Under the pieces are notes generated by a model. It had not been told where the DNA came from and ran no database searches. It was given only the letters and a program-made list of their open reading frames with translations. DNA of 43,064 nt from an uncultured Helicobacter sp. (lineage in GTDB: Bacteria > Campylobacterota > Campylobacteria > Campylobacterales > Helicobacteraceae): positions 1 to 43,064 of the forward strand of contig CAMWUR010000014.1 in assembly GCA_947177485.1 (NCBI GenBank). The letters run 5' to 3'. The position numbers and the translations under genes were made by a program. The number at the start of each line of letters is the position of its first letter. Within the stretch, counting starts at the first letter, position 1. This document shows, in pieces, positions 1-43,064 of the stretch.

Positions 1-55
1 ATTTGCGTTTGTTTCTTTCTATTACTTTACTTATTTTTTCCTTTTCATTACTCAC
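1..55 (-). CDS. Possible 5' end of a gene cut by the window edge, next to a poly-C tract
   Basis: On the minus strand a GTG at 55-53 opens a frame that stays open to base 1: V-S-N-E-K-E-K-I-S-K-V-I-E-R-N-K-R-K. An AAGG lies only 2 bases before the GTG, so the ribosome site is poor. A second start is the ATG at 101-99, which reads straight into an 11-C tract. With 11 C (as here) that frame stops at 50-48, and with 12 C it also stops early. With 10 or 13 C it joins the open frame above. This is the arrangement expected for a slipped-strand (phase-variable) gene, currently off if the ATG at 101 is the real start. Only 18-34 codons are visible and no family can be recognised. Confidence 0.3.
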   Translation of the reverse strand, partial: MSNEKEKISKVIERNKRK

Positions 56-73
56 GGCCTTCGTCCGCTGGTT

Positions 74-97
74 GGGGGGGGGGGCTGGGGGGGTGGG
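74..97. repeat. Homopolymer tract: 11 G, then 7 G and 3 G (poly-C on the minus strand)
   Basis: Eleven consecutive G at 74-84 are followed by CT, seven G at 87-93, T, and three G at 95-97. I saw no comparable G or C run elsewhere in the window. It lies between the stop of the pseudouridine synthase gene (127-129) and the open frame running off the left edge. Long poly-G/C runs in Helicobacter and Campylobacter are typical slippage sites for phase variation. An alternative is variation of promoter spacing or leader length for the downstream gene rather than a reading-frame switch. Confidence 0.85.
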
Positions 98-126
98 TCA
101 TCGCAGCAAAGCGCGAGCGTGGCAGG

Positions 127-1005
127 TTAGCAAAACCCCTCCTCGCACGTGAGCACAAAGCGCAGCCCCAAAAACACAAACTCCAACCGCGCCGCGTGCA
201 ACATGAGTCGCTCTGCGCCAAAGCTTGTCGCATAATCGTTGGCATAAATCTCGCGGTTGAGATAGGCACGCGCAAGAGAATCGGGAGCGCCATAGAGTGG
301 GTCGCCCACAATGCGATGTCCAATGGATTCAAGATGTACACGGATTTGGTGTGTGCGCCCCGTGTGCGGGATTGCCTCAATCAATGTTGTATTGGTGGTG
401 CTGTCATAATGCAGTGGCATAATGTCTGTGATAGAGGGCTTGCCATGTGGGCTCACAAAACTCTTAATGGACAAATCCCCGCCTTTTTGGGGGCGGTAGA
501 TAGGCGATGTGATACGCATAGATGTTTTGATTCTGCCAACACAGAGTGCGCGATAGACCTTGCGAATCTGCCGCGTTTCAAACAACGCGCCCAAAGAGCG
601 GGCATGTGGCTTTTTGCTCGCCAAAACAAGCCCGCTTGTTTCTTTATCGAGCCGATGTAGCAGCACCGCATTATTGCCCAACGCGGCATAAACGCTATCA
701 AGCAATGTTGGTGTTTGGAATCGCCCCTTTGGGTGGCAGAGTAAAAAGGCTGGCTTGTTGAATGCGACAAAATAGGGTGTTGTAAAAAAGGGAGCAATCA
801 CGGATTCTCTATCGTTTTGAAGCATTGTAACTTCGATAGTTCCACAGATTTCTTGCCCTTTAGCACAGGGTTTGCCATTGCTTGTTACGCGCCCCAAATC
901 AAGCCATTGCTGTGCTTTAGAATGTGGAATCTGGAATTGTTTGGTAAGAAAGACGCAGAGTTTTGTGGGTGTGGGTAGAACAAAGGTTTGTTGCACGAAT
1001 CGCAT
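127..1005 (-). CDS. RNA pseudouridine synthase, RluA family
   Basis: This enzyme would isomerise specific uridines to pseudouridine in rRNA or tRNA in the cytoplasm. An N-terminal S4-like RNA-binding stretch (about residues 15-60) precedes the catalytic domain. The RluA signature HRLDKETSG lies at about 117-125, with Asp120 as the expected catalytic residue. The later motif RTHQIRVHL and the GDPLYG loop also match the family. The length of 292 residues is normal for RluC/RluD-like enzymes. The ATG at 1005 is preceded by TTAGGACACC, an acceptable ribosome site. The family is certain. Which uridine it modifies cannot be told from sequence alone. The gene lies downstream of the hairpin-rich stretch 1030-1230, which may form its leader. 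Confidence 0.93.
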   Translation of the reverse strand: MRFVQQTFVLPTPTKLCVFLTKQFQIPHSKAQQWLDLGRVTSNGKPCAKGQEICGTIEVTMLQNDRESVIAPFFTTPYFVAFNKPAFLLCHPKGRFQTPTLLDSVYAALGNNAVLLHRLDKETSGLVLASKKPHARSLGALFETRQIRKVYRALCVGRIKTSMRITSPIYRPQKGGDLSIKSFVSPHGKPSITDIMPLHYDSTTNTTLIEAIPHTGRTHQIRVHLESIGHRIVGDPLYGAPDSLARAYLNREIYANDYATSFGAERLMLHAARLEFVFLGLRFVLTCEEGFC

Positions 1006-1029
1006 GGTGTCCTAAAATACCTACTGCAA

Positions 1030-1230
1030 AACGATTTGTTGATAGAGTGTGTGCCATAGGAGCGAACCATGGCGCACGACTTGTCTTGCTCGAAGCAAGA
1101 ACCCCTGCACATTCCTCTCCATCGCTCTGTGGAGTTCCTCTAGGAACGTCAACCGAACCTATGTCATTCATCTGGTATGCTCTACCAAATAGTCTCTCAT
1201 TGCGCATTGTCTAAACGCACTACTAAAGAC
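1030..1230 (-). ncRNA. Candidate structured RNA of about 200 nt (unknown family)
   Basis: This gap between the DAHP synthase and pseudouridine synthase genes is packed with inverted repeats. Plus-strand stems are 1049-1060 with 1067-1077; 1084-1090 with 1094-1100 (seven perfect pairs); 1117-1121 with 1130-1134; 1134-1139 with 1142-1147 (six perfect pairs); 1173-1177 with 1183-1187; and 1201-1204 with 1216-1219. A possible closing stem pairs UAGUAGUG near the 5' end with CACUCUA near the 3' end, leaving one bulged U. A minus-strand TATAAT lies at 1243-1238, just upstream. I see no bacterial RNase P core, no tmRNA tag or CCA end, and no SRP-RNA GGAAGCAGCC-like apical loop. The size and closed outer stem could suggest 6S RNA, but the branched middle does not. 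It could also be a structured leader of the pseudouridine synthase gene. Confidence 0.5.
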
Positions 1231-1237
1231 CAAATAG

Positions 1238-1243
1238 ATTATA
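1238..1243 (-). promoter_or_regulatory. -10 box (TATAAT) for the structured RNA / pseudouridine synthase
   Basis: On the minus strand the sequence is a T-rich run, GG, TATAAT. This fits the Helicobacter vegetative pattern of a strong -10 with an upstream T-rich region and weak -35. Transcription would start near 1230, exactly where the hairpin-rich stretch begins. Confidence 0.6.
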
Positions 1244-1270
1244 CCAAAAAACCCATGATTTGTAAAGGGT

Positions 1271-2623
1271 TTAATGTGTCTTTTGTGTTGCTTTTTTGAG
1301 TTTATCGGAAATCAAAAAGGCAAGTTCGAGTGCTTGTGTGGCGTTTAGACGTGGGTCGCAATGCGTGTGGTAGCGGCTTGAAAGGTCATCTTCGGTGATT
1401 TTTTGGCTGCCACCAATGCATTCTGTAACATCTTGCCCTGTCATTTCGAGGTGGATTCCACCCGCATGACTCCCTTGCGCCTCGTGAATCTCGAAAAACG
1501 CGCAGACTTCATCAAGGATTGCGTCAAACCGCCGCGTTTTATAGCCGCTGGTTGCCTTGATTGTATTGCCATGCATTGGGTCAATGCTCCATAGAATCTT
1601 GCGCCCTTCTTTGCAAACGTTTGCAAGCAGCGGCGGGAAGTGCTTGCGAATATTGTCGCTGCCCATGCGCACGATGAAGTTCAGCCGCCCCGCTTCGTTG
1701 TCGGGGTTGAGCTTGTCGCAAAGCGCAATCAAATCGTTTGCATTTGCGTTGGGTCCAATCTTCACACCCACAGGGTTTTTGACGCCGCGCAAAAACTCGA
1801 CATGCGCCTCATCAACGCCACGTGTACGCTCGCCAATCCATAGCATGTGTGCCGAGCAGTCATACCAATCGCCGCTTAGACTATCTTTGCGTGTCAATGC
1901 TTCTTCGTAGTTGAGCAGCAATGCTTCATGTGATGTGTAAAACTCGGTTTCGCGCACCTGCGAGAGTTGTGCGTTGATTCCGCATGCTTCCATAAACGCA
2001 AGCGATTCGGTGATGCGCTCGCTGATGTGCTTGTAGCGCTCTTGGCTTTGCGATTCGACAAAGTCGAGATTCCATCGTTGCACCTCATGCAAGTTTGCAA
2101 ATCCACCCTGTGCAAAGGCACGCAAGAGGTTGAGTGTCGCGGCAGATTGGTGATAGGCTTGCAAGATTCGCTCTGGGTCGGGCTCGCGCGCCTTTGCGTT
2201 GAACTCGATGCTGTTGACATTATCGCCGCGGTAGCTTGGCAAGCAGACGTTGTCGATTGTTTCGGTATCGCTGCTGCGCGGTTTGGCAAATTGCCCTGCG
2301 AGCCGCCCAACTTTGACAATCGGGCAGCGCCCCGCAAAAGTCAGCACGACTGCCATTTGGAGAATGACTTTGAATGTGTCGCGGATATTGACAGCGTTAA
2401 ATTCGCTAAAACTTTCGGCGCAATCGCCGCCTTGCAACAAAAAGCCTCGCCCCGAAACGACATCTGCAAGCCGCTTTTTGAGCGAACGCGCCTCGCCTGC
2501 AAACACAAGCGGTGGGTAGCCTCGCAATTTTCTTTCAACCTCTTCAAGTGCCTGAATGTTTTGATAAATAGGTTGCTGCTTGATGGGCTGATTACGCCAG
2601 CTTTGTGGTGTCCATTGATTCAT
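1271..2623 (-). CDS. aroG: 3-deoxy-D-arabino-heptulosonate 7-phosphate synthase, class II
   Basis: This enzyme condenses phosphoenolpyruvate and erythrose 4-phosphate, the first committed step of the shikimate pathway to aromatic amino acids. The plant-like class II signature is clear. The metal-binding [11 protein letters not shown] lies near residues 62-72, and the C-terminal half holds [18 protein letters not shown] and the SIDPMHGNT motif. The length of 450 residues is usual for class II. The ATG at 2623 follows AAAAAGGACTCTTAG, a strong ribosome site, with a -10 (TAGAAT) at 2652-2647. It appears to be transcribed alone. The gene name varies between species (aroG, aroF, aroH); the function is secure. 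No fused chorismate mutase is seen. Confidence 0.96.
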
Positions 2624-2646
2624 CTAAGAGTCCTTTTTAAATTCAG

Positions 2647-2652
2647 ATTCTA
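2647..2652 (-). promoter_or_regulatory. -10 box (TAGAAT) for the DAHP synthase gene
   Basis: TTAGAAT is read on the minus strand 24 bases upstream of the start codon. It is preceded by an AT-rich stretch without a clear -35, as expected for the housekeeping sigma factor of Campylobacterota. Confidence 0.45.
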
Positions 2653-2695
2653 ACCTATTTTGACTTAAAGCTACAACTTTTTAAGAGAGTGCTGC

Positions 2696-2701
2696 TATAA
2701 T
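2696..2701 (+). promoter_or_regulatory. -10 box (TATAAT) for the YjfB-like gene and slt
   Basis: TATAAT lies 28 bases upstream of the start at 2730 and gives a leader of about 20 bases containing AAAGGAAAG. No sigma-28 or sigma-54 pattern was seen, so this small motility-type gene appears to have a housekeeping promoter. Confidence 0.6.
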
Positions 2702-2729
2702 GCACATATTTTAGCGTAAAGGAAAGACA

Positions 2730-2936
2730 ATGGAACTTTCAGGAATGACAAATACAGCGTTGGTTTCGGGCAACCTTTTTGCAATGAAAAAAGCAATGGA
2801 GACGCAAGAAATCCTTGTTACAAAACTACTTGAAGGAATGACACTCGCCCAGATTCCCTCTACTCTTGCCACAGAAAGCGCTCCAACAACGGGTGTTAAT
2901 ATGGCAACTGATGGTGGGCTCGATATTCGAATCTAG
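2730..2936 (+). CDS. Small YjfB-like putative motility protein
   Basis: This 68-residue protein has no signal peptide or membrane segment. The central segment NLFAMKKAMETQEILVTKLLEGM resembles the short helical core of the YjfB family (putative motility proteins, typically 60-70 residues). The residue pattern of paired helices with MKKA...T...LL is what I recognise. The start ATG follows AAAGGAAAGACA. It sits 20 bases upstream of slt and probably shares its transcript. A role at the flagellum is inferred from the family name only; members have little experimental work behind them. An unrelated small helical protein cannot be excluded. Confidence 0.6.
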   Translation: MELSGMTNTALVSGNLFAMKKAMETQEILVTKLLEGMTLAQIPSTLATESAPTTGVNMATDGGLDIRI

Positions 2937-2956
2937 CCCATTTGAGGCAAAATGTG

Positions 2957-4576
2957 ATGTTCAAAAAATCTTTTTTTCTGTTTGTGTGTTGCCTGTGTTG
3001 CGCATTGTGGGCAGAGCAGTCGTTTATCGAGACGCATATCCGCAACAAGCCCAAAGGAATCGTGCGCGATTTTTATATTTGGCAATATCTCCACAAGCAC
3101 AATCCAAGCGCACATGAACTCCAGAATCTCTATGATTTATTGAGCGCCACAAATCCCTATTTGCGCCGTGCGATTGCGCATTTGAGCAAGACAACAGCCC
3201 TGCCGCGCGATGTGCAATGTGCAAATATGGAACTGAAATCTGCCTTGCAAACCGACACGACATGCTTTGAGCGCGCGCTCAAAGGCAAATTTGCAAGCGC
3301 GAGGTCGTTCAATACAAAAGAACAGCAACGTGCCTTGAATCTCACAAAAGATTCCACTCTCAAGGCGGCTTTGCAAGTTTTGTTTGCCAAAAATCGTCTC
3401 CAATTGCTTGCCAAAAGCGATGCAGCGGTGTTTGCACGCGTGTATCCTGCGCTAAATGGCAGCGAAAAGCAAAAGATTCCGCTCACGTCGCAAATTCTCC
3501 AAACGTTGAGTGCGCAAAAAAACAATGCATTTTATCAGCTGCTGCATTCTGTCGCGATGTCAAAAAACAGCCCACTCAAGCCATTGTTGTTGCAAAGCGA
3601 CATTGCCACAGCGCCGCATGGCACACTTTTTGCGTTTGGGCTCAACGAGCTGCGCTTTGGCAGCAAACAAAAGGCGATGGTTTATTTTGCGCGCGCTCAA
3701 GCAGCGACTTCTTCGGCATTTTTTGTTGATAGAGCGCTGTTTTGGCAATATCTTGTGAGTAAGGATTCGCGCTATCTGCACGAGCTGCTGAAAAGCAAGC
3801 ATGTGAATCTGTTTAGCCTCTATGCCGCCGAGATTCTGGGGCAGAAGCCCGCGTTTAGCATTCGGTATGATGTCGCAAATCTCTCGAGCGCTGCACCGCC
3901 GTTTAACCCGAGCGACCCCTACCAATGGCAAGAGATTGCGAGCGCGATTGCTGCGGCAGATAATGCGCGCCTTAGCGAAATGATTCCTTATTTCTCCTTT
4001 GAAAGCACATTGCCTCATCTCGTCTATCTGCTCGATAGAATCGAAAAGTTTCAACATCATTATTTCATCGTTCCATACGATGGGCTCATCGCATGGGAGA
4101 GTGTGGCGCAAAAAAGCCTCACGCTTGCGATTGCTAAGCAAGAAAGCCTCTTTTTACCCGCGCTCATCTCCCGTAGCTTCGCGCTTGGGCTCATGCAGAT
4201 TATGCCCGCAAACATCGAGCCTTTCGCGAAAGAAATGGGGCTCAAAAATGTCCAATACGATTCGCTTTTCGAGCCCGCAGTTGCGCTGCAAATGGGGCGA
4301 TTTTATTTGAACAAGCTCGAACGTGAATATCGCCACCCGCTTTTTGTGGCGTATGCCTACAATGGCGGTCCCACATTTTTGCGCAAATTGCTTGCCAAAG
4401 GCGAGCTTTTTCGCAAGAATGCGGCTTTTGAGCCATGGCTTAGTATGGAGCTTATTCCGTATGAGGAGACGCGATTCTATGGCATGCGCGTGCTCGCAAA
4501 TTACCTCGTCTATCAGCAGCATTTCGGGCAGAAGACGAGCCTGCGGAATCTCTTGAATGAGAGCCTCGTCTATTAG
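2957..4576 (+). CDS. slt: Soluble lytic murein transglycosylase (Slt family)
   Basis: This enzyme cleaves the glycan strands of peptidoglycan in the periplasm, forming anhydro-muropeptides. The N-terminus starting at ATG 2957 is a good signal peptide (FKKSFFLFVCCLCCALWAEQ). I prefer this start to the upstream TTG at 2942 because GAGG at 2944-2947 then has a 9-base spacing. A long helical region follows. The C-terminal goose-lysozyme-like SLT domain begins near residue 385, with the catalytic Glu at about 396 in AKQES, then ALGLMQIMP and the AYNGGP motif. The length of 539 residues is normal. Its stop overlaps the stop region of the convergent permease gene, leaving no room for a terminator. 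Confidence 0.93.
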   Translation: MFKKSFFLFVCCLCCALWAEQSFIETHIRNKPKGIVRDFYIWQYLHKHNPSAHELQNLYDLLSATNPYLRRAIAHLSKTTALPRDVQCANMELKSALQTDTTCFERALKGKFASARSFNTKEQQRALNLTKDSTLKAALQVLFAKNRLQLLAKSDAAVFARVYPALNGSEKQKIPLTSQILQTLSAQKNNAFYQLLHSVAMSKNSPLKPLLLQSDIATAPHGTLFAFGLNELRFGSKQKAMVYFARAQAATSSAFFVDRALFWQYLVSKDSRYLHELLKSKHVNLFSLYAAEILGQKPAFSIRYDVANLSSAAPPFNPSDPYQWQEIASAIAAADNARLSEMIPYFSFESTLPHLVYLLDRIEKFQHHYFIVPYDGLIAWESVAQKSLTLAIAKQESLFLPALISRSFALGLMQIMPANIEPFAKEMGLKNVQYDSLFEPAVALQMGRFYLNKLEREYRHPLFVAYAYNGGPTFLRKLLAKGELFRKNAAFEPWLSMELIPYEETRFYGMRVLANYLVYQQHFGQKTSLRNLLNESLVY

Positions 4577-5328
4577 AATTCGAGCAGCTTTTGAATCATC
4601 GCGGCAATCACGAGCGCATAGAGCGCAACGAGTGCATAGCGATGTTTCTTTGCGTCAATGATACGCAGTAACGCGATTCCAATCGAGACGCCAACCAAAG
4701 ATGCGACACCAACGGTCGCACCTTGCACATACTGCACATAGCCATGATAAGCGAGGCTTGCAAAGCCAGAGATTGAGGCAAAAATGATAAAAAATAAAGA
4801 AATTGGGATTGCCTGTTTGGAATTGATATGCAAATAGAGGCTAAGGAGCGGGACGAGTATAAGCCCACCGCCGATTCCAAGCGAAATGGCAAACACGCCC
4901 GTGAGCGCACCGATTATGATGAGAACAAGCTTGTTTGGATTCTGCCGCCTCACGCCCACAACATCGCTTGCCTTGAAAAGAAAGCGCCAAAGCGCGCCGA
5001 TTGCGAGTAATAAGAATAGAATCGTGAGCACAAACGCACTCAATGTGTCGACAACAATCCCACTAAAAGCCGCACCAATCAGCCCGCCAATGCCGACCCA
5101 TAGCCCCTCGTCAAAGTTGAGATTGCCTTTTTTGTAGTTCATATACGAGCCCCACAGCGAAGAGAACATCATTTGCATGACCGAGATTCCAATCGCTGTT
5201 TTGATGTCGAGTCCCAGCAACATCATTGCGGGAACGATGAGCGTTCCGCCGCCGATTCCAAAAAAGCCAGCAAAGATTCCAGACAATAGCCCAAGCCCGA
5301 GCAACATCACACTATCCAACCATTCCAT
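4573..5328 (-). CDS. TauE/SafE family membrane permease
   Basis: This 251-residue inner-membrane protein has about eight hydrophobic segments in two homologous halves. Each half begins with the glycine-rich family motif: GIFAGFFGIGGGTLIVPA near residue 17 and GVFAISLGIGGGLILVPL near 143. The family includes exporters of sulfite, sulfoacetate and other organic or sulfur anions; the substrate here is unknown. A minus-strand TATAAT lies at 5354-5349, about 20 bases upstream of the start. The ribosome site is AAAAGGAGCGCACA. It appears monocistronic and overlaps the slt stop by four bases tail to tail. Confidence 0.88.
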   Translation of the reverse strand: MEWLDSVMLLGLGLLSGIFAGFFGIGGGTLIVPAMMLLGLDIKTAIGISVMQMMFSSLWGSYMNYKKGNLNFDEGLWVGIGGLIGAAFSGIVVDTLSAFVLTILFLLLAIGALWRFLFKASDVVGVRRQNPNKLVLIIIGALTGVFAISLGIGGGLILVPLLSLYLHINSKQAIPISLFFIIFASISGFASLAYHGYVQYVQGATVGVASLVGVSIGIALLRIIDAKKHRYALVALYALVIAAMIQKLLEF

Positions 5329-5348
5329 TGTGCGCTCCTTTTGGTGCG

Positions 5349-5354
5349 ATTATA
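5349..5354 (-). promoter_or_regulatory. -10 box (TATAAT) for the TauE/SafE permease gene
   Basis: GCTATAATCGC is read on the minus strand between the divergent permease and J-domain genes. The short leader then carries the AAAAGGAG ribosome site. Confidence 0.55.
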
Positions 5355-5417
5355 GCATTATCAATGAAGTTGTATGGAAATTGCATTCTTTTTAGGGAGT
5401 TTTGAGAAACTGCGGTG

Positions 5418-5423
5418 TAGAAT
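5418..5423 (+). promoter_or_regulatory. Likely -10 box (TAGAAT) for the J-domain gene operon
   Basis: TGTAGAAT, an extended -10 form, lies about 90 bases upstream of the chosen start at 5513. It is the only reasonable -10 seen in the divergent gap. Confidence 0.35.
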
Positions 5424-5512
5424 CCATGAAGCGAAATGGAATATGGAATGCACTTTGCTAGCGATAGGCAAAAATGCATGCGTTTATGGTTACAAAGGGA
5501 GTGAAAGAAATG

Positions 5513-6310
5513 ATGAAAGTCGAGCTGTTGCAGCAATATGTTCAGATTAGCGTGAGTCGCTATTCTGAATTTTTGCCACGTGCAATTTCGTTCGCGATGC
5601 GACATTTTTCTCGTAGCTATCGGCTTTCTAGCTCGATTCTCATTCTCGATGATGGCGAGCGGCTGAAAAAGGATTATTTTCTCAATTGGGCGTATCATGT
5701 CGGCTTGCAAAAAGAATCAATTGAAGAAAGCGCGAGCTTTGAAGAGATTTTGCAGCACAGCTATCTACCGATTCGGATTAAGATTGTCGATGAGACAGGC
5801 ATGCTCGAACAAATCCGCGTCTCGCTTCGTGTGATAAAAACTCACCAAGTCGCCATTTTGCTCGACCACCCCAATCGCCTCGCTCGCCGCTATTTGCTTG
5901 CGCTGTTCAAGGATTTTTTGTTGGGCTACAACAACAAGGAGTTGTTTCTCGATGCGAGCATTGATGGCTTTTGGGAAGTCCTCATGGGGCTCATTTCGCA
6001 AAAAATTATCCACAACATCGTGCTGAATTTTGACTATGAGACTTTCAAGGCATGCGCGGGCTTTGAGAATAGCAATCTTGAATACCTCACCAAAGACGAG
6101 GCGCTATTGCGCAAGAGTCTCAAAACCCTAAGCTGTGGCATCAATGATGATTGGGAGACGATTAAAAACCGCTACATTGACCTTGCACGTACCTATCACC
6201 CAGACCGCGTTTATGGGCAAGACGAAGCGATTGTTGAGAGCTATGCGGAGAAATTCCGCGACATTCAGGCTGCCTATGAAGTCCTCAAAGGGCGGCTGTG
6301 TAGCGTATGA
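5513..6310 (+). CDS. J-domain (DnaJ-like) protein
   Basis: The last 60 residues form a J domain: DWETIKNRYIDLARTYHPDRVYG carries the HPD motif that stimulates DnaK ATPase, followed by EKFRDIQAAYEVLKG. The preceding 200 residues match no family I recognise. They are partly helical and lack the G/F and zinc regions of true DnaJ, so this is a specialised co-chaperone, with the J domain at the C-terminus as in DjlA. There is no convincing transmembrane segment. Several ATGs are possible from 5474; I choose 5513 because AAAGGGAG lies at a good distance. Its stop overlaps the nadK start (ATGA), so the two are translationally coupled. The client protein is unknown. Confidence 0.8.
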   Translation: MKVELLQQYVQISVSRYSEFLPRAISFAMRHFSRSYRLSSSILILDDGERLKKDYFLNWAYHVGLQKESIEESASFEEILQHSYLPIRIKIVDETGMLEQIRVSLRVIKTHQVAILLDHPNRLARRYLLALFKDFLLGYNNKELFLDASIDGFWEVLMGLISQKIIHNIVLNFDYETFKACAGFENSNLEYLTKDEALLRKSLKTLSCGINDDWETIKNRYIDLARTYHPDRVYGQDEAIVESYAEKFRDIQAAYEVLKGRLCSV

Positions 6311-7242
6311 GACGATTTCGCAATATTGGCGTGATTCTGCGCCCCAACATGCCGTCTTTGGCAGCCTATTACAATGAAATCAAGGCGATTTTCAAGCATT
6401 ACAATCTCACAACCATACTCGATAGCTCGAGTGCCGAGATGATTCAAGAGAGCGAGGGGCTCACATTTGAAGAGCTGCTACAATGTGTCGATTTGCTGCT
6501 TGCCGTTGGCGGGGACGGCACATTGCTTGCGCTCATTCGCCGTTCCTATGGTTCGCAAATCCCTGTGATGGGCGTGAATATGGGGCGCATGGGATTCTTA
6601 GCCGAAATCTATCGCAATGAAGTCAGCCTTTTATGTGAATGCCTCGTGAATGGTGAATATTCTATCCATGAAGCCCTCATGCTCGAGGGCGAGCTGCAAT
6701 GGCATGGCAAATATCCGCTGTTTGTCGATACAATCGGTGTGCATTATGGCAAAACAGCATGCGTGCATTCAGTCGAAGAAAAAATCATTCATTTTTTCGC
6801 ATTTAATGAATTTACGCTCATGCGCAGCGACACATTTGGCATGATTTACCCGCAAATTTCGATTGTTACCGAACAAGATTGCAAGCCGTTCAATAGCTTC
6901 GGCGGTGATGGGTTGCTCATTTCAACGCCACATGGCTCGACAGCCTACAACATCAGCGCAGGTGGACCGATTCTCTATCCCTTTTCCGAAAACATTATCC
7001 TCACGCCCATCTGTGCGCATTCACTCACGCAATGCCCTCTTGTGCTTTCCTCTGACCTTGTGCTATGCTTTGAGCTGCTCGAGCCAAGCGCGGCGAGCCT
7101 GCTCATTGACGGGCAGAGGCGCACAAAATTTGAATTTGGCAGCCGCCTTTTTGTGCGCAAAGCCACACAGAGCGCGTTATTGTTGCACACCAAAAACTAT
7201 GACTATTTCAAAATCTTGCGCGAAAAATTCCGTTGGGGTTAG
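6307..7242 (+). CDS. nadK: NAD kinase
   Basis: This enzyme phosphorylates NAD to NADP in the cytoplasm. The ATP/NAD site motif GGDGTLL lies at residues 68-74. The substrate loop around SFGGDGLLISTPHGSTAYNISAGGPILYP lies near 198-227, and the C-terminal part contains the usual LLIDGQ segment. The 311-residue length is slightly above the bacterial norm, with an insertion around residues 140-180. The start ATG overlaps the stop of the J-domain gene by four bases, and recN follows after 17 bases, so the three genes form one operon. nadK next to recN is also seen in Helicobacter pylori, which supports the assignment. Confidence 0.95.
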   Translation: MRRFRNIGVILRPNMPSLAAYYNEIKAIFKHYNLTTILDSSSAEMIQESEGLTFEELLQCVDLLLAVGGDGTLLALIRRSYGSQIPVMGVNMGRMGFLAEIYRNEVSLLCECLVNGEYSIHEALMLEGELQWHGKYPLFVDTIGVHYGKTACVHSVEEKIIHFFAFNEFTLMRSDTFGMIYPQISIVTEQDCKPFNSFGGDGLLISTPHGSTAYNISAGGPILYPFSENIILTPICAHSLTQCPLVLSSDLVLCFELLEPSAASLLIDGQRRTKFEFGSRLFVRKATQSALLLHTKNYDYFKILREKFRWG

Positions 7243-7259
7243 CGCCGAAAGTAACAATC

Positions 7260-8798
7260 ATGATTCGTGAAATTCTGATTAAAAATTCTCCTGTTTTCAA
7301 AGAAATCCATCTCGAGCTAAGCAGCGGCTTTAACGCGTTTAGCGGCGCAAGCGGCGTGGGCAAGTCGATTCTTATGGAATCCATTCTCGCGCTTTTTGGG
7401 CATAAAGACAGCAACGCGTCTGTGATAGAGGCGCATTTTGATAGGGCGCTTGAGCTCGAGGATTGGGGCATTGAGAGCGAAGAGGAAACGATTCTCTCAA
7501 TTCTCAAAAAAGACAAGACGCGCTATTTTATCAACTCCCAAAGCCTCTCGAAGAATCGCGTCATCGACATCACATCGGGATTTGTCAAGTATCTTGGCTC
7601 GCGCAATGCGCACATTGAGGACGGCTATATCCGCACATTGCTCGATTCGTTTATCGCCCAAAAATCGCCTGCTTTTACGGAATCTCTGAACGCCCATGCC
7701 GCGCTTTTTGAGCGCACACAAACACTCGAAAAAGAGCTGGCTGCCTTGCAACAAAAGGAGCAGCAGCTCGAAGAGCTTAAAGAGTTTGCACGTTTTGAGA
7801 TTCAAAAAATCACGTCTATCGCGCCTAAAGCGGGTGAGTATGACAAATTGCTCGCCCAAAAGCGGCTGCTTTCAAAAGCCGAGAAGCTCGGTGCGCTTGC
7901 GCAACTCACTGATGATTTTATTGACAAAGGCGATTGTGCCATGCAGCTGCTCGCGCTTGTCGAGCGCGATAGCGCCTTTTTGCAAGAGGCGCTTTTGGAA
8001 TTGCGCAACATTGTCGAGGACGAAAAAGAGCGGCTCGAGGATTTGCTCGAGATTGACGCAGGTGCGCTGCTTGAGCGCATTTCGCAACTCTCTGATATTC
8101 GCAAACGTTATGGCAGCGAGGAACAAGCGCTCGAGTATCTCGCGCAAAAAAAGGTTGAGCTGCAATCTTACGAGAATCTCGAACAAAGTAAGATTGCGCT
8201 TGAAAAAGAGCTCACGCGTTCAAGGCAGCAACGTGACGCAAACAGCCAAAGATTGCATGAGGAGCGCGCAAAAGCCCTCAAAGACTTTGAGGGCGCCTTG
8301 AACGCGCTGTTGCAAATCTTGCATTTGCGCCCCTCGATTTTGTCTTTGCAAGAAACACATGAAATGCCCAGCGGGCGCGATGATGTGGTGCTGTGCCTCA
8401 AAGACACCGAGCTCAAAAAGCTAAGTGCGGGCGAGTTTAGCCGCGTGCGCCTCGCGCTCATGGCGCTTGAGGTGGGGTTGCGCAAGAAAGTTGGGGTGCT
8501 TATTCTCGATGAGGTCGATGCGAACCTAAGCGGCGAGGAATCTGAAGGCGTTGCCAAGATTTTGCGCATGCTCGCGAGGAGTTATCAGATTCTTGCGATT
8601 TCGCACCAGCCGCATATCCCGACTTTGTGCGACAGGCATTTTTTGGTCTATAAGTCCAAGAGTGGCGACAATATGAGTGCAATCAAGCAGCTTGATAAAG
8701 ACGGGCAGATTCAAGAGATTGCACGTATGATTAGCGGCGCAAAGATTACCAAAGAAGCGCTACAATTTGCCGCAAAAGCTTTGGGGCAGAAGGCATGA
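7260..8798 (+). CDS. recN: DNA repair protein RecN (SMC-like ATPase)
   Basis: RecN acts in recombinational repair of double-strand breaks. The Walker A motif SGASGVGKS lies at about residues 28-36. A long central coiled coil rich in Glu, Lys, Leu and Gln follows (about 140-330). The ABC signature LSAGEFSRVRLALMALE and Walker B VLILDEVDANLSGEES lie in the C-terminal third, then the AISHQPHIP switch region. At 512 residues it is shorter than the roughly 550 of Escherichia coli, as in other Helicobacter. I take the ATG at 7260 rather than an upstream non-ATG start, because the conserved N-terminus MIREILIKN begins there; no strong ribosome site is visible. It is the last gene of the J-domain/nadK operon. 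Confidence 0.94.
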   Translation: MIREILIKNSPVFKEIHLELSSGFNAFSGASGVGKSILMESILALFGHKDSNASVIEAHFDRALELEDWGIESEEETILSILKKDKTRYFINSQSLSKNRVIDITSGFVKYLGSRNAHIEDGYIRTLLDSFIAQKSPAFTESLNAHAALFERTQTLEKELAALQQKEQQLEELKEFARFEIQKITSIAPKAGEYDKLLAQKRLLSKAEKLGALAQLTDDFIDKGDCAMQLLALVERDSAFLQEALLELRNIVEDEKERLEDLLEIDAGALLERISQLSDIRKRYGSEEQALEYLAQKKVELQSYENLEQSKIALEKELTRSRQQRDANSQRLHEERAKALKDFEGALNALLQILHLRPSILSLQETHEMPSGRDDVVLCLKDTELKKLSAGEFSRVRLALMALEVGLRKKVGVLILDEVDANLSGEESEGVAKILRMLARSYQILAISHQPHIPTLCDRHFLVYKSKSGDNMSAIKQLDKDGQIQEIARMISGAKITKEALQFAAKALGQKA

Positions 8799-8881
8799 TT
8801 ACGGGTTGATGCTCATTGTACTAAATCGCGCCCCCGATTCCTAGAATCCGATACCACATTGCCAAAACCACGCTTTTGTGC

Positions 8882-8887
8882 TATAAT
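8882..8887 (+). promoter_or_regulatory. -10 box (TATAAT) for uvrA
   Basis: GTGCTATAATC is an extended -10. The expected start point, near 8894, lies after the ATG at 8890. This rules that ATG out as the uvrA start and supports the GTG at 8917. Confidence 0.65.
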
Positions 8888-8916
8888 CTATGCCATTTTT
8901 TGCCAAAGGGTGCGTT

Positions 8917-11724
8917 GTGTCCGAGATTGAGATTATTGGTGCAAAAGAAAACAACCTGAAAAATATTCACCTCAAAATTCCCAAAGACAAGCTGATTGTT
9001 TTTACCGGTCTTAGCGGCAGCGGCAAATCAACACTTGCTTTTGAGACGCTTTATGCTGAAGGGCAGAGGCGCTATATCGAATCTCTAAGCAGCTATGCAC
9101 GCCAATTTTTGGACAAAATGGGCAAGCCTAATGTGGACAAAATCAACGGACTCATGCCCGCTATTGCGATTGACCAAAAAAGCACGAGCAAGAATCCGCG
9201 CTCAACGGTTGGGACGATTACTGAAATCTATGATTATCTCCGTTTGCTCTATGCACGTGTTGGGACACAGCATTGCCATCTATGCGACAAACCCATTTCG
9301 CAGATGAGCGCAAGCGACATCATCGAGCAAATCCTACTTCTGCCCCAAGATTCAAAAATGCTCATTCTCGCGCCGATTGTCAAAGACAAAAAGGGGACAT
9401 TTGCTGATAGAATCGAATCTTTGCGGCGCAAAGGCTATGTACGCGTGCAGATTGACGGCGTGATGACGCGGCTTGATGAGGAGATTGAGCTTAGTAAGAC
9501 AAAAAAGCATACGATTAAGGTCGTGATTGATAGAATCACGCAAAATAGTGAGAACAAAGAACGAATCGCGCAGGCAGTCGAGCGTGCGCTTGTCGAATCG
9601 TATGGTGAGGTGGAGGTTGAGTGCATTGGTGAAAACGGGCAAAAGCCCGAGTTTCTGCATTATAGCGAGCATCTGGCGTGTTTTGATTGCAAAGTGAGCT
9701 TCGAGCCGCTCGAGCCACTTAGTTTTAGCTTTAATTCACCTAAAGGTGCTTGCCCTGAATGCGATGGACTGGGTATGCGCCATGCAATCGATATGAAAAA
9801 AATCATCAATTCCCACCTGCCGCTTGCCGATGGCGGAATCAAGGTGATTTATGGTTTCTCGCGAAGCTATTATTTTGAACTCTTTAAGGCACTCTGCAAA
9901 GCCGAATCGATTGACATTTCCAAAACCTTTGAGGAGCTCGAAGAATACCAACAAAAAATGATTCTGCACGGCAGCGCGCAAGAACTCAAGTTTGCATGGA
10001 AAGACAATATGATTAAACGGCAGTGGGAGGGGCTGTTCAAGATTGCGTATGATATTTTCAAAGACAAGGCAGATTTGAGCGATTTTATGAGCGAAAAAGT
10101 CTGTGATTTGTGCGGTGGATATCGGCTCAACCGCGCTTCGTTAAGCGTCAAGGTCGCTGGGCGCGGAATCGGCGCACTACTCGATGATAGTATTGCTGAT
10201 AGTTGCCACTTTTTTGAGCAAGATTCTAATTTTGCTTATCTTAGTGCGCAAAACCACGCCATTGCCACGCCAATTCTCAAAGAAATCCGCGAGAGACTAT
10301 TCTTTTTGCGTGAAGTTGGGTTATCGTATCTTAGCCTCGGACGCGATGCGCGCAGCATTAGTGGTGGAGAATCGCAGCGAATCCGCATTGCAAGTCAGAT
10401 TGGCAGTGGACTCACGGGCGTGATGTATGTACTCGATGAGCCGAGCATTGGGTTGCATGAGCGCGATACAATGAAGCTGATTAAGACATTGCGCAATCTC
10501 CAAGAGAAAGGCAACACGGTGATTGTCGTTGAGCATGACAAAGAAACAATCATGGCTGCCGATTTTGTGGTTGATATTGGACCAGGAGCGGGCAAGAACG
10601 GCGGCGAAGTGATTTTTTCGGGCACAACCGATTCACTCTTGCACGCTAACACAATCACAGCACAATATCTCACAGGAGTCAAAAAGATTGAATATTTTCA
10701 CCGCCGCGCGCAAAAAAAGTGGCTCCATATCACAAATATCCATATCAATAATATCCATAACCTAAATATACGGATTCCGCTTGGTAATTTCGTGTGTGTT
10801 ACGGGCGTAAGCGGCAGCGGCAAAAGCTCGCTCATACTCCAAACCCTCTTGCCTGTGGCACAAGAGCTGCTCAATAATGCACGTAAGGTGAAGAAGGTTG
10901 ATGGTGTTGGGATTGATGGGCTCGAACAGCTCGACAAAGTTATTTACCTCGACCAAAGCCCTATCGGACGCACGCCGCGCAGCAACCCAGCAACCTATAC
11001 GGGTGTGATGGACGAGATTCGGAGTCTCTTTGCCGAAACAAAAGAATCCAAGATTCGCGGGTATGGTGTCGGACGCTTTAGCTTCAATGTCAAAGGTGGA
11101 CGTTGCGAAAAATGTCAAGGCGAGGGTGAGATTAAAATTGAAATGCACTTCTTGCCCGATGTGCTTGTGAAATGCGATAGCTGCCTCGGGCAGCGTTACA
11201 ACCCCCAAACGCTCGAAATCACCTATAAGGGCAAGAATATTGCCGAGATTCTGAACATGAGTGTGAGCGAGGCGCTCGAATTTTTTGCGCCATTGCCACG
11301 AATCGCGCAAAAGCTTCAAACGCTTGATGATGTTGGGCTTGGCTACATCAGCCTCGGGCAAAATGCCGTAACGTTAAGTGGGGGCGAGGCACAACGAATC
11401 AAGCTCGCACGTGAGCTTGCACGCAAAGATACAGGCGCGACACTCTATATCCTGGACGAGCCCACAACGGGGCTGCATTTTGCCGATATTGATAAGCTTA
11501 CGAAGGTCTTGCATCATTTTGCAAGTTTGGGAAATAGCGTGATTGTGATTGAACATAATCTCGATATGATAAAGAATGCTGATTATGTGATTGATATGGG
11601 ACCAGATGGCGGCATTGGCGGCGGTGCGCTCGTGGATTGTGGCACACCCGAAGAGATTGCTAAGCGATTTGAACAAACGGGGAGTTATACAGGCAAGTTC
11701 TTGGCTACCGAGCTTGGGTTCTAG
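8917..11724 (+). CDS. uvrA: Excinuclease ABC subunit A
   Basis: UvrA is the damage-recognition ATPase of nucleotide excision repair, loading UvrB on DNA. Two ABC ATPase halves are present. Walker A is GLSGSGKST near residue 32 and GVSGSGKSS near 630. Signatures are SISGGESQRIRIASQ and TLSGGEAQRIKLARE, each followed by a Walker B ending LDEP. Zinc modules are visible as CHLC, CFDC...CPEC and CEKC...CDSC. I choose GTG 8917: it has AAAGGG at a spacing of six, follows the -10 box at 8882, and gives 935 residues beginning VSEIEIIGAKENNL, the usual N-terminus. The helicase gene starts 8 bases after its stop, so the two are probably co-transcribed. Confidence 0.98.
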   Translation: MSEIEIIGAKENNLKNIHLKIPKDKLIVFTGLSGSGKSTLAFETLYAEGQRRYIESLSSYARQFLDKMGKPNVDKINGLMPAIAIDQKSTSKNPRSTVGTITEIYDYLRLLYARVGTQHCHLCDKPISQMSASDIIEQILLLPQDSKMLILAPIVKDKKGTFADRIESLRRKGYVRVQIDGVMTRLDEEIELSKTKKHTIKVVIDRITQNSENKERIAQAVERALVESYGEVEVECIGENGQKPEFLHYSEHLACFDCKVSFEPLEPLSFSFNSPKGACPECDGLGMRHAIDMKKIINSHLPLADGGIKVIYGFSRSYYFELFKALCKAESIDISKTFEELEEYQQKMILHGSAQELKFAWKDNMIKRQWEGLFKIAYDIFKDKADLSDFMSEKVCDLCGGYRLNRASLSVKVAGRGIGALLDDSIADSCHFFEQDSNFAYLSAQNHAIATPILKEIRERLFFLREVGLSYLSLGRDARSISGGESQRIRIASQIGSGLTGVMYVLDEPSIGLHERDTMKLIKTLRNLQEKGNTVIVVEHDKETIMAADFVVDIGPGAGKNGGEVIFSGTTDSLLHANTITAQYLTGVKKIEYFHRRAQKKWLHITNIHINNIHNLNIRIPLGNFVCVTGVSGSGKSSLILQTLLPVAQELLNNARKVKKVDGVGIDGLEQLDKVIYLDQSPIGRTPRSNPATYTGVMDEIRSLFAETKESKIRGYGVGRFSFNVKGGRCEKCQGEGEIKIEMHFLPDVLVKCDSCLGQRYNPQTLEITYKGKNIAEILNMSVSEALEFFAPLPRIAQKLQTLDDVGLGYISLGQNAVTLSGGEAQRIKLARELARKDTGATLYILDEPTTGLHFADIDKLTKVLHHFASLGNSVIVIEHNLDMIKNADYVIDMGPDGGIGGGALVDCGTPEEIAKRFEQTGSYTGKFLATELGF

Positions 11725-11732
11725 GGATTTTG

Positions 11733-13130
11733 ATGCGTCTCACAGATGAGCAGCAAGCCATCATAGAATCGGCTCGCAATTTGCCACAGGGTGGGGTGCT
11801 CAAGATTCAAGCAGCTGCTGGTTCGGGCAAAACCTTTATCCTCTTGCAAATCGCGCAGGCTCTGCCACAAGCCTCGTTTCTCTATCTTGCATTCAATCGT
11901 TCGATTGTTGACGCAATGCACAACAAGGCGACAAAAAACATGACCGTCAAGACCACGCATGCGCTTGCGTATAGCCATATCTTGACACAGAACTATCCCG
12001 ATATGCAGCCGCGCAAAGACTACACCGCATTTGAGATTGGCGAGATTTTGGAGAATCGCAACTACCATTACATCGCACGTGTGCGGCAGATTCTCTATGA
12101 TTTTTGCAATAGCAGGCTTGAAGACTTCAATATGCGTTTGGGCGAAGGCTATCAAGATGCGCAAAAAATTTACGCAATGATGAGGCGAGGCGAGATTCCC
12201 TTTACGCATTCTTTTTATCTCAAAGAATATCAGCTGCTTCCTGCACAAAAACGGAAGCTTGATTATGATTATGTCTTGCTTGACGAAGCACAAGACACAA
12301 ACGAAGTAACGCTCGATATTTTTTTGCAAATGCCATGCCGCAAGATTTTGGTTGGAGATGAACACCAAAGCATTTATGGCTTTCGGGGAGCGTTCAATGC
12401 CCTAAGTCATATCAACACGTCCCACAAACACGTGCTTACGCATTGCTTTCGCACGCCACAATGCTATCTCGACAAGGCAATCTTTTTTCTTAATCATTTC
12501 AAAGATTTGCCACAGAATGTGCGGATTGTGTCTGCGATTTCGCAAAGCCGCGATTGCACCACAAGCGCGATTCTGACGCGCACAAACGCAAAGATTGTCG
12601 AGATTATCGCTAAGAATGCGAACAATACATTGCAACTGCTCAAGAATCCCGATGAGATTTTTGCAATGATTCTCTCGCTCAAGGCGTTGCAAGAAGGCAG
12701 CAAAGAACACATTGCCGTGCCGCATTTGCAGTATCTCAAAAAATTTAGAAATCTTGACGAAGTGCAGCAATACGCCGAGGACACGAACGAGCCCGAGCTG
12801 AAATATTCGATTTTTGTGCTCAATCAATACGGCAGAGACATTGTGCATTTGTATCGCAAGGCAAAAAAACTCTATCAAAACAAAGAGGGCACGGCGCTCA
12901 TGACGACACACACGGCAAAAGGATTGGAGTTTGATTGTGTAACAATCGAAGATGATTTTAGCAATCTCTATGAGCAACATCAAAAACTCTTTGCACAGGG
13001 GAGAATCGGACAAATCGCATTCCAAAAATTTTATGAAGAAATCAATCTCTACTATGTCGCTATAACGCGTACAAAAAAGCAGCTCATTGACAAAAGTCAA
13101 AATGATTTTTTCTACAAAATGAATCTTTAA
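11733..13130 (+). CDS. Compact UvrD/Rep-like superfamily 1A helicase
   Basis: A DNA helicase of only 465 residues, against about 650-720 for UvrD, Rep or PcrA. All core motifs are present: Q-motif LTDEQQAII at the N-terminus, Walker A AAAGSGKT near 35, DEAQD near 188, GDEHQSIYGFRGA near 210, TTHTAKGLEFD near 390 and the final YVAITRTKKQL. The large 1B and 2B insertions of UvrD appear reduced, and the layout resembles helicases of the FBH1 type (without an F-box). It directly follows uvrA, so a repair or recombination role is inferred. The start is ATG 11733 (TAGGGA upstream). Its stop overlaps by four bases with the convergent class V enzyme gene. The full-length UvrD is a separate gene at 40174. 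Confidence 0.85.
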   Translation: MRLTDEQQAIIESARNLPQGGVLKIQAAAGSGKTFILLQIAQALPQASFLYLAFNRSIVDAMHNKATKNMTVKTTHALAYSHILTQNYPDMQPRKDYTAFEIGEILENRNYHYIARVRQILYDFCNSRLEDFNMRLGEGYQDAQKIYAMMRRGEIPFTHSFYLKEYQLLPAQKRKLDYDYVLLDEAQDTNEVTLDIFLQMPCRKILVGDEHQSIYGFRGAFNALSHINTSHKHVLTHCFRTPQCYLDKAIFFLNHFKDLPQNVRIVSAISQSRDCTTSAILTRTNAKIVEIIAKNANNTLQLLKNPDEIFAMILSLKALQEGSKEHIAVPHLQYLKKFRNLDEVQQYAEDTNEPELKYSIFVLNQYGRDIVHLYRKAKKLYQNKEGTALMTTHTAKGLEFDCVTIEDDFSNLYEQHQKLFAQGRIGQIAFQKFYEEINLYYVAITRTKKQLIDKSQNDFFYKMNL

Positions 13131-14437
13131 TGCGGCAAAACAAGACGGCGCAGCGCTGTTACCAAGCAATCAATCTCGGCTTTTGTGTGCGTGTAGTGCA
13201 AGCTCGCGCGCACCCAGCCATGTTTGTATGCGGGGACGAAGTCCAAATCGTCCATGTCGAGCAAATCGTGCGCATAGGGTCCAGCACAGCTGCAACCAGC
13301 GCGCGTGTCGATATGGAATCGCTTAGCGAGCAAGAAGCTCACATAATGCGGCGAGAGATTGTTGAGATTGAACGCAAAAATACTGATTCTAGGGACATCG
13401 AGATTGCCATAAAGCGTGAGCTCGGCGAAGTCATGCACGGCGTGCAAGAAATATTGCATCAGCTCATTTTCGCGCGCCGCAATCCATGTGCGCGAAATTT
13501 CTTCGCGCAGACAATAGGCAAGGGCAGCGCGCAAAAGCTGTAATATGGGCGGTGTGCCTGCTTCTTCGCGCGTTTCGATGTCGTCCAAATAATATTGTGC
13601 GTTTCGCGAGACATACGCAACGCTTCCACCTCCTGCAAAGCTCGGCGGCAAGGCGCAATCAATGAGATTGCGGCGCATAGCAAGAAGTCCACAGCTCCCA
13701 GGTCCGCCTAGAAGTTTGTGTGGTGCAAAAAACGCCGCATCAAACAGCTCGCATGGAATATTGAGATGAGGCGAGCTGCTCGCCATATCGAGCGCCACGA
13801 TTCCTCCATAGCGGCGCACAAGAGTGCTGAAGCGCATGCAATCAAGCAAAATCCCGCTGACATTAGATGCGCTCGCAAACGAGGCGATGATTTCGCGTCC
13901 GCTGTTGATACGTAGCACCGATTCGAGCGCATTCAAATCAACCAAACCACGATTGTTGAGCGGAATCCGCACCACCTCGCATAACCCCTCGCGAAAGCTT
14001 AGTTCGTTGCTGTGGTGCTCCATTGCTCCCACAATCACGAGTGGAAGCCGACTTTTGTCGGGCTTTGCAATGCGCAAAAGCGCGCGCGGCGGGATATAGA
14101 TTCCGAGTAACTCTTGAAATTTTTGAATTGCCCCGCTCGCGCCACAGCCTGTGGCAATCAGTGCAAAGTCGGCGTTCAGCTCGAGCGCGTCTTTAATTTT
14201 TTGCTTGGCAGCTTGATAGAGATTCTCCATTTTTTGCGCATAGAGATTTGAATCAGAATGTGTGTTGGCATAGAAAGGCAATAGTTTTTGCAAGCGCCTT
14301 TCTATGGGCGCAAAGCCAAGCCCTGAAGCCGTCCAATCGAAATAGAGGCGGTTTTTGGGGCGCAATGTTTGCGCGCGCAATTGCGCCTTTGGCTCGCCCT
14401 CTTGCAACAAAGGCGCAAAAAATTTTTCGGCTTCCAA
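13127..14437 (-). CDS. Class V aminotransferase-fold PLP enzyme, possible cysteine desulfurase
   Basis: A fold-type I PLP enzyme of 436 residues. Family features are EHHSN near residue 135, the PLP aspartate in VALDMASSSPH near 218, and the Schiff-base lysine in FAPHKLLGGPGSCG near 238. Near the C-terminus, RAGCSCAGPYAHDLL holds the cysteine expected for persulfide chemistry. The family includes cysteine desulfurases and related lyases, but it is not a standard IscS, NifS or SufS. The best available start is TTG 14437, without a clear ribosome site, four bases after the cysK stop. The two are surely in one transcript, so sulfur chemistry with cysteine as substrate is the natural inference. 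Confidence 0.8.
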   Translation of the reverse strand: MEAEKFFAPLLQEGEPKAQLRAQTLRPKNRLYFDWTASGLGFAPIERRLQKLLPFYANTHSDSNLYAQKMENLYQAAKQKIKDALELNADFALIATGCGASGAIQKFQELLGIYIPPRALLRIAKPDKSRLPLVIVGAMEHHSNELSFREGLCEVVRIPLNNRGLVDLNALESVLRINSGREIIASFASASNVSGILLDCMRFSTLVRRYGGIVALDMASSSPHLNIPCELFDAAFFAPHKLLGGPGSCGLLAMRRNLIDCALPPSFAGGGSVAYVSRNAQYYLDDIETREEAGTPPILQLLRAALAYCLREEISRTWIAARENELMQYFLHAVHDFAELTLYGNLDVPRISIFAFNLNNLSPHYVSFLLAKRFHIDTRAGCSCAGPYAHDLLDMDDLDFVPAYKHGWVRASLHYTHTKAEIDCLVTALRRLVLPH

Positions 14438-14441
14438 TGTT

Positions 14442-15356
14442 TTAGCTGTATAAATCTGTACTCAAATATCTTTCGCCTGTGTCGCATAAAATCGTTACGA
14501 TGTTGCGGTTATTGTAACGTTTGCCTAGCTCAATGGCGCTCCAAACATTAGCGCCTGATGAGATTCCGACAAGCAAACCTTCTTCTTTTGCAAGACGTTG
14601 CGAGGTTGCGTAGGCATCTGCCGAAGCAACTTTCATGACTTCGTCATAGAAAGATGGATTCACAATCCCCGGAACAAAGCCTGCGCCGATGCCTTGAATC
14701 TTGTGAGGCGAGGGCGATCCACCAGAAAGCACAGGAGAATCGGCGGGCTCAACGGCGACAAGCTTGATATTTGGATTCTTGCTCTTAAAGACTGTACCGC
14801 AACCCATAAGCGTTCCTCCTGTGCCAACTCCTGCGGCAAAGATGTCGATTCGTCCTTCCATGTCGCTCCAAATTTCAAGCGCGGTTGTTTCGCGGTGAAT
14901 CTTGGGGTTAGCAGGGTTTTCAAATTGTTGCAAAATCACAGAATGTGGAATTTGTTTTGCGAGTTCCTCTGCCATTTGCACAGCGCCTTTCATGCCCTTC
15001 TCTGGTGACGTGAGCTCAAGCCGCGCACCGAGTGCAACGAGCAACTTGCGACGTTCCAAGCTCATCGAGCTTGGCATCGTCAAGATGAGCTGGATTCCAA
15101 GCGATGCGCACATCGCGGCAAGCCCAATGCCTGTATTACCACTTGTGGGTTCGATGATGACGGTTTGGCGCGTGATTCGACCACTCTCTAGTCCATCGCG
15201 AATCATTCCAAGCGCGATTCTGTCTTTGACAGAGCTTGTTGGGTTCATAAACTCGCATTTTGCAAAGATGTTTGCTCCACTCTCTTTCGAGGCAAAATTA
15301 AGGCGAATGATGGGTGTGTTGCCAATCAATTCTTGATAGCTATTTGCTACTTTCAT
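14442..15356 (-). CDS. cysK: Cysteine synthase (O-acetylserine sulfhydrylase)
   Basis: This PLP enzyme (fold type II) makes cysteine from O-acetylserine and sulfide. The PLP lysine is Lys44 in NPTSSVKDR, and the phosphate- and substrate-binding loop PTSGNTGIGLA lies near 72-82. GTGGTLMG near 180 and the C-terminal VGISSGAN complete the family pattern. The length of 304 residues is typical. I use ATG 15356, not the in-frame start at 15377, because AAAGGAG sits just before it. A -10 (TAGAAT) lies at 15397-15392. It is the first gene of a two-gene unit with the class V PLP enzyme. A cystathionine beta-synthase-like activity cannot be excluded from sequence alone. Confidence 0.94.
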   Translation of the reverse strand: MKVANSYQELIGNTPIIRLNFASKESGANIFAKCEFMNPTSSVKDRIALGMIRDGLESGRITRQTVIIEPTSGNTGIGLAAMCASLGIQLILTMPSSMSLERRKLLVALGARLELTSPEKGMKGAVQMAEELAKQIPHSVILQQFENPANPKIHRETTALEIWSDMEGRIDIFAAGVGTGGTLMGCGTVFKSKNPNIKLVAVEPADSPVLSGGSPSPHKIQGIGAGFVPGIVNPSFYDEVMKVASADAYATSQRLAKEEGLLVGISSGANVWSAIELGKRYNNRNIVTILCDTGERYLSTDLYS

Positions 15357-15391
15357 AGTACTCCTTTTGGTTATCAAACGATAGTGTGTAG

Positions 15392-15397
15392 ATTCTA
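15392..15397 (-). promoter_or_regulatory. -10 box (TAGAAT) for cysK
   Basis: TATTGTAGAAT is read on the minus strand 36 bases upstream of the cysK start. The gap 15357-15608 to acnB is AT-rich and holds the two divergent promoters; no riboswitch or known operator was recognised in it. Confidence 0.5.
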
Positions 15398-15564
15398 CAA
15401 TATCTTTGTTTCTTTGTCAAGCAAGTTTTTTTATTCATTACTAAATTTATAATTTAACTAATAAGGCTTAAAATAGTGATTTTACTGGATTTTTTAGATA
15501 AAGGATACTATTTTTTCTGCTTTTGTGGACAAGAAGACAATTTGGAAAAACTGCCTAGAAGTGC

Positions 15565-15570
15565 TACAAT
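15565..15570 (+). promoter_or_regulatory. -10 box (TACAAT) for acnB
   Basis: GTGCTACAAT is an extended -10 that gives a leader of about 30 bases ending in the ribosome site AAGGAG before the ATG at 15609. Confidence 0.6.
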
Positions 15571-15608
15571 ATGCGCACAAAAGATACTAAAAATCATAAG
15601 GAGTCATT

Positions 15609-18155
15609 ATGGACTTTTTTTCCACTTATAATCAGCAAGTGAGCGAGCGCGCCGCGCAGAATGTCCCACCATTGCCGCTTGACGCTGCACAAACTGCCGA
15701 AGTCATCAGATTGCTTTTGACAAACGATAGCCGCAGCAAAGAGCTTAAAGAATTATTGAGTGAGCGCGTTTCACCCGGTGTTGATGAAGCTGCAAAAGTC
15801 AAGGCTGATTTTCTCGATTCGCTTGCTCAAGGCAAGCAATCATGTCAGGCAATCAGTCCCAGAGAGGCAATTGAGCTGCTTGGCACAATGCTAGGGGGCT
15901 ATAATATCGCCCCGCTCATTAACGCGCTCAAACTCGCACCCGAGCTTGCACAAGTCGCAGCTGATGCGCTCAAGAAAACCTTGCTTGTCTATGACGCATT
16001 TGGCGAGATTGTCGAGCTTGCAAAAAGCAATCAATATGCGCAAGAAATCTTGCAGAGCTGGGCAAAGGCAGAATGGTTCACAAGCCGACCCAAAGTGCCC
16101 GAGAAGCTCACGCTCACGGTGTTTAAGATTGATGGCGAAACCAACACGGACGACCTCTCGCCTGCAGGTGATGCGTTCACACGAAGCGATATTCCACTCC
16201 ACGCACAAGCCATGCTCAAAAGCCGCACACAAAATGCGCTAGGACGCATTGAAGAACTCAAGAAAAAGGGCAATCCGCTTGTCTATGTTGGCGATGTTGT
16301 GGGCACAGGGAGCTCGCGCAAATCCGCATGTAATTCGCTTGTTTGGCACATGGGAGAGGCGATTCCTCATATCCCCAATAAAAAGAGCGGCGGTGTCGTG
16401 ATTGGCGGTGTGATTGCCCCAATTTTCTTCAACACATGCGAAGACAGCGGTTGTTTGCCAATTCGTGCTGATGTGAGCGCACTCAATGAAGGCGATGTGA
16501 TTGACGTGTATCCCTACAAAGGTGAGATTCACAAAAATGGTGCTGTTGTGAGCAAATTTGAACTTTCTCCCAATACACTTGCTGATGAGATTCGCGCAGG
16601 TGGACGTATCAATCTCATTATCGGACGTGGGCTCACAGCAAAAGCACAAGAGGCAACTGGGGCAAAAGACGATAGTATTTTTGCTAAACCCACAAACCCA
16701 ACCACGCAGCCTAAGGGCTACTCGCTTGCACAAAAAATGGTCGGCAGGGCGTGCGGCGTTGCTGGAATCGCTCCGGGGACATATTGCGAACCCATCGCCA
16801 CAACTGTGGGTAGTCAAGACACCACAGGACCAATGACACGAGACGAAATCAAAGAGCTTGCCTCGCTTGGCTTTAGCGCCGATTTCGTGTTGCAGAGTTT
16901 CTGCCATACGGCTGCATACCCTAAGCCTGCTGATGTCAAGAATCATGCGACATTACCCACATTTATGAGTTCTCGTGGTGGTGTATCGTTGCGCCCGGGC
17001 GATGGTGTGATTCACTCATGGCTTAATCGCATGGTGTTGCCCGATACTGTTGGCACAGGTGGTGATTCGCATACACGATTCCCGATTGGAATCAGCTTCC
17101 CTGCTGGAAGCGGACTTGTTGCTTTTGCTGCTGTTACAGGTTCTATGCCACTCGATATGCCCGAATCTGTGCTTGTACGTTTTAGCGGCAAACTCCAACC
17201 CGGAATCACTTTGCGTGACTTGGTGAATGCAATTCCATACTATGCGATTAAGCAAGGCTTGCTCACGGTGGAGAAAAAGGGCAAGAAAAATATCTTTAAT
17301 GGCAAGATTCTCGAAATCGAGGGCTTACCCGACCTTAAGGTTGAGCAGGCATTTGAATTGAGCGATGCGAGTGCTGAACGTAGCGCAGCAGCTTGTACTG
17401 TGGCACTCAACAAAGAACCCATCATCGAATATCTCAAATCCAATATCGCGCTCATCAACGCAATGATTGCAGCAGGCTATCAAGATGCAAAAACGCTTGC
17501 ACGACGTGCGCAGAAAATGCAAGATTGGATTAACAATCCACAATTGCTCGTTGCCGACAAAAACGCTGAATACGCCGCTGTGATTGAGATTAATCTCAAT
17601 GAGATTACCGAGCCTATTTTGGCTTGCCCCAACGACCCTGACGATGTTGCGACATTGAGCGAGATTCTAAACGACAGCAATCGTCCGAAAAAGATTGACG
17701 AAGTGTTTGTTGGAAGTTGTATGACAAATATTGGGCATTATCGTGCGCTTGGTGAAGTTTTGAGAGATGAGGGAATGGTGCCCACGACACTATGGATAGC
17801 ACCTCCGACAAAAATGGACGCGAAAATGCTTGTTGATGAAGGCTATTATTCGCTCTTTGGTGCAGCGGGTGCTCGGATTGAGATTCCGGGTTGTAGCTTG
17901 TGCATGGGTAATCAGGCTCGGGTACGTGATAATACAGTGGTGTTTTCTACCTCAACGCGCAATTTCGATAACCGCATGGGTAAAGGTGCAAAGGTCTACT
18001 TGGGCAGTGCAGAGCTCGGCGCTTTGTGTGCAATCTTGGGCAAGATTCCAACCAAAGAGGAATATCTTTCGCTCATTCCCAAAAAGATTGAAGGCAAAGG
18101 TGAGCAAATCTATCGCTATTTGAATTTTAATCTGATTGAATCCTATAGCCTCTAG
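15609..18155 (+). CDS. acnB: Aconitate hydratase B
   Basis: Bifunctional aconitase and 2-methylisocitrate dehydratase of the AcnB type, converting citrate to isocitrate with a [4Fe-4S] cluster in the cytoplasm. The order of domains is that of AcnB: an N-terminal HEAT-like domain (about 1-160), the swivelling domain (about 170-380, with [16 protein letters not shown]), then the catalytic domains. Cluster cysteines are seen in SCMTNIGH near residue 704 and CSLCMGNQ near 762-765, with a third expected in [11 protein letters not shown] near 437. The length of 848 residues matches the family. The start has AAGGAG. It is transcribed alone and ends at an inverted repeat (18163-18178). AcnB enzymes can also act as iron-responsive RNA-binding proteins; nothing here tests that. 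Confidence 0.97.
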
Positions 18156-18162
18156 TCTCTTT

Positions 18163-18178
18163 CCCGCCTCACGGCGGG
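18163..18178. terminator. GC-rich hairpin between convergent acnB and the M48 protease gene
   Basis: CCCGCC and GGCGGG are separated by TCAC. It lies 7 bases after the acnB stop and 9 bases past the stop of the opposing gene. No T-run follows on either strand, so it is an imperfect, possibly bidirectional terminator or transcript-end stabiliser. Confidence 0.5.
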
Positions 18179-18186
18179 GATGATTG

Positions 18187-18936
18187 CTAGCGCGATTTTT
18201 GTTTGATGAGGCTTTGGAGCTGCGCGATTCGCTTTGAATCGCTCGGGTGAGTTGAGAAAAAGTCAAAATCCGAGCTTCGATTAGACGCTGCCATTTTTTG
18301 CCAGAATCGTGGTGCTGCTTGTGGGTTGTAGCCCGCTTTTATCATGAGCTCGAGTCCTGCTTTGTCGGCTTCAAGTTCTCTGTCGCGTCCATAGGGGAGC
18401 ATGACACCATATTGACTCACAACTGAATATGCCCCGCTCACAAGCGGCGCATAATCGGGCGCAAAATTTGCTGCAAGCGTGCTTGTGAGCTGTTGTCCCA
18501 TATCAGAGACTTGTGCCATGCTCATACGTTCTGCTCCGTGTCGCAAAATCGCATGCGCGATTTCATGTCCCATAATCGTGGCGAGCTCGTCATCATTGCT
18601 CACAAAGGGCAAAATCCCCGTATAGACAAACACCTTGCCTGTTGGCAGACAAAAGGCATTGACGCTTTTGTCTTCAATCACATAAAATTCCCACTCAAAA
18701 TCAGGTTGGTTTGCCGCTTTGGCAATCTTTTGCCCCACGCGCGTAACCTGCGCAATCGCTTTTTTGTTTGTACTCAATTTGGCTTGTTGCAGAATCTCAT
18801 CGCGCCCACTCTCGCCAATCTGACGCTCTTGCTCGGGCGTGAGCAGCATGAGCTGTGAGCGCCCATAGGTTTGCGTACAAGCACTCAACAAAAAGACGAG
18901 CAATGCCGCAAGGCTCGTTTGAAACCAATATTGCAT
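18187..18936 (-). CDS. M48-family metalloprotease, lipoprotein
   Basis: A periplasmic zinc metallopeptidase of the Oma1/LoiP/BepA type, anchored as a lipoprotein. The N-terminus is a lipoprotein signal, with lipobox LLSAC placing the modified Cys at residue 20. The zinc motif HEIAH lies at 124-128 in IMGHEIAHAILRH, and the third ligand glutamate is in GRDRELEADKAGLELM. The domain ends without the C-terminal TPR region found in BepA. I start at ATG 18936, which has AAAGGA at a spacing of six; a longer frame would run into the upstream YciI-like gene. The likely role is quality control of envelope proteins. It follows the YciI-like gene by 16 bases, so both may share a transcript. Confidence 0.9.
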   Translation of the reverse strand: MQYWFQTSLAALLVFLLSACTQTYGRSQLMLLTPEQERQIGESGRDEILQQAKLSTNKKAIAQVTRVGQKIAKAANQPDFEWEFYVIEDKSVNAFCLPTGKVFVYTGILPFVSNDDELATIMGHEIAHAILRHGAERMSMAQVSDMGQQLTSTLAANFAPDYAPLVSGAYSVVSQYGVMLPYGRDRELEADKAGLELMIKAGYNPQAAPRFWQKMAASNRSSDFDFFSTHPSDSKRIAQLQSLIKQKSR

Positions 18937-18952
18937 TTGCATTCCTTTTTGT

Positions 18953-19252
18953 TTATGATTGCAAAAATGATTTGAGCAATGTGCTATGTAGAACGGGCGT
19001 GAATTCGAGAATCTCATAACGTGCGAGATTCTGTTGCACAAATGGGTCTTGTTTGCTAAAGCTTTCTGCAGCGGCTCTGTTAGCAAATTTGCCGATAATC
19101 ACGCCCCCTTCACGCGGGGTGCGCGGACCTGATGCGAGCAAAAAACCTTTGTCATAGCCTGCTTGCAAATAGCTACGATGCGCGGCGAGGTTTGCCTCGA
19201 TGTCCTCAAGCGGCGCTGTGTATTGAACGAGTAGGACAAAAAGATTGTTCAT
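18953..19252 (-). CDS. YciI-like protein
   Basis: This 99-residue protein is of the YciI family, small dimeric ferredoxin-like-fold proteins of unknown function. Visible features are the N-terminal strand LFVLLVQYTAPLEDIEANLAAHRSYLQ with its His-containing helix, GFLLASGPRTPREGGVIIG, and the downstream DPFVQQNLARYEILEFTPV. These match the conserved blocks of the family, where the His and Asp have been suggested as an active site. The start ATG 19252 has AAGGAG at a good distance and a -10 (TAGAAT) at 19289-19284. The M48 protease gene follows closely. No substrate can be suggested. Confidence 0.85.
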   Translation of the reverse strand: MNNLFVLLVQYTAPLEDIEANLAAHRSYLQAGYDKGFLLASGPRTPREGGVIIGKFANRAAAESFSKQDPFVQQNLARYEILEFTPVLHSTLLKSFLQS

Positions 19253-19283
19253 GAAAAACTCCTTGATGTGATTTGGTGCGCCG

Positions 19284-19289
19284 ATTCTA
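19284..19289 (-). promoter_or_regulatory. -10 box (TAGAAT) for the YciI-like gene
   Basis: TTAGAAT is read on the minus strand in the short gap downstream of hemD. It suggests the YciI-like and protease genes have their own promoter and are not only read through from hemD. Confidence 0.4.
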
Positions 19290-19303
19290 ACATATTTTGC
19301 GGG

Positions 19304-20017
19304 CTATTCTCTCGTATCCGCGAGTGTTTTGGCAAGCGCCACGCATGCCTGAAAGCTCGGCTTGGGTGCAATCTGCGCGTTTTTTTGCGCCTCTTTGTCG
19401 AGGGCTTCAAAGGTGCTTTTGCCAATCGTAACCGCTTGGTAGCTTGGTTGCCAGCCAAACCGCGCGACAAAGTTTTTGTAGCTCGAAGGCGCACCAAAAA
19501 TAATGACAGAATCATGCGGCGGCGGTGCGAAATTTTGCGGGTTTGGCACGCTCTCATAGACAACAATTTCGCTTGCGTTCAAGCCCTCGCCATGCAGGAT
19601 TCCAACAATATCGCGAAAGCTTTCGCGCGCCTTGCAATACAGAATCGGTTGCGCTGGTTTCGCGGCGCATATCAGCGCAGCGAGGCAATCTCCCGTTGCG
19701 TTTTCGGGCATTCCGAGCACGATTCCTCCCGCTTTTACAAACGCGTGGCGCGTGCTCTTGCCCACAACAAATCCCCGCTTGCCCCGCAACGAAATGCCCG
19801 CATTTTGCAAGGCAAACACGGCATTTTGCGAGCTCAACACAAGTGCAAACTTTTCTAGCGCGCTGTCTAGTGCCTGTGGATTCTCGCTAGCTAAAGCATC
19901 GCCAAGTGCGCTGCGCCATTGTGCAAAATCGGGTTGCAAAAAGACGATTTGCAACAATGGAAGAGTGATAACCCCTTCAAATTGGGCGACTCCGATGAGG
20001 TAAATGGCGCGTTGCAT
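19304..20017 (-). CDS. hemD: Uroporphyrinogen-III synthase
   Basis: This enzyme cyclises hydroxymethylbilane to uroporphyrinogen III in haem synthesis. HemD sequences are poorly conserved; the recognisable parts are the two-domain layout and the second-half block VIIFGAPSSYKNFVARFG followed by YQAVTIGKSTFEAL, which corresponds to the family's 'F.S...V..F' and 'IG..T...L' motifs. The length of 237 residues is normal. I use ATG 20017, preceded by AAAGGAACACA, rather than the upstream in-frame ATGs. No other haem gene is adjacent. Identification is good but rests on short motifs and length. Confidence 0.82.
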   Translation of the reverse strand: MQRAIYLIGVAQFEGVITLPLLQIVFLQPDFAQWRSALGDALASENPQALDSALEKFALVLSSQNAVFALQNAGISLRGKRGFVVGKSTRHAFVKAGGIVLGMPENATGDCLAALICAAKPAQPILYCKARESFRDIVGILHGEGLNASEIVVYESVPNPQNFAPPPHDSVIIFGAPSSYKNFVARFGWQPSYQAVTIGKSTFEALDKEAQKNAQIAPKPSFQACVALAKTLADTRE

Positions 20018-20126
20018 TGTGTTCCTTTGTGTCGCCATGCGCATTTGGAGCACATGGCAATGTTTTTAATGATAGCTTAACATTTTTTTGGGCATAATGA
20101 GACAATTTTTCGTGAGGAGAGTGGCT

Positions 20127-20810
20127 ATGTTAGATAGGGTGTTTAGTATTGCGGGGCTGATTTCGCATGACAAAAGCTTTGAAATTGGGTTCTACACTGT
20201 GTTGGTTGCAGTTATCGCGCTTCTTTTGGCGCGTGCGGCAACAAGCCGACTACAAACGGTTCCTGGACCGCTTCAAAACTTTTTTGAGACATTGCTTGGT
20301 GGAATTATCAGCACGGCAAAGGAGGCGATTGGCGAAGAAAAAGCGCGACATTATCTCCCGCTTACAGCGACTTTGGCAATTCTGATTTGTATCGCAAACT
20401 TGCTTGGAATCATTCCGGGATTCGAGGCGCCAACGTCGAATATCAACTTCACACTAACGCTCGCGCTAATTGTTTTTGTGTATTACAACTATGAGGGTAT
20501 CCGCACATTTGGTGTTGCGCGCTATTTTGCGCATTTTGCGGGTCCGCTTCCCATTCTAGCGCCGTTTATGTTTGTGATTGAAATCATCTCACATTGCTCA
20601 CGCGTGATTTCGCTCTCGTTCCGTCTTTTTGGGAACATCAAGGGCGATGATATGTTCTTGATTGTGATGTTGTTCCTTGCGCCTTGGTTTGCGCCTCTGC
20701 CTGCCTATTTGATTCTGACCTTTATGGCATTCTTGCAGGCATTCATCTTTATGATTTTGACGTATGTTTTCCTTGCAGGCGCTGTGCTTGTTTCTGAAGA
20801 AGGACATTAG
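20127..20810 (+). CDS. atpB: ATP synthase F0 subunit a
   Basis: The a subunit forms the proton half-channels next to the c-ring in the inner membrane. Five or more hydrophobic segments are visible. The essential arginine lies in [15 protein letters not shown] near residue 167, and the last membrane helix contains the conserved [16 protein letters not shown]. The length of 227 residues is that of Campylobacterota proteins. The start is ATG 20127, preceded by GAGGAG, not the in-frame ATG at 20088. It is isolated from other atp genes, as in other Helicobacter. The ThiE-like gene starts 5 bases after its stop, so they are co-transcribed. Confidence 0.96.
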
Positions 20811-20815
20811 AGATT

Positions 20816-21382
20816 TTGAGCAAGGCGCTCAAAGCCTATCTCATCACCTCGCCTGCCTATTATCCACCCGAGCGTGATGCTTTTACGCGCGCTTTTACGC
20901 GCGCTTTGGTGGTGCATCGTCCGTATGCTGCCCTGTTGCGTGGATATGCAGAATCGGCAGACTATGAGCAAATTGCGCATGTGTTTGTAGTGCTATGTCG
21001 CAAGTTTGCTTGTTTGCCTTATGTGAGTGCTGATGTTGTTCTAGCACGTAATCTTGGAATCGGCGTGCATTTGCGCGCTCATCAGCGCGATTCTATTGCA
21101 TTGCTCGCAAAAGAGCGGCATGTTTTTTATAGTGCGCATAGTTTTGATGATATGCTGTTTGCACAAGAACAGAATGTGCATGCAATGACGATTAGCCCTA
21201 TTTTCCCCACGCCGAACAAACCCCCTCCGCTCGGGCTTACAAAACTACAAGAAATCATGCGTACTTATTCATTTCGGGCTGATGTTTTTGCGTTGGGAGG
21301 CATTATTAGCACAAAACATTGTGAATCTTTAAGAAATTCTGGTGTTACAGGTTTTGCAAGCATACGTTACTTTATCACTTAG
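20816..21382 (+). CDS. ThiE/TenI-like thiamine phosphate synthase family protein
   Basis: This is a TIM-barrel protein of the thiamine-phosphate synthase/TenI family, shorter (188 residues) than true ThiE (about 210). The recognisable parts are YLITSP at the N-terminus, GIGVHLR near residue 82, and MTISPIFPTPNKPPPLGL near 122-139, which matches the ThiE 'GP.F.T.TK....LG' region, then FALGGI. The usual 'ND' diphosphate-magnesium site before GVHL is not visible (ADVVLARN), so ThiE activity is doubtful and a TenI-like or lost function is possible. The start is TTG 20816, with AAGGA 12 bases upstream inside the atpB end. It probably depends on the atpB transcript. Confidence 0.7.
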   Translation: MSKALKAYLITSPAYYPPERDAFTRAFTRALVVHRPYAALLRGYAESADYEQIAHVFVVLCRKFACLPYVSADVVLARNLGIGVHLRAHQRDSIALLAKERHVFYSAHSFDDMLFAQEQNVHAMTISPIFPTPNKPPPLGLTKLQEIMRTYSFRADVFALGGIISTKHCESLRNSGVTGFASIRYFIT

Positions 21383-21391
21383 CGCATTTGT

Positions 21392-21415
21392 ATAGAGATA
21401 ATCTCTATCATTAAC
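21392..21415 (+). promoter_or_regulatory. Inverted repeat / Fur-like site upstream of cytochrome c peroxidase
   Basis: ATAGAGA and TCTCTAT flank TAA at 21392-21408, a 7-bp hairpin right after the ThiE-like gene stop. The overlapping 19-mer at 21397-21415 matches the classical Fur box at 14 of 19 positions by hand count. It could be a weak terminator (T-rich sequence follows) or a repressor site for the peroxidase gene about 57 bases before its -10. Confidence 0.35.
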
Positions 21416-21472
21416 AATTTTTATTCCATGCTATTTTTTCTTTGTTGCATTCTTTTTGTTATTTTTTTGTGT

Positions 21473-21478
21473 TAGAAT
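21473..21478 (+). promoter_or_regulatory. -10 box (TAGAAT) for cytochrome c peroxidase
   Basis: GTGTTAGAAT lies 37 bases upstream of the GTG start, preceded by long T-runs characteristic of promoters in this group. Confidence 0.6.
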
Positions 21479-21514
21479 CACTTGTTTAGATTTATCACCC
21501 CAAAGGAGGTTCTA

Positions 21515-22543
21515 GTGAAACGATTTGTGATGTTTTCATCTGTTGTCATGGCATCGATGCTATCTTTGAATGCTGCCGATTTGATAGAGGAGGCAAAAGC
21601 GGTTGGATTGCGCCCATTGCCAAAAGACCAGCAAGGCGTAGAGGCAGTTTTGAAAGAGAATGGCATTGCATTTAGTCAGTTCACCAACGAAAAAGCAGAG
21701 CTTGGCAAAAAACTCTATTTCGAGCCACGTCTCTCAAAGAGTGGGCTTATTTCGTGTAATACCTGTCATAACTTAGGTATGGGAGGAGCAGATGGAATCT
21801 CTGCAGCCGTAGGGCATCGTTGGACAGCAAACCCACATCATCTCAATTCACCTACCGTTTATAATTCGGTGTTGAATACAACGCAGTTTTGGGACGGACG
21901 TGCCGGAAGTCTTGCAGACCAAGCCAAAGGTCCCATCGAAGCCGAGCCCGAAATGGCAACACCTGCAAAATTGGCGGTTTCAAAAATCAGCTCGTTGCCC
22001 GAATATGCGAGCGAGTTTAAAAAAATCTATGGCAGAAGCGGTGTAACATTTGACAATATCGCCGATGCGATTGCGACTTTTGAACGCACACTCATCACGC
22101 CTTCGCGCTTCGATAAGTTTCTCGAAGGGGACGCAAAGGCGCTTAGCAAAGACGAGCAGGCAGGCTTGAGATTGTTTATTGACAAGGGCTGCATCGCCTG
22201 TCATAATGGCGTGAATCTTGGTGGTTCTATGCAGGCTTTTGAGGTTGCAGGTAAGTATAAATTTGCAACACTTGGGGATTTCAAGGGCGATGCAAATGGT
22301 ATGGTCAAAACCCCAACTTTGCGTAACATTGCCGAGACAGCGCCCTATTTCCACAACGGTGCAGTTTGGTCATTGACTGAAGCGATTCAGGAAATGGGCA
22401 GCATTCAGCTAGGAATCAAGATTAGCAATTCTGAAGCAAAAAGCATTGCGACGTTTCTTGGTTCTCTCACGGGAGAAAAACCCACAATCACCTATCCACA
22501 GCTCCCGATTGCAACAGAGAAAACGCCCAAGCCGGAGTTATAA
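21515..22543 (+). CDS. ccp: Di-haem cytochrome c peroxidase
   Basis: A periplasmic enzyme that reduces hydrogen peroxide to water with electrons from cytochrome c. A signal peptide (VKRFVMFSSVVMASMLSLNAAD) is followed by two CxxCH haem sites, CNTCH near residue 81 and CIACH near 226. Other conserved parts are NSPTVYNSVLNTTQFWDGRAGSLADQA and MVKTPTLRNIAETAPYFHNGAV, the latter with the expected methionine and calcium-site region. The length of 342 residues is normal for the family. The start is GTG 21515 with a perfect AAAGGAGG five bases away. It is transcribed alone. Protection from oxidative stress in a microaerophile is the known role. Downstream begins the repeat nest at 22544. Confidence 0.95.
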   Translation: MKRFVMFSSVVMASMLSLNAADLIEEAKAVGLRPLPKDQQGVEAVLKENGIAFSQFTNEKAELGKKLYFEPRLSKSGLISCNTCHNLGMGGADGISAAVGHRWTANPHHLNSPTVYNSVLNTTQFWDGRAGSLADQAKGPIEAEPEMATPAKLAVSKISSLPEYASEFKKIYGRSGVTFDNIADAIATFERTLITPSRFDKFLEGDAKALSKDEQAGLRLFIDKGCIACHNGVNLGGSMQAFEVAGKYKFATLGDFKGDANGMVKTPTLRNIAETAPYFHNGAVWSLTEAIQEMGSIQLGIKISNSEAKSIATFLGSLTGEKPTITYPQLPIATEKTPKPEL

Positions 22544-22547
22544 TTAA

Positions 22548-22604
22548 GGAATCGCAAAAGCTCATTTTGCTGTCGCTCACGGAAGTAATTCCGAGCACTC
22601 CCTA
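22548..22604 (+). repeat. Left arm of a 55-60 bp inverted repeat pair
   Basis: It begins GGAATCGCAAA, contains TTGCTGTCGCT and CGGAAGT.ATTCC, and ends CTCCCT. The reverse complement of 23341-23402 has the same words in the same order, with an insertion of about 3 bases. The arm starts 5 bases after the ccp stop codon. Confidence 0.7.
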
Positions 22605-22606
22605 TC

Positions 22607-22695
22607 GTCATTGCGAGCGTCCGTTAGGACGCGTGGCAAACAACGACGTTGGACAACCAAGAATCGTTGTTTGCTTCGCTTATGCTCGCCATGAC
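22607..22695. repeat. GTCATTGCGAG-type palindromic element, complete copy
   Basis: The left end GTCATTGCGAGC and the right end GCTCGCCATGAC are inverted with one mismatch. Inner parts GTGGCAAACAACGAC and TCGTTGTTTGCTTCGC also pair. The left arm holds a small perfect hairpin, CGTCC-GTTA-GGACG. Repeats beginning GTCATTGCGAG are common as non-coding palindromes in unrelated bacterial genomes. Confidence 0.75.
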
Positions 22696-22703
22696 GTTAA
22701 AAT

Positions 22704-22764
22704 AGAGGTGCGATTTTAGTCGCACTCATGATTTGATGTGTGCGTTTGAAATCGCACTTTCAAT
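22704..22764. repeat. GGTGCGATT-type palindromic element, copy 1
   Basis: GAGGTGCGATTTTAGTCGCAC and the later GTGCGTTTGAAATCGCAC form nested inverted repeats around TCATGATTTGATGTG. The same centre, in opposite orientation and with a 3-base difference, is found in the copy at 35767-35830, which shows they are one family. Confidence 0.7.
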
Positions 22765-22816
22765 TCTTGTCTAGTTTTCATATTTGCTTGCGCTTCTCTA
22801 CTCGGTGTTTTTCTTC

Positions 22817-22899
22817 TTAGGGGACAAGGGGGAGCTTAATTGCCAAAGCAAACACAATGTGGTTGCATTTCTTATGATAATTTGCCCCCTTACCCCTAA
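22817..22899. repeat. Long imperfect hairpin with G-run and C-run arms
   Basis: TTAGGGGACAAGGGGG (22817-22832) pairs with CCCCCTTACCCCTAA (22885-22899). The enclosed part has a further weak inverted repeat around CAATGTG. No T-run follows. I saw no second copy in the window. Confidence 0.55.
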
Positions 22900-23056
22900 A
22901 ACCTCCAAACCCCTGCACGCTTTTTAAATGTGCGTTGCACTTGCATTATGCCAATAGTCCACAGCGCGGTGGTCGGGGATTCTGGAATTGATGAGCAATA
23001 GCACGTCAAAGCATTGCAAATTGCTGCGCTCGTTTTACTCGCTTGCACTAGTGATT

Positions 23057-23110
23057 CGGAGGCTGGATTCAGTCGCACATTTAACGGGTGCGATTGAAAT
23101 CGCACCTCCA
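23057..23110. repeat. GGTGCGATT-type palindromic element, copy 2
   Basis: GGAGGCTGGATTCAGTCGCAC and GTGCGATTGAAATCGCACC, then TCC, form an imperfect inverted repeat around ATTTAACGG. The outer words GGAGG and CCTCC are shared with the copies at 22704 and 35767; the centre differs. Confidence 0.65.
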
Positions 23111-23122
23111 AAGATTCCAAAC

Positions 23123-23164
23123 GTCATTGCGAGCGTCCGTTAGGACGCGTGGCAACCAACGACT
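23123..23164 (+). repeat. GTCATTGCGAG-type element, left half only
   Basis: The first 33 bases are identical to those of the complete copy at 22607, including the GTCC-GTTA-GGAC hairpin and GTGGCAA. The right arm is missing or decayed. Confidence 0.7.
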
Positions 23165-23340
23165 TCAGGTAACACAGAATCATTGTGGATTCTTGCAATA
23201 ATAGAAGCCTAAATCAAATTGTGGACGCTCACGACAACGGAAGCTCGATTCTTGTGTGATACCAAATATGATACCTTGCGCCCCGCGGCGTAAGACGCGG
23301 CGCGATAAGGCAGCGAAAGCTCGCGGTCGCGCGTAACTTT

Positions 23341-23402
23341 AGGGAGCTCGCGGGGAATGACTTCCGCAAGCGACAGCAAACACGTTCCGCATTTGCGATT
23401 CC
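23341..23402 (-). repeat. Right arm of the inverted repeat pair that starts at 22548
   Basis: Read on the minus strand it begins GGAATCGCAAATGCGG and ends GAGCTCCCT. It ends 15 bases before the trpF -10 box, so it supplies the -35 region of that promoter. Confidence 0.7.
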
Positions 23403-23416
23403 AATGGTGTATGTGT

Positions 23417-23422
23417 TACAAT
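23417..23422 (+). promoter_or_regulatory. -10 box (TACAAT) for trpF
   Basis: ATGTGTTACAATG lies 19 bases before the TTG start and directly after the right repeat arm. The leader would be very short, about 10 bases, but still includes AAAAAGGA. Confidence 0.5.
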
Positions 23423-23440
23423 GCTCAAAAAGGAATGCGT

Positions 23441-24028
23441 TTGAAAGTCAAAATCTGTGGAATCACAACGTTTGAAGATGCGCTTTTTGCTGCTGATTGC
23501 GGTGCTGATGCACTCGGCTTTGTGCTCTATCCGCCCTCAAAGCGCTTTGTGCCCCCGCATGTTGTTGCCGAGATTGTGCGCTCTCTCCCGCCCTTCGTGC
23601 TTTCCGTTGGCGTGTTTGCGCAAGAATCCGCCTATGAAGTCTGCGCGCTCGCCAAACAAGCAAACGTGCAGCTCTTGCAGCTCCACAACGAGGCGCTGTT
23701 TGACTTTTCCTACCCAACGCGCACACTCAAAGTCGCGCGCATTGCCTCAAAAGACGATGTTGCCGCGCTTAACTCGGCAGATTTTGTGCTTTGCGATACC
23801 TTTTGCGAGGGCTTTGGAGGCGCGGGACTGCGCACGCCGCTCACATTTTTTGACGGAATCGATTGCTCACGACTCATTCTTGCTGGCGGACTCAACCCCG
23901 ATAATGTCGTCGAGGTTAGGGGCATGGGATTCTACGGTGTCGATGTGAGCAGCGGCATAGAGAGTAGTGTGGGTAAAAAAGACCACAAAAAAGTGCAGGA
24001 TTTTATCAAAAATGCCAAAACGCTCTAG
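23441..24028 (+). CDS. trpF: Phosphoribosylanthranilate isomerase
   Basis: This enzyme of tryptophan synthesis catalyses the Amadori rearrangement of phosphoribosylanthranilate. The TIM-barrel signature is complete: VKICGIT at residues 2-8 with the catalytic Cys, GADALGFVLYPPSKRFV, LQLHNE, the phosphate site LILAGGLNPDNV and VDVSSGIES with the catalytic Asp. At 195 residues it is a stand-alone TrpF, whereas Helicobacter pylori has a TrpC-TrpF fusion. An ATG at 23435 touches the ribosome site AAAAAGGA; the in-frame TTG at 23441 has the proper spacing and gives the canonical N-terminus. No other trp gene is adjacent, so the pathway genes are split. The next gene overlaps its end by 17 bases. 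Confidence 0.94.
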   Translation: MKVKICGITTFEDALFAADCGADALGFVLYPPSKRFVPPHVVAEIVRSLPPFVLSVGVFAQESAYEVCALAKQANVQLLQLHNEALFDFSYPTRTLKVARIASKDDVAALNSADFVLCDTFCEGFGGAGLRTPLTFFDGIDCSRLILAGGLNPDNVVEVRGMGFYGVDVSSGIESSVGKKDHKKVQDFIKNAKTL

Positions 24029-24800
24029 CTATCAAAATCCCTACGAATCGCTGCTCGAGAAGCTCGCAAATGCGGACATGCCGCGCGAACAATTTATGAA
24101 ATCTTTGCAACGTTGTCGCGGGTTTGGCTGTGGGGACGAGGAGTTGCGGCTGCTGCACATCATGGGCGCGCCGCTTATGTGCGAGGGCGATTTGGTCGCG
24201 CTCACAACGCGCACAACGCCGATTGCGGAGCAACGATTCTGCTTTGTCGATATTGAGACCAACGGCAGCGACCCAAGCAGGAGTCAGGTGATGGAGATTG
24301 GCGCTGTGCTTTATGAGAATGGCACAATCATCGATAGATTCGAATCGTTCGTGTTTTGTTCGCAGATTCCCGAGGATATTACCGAGCTCACGGGGATTGC
24401 GCTTGATGATGTCATAAACGCGCCCACGCTCGCTGTGGTGATGGAGCAATTTCGCCATTTTTTGGGCACGGCGCTGTTCGTGGCGCATAATGTCGAGTTT
24501 GATTATGGCTTTTTGAACGCCATGCTGATGCGCTGCAATCTCGGCTGGCTGTGCAACCGCAAGCTTTGCACAATCAGGCTTGCGCGCAAGACGATTCCGG
24601 CGACGCATTATAATCTTGGCGCGCTGAATGCACAGCTTGGAATCGGCGCACCCGTGCTGCACCGCGCGTATGCTGATGCGCTCACGGCACTGCGAATCTT
24701 CGAGCATGCGCTTGCCGCTCTGCCGCCAAATGTTTGCACGGCAGAGGAGCTGATTGCCTTCAGCTGCGGTAGGTTTCCAGACCTATTTTCTAAAGTCTAG
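24012..24800 (+). CDS. DnaQ-like 3'-5' exonuclease (DEDDh family)
   Basis: A DNA polymerase III epsilon-like exonuclease. After an N-terminal region of about 70 residues, the exonuclease domain carries [11 protein letters not shown] (catalytic D and E) near 78, LTGI near 127, [16 protein letters not shown] near 158 and [14 protein letters not shown] near 217, which gives the DEDDh set. The length of 262 residues, with the extra N-terminal segment, resembles the epsilon-subunit homologue annotated in Helicobacter pylori. The start ATG 24012 lies inside the 3' end of trpF (overlap 17 bases), so it is translationally coupled to trpF. It may be the replicative proofreader or a repair nuclease. 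Its 3' end overlaps the convergent alcohol dehydrogenase gene by 18 bases. Confidence 0.88.
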
Positions 24801-25841
24801 CACCAAGCGCCCATCGATTGCGCCTTTTTTCATTCTCGCGAACACATCGTTGATGTCTTCGAGTTTTGCGGGGGCGACATGCGCATGTACTTTTTCTTCT
24901 TCGGCAAAGCGAATCGCCTCTTGCAAATCGAGTCGTGTCCCCACAATCGAGCCACGAATCGTGATTCCATTCAAAATCATGCCGAAGATATTGACAGGAA
25001 ACTCGCCAGGTGGCAAGCCATTGAGCGAAACGGTGCCGCCGCGGCGCACAACGCCCACAGCCTGCTTGAATGCAATGGGATGCACAGCGGTAACGAGCAC
25101 GCCATGCGCGCCACCGCCTGTTTCTTCGCGAATCTTGTCAATTGTGCCTTGCTCGCCGAGCGTCTTGGCGTTGGCAACAACTGTTGCGCCATATTTCTTG
25201 GCAAGCTCGAGCTTCTCGTCTGCAACATCGATTGCCGCGACATTGAGCCCCATTGCCTTAGCGTATTGCACCGCCAAGTGCCCGAGCCCTCCGATTCCCG
25301 AAATGGCGACCCACTGACCTGGACGTGTGTCGGTAACCTTGAGCCCCTTATAGACTGTAACGCCTGCACATAGAATCGGGGCAATATTGAGGAAGTTACT
25401 ATCTTTTTTCAAAATCCCGCAATATGTCGCGTCTGCCACGGCATATTCAGCAAAGCCGCCATTGACAGAATACCCGCCATTTTGTTGGCTTTCGCAAAGC
25501 GTTTCCCAACCCGCCATACAATGTTCGCAATGTCCGCATGCGCTATAAAGCCATGGGATTCCGACCGCATCGCCTTCTTTGATGTGCGTAACGCCTTTGC
25601 CGACCTTGACGACATACCCCACGCCCTCATGTCCGGGGATAAAGCCGCCTCCGGGTAGGGCTTTGAGATTGGGTTTGACAGGCCAATCACCCTCGACCGC
25701 ATGTAAATCAGTATGGCAAACGCCGCATGCTTCAATTTTGACTAAAACTTGACCATCTCCGGGTTCGGGAATGGCGATTTCTTCGATGACTAAAGGCTGA
25801 CCAAATTCTTTGAGAACTGCTGCTTTCATTGTTTTTGCCAT
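24783..25841 (-). CDS. adhP: Zinc-dependent alcohol dehydrogenase (AdhP type)
   Basis: A medium-chain, NAD-dependent alcohol dehydrogenase of 352 residues that interconverts primary alcohols and aldehydes. Catalytic zinc ligands are in [17 protein letters not shown] (Cys near 39) and PGHEGVG (His near 69). The structural zinc cysteines are in [17 protein letters not shown] near 103-116. The NAD-binding [17 protein letters not shown] lies near 182. This pattern is that of ethanol-active AdhP/AdhA enzymes rather than cinnamyl-type CAD enzymes. It follows the aldehyde dehydrogenase gene by 9 bases in the same operon, with AGGAG before its start. Together they could oxidise ethanol to acetate or detoxify aldehydes. 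Confidence 0.94.
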
Positions 25842-25850
25842 GGTGTACTC

Positions 25851-27359
25851 CTAGAAGAATCCGAGTTTGTTAATGGAATAACTCACAAGGATATTTTTTG
25901 TTTGTTGGTAATGTTCCAGAATCATCTTGTGTGTTTCGCGCCCGATTCCGCTTTGTTTGTAGCCTCCAAACGCCGCGTGTGCGGGGTAGGCATGGTAGCA
26001 GTTTGTCCAAACGCGCCCCGCCTTGATTCCGCGTCCAAAGCGATAGGCGCGGTTGATGTCGCGCGTCCAAATGCCGCTGCCAAGCCCATAGATAGTATCG
26101 TTCGCAATCTCGAGCGCCTCTTTGTCGTCTTTGAAGGTCGTGAGCGCAAGCACGGGACCAAAGATTTCTTCTTGAAAGATGCGCATTTTGTTGTGTCCCT
26201 TGAAAATCGTGGGTTTGATATAGCAACCCTTCTCGAGCTCGCCGCCAAGATGATTGCGCTCGCCGCCAATCAGACACTCTGCGCCTTCTTCTTTGCCGAT
26301 TTTGATGTAATTCAGAATCGTGCTGACTTGATTCTCGTCGACTTGCGCACCAATCATTGTCGTTGGGTCGAGCGGATTGCCTGCCTTTATCGCCTCAACG
26401 CGTTTGAGCACTTTTTCGATAAATCTATCATAAATGCTTGCATGCACGAGCGCACGGCTTGGACATGTGCAAACCTCGCCTTGGTTGAACGCAAAGAGTA
26501 CTAAACCCTCGATTGCCTTATCGAGATATGCGTCTTCGTGGTCGAAGATGTCGGGGAAGAAAATATTGGGCGATTTGCCGCCGAGCTCGAGTGTTGATGG
26601 AATGATATTCTCTGTCGCAAACTGCATAATCTGTCGCCCAACACTCGTTGAGCCTGTGAAAGCGACTTTGGCGATTTTGGGGCTCGTGGCGAGGTGCTTA
26701 CCGATTTTGCCGCCGCTGCCATTGACGACATTTAGCGTTCCTTCGGGCAGCAAATCACCGATGATGTCAAGTAGTACCAAGATGCTTGCGGGGGTGGACG
26801 AAGCGGGCTTCATCACAATCGTGTTCCCCGCAGCCAAAGCGGGGGCGATTTTCCATGCTGCCATAAGAAGTGGGAAATTCCAAGGGATAATCTGCCCCAC
26901 AACGCCGAGCGGTTCGTGGAAATGATATGCCACTGTGTCGTGGTCAAGGTCGCTGATTGCGCCCTCTTGCGCCCGAATGCAGCCCGCAAAATAGCGGAAA
27001 TGGTCGGCGGCAAGCGGAATGTCGGCATTGAGTGTTTCGCGAATGGGCTTGCCATTGTCCCATGTTTCGGCATGGGCGATTTTTTCGAGATTCTCATCGA
27101 TTCTATCGGCAATCTTGAGCAGAATCGAGGCACGTTGTGCCACGCTCGTGTTGCCCCAGCTCTCCTTTGCCTTTGTGGCAGAATCGAGTGCCTTTTCAAT
27201 GTCGGCAGCGCTCGAAACGGGCACTTCACAGAGTGTTTGTCCGTTGATGGGGCTTGTGTTTTTCGTGTATTGCCCATCTGTTGGCGCAACCCACTTGCCG
27301 CCAATGAAGTTCTCATAACGAGGCTTGAATACTTTGCTGCTATCTGTGTATGCACTCAT
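25851..27359 (-). CDS. aldB: NAD-dependent aldehyde dehydrogenase (AldB/ExaC type)
   Basis: This enzyme oxidises acetaldehyde and similar aldehydes to acids. Seen in the sequence are the N-terminal FIGGKWVAP, the catalytic glutamate in [13 protein letters not shown] near residue 265, the catalytic cysteine in [16 protein letters not shown] near 303, and [13 protein letters not shown] near 400. [13 protein letters not shown] is characteristic of AldB/ExaC acetaldehyde dehydrogenases. The length of 502 residues starts from ATG 27359, which has AAAGGA; a longer in-frame start at 27422 lacks a ribosome site. It is the first gene of the ald-adh pair. Its promoter (-10 at 27440-27435) carries a perfect palindrome immediately upstream, so regulated expression is likely. 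Confidence 0.94.
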
Positions 27360-27434
27360 CGTATATCCTTTGTCATAAAATTCGGCAATCGCGGGCTGTG
27401 TCCATTTGTGAGCTATGCCCATTGCCTTGAAATG

Positions 27435-27440
27435 ATTATA
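27435..27440 (-). promoter_or_regulatory. -10 box (TATAAT) for the ald-adh operon
   Basis: GGGATATAATC is read on the minus strand about 75 bases upstream of the aldehyde dehydrogenase start. The leader of roughly 70 bases shows no clear structure. Confidence 0.6.
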
Positions 27441-27447
27441 TCCCTAA

Positions 27448-27463
27448 ATGCAGTTATCTGCAT
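27448..27463. promoter_or_regulatory. Perfect palindrome ATGCAGTTATCTGCAT, likely operator of ald-adh
   Basis: Six-base arms flank TTAT. It lies 7 bases upstream of the -10 box of the ald-adh operon, covering the -35 region. An overlapping repeat CTGCATTAGCAG follows at 27458-27469. The position suggests a transcription factor dimer site. I do not recognise the motif as that of a named regulator, and no regulator gene is adjacent. Confidence 0.5.
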
Positions 27464-27534
27464 TAGCAGAACAGATTCGCAATGCAAACAGGAAATGTCA
27501 ATGTTACGATTCTACAACATGGGTGCAGGCAAAA

Positions 27535-27555
27535 GATTCTTTCAGCAAAAGAATC
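27535..27555. promoter_or_regulatory. Inverted repeat in front of the lysine-rich exported protein gene
   Basis: GATTCTTT and AAAGAATC, perfect 8-base arms, flank CAGCA and end one base before the -10 (27557), overlapping the -35 region. A second short repeat, ATGTT...AACAT, lies at 27501-27520. These could be operator sites. Confidence 0.45.
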
Positions 27556-27556
27556 G

Positions 27557-27562
27557 TACAAT
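27557..27562 (+). promoter_or_regulatory. -10 box (TACAAT) for the lysine-rich exported protein gene
   Basis: TCGTACAAT lies 24 bases upstream of the start codon. The short leader ends with AAGGAGG. Confidence 0.55.
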
Positions 27563-27586
27563 GTGTTTATTTTTAAGGAGGCAAAG

Positions 27587-28033
27587 ATGAAAAGATTTTG
27601 CAAAAAGACTGTTGTTGCGGCAGCGGTACTTGCATTTTGCACACATGTGAGCGCGGCAGAACAAAAGAGTTTGAGCGATTTTGCGATTGAGCAAGGCACA
27701 GATGTGTTGATTAAAAATCAAGTTGAGGGTAAAAGCCTCAAAGAGATTAGCAAAGAAAAAAAAGCAGCAGCAAAACAAGGCGTACAAGAACGTGTCGATG
27801 CGTTGAAGAGTGAGCATGGGCTAGACAAAGGTACAGAATCCACAGAGACCAAAATGCCAAGCAAGGCAGAAATCAAGAAAGAAATCAAAAACGAAATCAA
27901 CACACGCACTAAAGCAGCAAAGAAAGAAATAGGTACAAAAGCGCTTGAGAGTGCAAACGAGAAAACAGGCGGTGCAGCAGGAGTGGGTGTTGATGTCTAT
28001 AAGGCTGTCAAAGATGCTAAAAAAACACAATAG
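27587..28033 (+). CDS. Lysine-rich exported protein of unknown function
   Basis: A 148-residue protein with a clear signal peptide, MKRFCKKTVVAAAVLAFCTHVSAAEQ, with cleavage likely after VSAA. The mature part is very rich in Lys, Glu and Ala and predicted by eye to be mostly helical. Segments with KEIKKE-like repeats occur around residues 85-112 (KAEIKKEIKNEINTRTKAAKKEIG). No cysteine remains after the signal, and no family is recognised. The ATG has an excellent AAGGAGG. Two inverted repeats lie at its promoter, and a strong hairpin terminator lies just after the stop, so it is an independent, possibly regulated unit. A periplasmic stress or polyanion-binding protein is conceivable, but this is a guess. 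Confidence 0.75.
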   Translation: MKRFCKKTVVAAAVLAFCTHVSAAEQKSLSDFAIEQGTDVLIKNQVEGKSLKEISKEKKAAAKQGVQERVDALKSEHGLDKGTESTETKMPSKAEIKKEIKNEINTRTKAAKKEIGTKALESANEKTGGAAGVGVDVYKAVKDAKKTQ

Positions 28034-28041
28034 TCAAGTAT

Positions 28042-28063
28042 AAATCCGCCTATAGGCGGATTT
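28042..28063. terminator. Bidirectional terminator between the exported-protein gene and flgL
   Basis: AAATCCGCC and GGCGGATTT are perfect 9-base arms around TATA. It sits 8 bases past the plus-strand stop and 6 bases past the flgL stop. A/T residues flank both sides, so it can serve both converging genes. Confidence 0.8.
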
Positions 28064-28069
28064 ATTATG

Positions 28070-31000
28070 TTATACATAATTTACGAGCGAGAGCTGATTG
28101 ATTTTTGCTGTTGCGCTCAACAATGCTTGATAGTTCATCGTGAGCTGCACGAAATAGGCATAGGTCTCGGGTATATCCGCATCGATTGCTTCGGAGCGCA
28201 ACTCTTTGGTTTGCACAAGCAACGTCTCGGCACGTTCGATTTCATAGCTAAATGCGTTGCCTTGCGAACCTACCTTGGTGTGCACCTTGATAATCTGCTC
28301 TTCGACATGCTCGAGCCATTGCTTGCCGCCTTGCATACCCACGCTACGCAAGCTATTGTTATAGGTGCCCTCATTCACATCGCCTGCGCGATAAATCTCA
28401 AGCTCGATTGCCTCAATCGCCGCATCGATTTGTTGGAAAATATTCACATGTGGGTCGTCAAGCACTAAGGCATTGTTGCTTTGGAATGTCAAAGACGCTC
28501 CTTCTCGGTAAGGAACGGTGCTAGCAGGAGCAAGCAGCGCGTTTCCATTAATGTCCACAGCTGTTCCCAATGTCGCGGGCGGGATATTGCTGTAATCAGC
28601 CGAGCCCATTACCATATAAGTTTGCTGATTCCCCTGAATGTTGGTGTAGGTAACCTGCCGTTGTGTCTCGCTAAGTGAGAGGCTCATGAGGCTAGGCGAA
28701 TGCGTATTGTCTTTGATTTCGAGTTGTCCATAAAGGTTGATTCCCACGCTAAGGTTGGATTGTGAATTCACAAGCAATCGCTCATAGGCATCTTTTTTCT
28801 GCTGGGCGTTTGTTGCCGCGTTGCCGATGTCCGCGTCAAGCAAATCATCTCCGAGATTCCGCGCGCCATTGAGAATCACGGCAATCGCATCGGAGAATTG
28901 GCGATAGGTCATATCATCGGGCGTGATATTTTGGACTGTGACACCATCTGGTGGTGGCATAGAATTATTGTCTAGTGGGCGATAGAGCGGAATCTCAACT
29001 GTCGCACCGGCTGCCGCGCCCGGCGCTGTGTTGTCGAGCGTAATTGTTACGCGATTGCGCAATTGAGCAAGCGAAAGCCCGCTTGGGTGAGGGTTTGCGC
29101 CGCCTTGTTCGGTATAGAGCACTCCATTTGCATCTGCTGGATTGTCACCATAGAAATTAATCGTTGCCGTTCGTGGTGTGCCGTCAATATCTTTGTAATG
29201 CAATGTATATTTGGTGTCTTTGAGTGAGCTGCCCGCAACCTCTGAAAGCTTGGTGCTATCCACAGCGTATTCACTCGTTCCGTTTACAACTTGTGGAACA
29301 TTGCCTGTGAGTCCGCTGCCATTTTGCGTGAATTGCACGCGGTCGTATTCGACGGTGTAGTCGTTTGCAAAAACATTAAAGGCTGTTTGTACGCCGGCGG
29401 CTGTTGTGAGGCTTGCGTTCAAAGTTACATGGAGCGAGCTCGCGCCATCATAGGGCGCGATTCTGTTTGCAGGGAGCTCGGGCTCAAGCTTTTGTGTTAC
29501 ATGTTGGTCAACAAGTGTGATTTTGCCATTAACAAGCTCAACCCTAACTCTATCATTTCCACCATACGTTCTTTCCATGAGGCTCATCAAATCTTGCATC
29601 GTCATGGTGTGCATATTGTTTTGGTTAATCGTCAGTGTTGTTCCCGCAACAGGTGCGCCGGGCAAGGGTGGGTTGCTGTTTGTGTTTGCTTCTGTTCCCG
29701 AGAGGGTGAGCGTGATACTGCCACCATTGCGTACTTGTTCGAGTGCTTCTGCCCCTAGCACATCAATGAGTTTTGTTGAGCTTTGTGCAAGTACATTGCT
29801 TTCTGTGCGAAATGTACCTGATAGAGTGTTGCGGCGATGGTCATTTGGGTCTTGTGTGCTATTGATGAAGCTACTTGTTTTTTCGCCCAAAAAATTACTT
29901 TGCACATAGGTTGTAACGCGTGCACCAAAACGTGCAAGCTGGTTGATGTCTGTTACACCTTCACCAATTTGTACAGGAGGGGTTGCGTTTTGTCCAACAA
30001 ACGAATAGAGTTTTTCTCTTTCTCCTGTCGCTGGATTGATGTAGGAAAAAACATTGTCTTTTTCATACGTAACGGGGATATTCACCCCATTAATGACGAT
30101 TTCATATTTGCCTGTTTGCAGATTTGCAGTAGCAATACCAACATTTGTTCCAGCTGGTGTGCCATTTGCAGTGTCCATGGCGGTATGAAATTCTAGATTC
30201 ACATTGTTGGTATCAGACAATGCCAAACCTCCCGCACCATTGTCAGCGACATGGTAGGTTTGTCGGTTGCTAGAGACCATATAAAAATCAAGATTGCTAC
30301 GTCCATTTGTCAAATCTTTGATATTAATCGCGCCATATTCATTGATTGTAACATCAACGACTTTATTTGTGCTTGTATTTCCATAGACCTCGCCAATTTT
30401 ATCGAGCAAATCTTGAACTTTCGTGGCATCTTTTTTGTCGATTTGGTCAGAATAATTGATGTCAAGATTGAATTTTGCCTTAAAAGATGTACCATCAGGG
30501 CGCACGCCTTGGATATAGAATGTCTCGGGCTCGTTGTTGGTTGTGTCCCAATCATCATCGCCCACGAGGTCGCGCAATGTGTCTTCGGCGGTGATATAGA
30601 CTTCTGTCGAAAGCTCTGTATGATTGATTTTGTCCATAATACCCGGATTCAGTTTGCTTTGATTGTAATGTTTGACATTGGTTACAATCTCTTTGTTGTG
30701 GTCGCGATTCATGCCAAAAAAGAGTTCAAGCCCCGTGATGTTGTATGGGAGTGAATATTCATTGCCCAAAACAGCCCGAAGCTCTTGGTTGTTGCCAAAA
30801 TAGCTGCCATCAGCACCAAAGGGCTGGCGAGTGAGCGCGCTGCCCGCAAAGAGATATTCTCCACCCACAGCCGTGTTTGCAACAGCGAGCAAATTACTAC
30901 GATAAGCACGCAAATCAGCCGCAATAGCACGTAGCGATGTTGTGTCATGCGAGTTTGTCGTAGCTTGTACCATTTTGTAGTTGATTTTTTCGAGCAGCTC

Positions 31001-31252
31001 TGTCATATTTTTGAGCGCTGTGTCGGTGTGTTTTGTGAAGAAGTTCGCATTTGAAGCAAGTTCTTTTGTTTGCTTAAGCCGCGTGATAGCATTGTCCATT
31101 ATCAAGGCTTTGTTGAAAGCCGTGCTGTCTTGATAGCCAAATTTGATGTCCGAGCCTGTTGACATTTTATTGAGAGAGTTGTTGAGGTTGGACATAATGC
31201 TTTGTTGGTAATAACTAAGCCCATTGTAGCGTCCGCTGAAACTGATTCGCAT
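28070..31252 (-). CDS. flgL: Flagellar hook-filament junction protein FlgL, enlarged
   Basis: FlgL (HAP3) joins the hook and filament. The N-terminus MRISFSGRYNGLSYYQQSIMSNLNNSLNKMSTGSD has the flagellin-like helix, and the C-terminus (RSEAIDADIPETYAYFVQLTMNYQALLSATAKINQLSLVNYV) is the pairing D0/D1 helix. Between them, residues of about 160-960 form a long, surface-exposed, beta-rich insertion with many Asn, Thr and Gly. The total of 1060 residues exceeds the roughly 830 of Helicobacter pylori and the 300-400 of enterobacteria. An exact-spacing sigma-54 promoter lies upstream (31307-31290), and AAAGGAAAAAACG precedes the ATG, so it belongs to the RpoN-controlled class of late hook genes. It ends at the shared terminator 28042-28063. 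Confidence 0.95.
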   Translation of the reverse strand: MRISFSGRYNGLSYYQQSIMSNLNNSLNKMSTGSDIKFGYQDSTAFNKALIMDNAITRLKQTKELASNANFFTKHTDTALKNMTELLEKINYKMVQATTNSHDTTSLRAIAADLRAYRSNLLAVANTAVGGEYLFAGSALTRQPFGADGSYFGNNQELRAVLGNEYSLPYNITGLELFFGMNRDHNKEIVTNVKHYNQSKLNPGIMDKINHTELSTEVYITAEDTLRDLVGDDDWDTTNNEPETFYIQGVRPDGTSFKAKFNLDINYSDQIDKKDATKVQDLLDKIGEVYGNTSTNKVVDVTINEYGAINIKDLTNGRSNLDFYMVSSNRQTYHVADNGAGGLALSDTNNVNLEFHTAMDTANGTPAGTNVGIATANLQTGKYEIVINGVNIPVTYEKDNVFSYINPATGEREKLYSFVGQNATPPVQIGEGVTDINQLARFGARVTTYVQSNFLGEKTSSFINSTQDPNDHRRNTLSGTFRTESNVLAQSSTKLIDVLGAEALEQVRNGGSITLTLSGTEANTNSNPPLPGAPVAGTTLTINQNNMHTMTMQDLMSLMERTYGGNDRVRVELVNGKITLVDQHVTQKLEPELPANRIAPYDGASSLHVTLNASLTTAAGVQTAFNVFANDYTVEYDRVQFTQNGSGLTGNVPQVVNGTSEYAVDSTKLSEVAGSSLKDTKYTLHYKDIDGTPRTATINFYGDNPADANGVLYTEQGGANPHPSGLSLAQLRNRVTITLDNTAPGAAAGATVEIPLYRPLDNNSMPPPDGVTVQNITPDDMTYRQFSDAIAVILNGARNLGDDLLDADIGNAATNAQQKKDAYERLLVNSQSNLSVGINLYGQLEIKDNTHSPSLMSLSLSETQRQVTYTNIQGNQQTYMVMGSADYSNIPPATLGTAVDINGNALLAPASTVPYREGASLTFQSNNALVLDDPHVNIFQQIDAAIEAIELEIYRAGDVNEGTYNNSLRSVGMQGGKQWLEHVEEQIIKVHTKVGSQGNAFSYEIERAETLLVQTKELRSEAIDADIPETYAYFVQLTMNYQALLSATAKINQLSLVNYV

Positions 31253-31289
31253 CGTTTTTTCCTTTGTGTGAAATCTCTATCACACAATC

Positions 31290-31307
31290 AAGCAAATAGT
31301 ATTCCAA
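31290..31307 (-). promoter_or_regulatory. Sigma-54 (RpoN) promoter of flgL
   Basis: Read on the minus strand: TTGGAATACTATTTGCTT. The GG (-24) and GC (-12) elements are separated by exactly 10 bases, as required for sigma-54, and the GC is followed by TT. It lies 38 bases upstream of the flgL ATG. Confidence 0.85.
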
Positions 31308-31314
31308 TATTTGG

Positions 31315-31390
31315 GAATCGCAAACGTGGAGCGCAAGATTTTTGTCTTGGAATCGCAAATGCCGTTATTGCATTACTTTAGGGAGCTTGA
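31315..31390. repeat. Fragments of the GGAATCGCAAA repeat between flgL and ppsA
   Basis: GGAATCGCAAA occurs at 31315-31325 and again as GGAATCGCAAATGC from about 31352. The following TTACTTTAGGGAGCT (from about 31372) matches a word at 23334-23347 next to the right repeat arm. The order differs from the arms at 22548 and 23341, so this looks like a rearranged or decayed copy. The rest of the gap 31253-31519 holds the flgL and ppsA promoters. Confidence 0.45.
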
Positions 31391-31469
31391 AAATTGACTT
31401 TTCCAAGCGAGGGCAAAAGGCTTTAAACTGTTGCAATTCTATCTAAGCAGTCTATCAACATTTGCGTTG

Positions 31470-31475
31470 TAGAAT
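31470..31475 (+). promoter_or_regulatory. -10 box (TAGAAT) for ppsA
   Basis: GTTGTAGAATC lies 44 bases upstream of the ppsA start. Confidence 0.5.
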
Positions 31476-31519
31476 CGAACCACCAAAGTTTCCAAATTTG
31501 TCTTTGAAAAAGGTGAGCA

Positions 31520-33946
31520 ATGCAGTACATCAAATTCTTTAAAGAGCTGAACAACAAAGATGTCCCGTTGGTTGGGGGCAAAAACGCTAGTATTGGCGAG
31601 ATGTTTCAAGAGCTTGTGCCAATGGGAATCCATGTCCCAAATGGTTTTGCAATCACGAGCGATGCCTATTGGAAATTGCTTGAGGTGGGCGGCATTCGCC
31701 AAAAAATCTATGATTTGCTTGACGGCGTCGACCCAACCGAAATCGATGTACTCAAAGTGCGCTGCAAAAAGATTCGCGATTTGATATTCCAAACGCCTTT
31801 GCCTGCAGATTTGCGTGCTGAAATCATCGAAGCTTATGCGATATTGAGCAAAGAATATGGTATGGAACAAGCCGATGTCGCCGTGCGCAGCAGCGCGACA
31901 GCAGAGGACTTGCCCGATGCGTCCTTCGCGGGGCAACAGGATACCTACCTAAGCGTTCAGGGGCATCAGGAACTCATCCACTATGTCAAATCATGTCTCG
32001 CCTCACTCTTCACCGATAGGGCGGTGAGCTACCGCGCCTCCAAGGGATTCGACCATTTCAAGGTCGCGCTTTCTGTGGGCGTGCAAAAAATGGTACGCGC
32101 CGATAGGGGTAGTGCGGGCGTGATGTTCTCCATCGACACCGAAACAGGCTTTAAAGATGCCGTATTCATCACAAGCAGTTGGGGGCTTGGCGAGAATGTC
32201 GTAGGTGGAACGGTGAATCCCGATGAATTTTATGTCTTCAAGCCCACTCTCGAGCAAGGCAAGCGCCCGATTCTCAAGCGCCAGCTAGGCAATAAGCACC
32301 AAAAAATGGTCTATGCGCCCGCAGGCAGCTCGCACCCAACGCACAATATCCCCACAACCGAAGAAGAATTGCAAACATTTTCGCTCACCGATGAAGAAGT
32401 GCTCACGCTCGCACGTTATGCGATTCTCATTGAGCGGCATTACACCAAAGAGGCGGGCGAATACCGCCCAATGGACATGGAATGGGCAAAAGATGGCGTT
32501 ACAAACGAGCTTTTTATTGTTCAAGCGCGCCCTGAAACGGTGCAGAGCCAAAAGATGAAAAAGGGCGGCGGCAAAACGATTGAGAAATTCTATTTTGTCA
32601 ACGAAAATGAGGAACGTGAGCTGCTGCTCACGGGCAAGGCTGTGGGCGGAAAGATTGGGCATGGCAAGGTACGTGTGATTGATAATATCATGAACATGTC
32701 CGAGATTAAACCGGGCGAGATTCTCGTAACCGACAACACCGACCCCGATTGGGAGCCCGCGATGAAAAAGGCTGCGGCAGTCATCACCAATCGCGGTGGG
32801 CGCACATGCCATGCAGCGATTGTCGCGCGCGAGATTGGTGTGCCCACTATTGTCGGTGTAGCAGGCGCAACGCAAAGGCTTGAAACGGGCATGGACATCA
32901 CTGTGTCATGTGCTGAAGGCGAAGAAGGACGAATCTATGAGGGAATCTATGAATACCGTGTCGAAAGTATCGACCTCTCGAACTTCGAGCAACCCAAAAC
33001 AAAGATTTATATGAACGTGGGCAACCCTGAAAAGGCGTTTGGATTCTCGATGTTGCCAAATCATGGTGTCGGGCTTGCACGCATGGAATTTATCATCAAC
33101 AATTATATCAAAGCTCACCCACTCGCTCTTTTGGATATTCAGTCGGGCAAAACAGATGTGCAGGATTATCATAAGATTTGTGAGATTATGCAGGGCTATG
33201 CGTCTCCCAAAGATTTCTTTATCAACAAAATCTCTGAAGGTGTGGGAATGATTGCTTCAGCATTCTATCCCAATCCAGTCATCGTCCGCACGAGCGATTT
33301 TAAAACCAATGAATACCGCCGCATGATAGGCGGTGCTGCGTATGAGCCTCACGAGGAAAATCCGATGTTGGGCTATCGCGGTGCATCGCGCTATTATTCT
33401 GAAGCTTATCGTGGCGCATTTGAGTGGGAATGTCAAGCACTCGCGAATGTGCGTAGCGAAATGGGGCTGACAAATATGCGCGTGATGATTCCGTTTTTGC
33501 GCACACCAGAAGAGGGCAAAAAGGTACTTGAGATTATGCGGCGCAATGGGCTTGTCCCCGGCGAAGATGGGCTTGAGATTTATGTGATGTGTGAATTGCC
33601 CGTAAATGTGTTGCTTGCCGATGAATTTTTGAATATCTTCGATGGATTCTCGATTGGCTCAAATGACCTCACACAGCTCACGCTTGGTGTGGATAGGGAC
33701 GGCGAGCTTGTGAGTCATGTCTTTGACGAACGCAATCCTGCTGTGCTCAAGATGTTTGCGCAAGCCATCGAGGCGGCAAAACGGCGCGGCAAATATTGCG
33801 GAATCTGCGGACAAGGACCAAGCGATTATCCTGAAGTGGCAAAATTTCTTGTTGAGCAAGGAATCACCTCGCTCTCGCTCAATCCGGACACTGTTTTGAG
33901 CACATGGCAAATGGTTGTGGAGCTTGAAAAGAATCTGGGGCGCTAA
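31520..33946 (+). CDS. ppsA: Phosphoenolpyruvate synthase
   Basis: This enzyme converts pyruvate and ATP to phosphoenolpyruvate, AMP and phosphate, an entry to gluconeogenesis. The ATP-grasp domain starts at [14 protein letters not shown] (residue 15 on). The swivelling phosphohistidine domain carries [21 protein letters not shown] with the catalytic His near residue 431. The PEP-binding barrel ends with [33 protein letters not shown] near 755-790, where the cysteine acts as general acid. The length of 808 residues fits PpsA; pyruvate phosphate dikinase is longer, near 870-900. AAAAAGGTGAGCA precedes the ATG. It stands 32 bases before the antiporter gene, which may be read through. Confidence 0.96.
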
Positions 33947-33978
33947 AACGAGATTTCACCTTATGGGCGTATAGACAT

Positions 33979-35631
33979 ATGGAACTCTTTGCTATTTGTG
34001 TGTTTGGGCTGGGTGTCGCTCTTGTCATCAATATTCTATTCAACCGCTGGGGCATTCCTGTTGTGATAGGCTATATCACAGCAGGAGTTTTTATTGCGTC
34101 CTATCTGCATTTGACAGACTTTATCGACCAAAGCTTGCTCGACCACATCGCCGAATTTGGAATTGTCTTTCTCATGTTCACAATCGGGCTGGAATTTTCG
34201 TTCCCAACATTGCGCAGCATGCGTCAAGAAGTCATTGTTTTTGGTGGACTACAAGTCATCAGTACCACTCTAGTCGTCTTCTTGGTTGCTTTGTTTGTAT
34301 TCCATTTGCATACGAGCACCTCGCTGATTATTGCAATGGCGCTTTCGCTTTCGTCGACTGCCATTGTGCTCAAGAGTTTCAATGAAAGCAAGGAAATCAA
34401 CACGCCGCACGGGCGCAATGCCGTTGGGATTCTGATTATGCAAGACATTGCTGTGATTCCCATGCTGCTCCTCATCTCAATCCTCGGCAGCAGCAACGCG
34501 CATTTGGAATTTCTCATTATCCACACCACACTCAATGCGTTGGTGCTTGTTTTGCTCTTGTTTTATCCCATTAAATGGGTGATTGTGATGCTGCTCAAGC
34601 ACGCCGCACACACGCGCATGGACGAAATTTTCGTGGGCGCGATTCTATTCATCATTTTTGCGAGCTCGCTGCTTGCCCACCTCTTTGGATTCTCGTATTC
34701 GTTGGGCGCATTCATTGCGGGAATGATTATCGCAGGAACGCGCTACAAGCATCAAGCCGACTTGGATTTGATGCACTTTCGCGATTTGTTGCTTGGAATC
34801 TTCTTTGTTACAGTGGGAATGCAGGTTAATATCGCGTTCCTTTTCGCAAATATTCATTGGATTCTCGTCTTTCTTGTTGGAATCATGCTCCTCAAGGCAA
34901 TCGTTCTGTTCGCCATTATCCGCTTTTACCGCAGCACGCGCACATCTTTTAAAACGGCGCTGTCGCTGTGCCAAGTCGGCGAGTTTTCGTTTGTGATTTT
35001 TTCTCTTTCGAGTGGTTCGCTAGGGCTCATTGATTCTGATACGCATCAATTCCTTGTGCTATGCGTGATTTTCTCAATGATTTGCACGCCGTTTATCCTG
35101 AAAAAAATGGGCACAATCACTGATAAAACATTGGGGCTTTTTGGCAAAAAGGGCGATTTTCTCGAAAACGAGGGCAGTTATTCTGTGTTGCAAGACCATG
35201 TTGTTGTGTGCGGCTATGGCGTGTATGGCAAGGAGGTTGTGCGCTATCTCAAAGAGCACAACATAGGTTATATTGCTATCGATTCAGATATTGAACGTGT
35301 GAATGAGGGTTATCGCAATAATGATAACATCGTTTTTGGCAGTATGCGACAAAAGAGTGTCTATGAAATTTTGCGCATCGATGAATGCGCCGCTGTGGTG
35401 CTCACGCTCGATGATTCTGACAAGACACGCATGATTTGCAGCGAGCTTTTGAGCACATTTCCCGATTGTCATATTATTGTTCAAACTCCCACCTATGACG
35501 ATATGCAACATCTAAGCGGGCTCAAGTTGCACACCCTGATTTGCGCGAAGGCAGAGATTGCGACAATCCTAGGCAGCGCTGCGGTTGAATGCGTTCAAGA
35601 AAAAAGCGCGAGCGAGAGTATGGGAATCTAG
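33979..35631 (+). CDS. kefB: Kef-type cation/proton antiporter with RCK domain (CPA2 family)
   Basis: An inner-membrane monovalent cation:proton antiporter. The first 380 residues hold about 12 hydrophobic segments with the CPA2 patterns IGYITAGV near 30, FGIVFLMFTIGLEFS near 58, SLSSTAIVLKSFNE and the charged GVLIMQDIAVIPML segment near 150. The C-terminal RCK/TrkA-N domain (about 410-530) has the nucleotide-binding VVVCGYGVYGKEVVRYLKE and AIDSD. The length of 550 residues is near the family norm (600 in KefB/KefC). No strong ribosome site precedes ATG 33979, which suggests coupling to ppsA or leaderless translation. Whether it responds to glutathione adducts like KefB of Escherichia coli is unknown, so the symbol marks homology only. 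Confidence 0.88.
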   Translation: MELFAICVFGLGVALVINILFNRWGIPVVIGYITAGVFIASYLHLTDFIDQSLLDHIAEFGIVFLMFTIGLEFSFPTLRSMRQEVIVFGGLQVISTTLVVFLVALFVFHLHTSTSLIIAMALSLSSTAIVLKSFNESKEINTPHGRNAVGILIMQDIAVIPMLLLISILGSSNAHLEFLIIHTTLNALVLVLLLFYPIKWVIVMLLKHAAHTRMDEIFVGAILFIIFASSLLAHLFGFSYSLGAFIAGMIIAGTRYKHQADLDLMHFRDLLLGIFFVTVGMQVNIAFLFANIHWILVFLVGIMLLKAIVLFAIIRFYRSTRTSFKTALSLCQVGEFSFVIFSLSSGSLGLIDSDTHQFLVLCVIFSMICTPFILKKMGTITDKTLGLFGKKGDFLENEGSYSVLQDHVVVCGYGVYGKEVVRYLKEHNIGYIAIDSDIERVNEGYRNNDNIVFGSMRQKSVYEILRIDECAAVVLTLDDSDKTRMICSELLSTFPDCHIIVQTPTYDDMQHLSGLKLHTLICAKAEIATILGSAAVECVQEKSASESMGI

Positions 35632-35917
35632 CGGAGTTTAGTATTGTCATTCTGAATGCAAAGCATGAAGAAACTCGGATTACAAGAATTGTTGAGATAT
35701 TTCGCTATGCTCAACATGACAACACCCACCCCCCAATCCCAAAGCATAGGGAAGGGGAATGATAAATGGAGGTGCAGCTTCAACCGCACACATCAAATCA
35801 TCATGAGTGCGGCTGAAACCAGCCTCCAAAGACTCTAAACACGACAGCAAAAGACTAAAGCCGTTTGCAATCCCAAAATGGAACGCGAAATGCTTTATCA
35901 GCTACAAAAAGGAGTAG
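35632..35917. repeat. Gap holding two palindromic elements between kefB and a lipoprotein gene
   Basis: From 35647 GTCATTCTGAATGC to CTCAACATGAC (about 35717) is a decayed inverted repeat of the GTCATTCTGA class. From 35767 TGGAGGTGC to CAGCCTCCA (about 35827) is a GGTGCGATT-type palindrome (arms TGGAGGTGCAGCTTCAACCG and GTGCGGCTGAAACCAGCCTC) around CACATCAAATCATCATGA. The remaining bases show nothing recognisable. Confidence 0.6.
35767..35830. repeat. GGTGCGATT-type palindromic element, copy 3 (inverted relative to copy 1)
   Basis: Its centre, read on the minus strand, is CTCATGATGATTTGATGTG, nearly the centre of copy 1 (22725-22740) with 3 extra bases. The outer words TGGAGG and CCTCCA match copies 2 and 4. 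Confidence 0.65.
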
Positions 35918-35920
35918 ATG

Positions 35921-36172
35921 ATGAAAAAGTTTCCATTGATAATCGCTTCGATTGCGTTGGCTGTGGGCTTGAATGGTTGTGCCCCGAGAGCCGAGGCATT
36001 TCTGATTGGCTCGGCTGTGGGCGTTGGAGCAACGTGCATGTTTTTATGGGGCAATGTCTTTTGTCAAGATGGCAGCCAATACAACAGCCGCCCAACAGGT
36101 GCGATGACGCCATTATGGTATTTGCATGACCCCTATTTCCCTGATGCAAGCGTACCTTATGATATGCCCTAG
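35921..36172 (+). CDS. Small lipoprotein of unknown function
   Basis: An 83-residue protein beginning MKKFPLIIASIALAVGLNGC, a lipoprotein signal with lipobox VGLNGC (Cys near 20). The short mature part has a Gly/Ala/Val-rich hydrophobic segment (FLIGSAVGVGATCMFLWGNVFC) and a proline-, tyrosine- and tryptophan-rich tail ending in PYFPDASVPYDMP. Two cysteines besides the lipobox one could form a disulfide. The start could also be ATG 35918; AAAAAGGAG fits 35921 better. It stands alone downstream of repeat elements. I recognise no family. It is most likely exported to the inner or outer membrane. Confidence 0.75.
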   Translation: MKKFPLIIASIALAVGLNGCAPRAEAFLIGSAVGVGATCMFLWGNVFCQDGSQYNSRPTGAMTPLWYLHDPYFPDASVPYDMP

Positions 36173-36209
36173 CGCGTTTTGCTTCATGGGTTTTTCAGAG
36201 AACGCATGC

Positions 36210-36215
36210 TAAAAT
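36210..36215 (+). promoter_or_regulatory. Possible -10 box (TAAAAT) for serS
   Basis: GCATGCTAAAATC lies 28 bases upstream of the serS start and after the lipoprotein gene. It would drive the serS-TPR-uvrD unit. Confidence 0.4.
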
Positions 36216-36242
36216 CTATGCAAAATCTAAAGGCATGAATAG

Positions 36243-37511
36243 ATGATTGATAGCAAGCTGTTATTGCAAGATTTTGCGCTTGTTGCCGAGCGATTGCGAA
36301 TCAAGCAGGTTTCGATAGAAATTTTGGAAGATTTGCAAAGCGCCGTGCTTGCCTACAAAAAAGCCAAACTCGAGCTTGAGGAATTGCAAGCGTTTCAAAA
36401 CAAGCATTCTAAGCTGTTTGCGCAATACAAACAAGAGGGCAAAGACACAACACAACTGCAACAAGAGCTTGAGCACAACAAACAAAACCGCATTCTCGTG
36501 CAGCTCAATGTAGACGAAATTGAGGCAAATCTGTTTGAGCTCCTTTCGCTTGTGCCAAATTTGCCCGATATGGCAACACCAGAAGGGGTTGATGAAAATG
36601 ACAATATCGTCATCAAAGAAGTCTTGGAACGTCCAAACTTCGCCTTTGCGCCCAAAGAACATTGGGAGCTTGCCGAGCAAAATGGTTGGATAGATTTTGA
36701 GGCAGGTGTCAAGCTTGCTAAGAGTCGCTTTTCTGTATTGCGCGGAATGGCTGCGCGGCTACATTTCGCGCTCATTCGTTTCATGCTCGACCACAATCAG
36801 CAAGCAGGATTCGAGCTTGTCGTAACGCCCGCGATTGTCAATGCGCAAATGCTTTTTGGCACAGGGCAGCTACCCAAGTTTGAAAACGATATGTTCCGTA
36901 TCACATCGCCGCTTGACGAAGAAGATTGGAAAAACGAACTCTATCTCATCTCGACATCGGAAATCACGCTTACAAACCTCTATAATGATACAATCATTCC
37001 TGCAGATTCGCTGCCTATTATGCTCACCACACAAACGCCATGCTTTCGCAAAGAGGCGGGCAGTGCAGGGCGTGATACGCGTGGCATGATTCGCCAACAT
37101 CAATTTGATAAAGTCGAGCTTGTTGCGATTACGAAACCCGAAGAGAGTGCGGCGATGCAGCAAAAAATGATAGAAACCGCGAGCTCTCTTTTGAGTAAGC
37201 TCGGGCTTGCACATCGTCTCGTGCAGCTTTGTGGGGGCGATTTGGGCTTTAGCGCAAGCAACACGGTCGACATCGAAGTTTGGCTACCCGGGCAGAACAA
37301 ATACCGCGAAATTAGTTCGATTTCCAATACACAAGATTTTCAAGCGCGCCGCGCTAAGATTCGCTATAAAGACAAAGGCAAGAATCGCCTTGTGCATACA
37401 CTCAATGGCAGCTCGCTTGCTGTGGGCAGGACGCTCGTTGCGATTATGGAAAATTACCAACAGCATGATGGCTCGATTCAGATTCCACAAATCCTAGAAT
37501 CCTACCTGTAA
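36243..37511 (+). CDS. serS: Serine--tRNA ligase
   Basis: A class II aminoacyl-tRNA synthetase of 422 residues. The N-terminal antiparallel coiled coil that contacts the long variable arm of tRNA-Ser is seen at about 25-100 (Leu, Glu, Lys, Gln rich). Motif 2 is [27 protein letters not shown] near 260-290, and motif 3, [20 protein letters not shown], lies near 385-404. The serine-site [10 protein letters not shown] precedes motif 2. The length is normal. It is followed after 10 bases by the TPR membrane protein gene and then uvrD, the same order as in Helicobacter pylori. Confidence 0.97.
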
Positions 37512-37521
37512 GGAATACAAA

Positions 37522-40164
37522 ATGGCAGACGATAAAACCATACAGCTAGGCGATGACGAACCCAGCAAAGACGAGGGCACTGCGGAGCGAGAAGACGTCA
37601 AGGAACTCATCGACAACACAACCAAAGAAGCGATGGACCAATCGCTCAAAAAATACACGATTATGGACAAAATGCGGCGGTTTTTCCTCGCAATCGTCAA
37701 TCTCAAAACGACACTCAAAGATGCCACCAAAAAGTTTGACAAGCTCCCAAAAGAGGCACGTTGGGGAATCTACGCTGGTGGTGGAATCCTTGCGCTTTTG
37801 CTCGTATTGCTTATTGTGGGCACCGTTGTGAGCAAGTTTTTTGACGATGAACTCGTCTTACCGATTCTGCCTCCAAAACCCACTCTTGCGCCTTCAAAGC
37901 CGCAACCACTCGACCTTTCAACCGTTGAACTCATGATTACAAAGGCAAATCTTCTTTATGAACAAGGGCAAAAAGATGAGGCGCTCGACTTATTCTCGAA
38001 TATTTCGCGCTATTCCGAAACCCTTAGCAACTTTAATCTAGGTGTTGCGCAGTTGCGTGAGCAGAATTATTATGCCGCACTTGAATCGTTCCAAAGGGCG
38101 ATTGATGCGGGCGAAGACAGGGCGATGAGCGCCGTAAATGCCGCGATGGTTGCGTTTATTTTGCGTGACCAGAAGCTGTATGATTATTATGTCAACCTCG
38201 CTGAATCCTATCTTGTCGAATCGGGCGGGTTGCCACTCTATCCCTACATCTACGCACTCGTGCAGTATTATAAAGGCAATTATTACGAAGCCCTCTCGCC
38301 GCTCACCCATGACGAGAGCCCATTTTATAAAAAAGAACGTAATGATTTAATGGCAAAACTCTTTCTTTACTATGGCGATTCACAATCCGCACTAGAAGCC
38401 TTTGCGCGCACGGCAGAGATTACGGATTATTTCGATTTGGGCATGCTCTATGCGCGTGTGGGCGACTATGAAAGCGCACGCCGCTATCTTTTGAGCTATA
38501 TCGAACAAGTCGACGACAAAAGTATTGCGCCTAAAATGGCATACCAGCTGACTGCACTCAAAGATGGTAGCATGGCGATTGCCGCCACGGTACTCAATGC
38601 ACTCAAGGGTGATGATGATGAGGCAAATGCGTCCATTTTCCCTATTCGCGTGCGGCTCAAAGAATCGTTGTTTGATGTCCATGAATCCCAGCGCGATTTT
38701 TGGCGCGATTTCTCCGAAAAGCGATTGAATGGATATAAGATTCTGTTTTTCTATGCTCCTTATCGTGTGTTTGACGCGCAACAAGCACTTGGTTTTATCC
38801 GCGATGGCGGAATCAATGTCGAGCTCAATAACTTTGAAGAAGCCAAAGGTGCGCTTGCAAAGGGCTCGACAATGTCCAATGTGAATCTCAACATCGCGAT
38901 GGCTTTGCGCGCGATTCTGCGCAACAATATCTACGAAGCCAACGCGCTTTTGATAAAGTCTGCCGAGCAATATCCCCAGCATGCGATTTTGCAATACAAT
39001 CTCGGACTTTCGTTTGCCCAAAAGGGCGATTTTGACAATGCCTATCGGCATTTTTTGCGTGGCTACAATCTCGACAGAACCGACTTACTCTCGGCAATTT
39101 TTGCAATGATTTGTGCCGATTTGACGTATCGCAACCGCGAGCGAATCAACGAAAGCTTTGCGACAGACTTTGAGGCAGCAAATCTCACGCCTCAAGAGCG
39201 CGATTTCTATCGTTCGCTGCTTGGCTTTGCCAATAGCGTCTTGCAGCCGCCGCTCGAATGGATAGAGGGTGCACGTGATTTGCGCAATATTGACTATGCG
39301 CTTGATTATGTTGTTGCAGTGCAGAACGAGAACAAGCCGCGCATGCGCCAAGCAGCAGAATATCTCATGCGCGGTACAGATGCGGATTTGGTCTCGTCTT
39401 TGTTGTGGCTTATGGCAGACAATTATGGCACAGACCCACGCGAAATCGCCAGCGGTGTGAATGTTTTTTACAAAGATTCCAATGTCTCGCTCGATGCGCT
39501 ATTCTATGGTCCATCACTCGCGCGTGAGCTCTATGTCCGCGTGGGCTACAACATCGGCGCACTGCGCCGTGTCGAGGCGCTGCTTGACCAAAAGGTGTTG
39601 AGTTCTGAAGAATCGAGCGTTGGAATCATGCAAGCCCTCGCGCTCACGAGTATCTATCTGCGTGAGTTTGAAAAGGCGTATGTGATTTATAATGCCCTGA
39701 TTGACGAAGCGGGGCAGACGGATTCGCAAACAATGTTCCTCGCTGCCGTTGCTGCTGTGGGTGCGGGACATCATGAAAATGCCGCGGCGCTGCTTGCGCT
39801 CGCAAAATCCGAAGCGCCCACAAACTATGAAAGCCGCTATGGACTTGGAATCTTGCACCAAGAGGCAAAGAATCTACGAGCAGCGCTCATTCAGTATGGC
39901 GCAATGGCACATGTACAGTTTCGCCCCGAATATTTTGATTTCGAGATTGACACGCGACTTGCGACTCTACCACTCGATTTGTCGTGGGATTCGTTGCCCA
40001 AACCAGACGTCGCGGTAACACCTGCACGCAATCCGCAACGCGTGAATATTGCTGCACCTGCGCAAACAGAATCATCTAATCCACCAACAAATATGCCAAC
40101 AGGGCAGCCCACAACAGCTGCACCAGCTCAACCCGCCACACCTGATTTTGCACCATCACCCTAA
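37522..40164 (+). CDS. Large TPR-repeat membrane protein of unknown function
   Basis: An 880-residue protein. The first 75 residues are acidic then basic and predicted cytoplasmic. One transmembrane helix (about 76-100, WGIYAGGGILALLLVLLIVGTVV) follows, then a proline-rich stretch (PPKPTLAPSKPQP), placing the rest in the periplasm. From about 130 to 840 there are helical repeats of TPR type, for example LDLFSNISRYSETLSNFNLGVAQL and HAILQYNLGLSFAQKGDFDNAYRHFLRGY near 490-520. The last 50 residues are low-complexity Pro, Thr, Ala and Gln. A protein in the same position between serS and uvrD exists in Helicobacter pylori and Campylobacter. The architecture (bitopic, periplasmic TPR) resembles flagellar-motor accessory proteins such as PflA, but that is inference. 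Confidence 0.85.
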   Translation: MADDKTIQLGDDEPSKDEGTAEREDVKELIDNTTKEAMDQSLKKYTIMDKMRRFFLAIVNLKTTLKDATKKFDKLPKEARWGIYAGGGILALLLVLLIVGTVVSKFFDDELVLPILPPKPTLAPSKPQPLDLSTVELMITKANLLYEQGQKDEALDLFSNISRYSETLSNFNLGVAQLREQNYYAALESFQRAIDAGEDRAMSAVNAAMVAFILRDQKLYDYYVNLAESYLVESGGLPLYPYIYALVQYYKGNYYEALSPLTHDESPFYKKERNDLMAKLFLYYGDSQSALEAFARTAEITDYFDLGMLYARVGDYESARRYLLSYIEQVDDKSIAPKMAYQLTALKDGSMAIAATVLNALKGDDDEANASIFPIRVRLKESLFDVHESQRDFWRDFSEKRLNGYKILFFYAPYRVFDAQQALGFIRDGGINVELNNFEEAKGALAKGSTMSNVNLNIAMALRAILRNNIYEANALLIKSAEQYPQHAILQYNLGLSFAQKGDFDNAYRHFLRGYNLDRTDLLSAIFAMICADLTYRNRERINESFATDFEAANLTPQERDFYRSLLGFANSVLQPPLEWIEGARDLRNIDYALDYVVAVQNENKPRMRQAAEYLMRGTDADLVSSLLWLMADNYGTDPREIASGVNVFYKDSNVSLDALFYGPSLARELYVRVGYNIGALRRVEALLDQKVLSSEESSVGIMQALALTSIYLREFEKAYVIYNALIDEAGQTDSQTMFLAAVAAVGAGHHENAAALLALAKSEAPTNYESRYGLGILHQEAKNLRAALIQYGAMAHVQFRPEYFDFEIDTRLATLPLDLSWDSLPKPDVAVTPARNPQRVNIAAPAQTESSNPPTNMPTGQPTTAAPAQPATPDFAPSP

Positions 40165-40173
40165 GGAGGCATG

Positions 40174-42231
40174 ATGAGTATTCTCGATAGTTTGAACGCC
40201 AAGCAGCGCCAAGCAGCGAGTGTGATTGATGGTGCGCTGCTCATTCTTGCGGGAGCGGGCAGCGGCAAAACGCGTACAATCACAACGCGACTTGTCTATT
40301 TGGTGCAAGAAATCGGAATCCCTCCAAGCCAGACGCTCACGCTCACTTTTACAAACCGTGCTGCAAGCGAGATGCGCCATCGCGCTTTAGCGATGATTCC
40401 ACATTCTGTCGAAACACCGCTACTTTGCACTTTTCATCGTTTTGGACTCTTGTTTTTGCGATTTTATATGCGGCTTTTGGGGCGCTTGAATAATTTTATC
40501 GTGATTGATAGCAGCGATAGAAAAAAGATTTTGCGTGACCTCATCGCAAGCCTCAAAGTCAGCGCATCAGATGACCAGATTGCGAATGAAATCTCACGTT
40601 TCAAGAACGCAAGTCTCTTGCCAGCAGCCTTGCGTGAGCAAGACATCGAAGAAGGCTCGCATATCGCAGAGACACTTTGTGTCTATGAGGCTTACCAAAG
40701 TTATTTGCAGGCAAACAATCTCGTTGATTTTGATGATTTATTGCTGCTGCCGTTCCAGATTCTTTCGGATAATCCCGATGTGGCGAATGACGTCAGCTTG
40801 CAATATCGTTACATTATGGTTGATGAGTATCAAGATACAAATGAATTGCAAAATAAATTGCTCGATTGCCTGCTTGTGGCGCATAAAAATATTTGTGTTG
40901 TGGGCGATGATGACCAAGCCATCTATGGTTGGCGTGGCGCGAATGTCGACTATATCTTGCATTTTCAAGAGCGCTTTGGCGCACAGATTGTGCGGCTTGA
41001 AGAAAATTATCGCTCAACCGTGCAAATTCTTGATGTTGCAAACAAGCTGATTGCACACAACACCAATCGGTTGGGCAAAACATTGGTGAGCCAAATGGGC
41101 GAGGGCAAAGACGTGACCGTGCTCGAGAATATTGCTGATTATAGCGAGATTGACGACATCGCGCACAGAATAACCAAGCTCATTGCAAACGGTACACAAC
41201 CCAATGAAATCGCGATACTTTTTCGTCTCAATGCCTTTAGTCGTTCTATCGAAGAAGGGCTCACGCGTGCGCGCATTCCGTTTCGGCTCATCGGCACAAT
41301 CCGATTCTATGAACGGCGCGAGATTAAAGACTATCTTGCCTACTTTCGCTTTCTCATCAATTTCAAGGATAGCTTCTCGCTTAATGCTATCATCGACCGC
41401 CCCAAGCGCGGCATTGGACGTGCTAGCTTGCGCAAGGCGTTTGCGCGTATGCAAGAATTCAATATCGAAACATTCTATGAGTTTAGTCATCATGAGGAGA
41501 TGAGCGCAACGCTTGGACAAAAGCGTGCAAAGATTGTACGCGAGTTTTTTGCAACACTCGAAACATTACATACGATTCTCACAGATTCTATCGCCGATTT
41601 TCTTGACCAATTTGAGAACTATATCCCGCTTCGTGCCTATTATGCACAGCTCGAAGATGGCATGGAGCGCGTGGCAAATATCGATGAACTCTTTGGCGTG
41701 ATTCGCAGCAGAATTGCTGAAAATCCCGAGATTCTGCTCGAAGAAATCCTCAATGAATTTTCACTCTATTCTAATGTCGATGACATCGATAGTGAATGCG
41801 TGCTGTGTATGAGCATTCATAATAGCAAGGGTTTGGAATTTGAGCATGTCTTTGTTGTTGGGCTCGAAGAGGGCTTTTTCCCGCTGCTCAAAACGGGCAG
41901 CCAGCTCGAAGAGGAGCGCAGACTCGGCTATGTCGCTTGCACGCGCGCCAAAAAGACGCTCACGCTTAGCTATGTCGATAGGCGCTATTTCCATGGTAAA
42001 GAATCCAATCTCCGCCCTTCGCGCTTTCTTGTCGAAGCCGATTTGATTTGCGATGCGAGCATTCCGCAAGAGAGCGATGCATACCAAAAGGGTGATTTGG
42101 TGCGTCACAATGTCTTTGGTGCGGGCAAGGTCGAATCGGTGTGGGGTAGGGGCGAATCGCTCAAGCTCAAAATCAACTTTGGCGGTTTGACACGTGATTT
42201 GCTCGCCTCTGCTGTGAGTAAGATTGTGTAG
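40174..42231 (+). CDS. uvrD: ATP-dependent DNA helicase UvrD/PcrA
   Basis: A superfamily 1A 3'-5' helicase acting in excision repair and replication restart. All motifs are seen: LNAKQRQAASV (Q-motif), GAGSGKT near 29, TFTNRAA near 56, VDEYQDTNE near 215, VGDDDQAIYGWRGA near 245, FRLNAFSRSIEEGL near 350, SIHNSKGLEFEHVFVVGLEEGFFP near 550 and YVACTRAKKTL near 588. The C-terminal segment KGDLVRHNVFGAGKVESV is the Tudor-like RNA polymerase-contact domain typical of PcrA/UvrD. The length of 685 residues is usual. AAGGAGG overlaps the stop of the TPR gene. ATG 40174 is better spaced than 40171. It follows the TPR gene in one operon with serS. Confidence 0.97.
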   Translation: MSILDSLNAKQRQAASVIDGALLILAGAGSGKTRTITTRLVYLVQEIGIPPSQTLTLTFTNRAASEMRHRALAMIPHSVETPLLCTFHRFGLLFLRFYMRLLGRLNNFIVIDSSDRKKILRDLIASLKVSASDDQIANEISRFKNASLLPAALREQDIEEGSHIAETLCVYEAYQSYLQANNLVDFDDLLLLPFQILSDNPDVANDVSLQYRYIMVDEYQDTNELQNKLLDCLLVAHKNICVVGDDDQAIYGWRGANVDYILHFQERFGAQIVRLEENYRSTVQILDVANKLIAHNTNRLGKTLVSQMGEGKDVTVLENIADYSEIDDIAHRITKLIANGTQPNEIAILFRLNAFSRSIEEGLTRARIPFRLIGTIRFYERREIKDYLAYFRFLINFKDSFSLNAIIDRPKRGIGRASLRKAFARMQEFNIETFYEFSHHEEMSATLGQKRAKIVREFFATLETLHTILTDSIADFLDQFENYIPLRAYYAQLEDGMERVANIDELFGVIRSRIAENPEILLEEILNEFSLYSNVDDIDSECVLCMSIHNSKGLEFEHVFVVGLEEGFFPLLKTGSQLEEERRLGYVACTRAKKTLTLSYVDRRYFHGKESNLRPSRFLVEADLICDASIPQESDAYQKGDLVRHNVFGAGKVESVWGRGESLKLKINFGGLTRDLLASAVSKIV

Positions 42232-42268
42232 AATGACGTATGGAATCTGATTAAGAATCCAGCTTTCT

Positions 42269-42304
42269 GTCATTGCGAGGCGAAGCCGAAGCAATCCACC
42301 GTGG
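42269..42304 (+). repeat. GTCATTGCGAG-type element, short copy
   Basis: GTCATTGCGAGGCGAAGC then GAAGCAATCCACCGTGG lie in the gap after uvrD. Inside, CGAAGC occurs in direct orientation. It is the third member of this class in the window. Confidence 0.65.
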
Positions 42305-42313
42305 AGGAACATT

Positions 42314-42334
42314 GGAGGTGCGATTTTGTCGCAC
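42314..42334. repeat. GGTGCGATT-type palindrome, partial copy 4
   Basis: GGAGGTGCGATTTTGTCGCAC, with TGCGA and TCGCA arms, is almost the same as the left part of copy 1. It lies directly beyond a GTCATTGCGAG element, as do the copies at 22704 and 23057. Confidence 0.6.
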
Positions 42335-42356
42335 GCATCGACCACCAAAACGTAGA

Positions 42357-43064
42357 CTAAAACACAAAGTTGAGTCCAAGCATTCCTGTAAGGTTCGTTT
42401 GGTCAGGTTTGCCATTCCATACCGCATTGCCGTCCCTAAGCTCGATTTTTTGCAAAAACGATCTCGAGATTCGCCCCGTGAGCTCGAGCTGAAAATTTTG
42501 CGTAATTTCCACAGCAATCCCTGCCTTGATTCCAAGATTGAGCCCATTAATAGATGCTGAAGCGCTCACAAATCGAGGTTCAGTGTTGCCTAACAGCCCG
42601 TCTAACAGCTCACCTAAGCTAACGCTTTGTGTATCTCGATATTCTAAATTCAACCTTTCCCAACCAATATCAAAGCCCAAGATTCCATAGAGCGGGGACG
42701 AAGGCAGCTTTGGCATGAGTTCAGCATTGAGCGCGAAGATGTGGCTTTTGGCTTTGTATTTTTTGTTTCCCACTTTTACCCAATCATCATCATCACCAAA
42801 ATGATCAACATAAGTATACGAGAAATACGTTCGCGCTATCGTGTGTTGTTTCCCAATGCGCAAATAGAGTCCCACGTCTGTGGGCTCAAAGTCTGTCTTG
42901 TAGAATGTCGTTGCATTGTAACCACCCAAAACACCAAACCCCACAAACATGCCCCCATTCCGCTGCGATTGTGCCCCACCATAACTCTGCACACTCTGCC
43001 GCGCAGGCGGATTCTGCGGCATAGCCTGCTGTTGAGGTTGCGGGTTTTGCGGCGGATTCTGCGC
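42357..43064 (-). CDS. Outer-membrane beta-barrel protein, 5' end beyond the window
   Basis: At least 235 residues are visible and the reading frame is open to base 43064, so the N-terminus is missing. The first visible part is a Pro/Gln-rich linker (AQNPPQNPQPQQQAMPQNPPARQ). The rest is beta-barrel-like: alternating hydrophobic strands with Gly turns, aromatic residues (FVGFGVLGGYNATTFYKTDF, ARTYFSYTYVDHFG, SSPLYGILGFDIGWERLNLEYR), and the C-terminus GMLGLNFVF, ending in Phe as BAM-recognised proteins do. It resembles Helicobacter outer-membrane proteins of the OmpW/Hof-like small barrel type; the exact family is not clear. No ATG inside has a better claim to be the true start. Confidence 0.8.
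   Translation of the reverse strand, partial: AQNPPQNPQPQQQAMPQNPPARQSVQSYGGAQSQRNGGMFVGFGVLGGYNATTFYKTDFEPTDVGLYLRIGKQHTIARTYFSYTYVDHFGDDDDWVKVGNKKYKAKSHIFALNAELMPKLPSSPLYGILGFDIGWERLNLEYRDTQSVSLGELLDGLLGNTEPRFVSASASINGLNLGIKAGIAVEITQNFQLELTGRISRSFLQKIELRDGNAVWNGKPDQTNLTGMLGLNFVF

Follow-up and report, generated by a model that had tools for sequence, protein, structure and literature searches.

The window, a 43,064-nt stretch of DNA from an uncultured Helicobacter sp., carries between the genes aroG and rluA a sigma-70-type promoter followed by about 190 bases predicted to fold into several hairpins on the minus strand. We interpret this stretch, with roughly even confidence, as a lineage-specific structured 5′ leader of the rluA mRNA, some 226 nt long and confined to one Helicobacter lineage, that possibly also yields a short RNA. 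Transcription of aroG would halt at a hairpin overlapping the aroG stop codon, and a new minus-strand transcript would begin near G1231 from a promoter whose −35 element lies in the terminator loop. This transcript would bear several hairpins, of which two sit right at the 5′ end, and would read through into rluA at 1005, with translation from an AGGA at 1013-1010. Hairpins at the 5′ end can protect an mRNA from decay, and the likeliest role of those predicted here is an unspecific contribution to mRNA stability, possibly with some damping of rluA translation; neither ligand sensing nor action in trans by the leader is supported.

Promoter and predicted transcript

Both flanking genes lie on the minus strand. 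In front stands aroG, encoding a class II DAHP synthase (1271-2623; PF01474, E 2.4e-212) with its stop at 1271, and behind the putative leader rluA starts at 1005, encoding an RluA-family pseudouridine synthase (127-1005; PF00849, E 3.9e-29) whose best NCBIfam match, TIGR00005, falls under the cut-off of that model. Where the contig begins, immediately behind rluA, G runs at 74-96 represent a possible phase-variable tract or assembly edge. Overlapping the aroG stop codon is a terminator-like hairpin (1249-1272, minus strand; AAACCC, a 12-base loop, GGGTTT and a T run to 1246) with a predicted folding energy of −8.6 kcal/mol, and because of this hairpin rluA would need a promoter. The initial annotation had placed a TATAAT and a dedicated promoter at the upstream end of the stretch, and both are borne out: TTTACA at 1266-1261, inside the loop of the aroG hairpin, is followed after a 17-base spacer by TATAAT at 1243-1238 with a TG extension, forming an 11/12 promoter match on the minus strand (1238-1266). 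Sites of this quality number 4 in the window vs 0.8 in shuffles, and a promoter scan detected this one as the sole promoter-like site in the aroG–rluA gap. At the usual distance from the −10 box, the transcript would start near G1231.

Within the transcript, hairpin P1 (1191-1231, minus strand, as are all that follow) is predicted to occupy the putative start site, with 7 outer and 7 inner pairs, internal loops and pair probabilities of 0.89 and 0.95. It is followed by P2 (1170-1190; AUUUGGUA-GAGCA-UACCAGAU, 8 pairs), P3 (1134-1147; GUUCC-UAGA-GGAAC, 5 pairs, probability 0.39-0.89 according to which stretch was folded), P5 (1084-1100; UCUUGCU-UCG-AGCAAGA, 7 pairs with GGGG before it, probability 0.48-0.94) and P6 (1049-1077; predicted pairing of GUGCGCCAUGG..CUAUGGCACAC). 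We counted these minus-strand hairpins in favor of a leader. P5 and P6 correspond to hairpins already described at these positions, the former with the same 7 pairs. The stem at 1134-1147 is likewise present, with 5 pairs around a 4-base loop in place of the 6 pairs first assigned, which would leave a loop of only 2 bases. A proposed arrangement of six stems plus a closing stem survives in part: the closing stem exists as 9 pairs between 1188-1180 and 1047-1039, but it is mutually exclusive with P2 (1190-1170), and the full set cannot form together. The closing-stem and P2 folds lie within 0.3 kcal/mol of each other and could be called bistable, yet this difference is far below the accuracy of the prediction.

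Between the hairpins and the rluA Shine-Dalgarno sequence (AGGA, 1010-1013, minus strand), a terminator scan limited to loops of 3-8 bases detected no terminator-like site. As no terminator with a T run turned up ahead of 1005, the transcript most likely continues into rluA. The aroG terminator with its 12-base loop escaped the same scan and a similar one here could too; because the limits of the scan are narrow, the missing terminator is weak negative evidence, and we counted this point against a leader. An independent, lineage-restricted small RNA of approximately 180-190 nt (1231 to about 1045), expressed from its own promoter and acting through base pairing in trans, for example via the GGGG at 1105-1102, is to be weighed against the leader, and we regard it as possible but doubtful. 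Its extended promoter is strong by sequence and P6, as the last hairpin, could form its 3′ end, but no T/U run lies behind P6.

The transcript would also contain a 33-codon reading frame (1021-1122, minus strand) that ends 15 bases before rluA, and in this respect resembles the short, highly structured aapA type I toxin mRNAs of Helicobacter, which likewise carry a small frame. Unlike those mRNAs, this frame has no Shine-Dalgarno sequence, and its length is expected by chance, which is probably how it arose. None of the reading frames in the aroG–rluA gap, including this one, matches a Pfam or NCBIfam family, a result that we counted for the leader, and the promoter scan found no opposite-strand promoter for an antisense RNA. 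A small peptide gene or a type I toxin–antitoxin mRNA comparable to the structured aapA transcripts of H. pylori is thus highly improbable.

Comparison with known RNA families

RNase P RNA, SRP RNA and tmRNA are structured stable RNAs, a description that the 1030-1243 stretch shares, and their genes lie elsewhere in this genome. The Rfam covariance search suggested in the initial annotation returned no match at gathering scores anywhere in the window, and hence none at 1030-1243; permissive thresholds (E up to 10) over 950-1300 gave only unrelated weak matches. Covariance models found no RNase P or SRP RNA in the window, and neither a covariance model nor ARAGORN found a tmRNA there. Matches above the Rfam cut-offs place the RNase P RNA gene on contig C73, the SRP RNA gene on contig C4 and the tmRNA gene on contig C18, in agreement with the original judgment that the stretch is none of these three.

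6S RNA had been left open on the grounds of size and a possible outer stem. There is some likeness: the 6S RNA of Helicobacter and Campylobacter is likewise intergenic, lies behind a TATAAT promoter and measures about 180-200 nt. Over 950-1300, at E up to 10, the locus matches neither RF00013 nor RF01069, and its predicted fold comprises several separate hairpins in a row, whereas 6S RNA is a single long hairpin interrupted by a central bubble. RF00013 (6S) found nothing in the whole genome, and RF01069 (purD motif) matches the gap upstream of purD in this genome, with 59.5 bits, and in two congeners. In these three Helicobacter genomes the purD gap contains an alignable stretch of nearly 200 nt behind a TATAAT, with 78% mean column identity; its consensus fold is a single long rod in which compensatory changes occur. 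The site upstream of purD holds 6S RNA in H. pylori and C. jejuni, and an earlier purine-riboswitch prediction there is part of 6S (PMC3847290). The purD-locus match, the rod fold and the shared position therefore indicate that the 6S slot is filled: the 6S RNA of this genome very probably lies upstream of purD, as in those two species, and we rejected a 6S identity for the aroG–rluA stretch on the basis of that locus.

The housekeeping RNAs first considered are accounted for at other loci of the genome, which closes a plausible lead and leaves for this stretch a leader or small RNA without conservation, the like of which is frequent in this group. Should a discrete transcript be detected, it would add one to the species-restricted small RNAs and serve chiefly to illustrate rapid turnover behind a promoter that stays in place.

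Comparison with related genomes

The initial annotation had proposed a new and independent structured RNA, a claim that found no backing in relatives. A blastn search with the stretch gave no match in the other 58 of the 59 genomes searched or in phages and plasmids, and an exact-pattern search of viral contigs likewise found nothing; the only match was the window itself. A sequence-plus-structure model, built from the single sequence, recovered across the 59 genomes only that sequence and one chance-level match (E 0.12). No conservation of stems was found in the 58 other genomes or in the one syntenic gap available, and status as a new RNA family for 1030-1243 is not supported by any conservation. 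These searches also weigh against an independent small RNA, although small RNAs of H. pylori and C. jejuni are species-restricted (PMC3847290; PMC3656092), which we counted in its favor.

Among four other Helicobacter genomes compared, aroG adjoins rluA only in G002. In G004 rluA stands directly behind another gene, in G003 the contig breaks off inside aroG, and G001 gave no aroG match. Many of the relatives examined have rluA placed immediately, or almost so, after the gene upstream of it; a long leader is accordingly not a conserved property of rluA, which we counted against the leader. The suggested check of the rluA–aroG gap in relatives for compensatory changes gave no support for conserved stems: no relative was found in the genomes searched, and the single syntenic gap, that of G002, is unalignable.

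The G002 gap contains TTTACA-17-TATAAT and TTGATCTTTA, spaced as is TTGGTCTTTA in the window genome, and this look-alike promoter at the same place counts for the leader. Behind it lies a foldable stretch of 170 nt (z −3.67) whose end is formed by a hairpin bearing a short U-rich tail, and rluA is preceded by another TATAAT. The tailed hairpin and the second TATAAT suggest a separate short transcript in G002, which argues against a leader, and the look-alike promoter with its foldable stretch favors the small RNA. No other match to the promoter-plus-start pattern, at up to 2 mismatches, occurs in the 59 genomes, for a pattern that was written from these two sequences. Ungapped identity across the promoter region is 26 over 43 bases, a level reached and exceeded elsewhere, and conservation of the promoter between the two genomes is likely but not proven.

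For the RNA bodies, the local alignment z of 1.0 is no better than shuffles, the model has no match in the G002 gap, and shared ancestry is supported by neither; this dissimilarity counts against a small RNA. By eye, the two seemed to share P1, a GGUA..UACC hairpin and a GGGG plus a CUUG..CAAG hairpin, a resemblance that we rejected, since the alignment is at shuffle level, about 30% of shuffles yield a P1-like helix and the model has no match in G002. A genus-restricted small RNA gene between aroG and rluA, with a conserved promoter and a body evolving too fast to align between two congeners, is in our estimation unlikely. In G002 itself, L098:1200-1402 (aroG–rluA gap, minus strand) is a candidate separate small RNA with a promoter, the z of −3.67 and a terminator-like end, and it contains a 36-codon frame (MFFRYVYVPQ...) with no Pfam match. 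Between aroG and this candidate, L098:1440-1560 (minus strand) holds a small lipoprotein-like frame (MVKILFATFFVLMSTFVLVGC...) that is absent from the window.

Foldability relative to the window

Folding of the stretch exceeds chance only moderately. Compared with shuffles, z is −2.76 for 1030-1243 and −2.02 for 1022-1232 on the minus strand, and −1.69 for 1030-1243 on the plus strand. When the whole window was scanned in 200-base stretches every 250 bases on both strands, the minus strand of the locus scored z −2.98, at the 2.9th percentile, with a minimum free energy at the 8.7th percentile. Perfect Watson–Crick hairpins of at least 6 pairs are no denser here than elsewhere, and approximately 30% of shuffles form a 5′ helix of P1 length. 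The stretch might then have no function past its promoter, its hairpins being the chance foldability of a short intergenic sequence. Values of z between only −2.0 and −3.0, near the 3rd percentile, the ordinary hairpin density, the ease of forming a P1-length helix and the lack of conservation in 58 other genomes agree with this reading, but the good promoter makes transcription of the stretch probable and five hairpins have fair predicted probability; we consider chance foldability rather unlikely, and retain the rluA leader as the best explanation.

The locus had also been called the strongest unexplained signal in the window, a ranking overturned by the same scan, in which two intergenic places score z about −5. 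One of these, at 22566-23380, is a region of roughly 800 bases built from repeated palindromic pieces, with z about −5 on both strands, exceeding 1030-1243. It contains two 70-nt copies around GTCATTGCGAGCGTCCGTTAGGACGCGTGGCAA, at 22601 and 23117, three copies of GGTGCGATT..AATCGCAC and 27-nt inverted ends (22566/23354). The other, at 35640-35850, reaches z −5.2 on the minus strand; a repeat search reported no pair there, and imperfect palindromes seen by eye, GTCATTCTGAATGC...CAACATGAC and AGGTGCAGCTTCAACCGCAC/GTGCGGCTGAAACCAGCCTCC, resemble the pieces at 22.7 kb.
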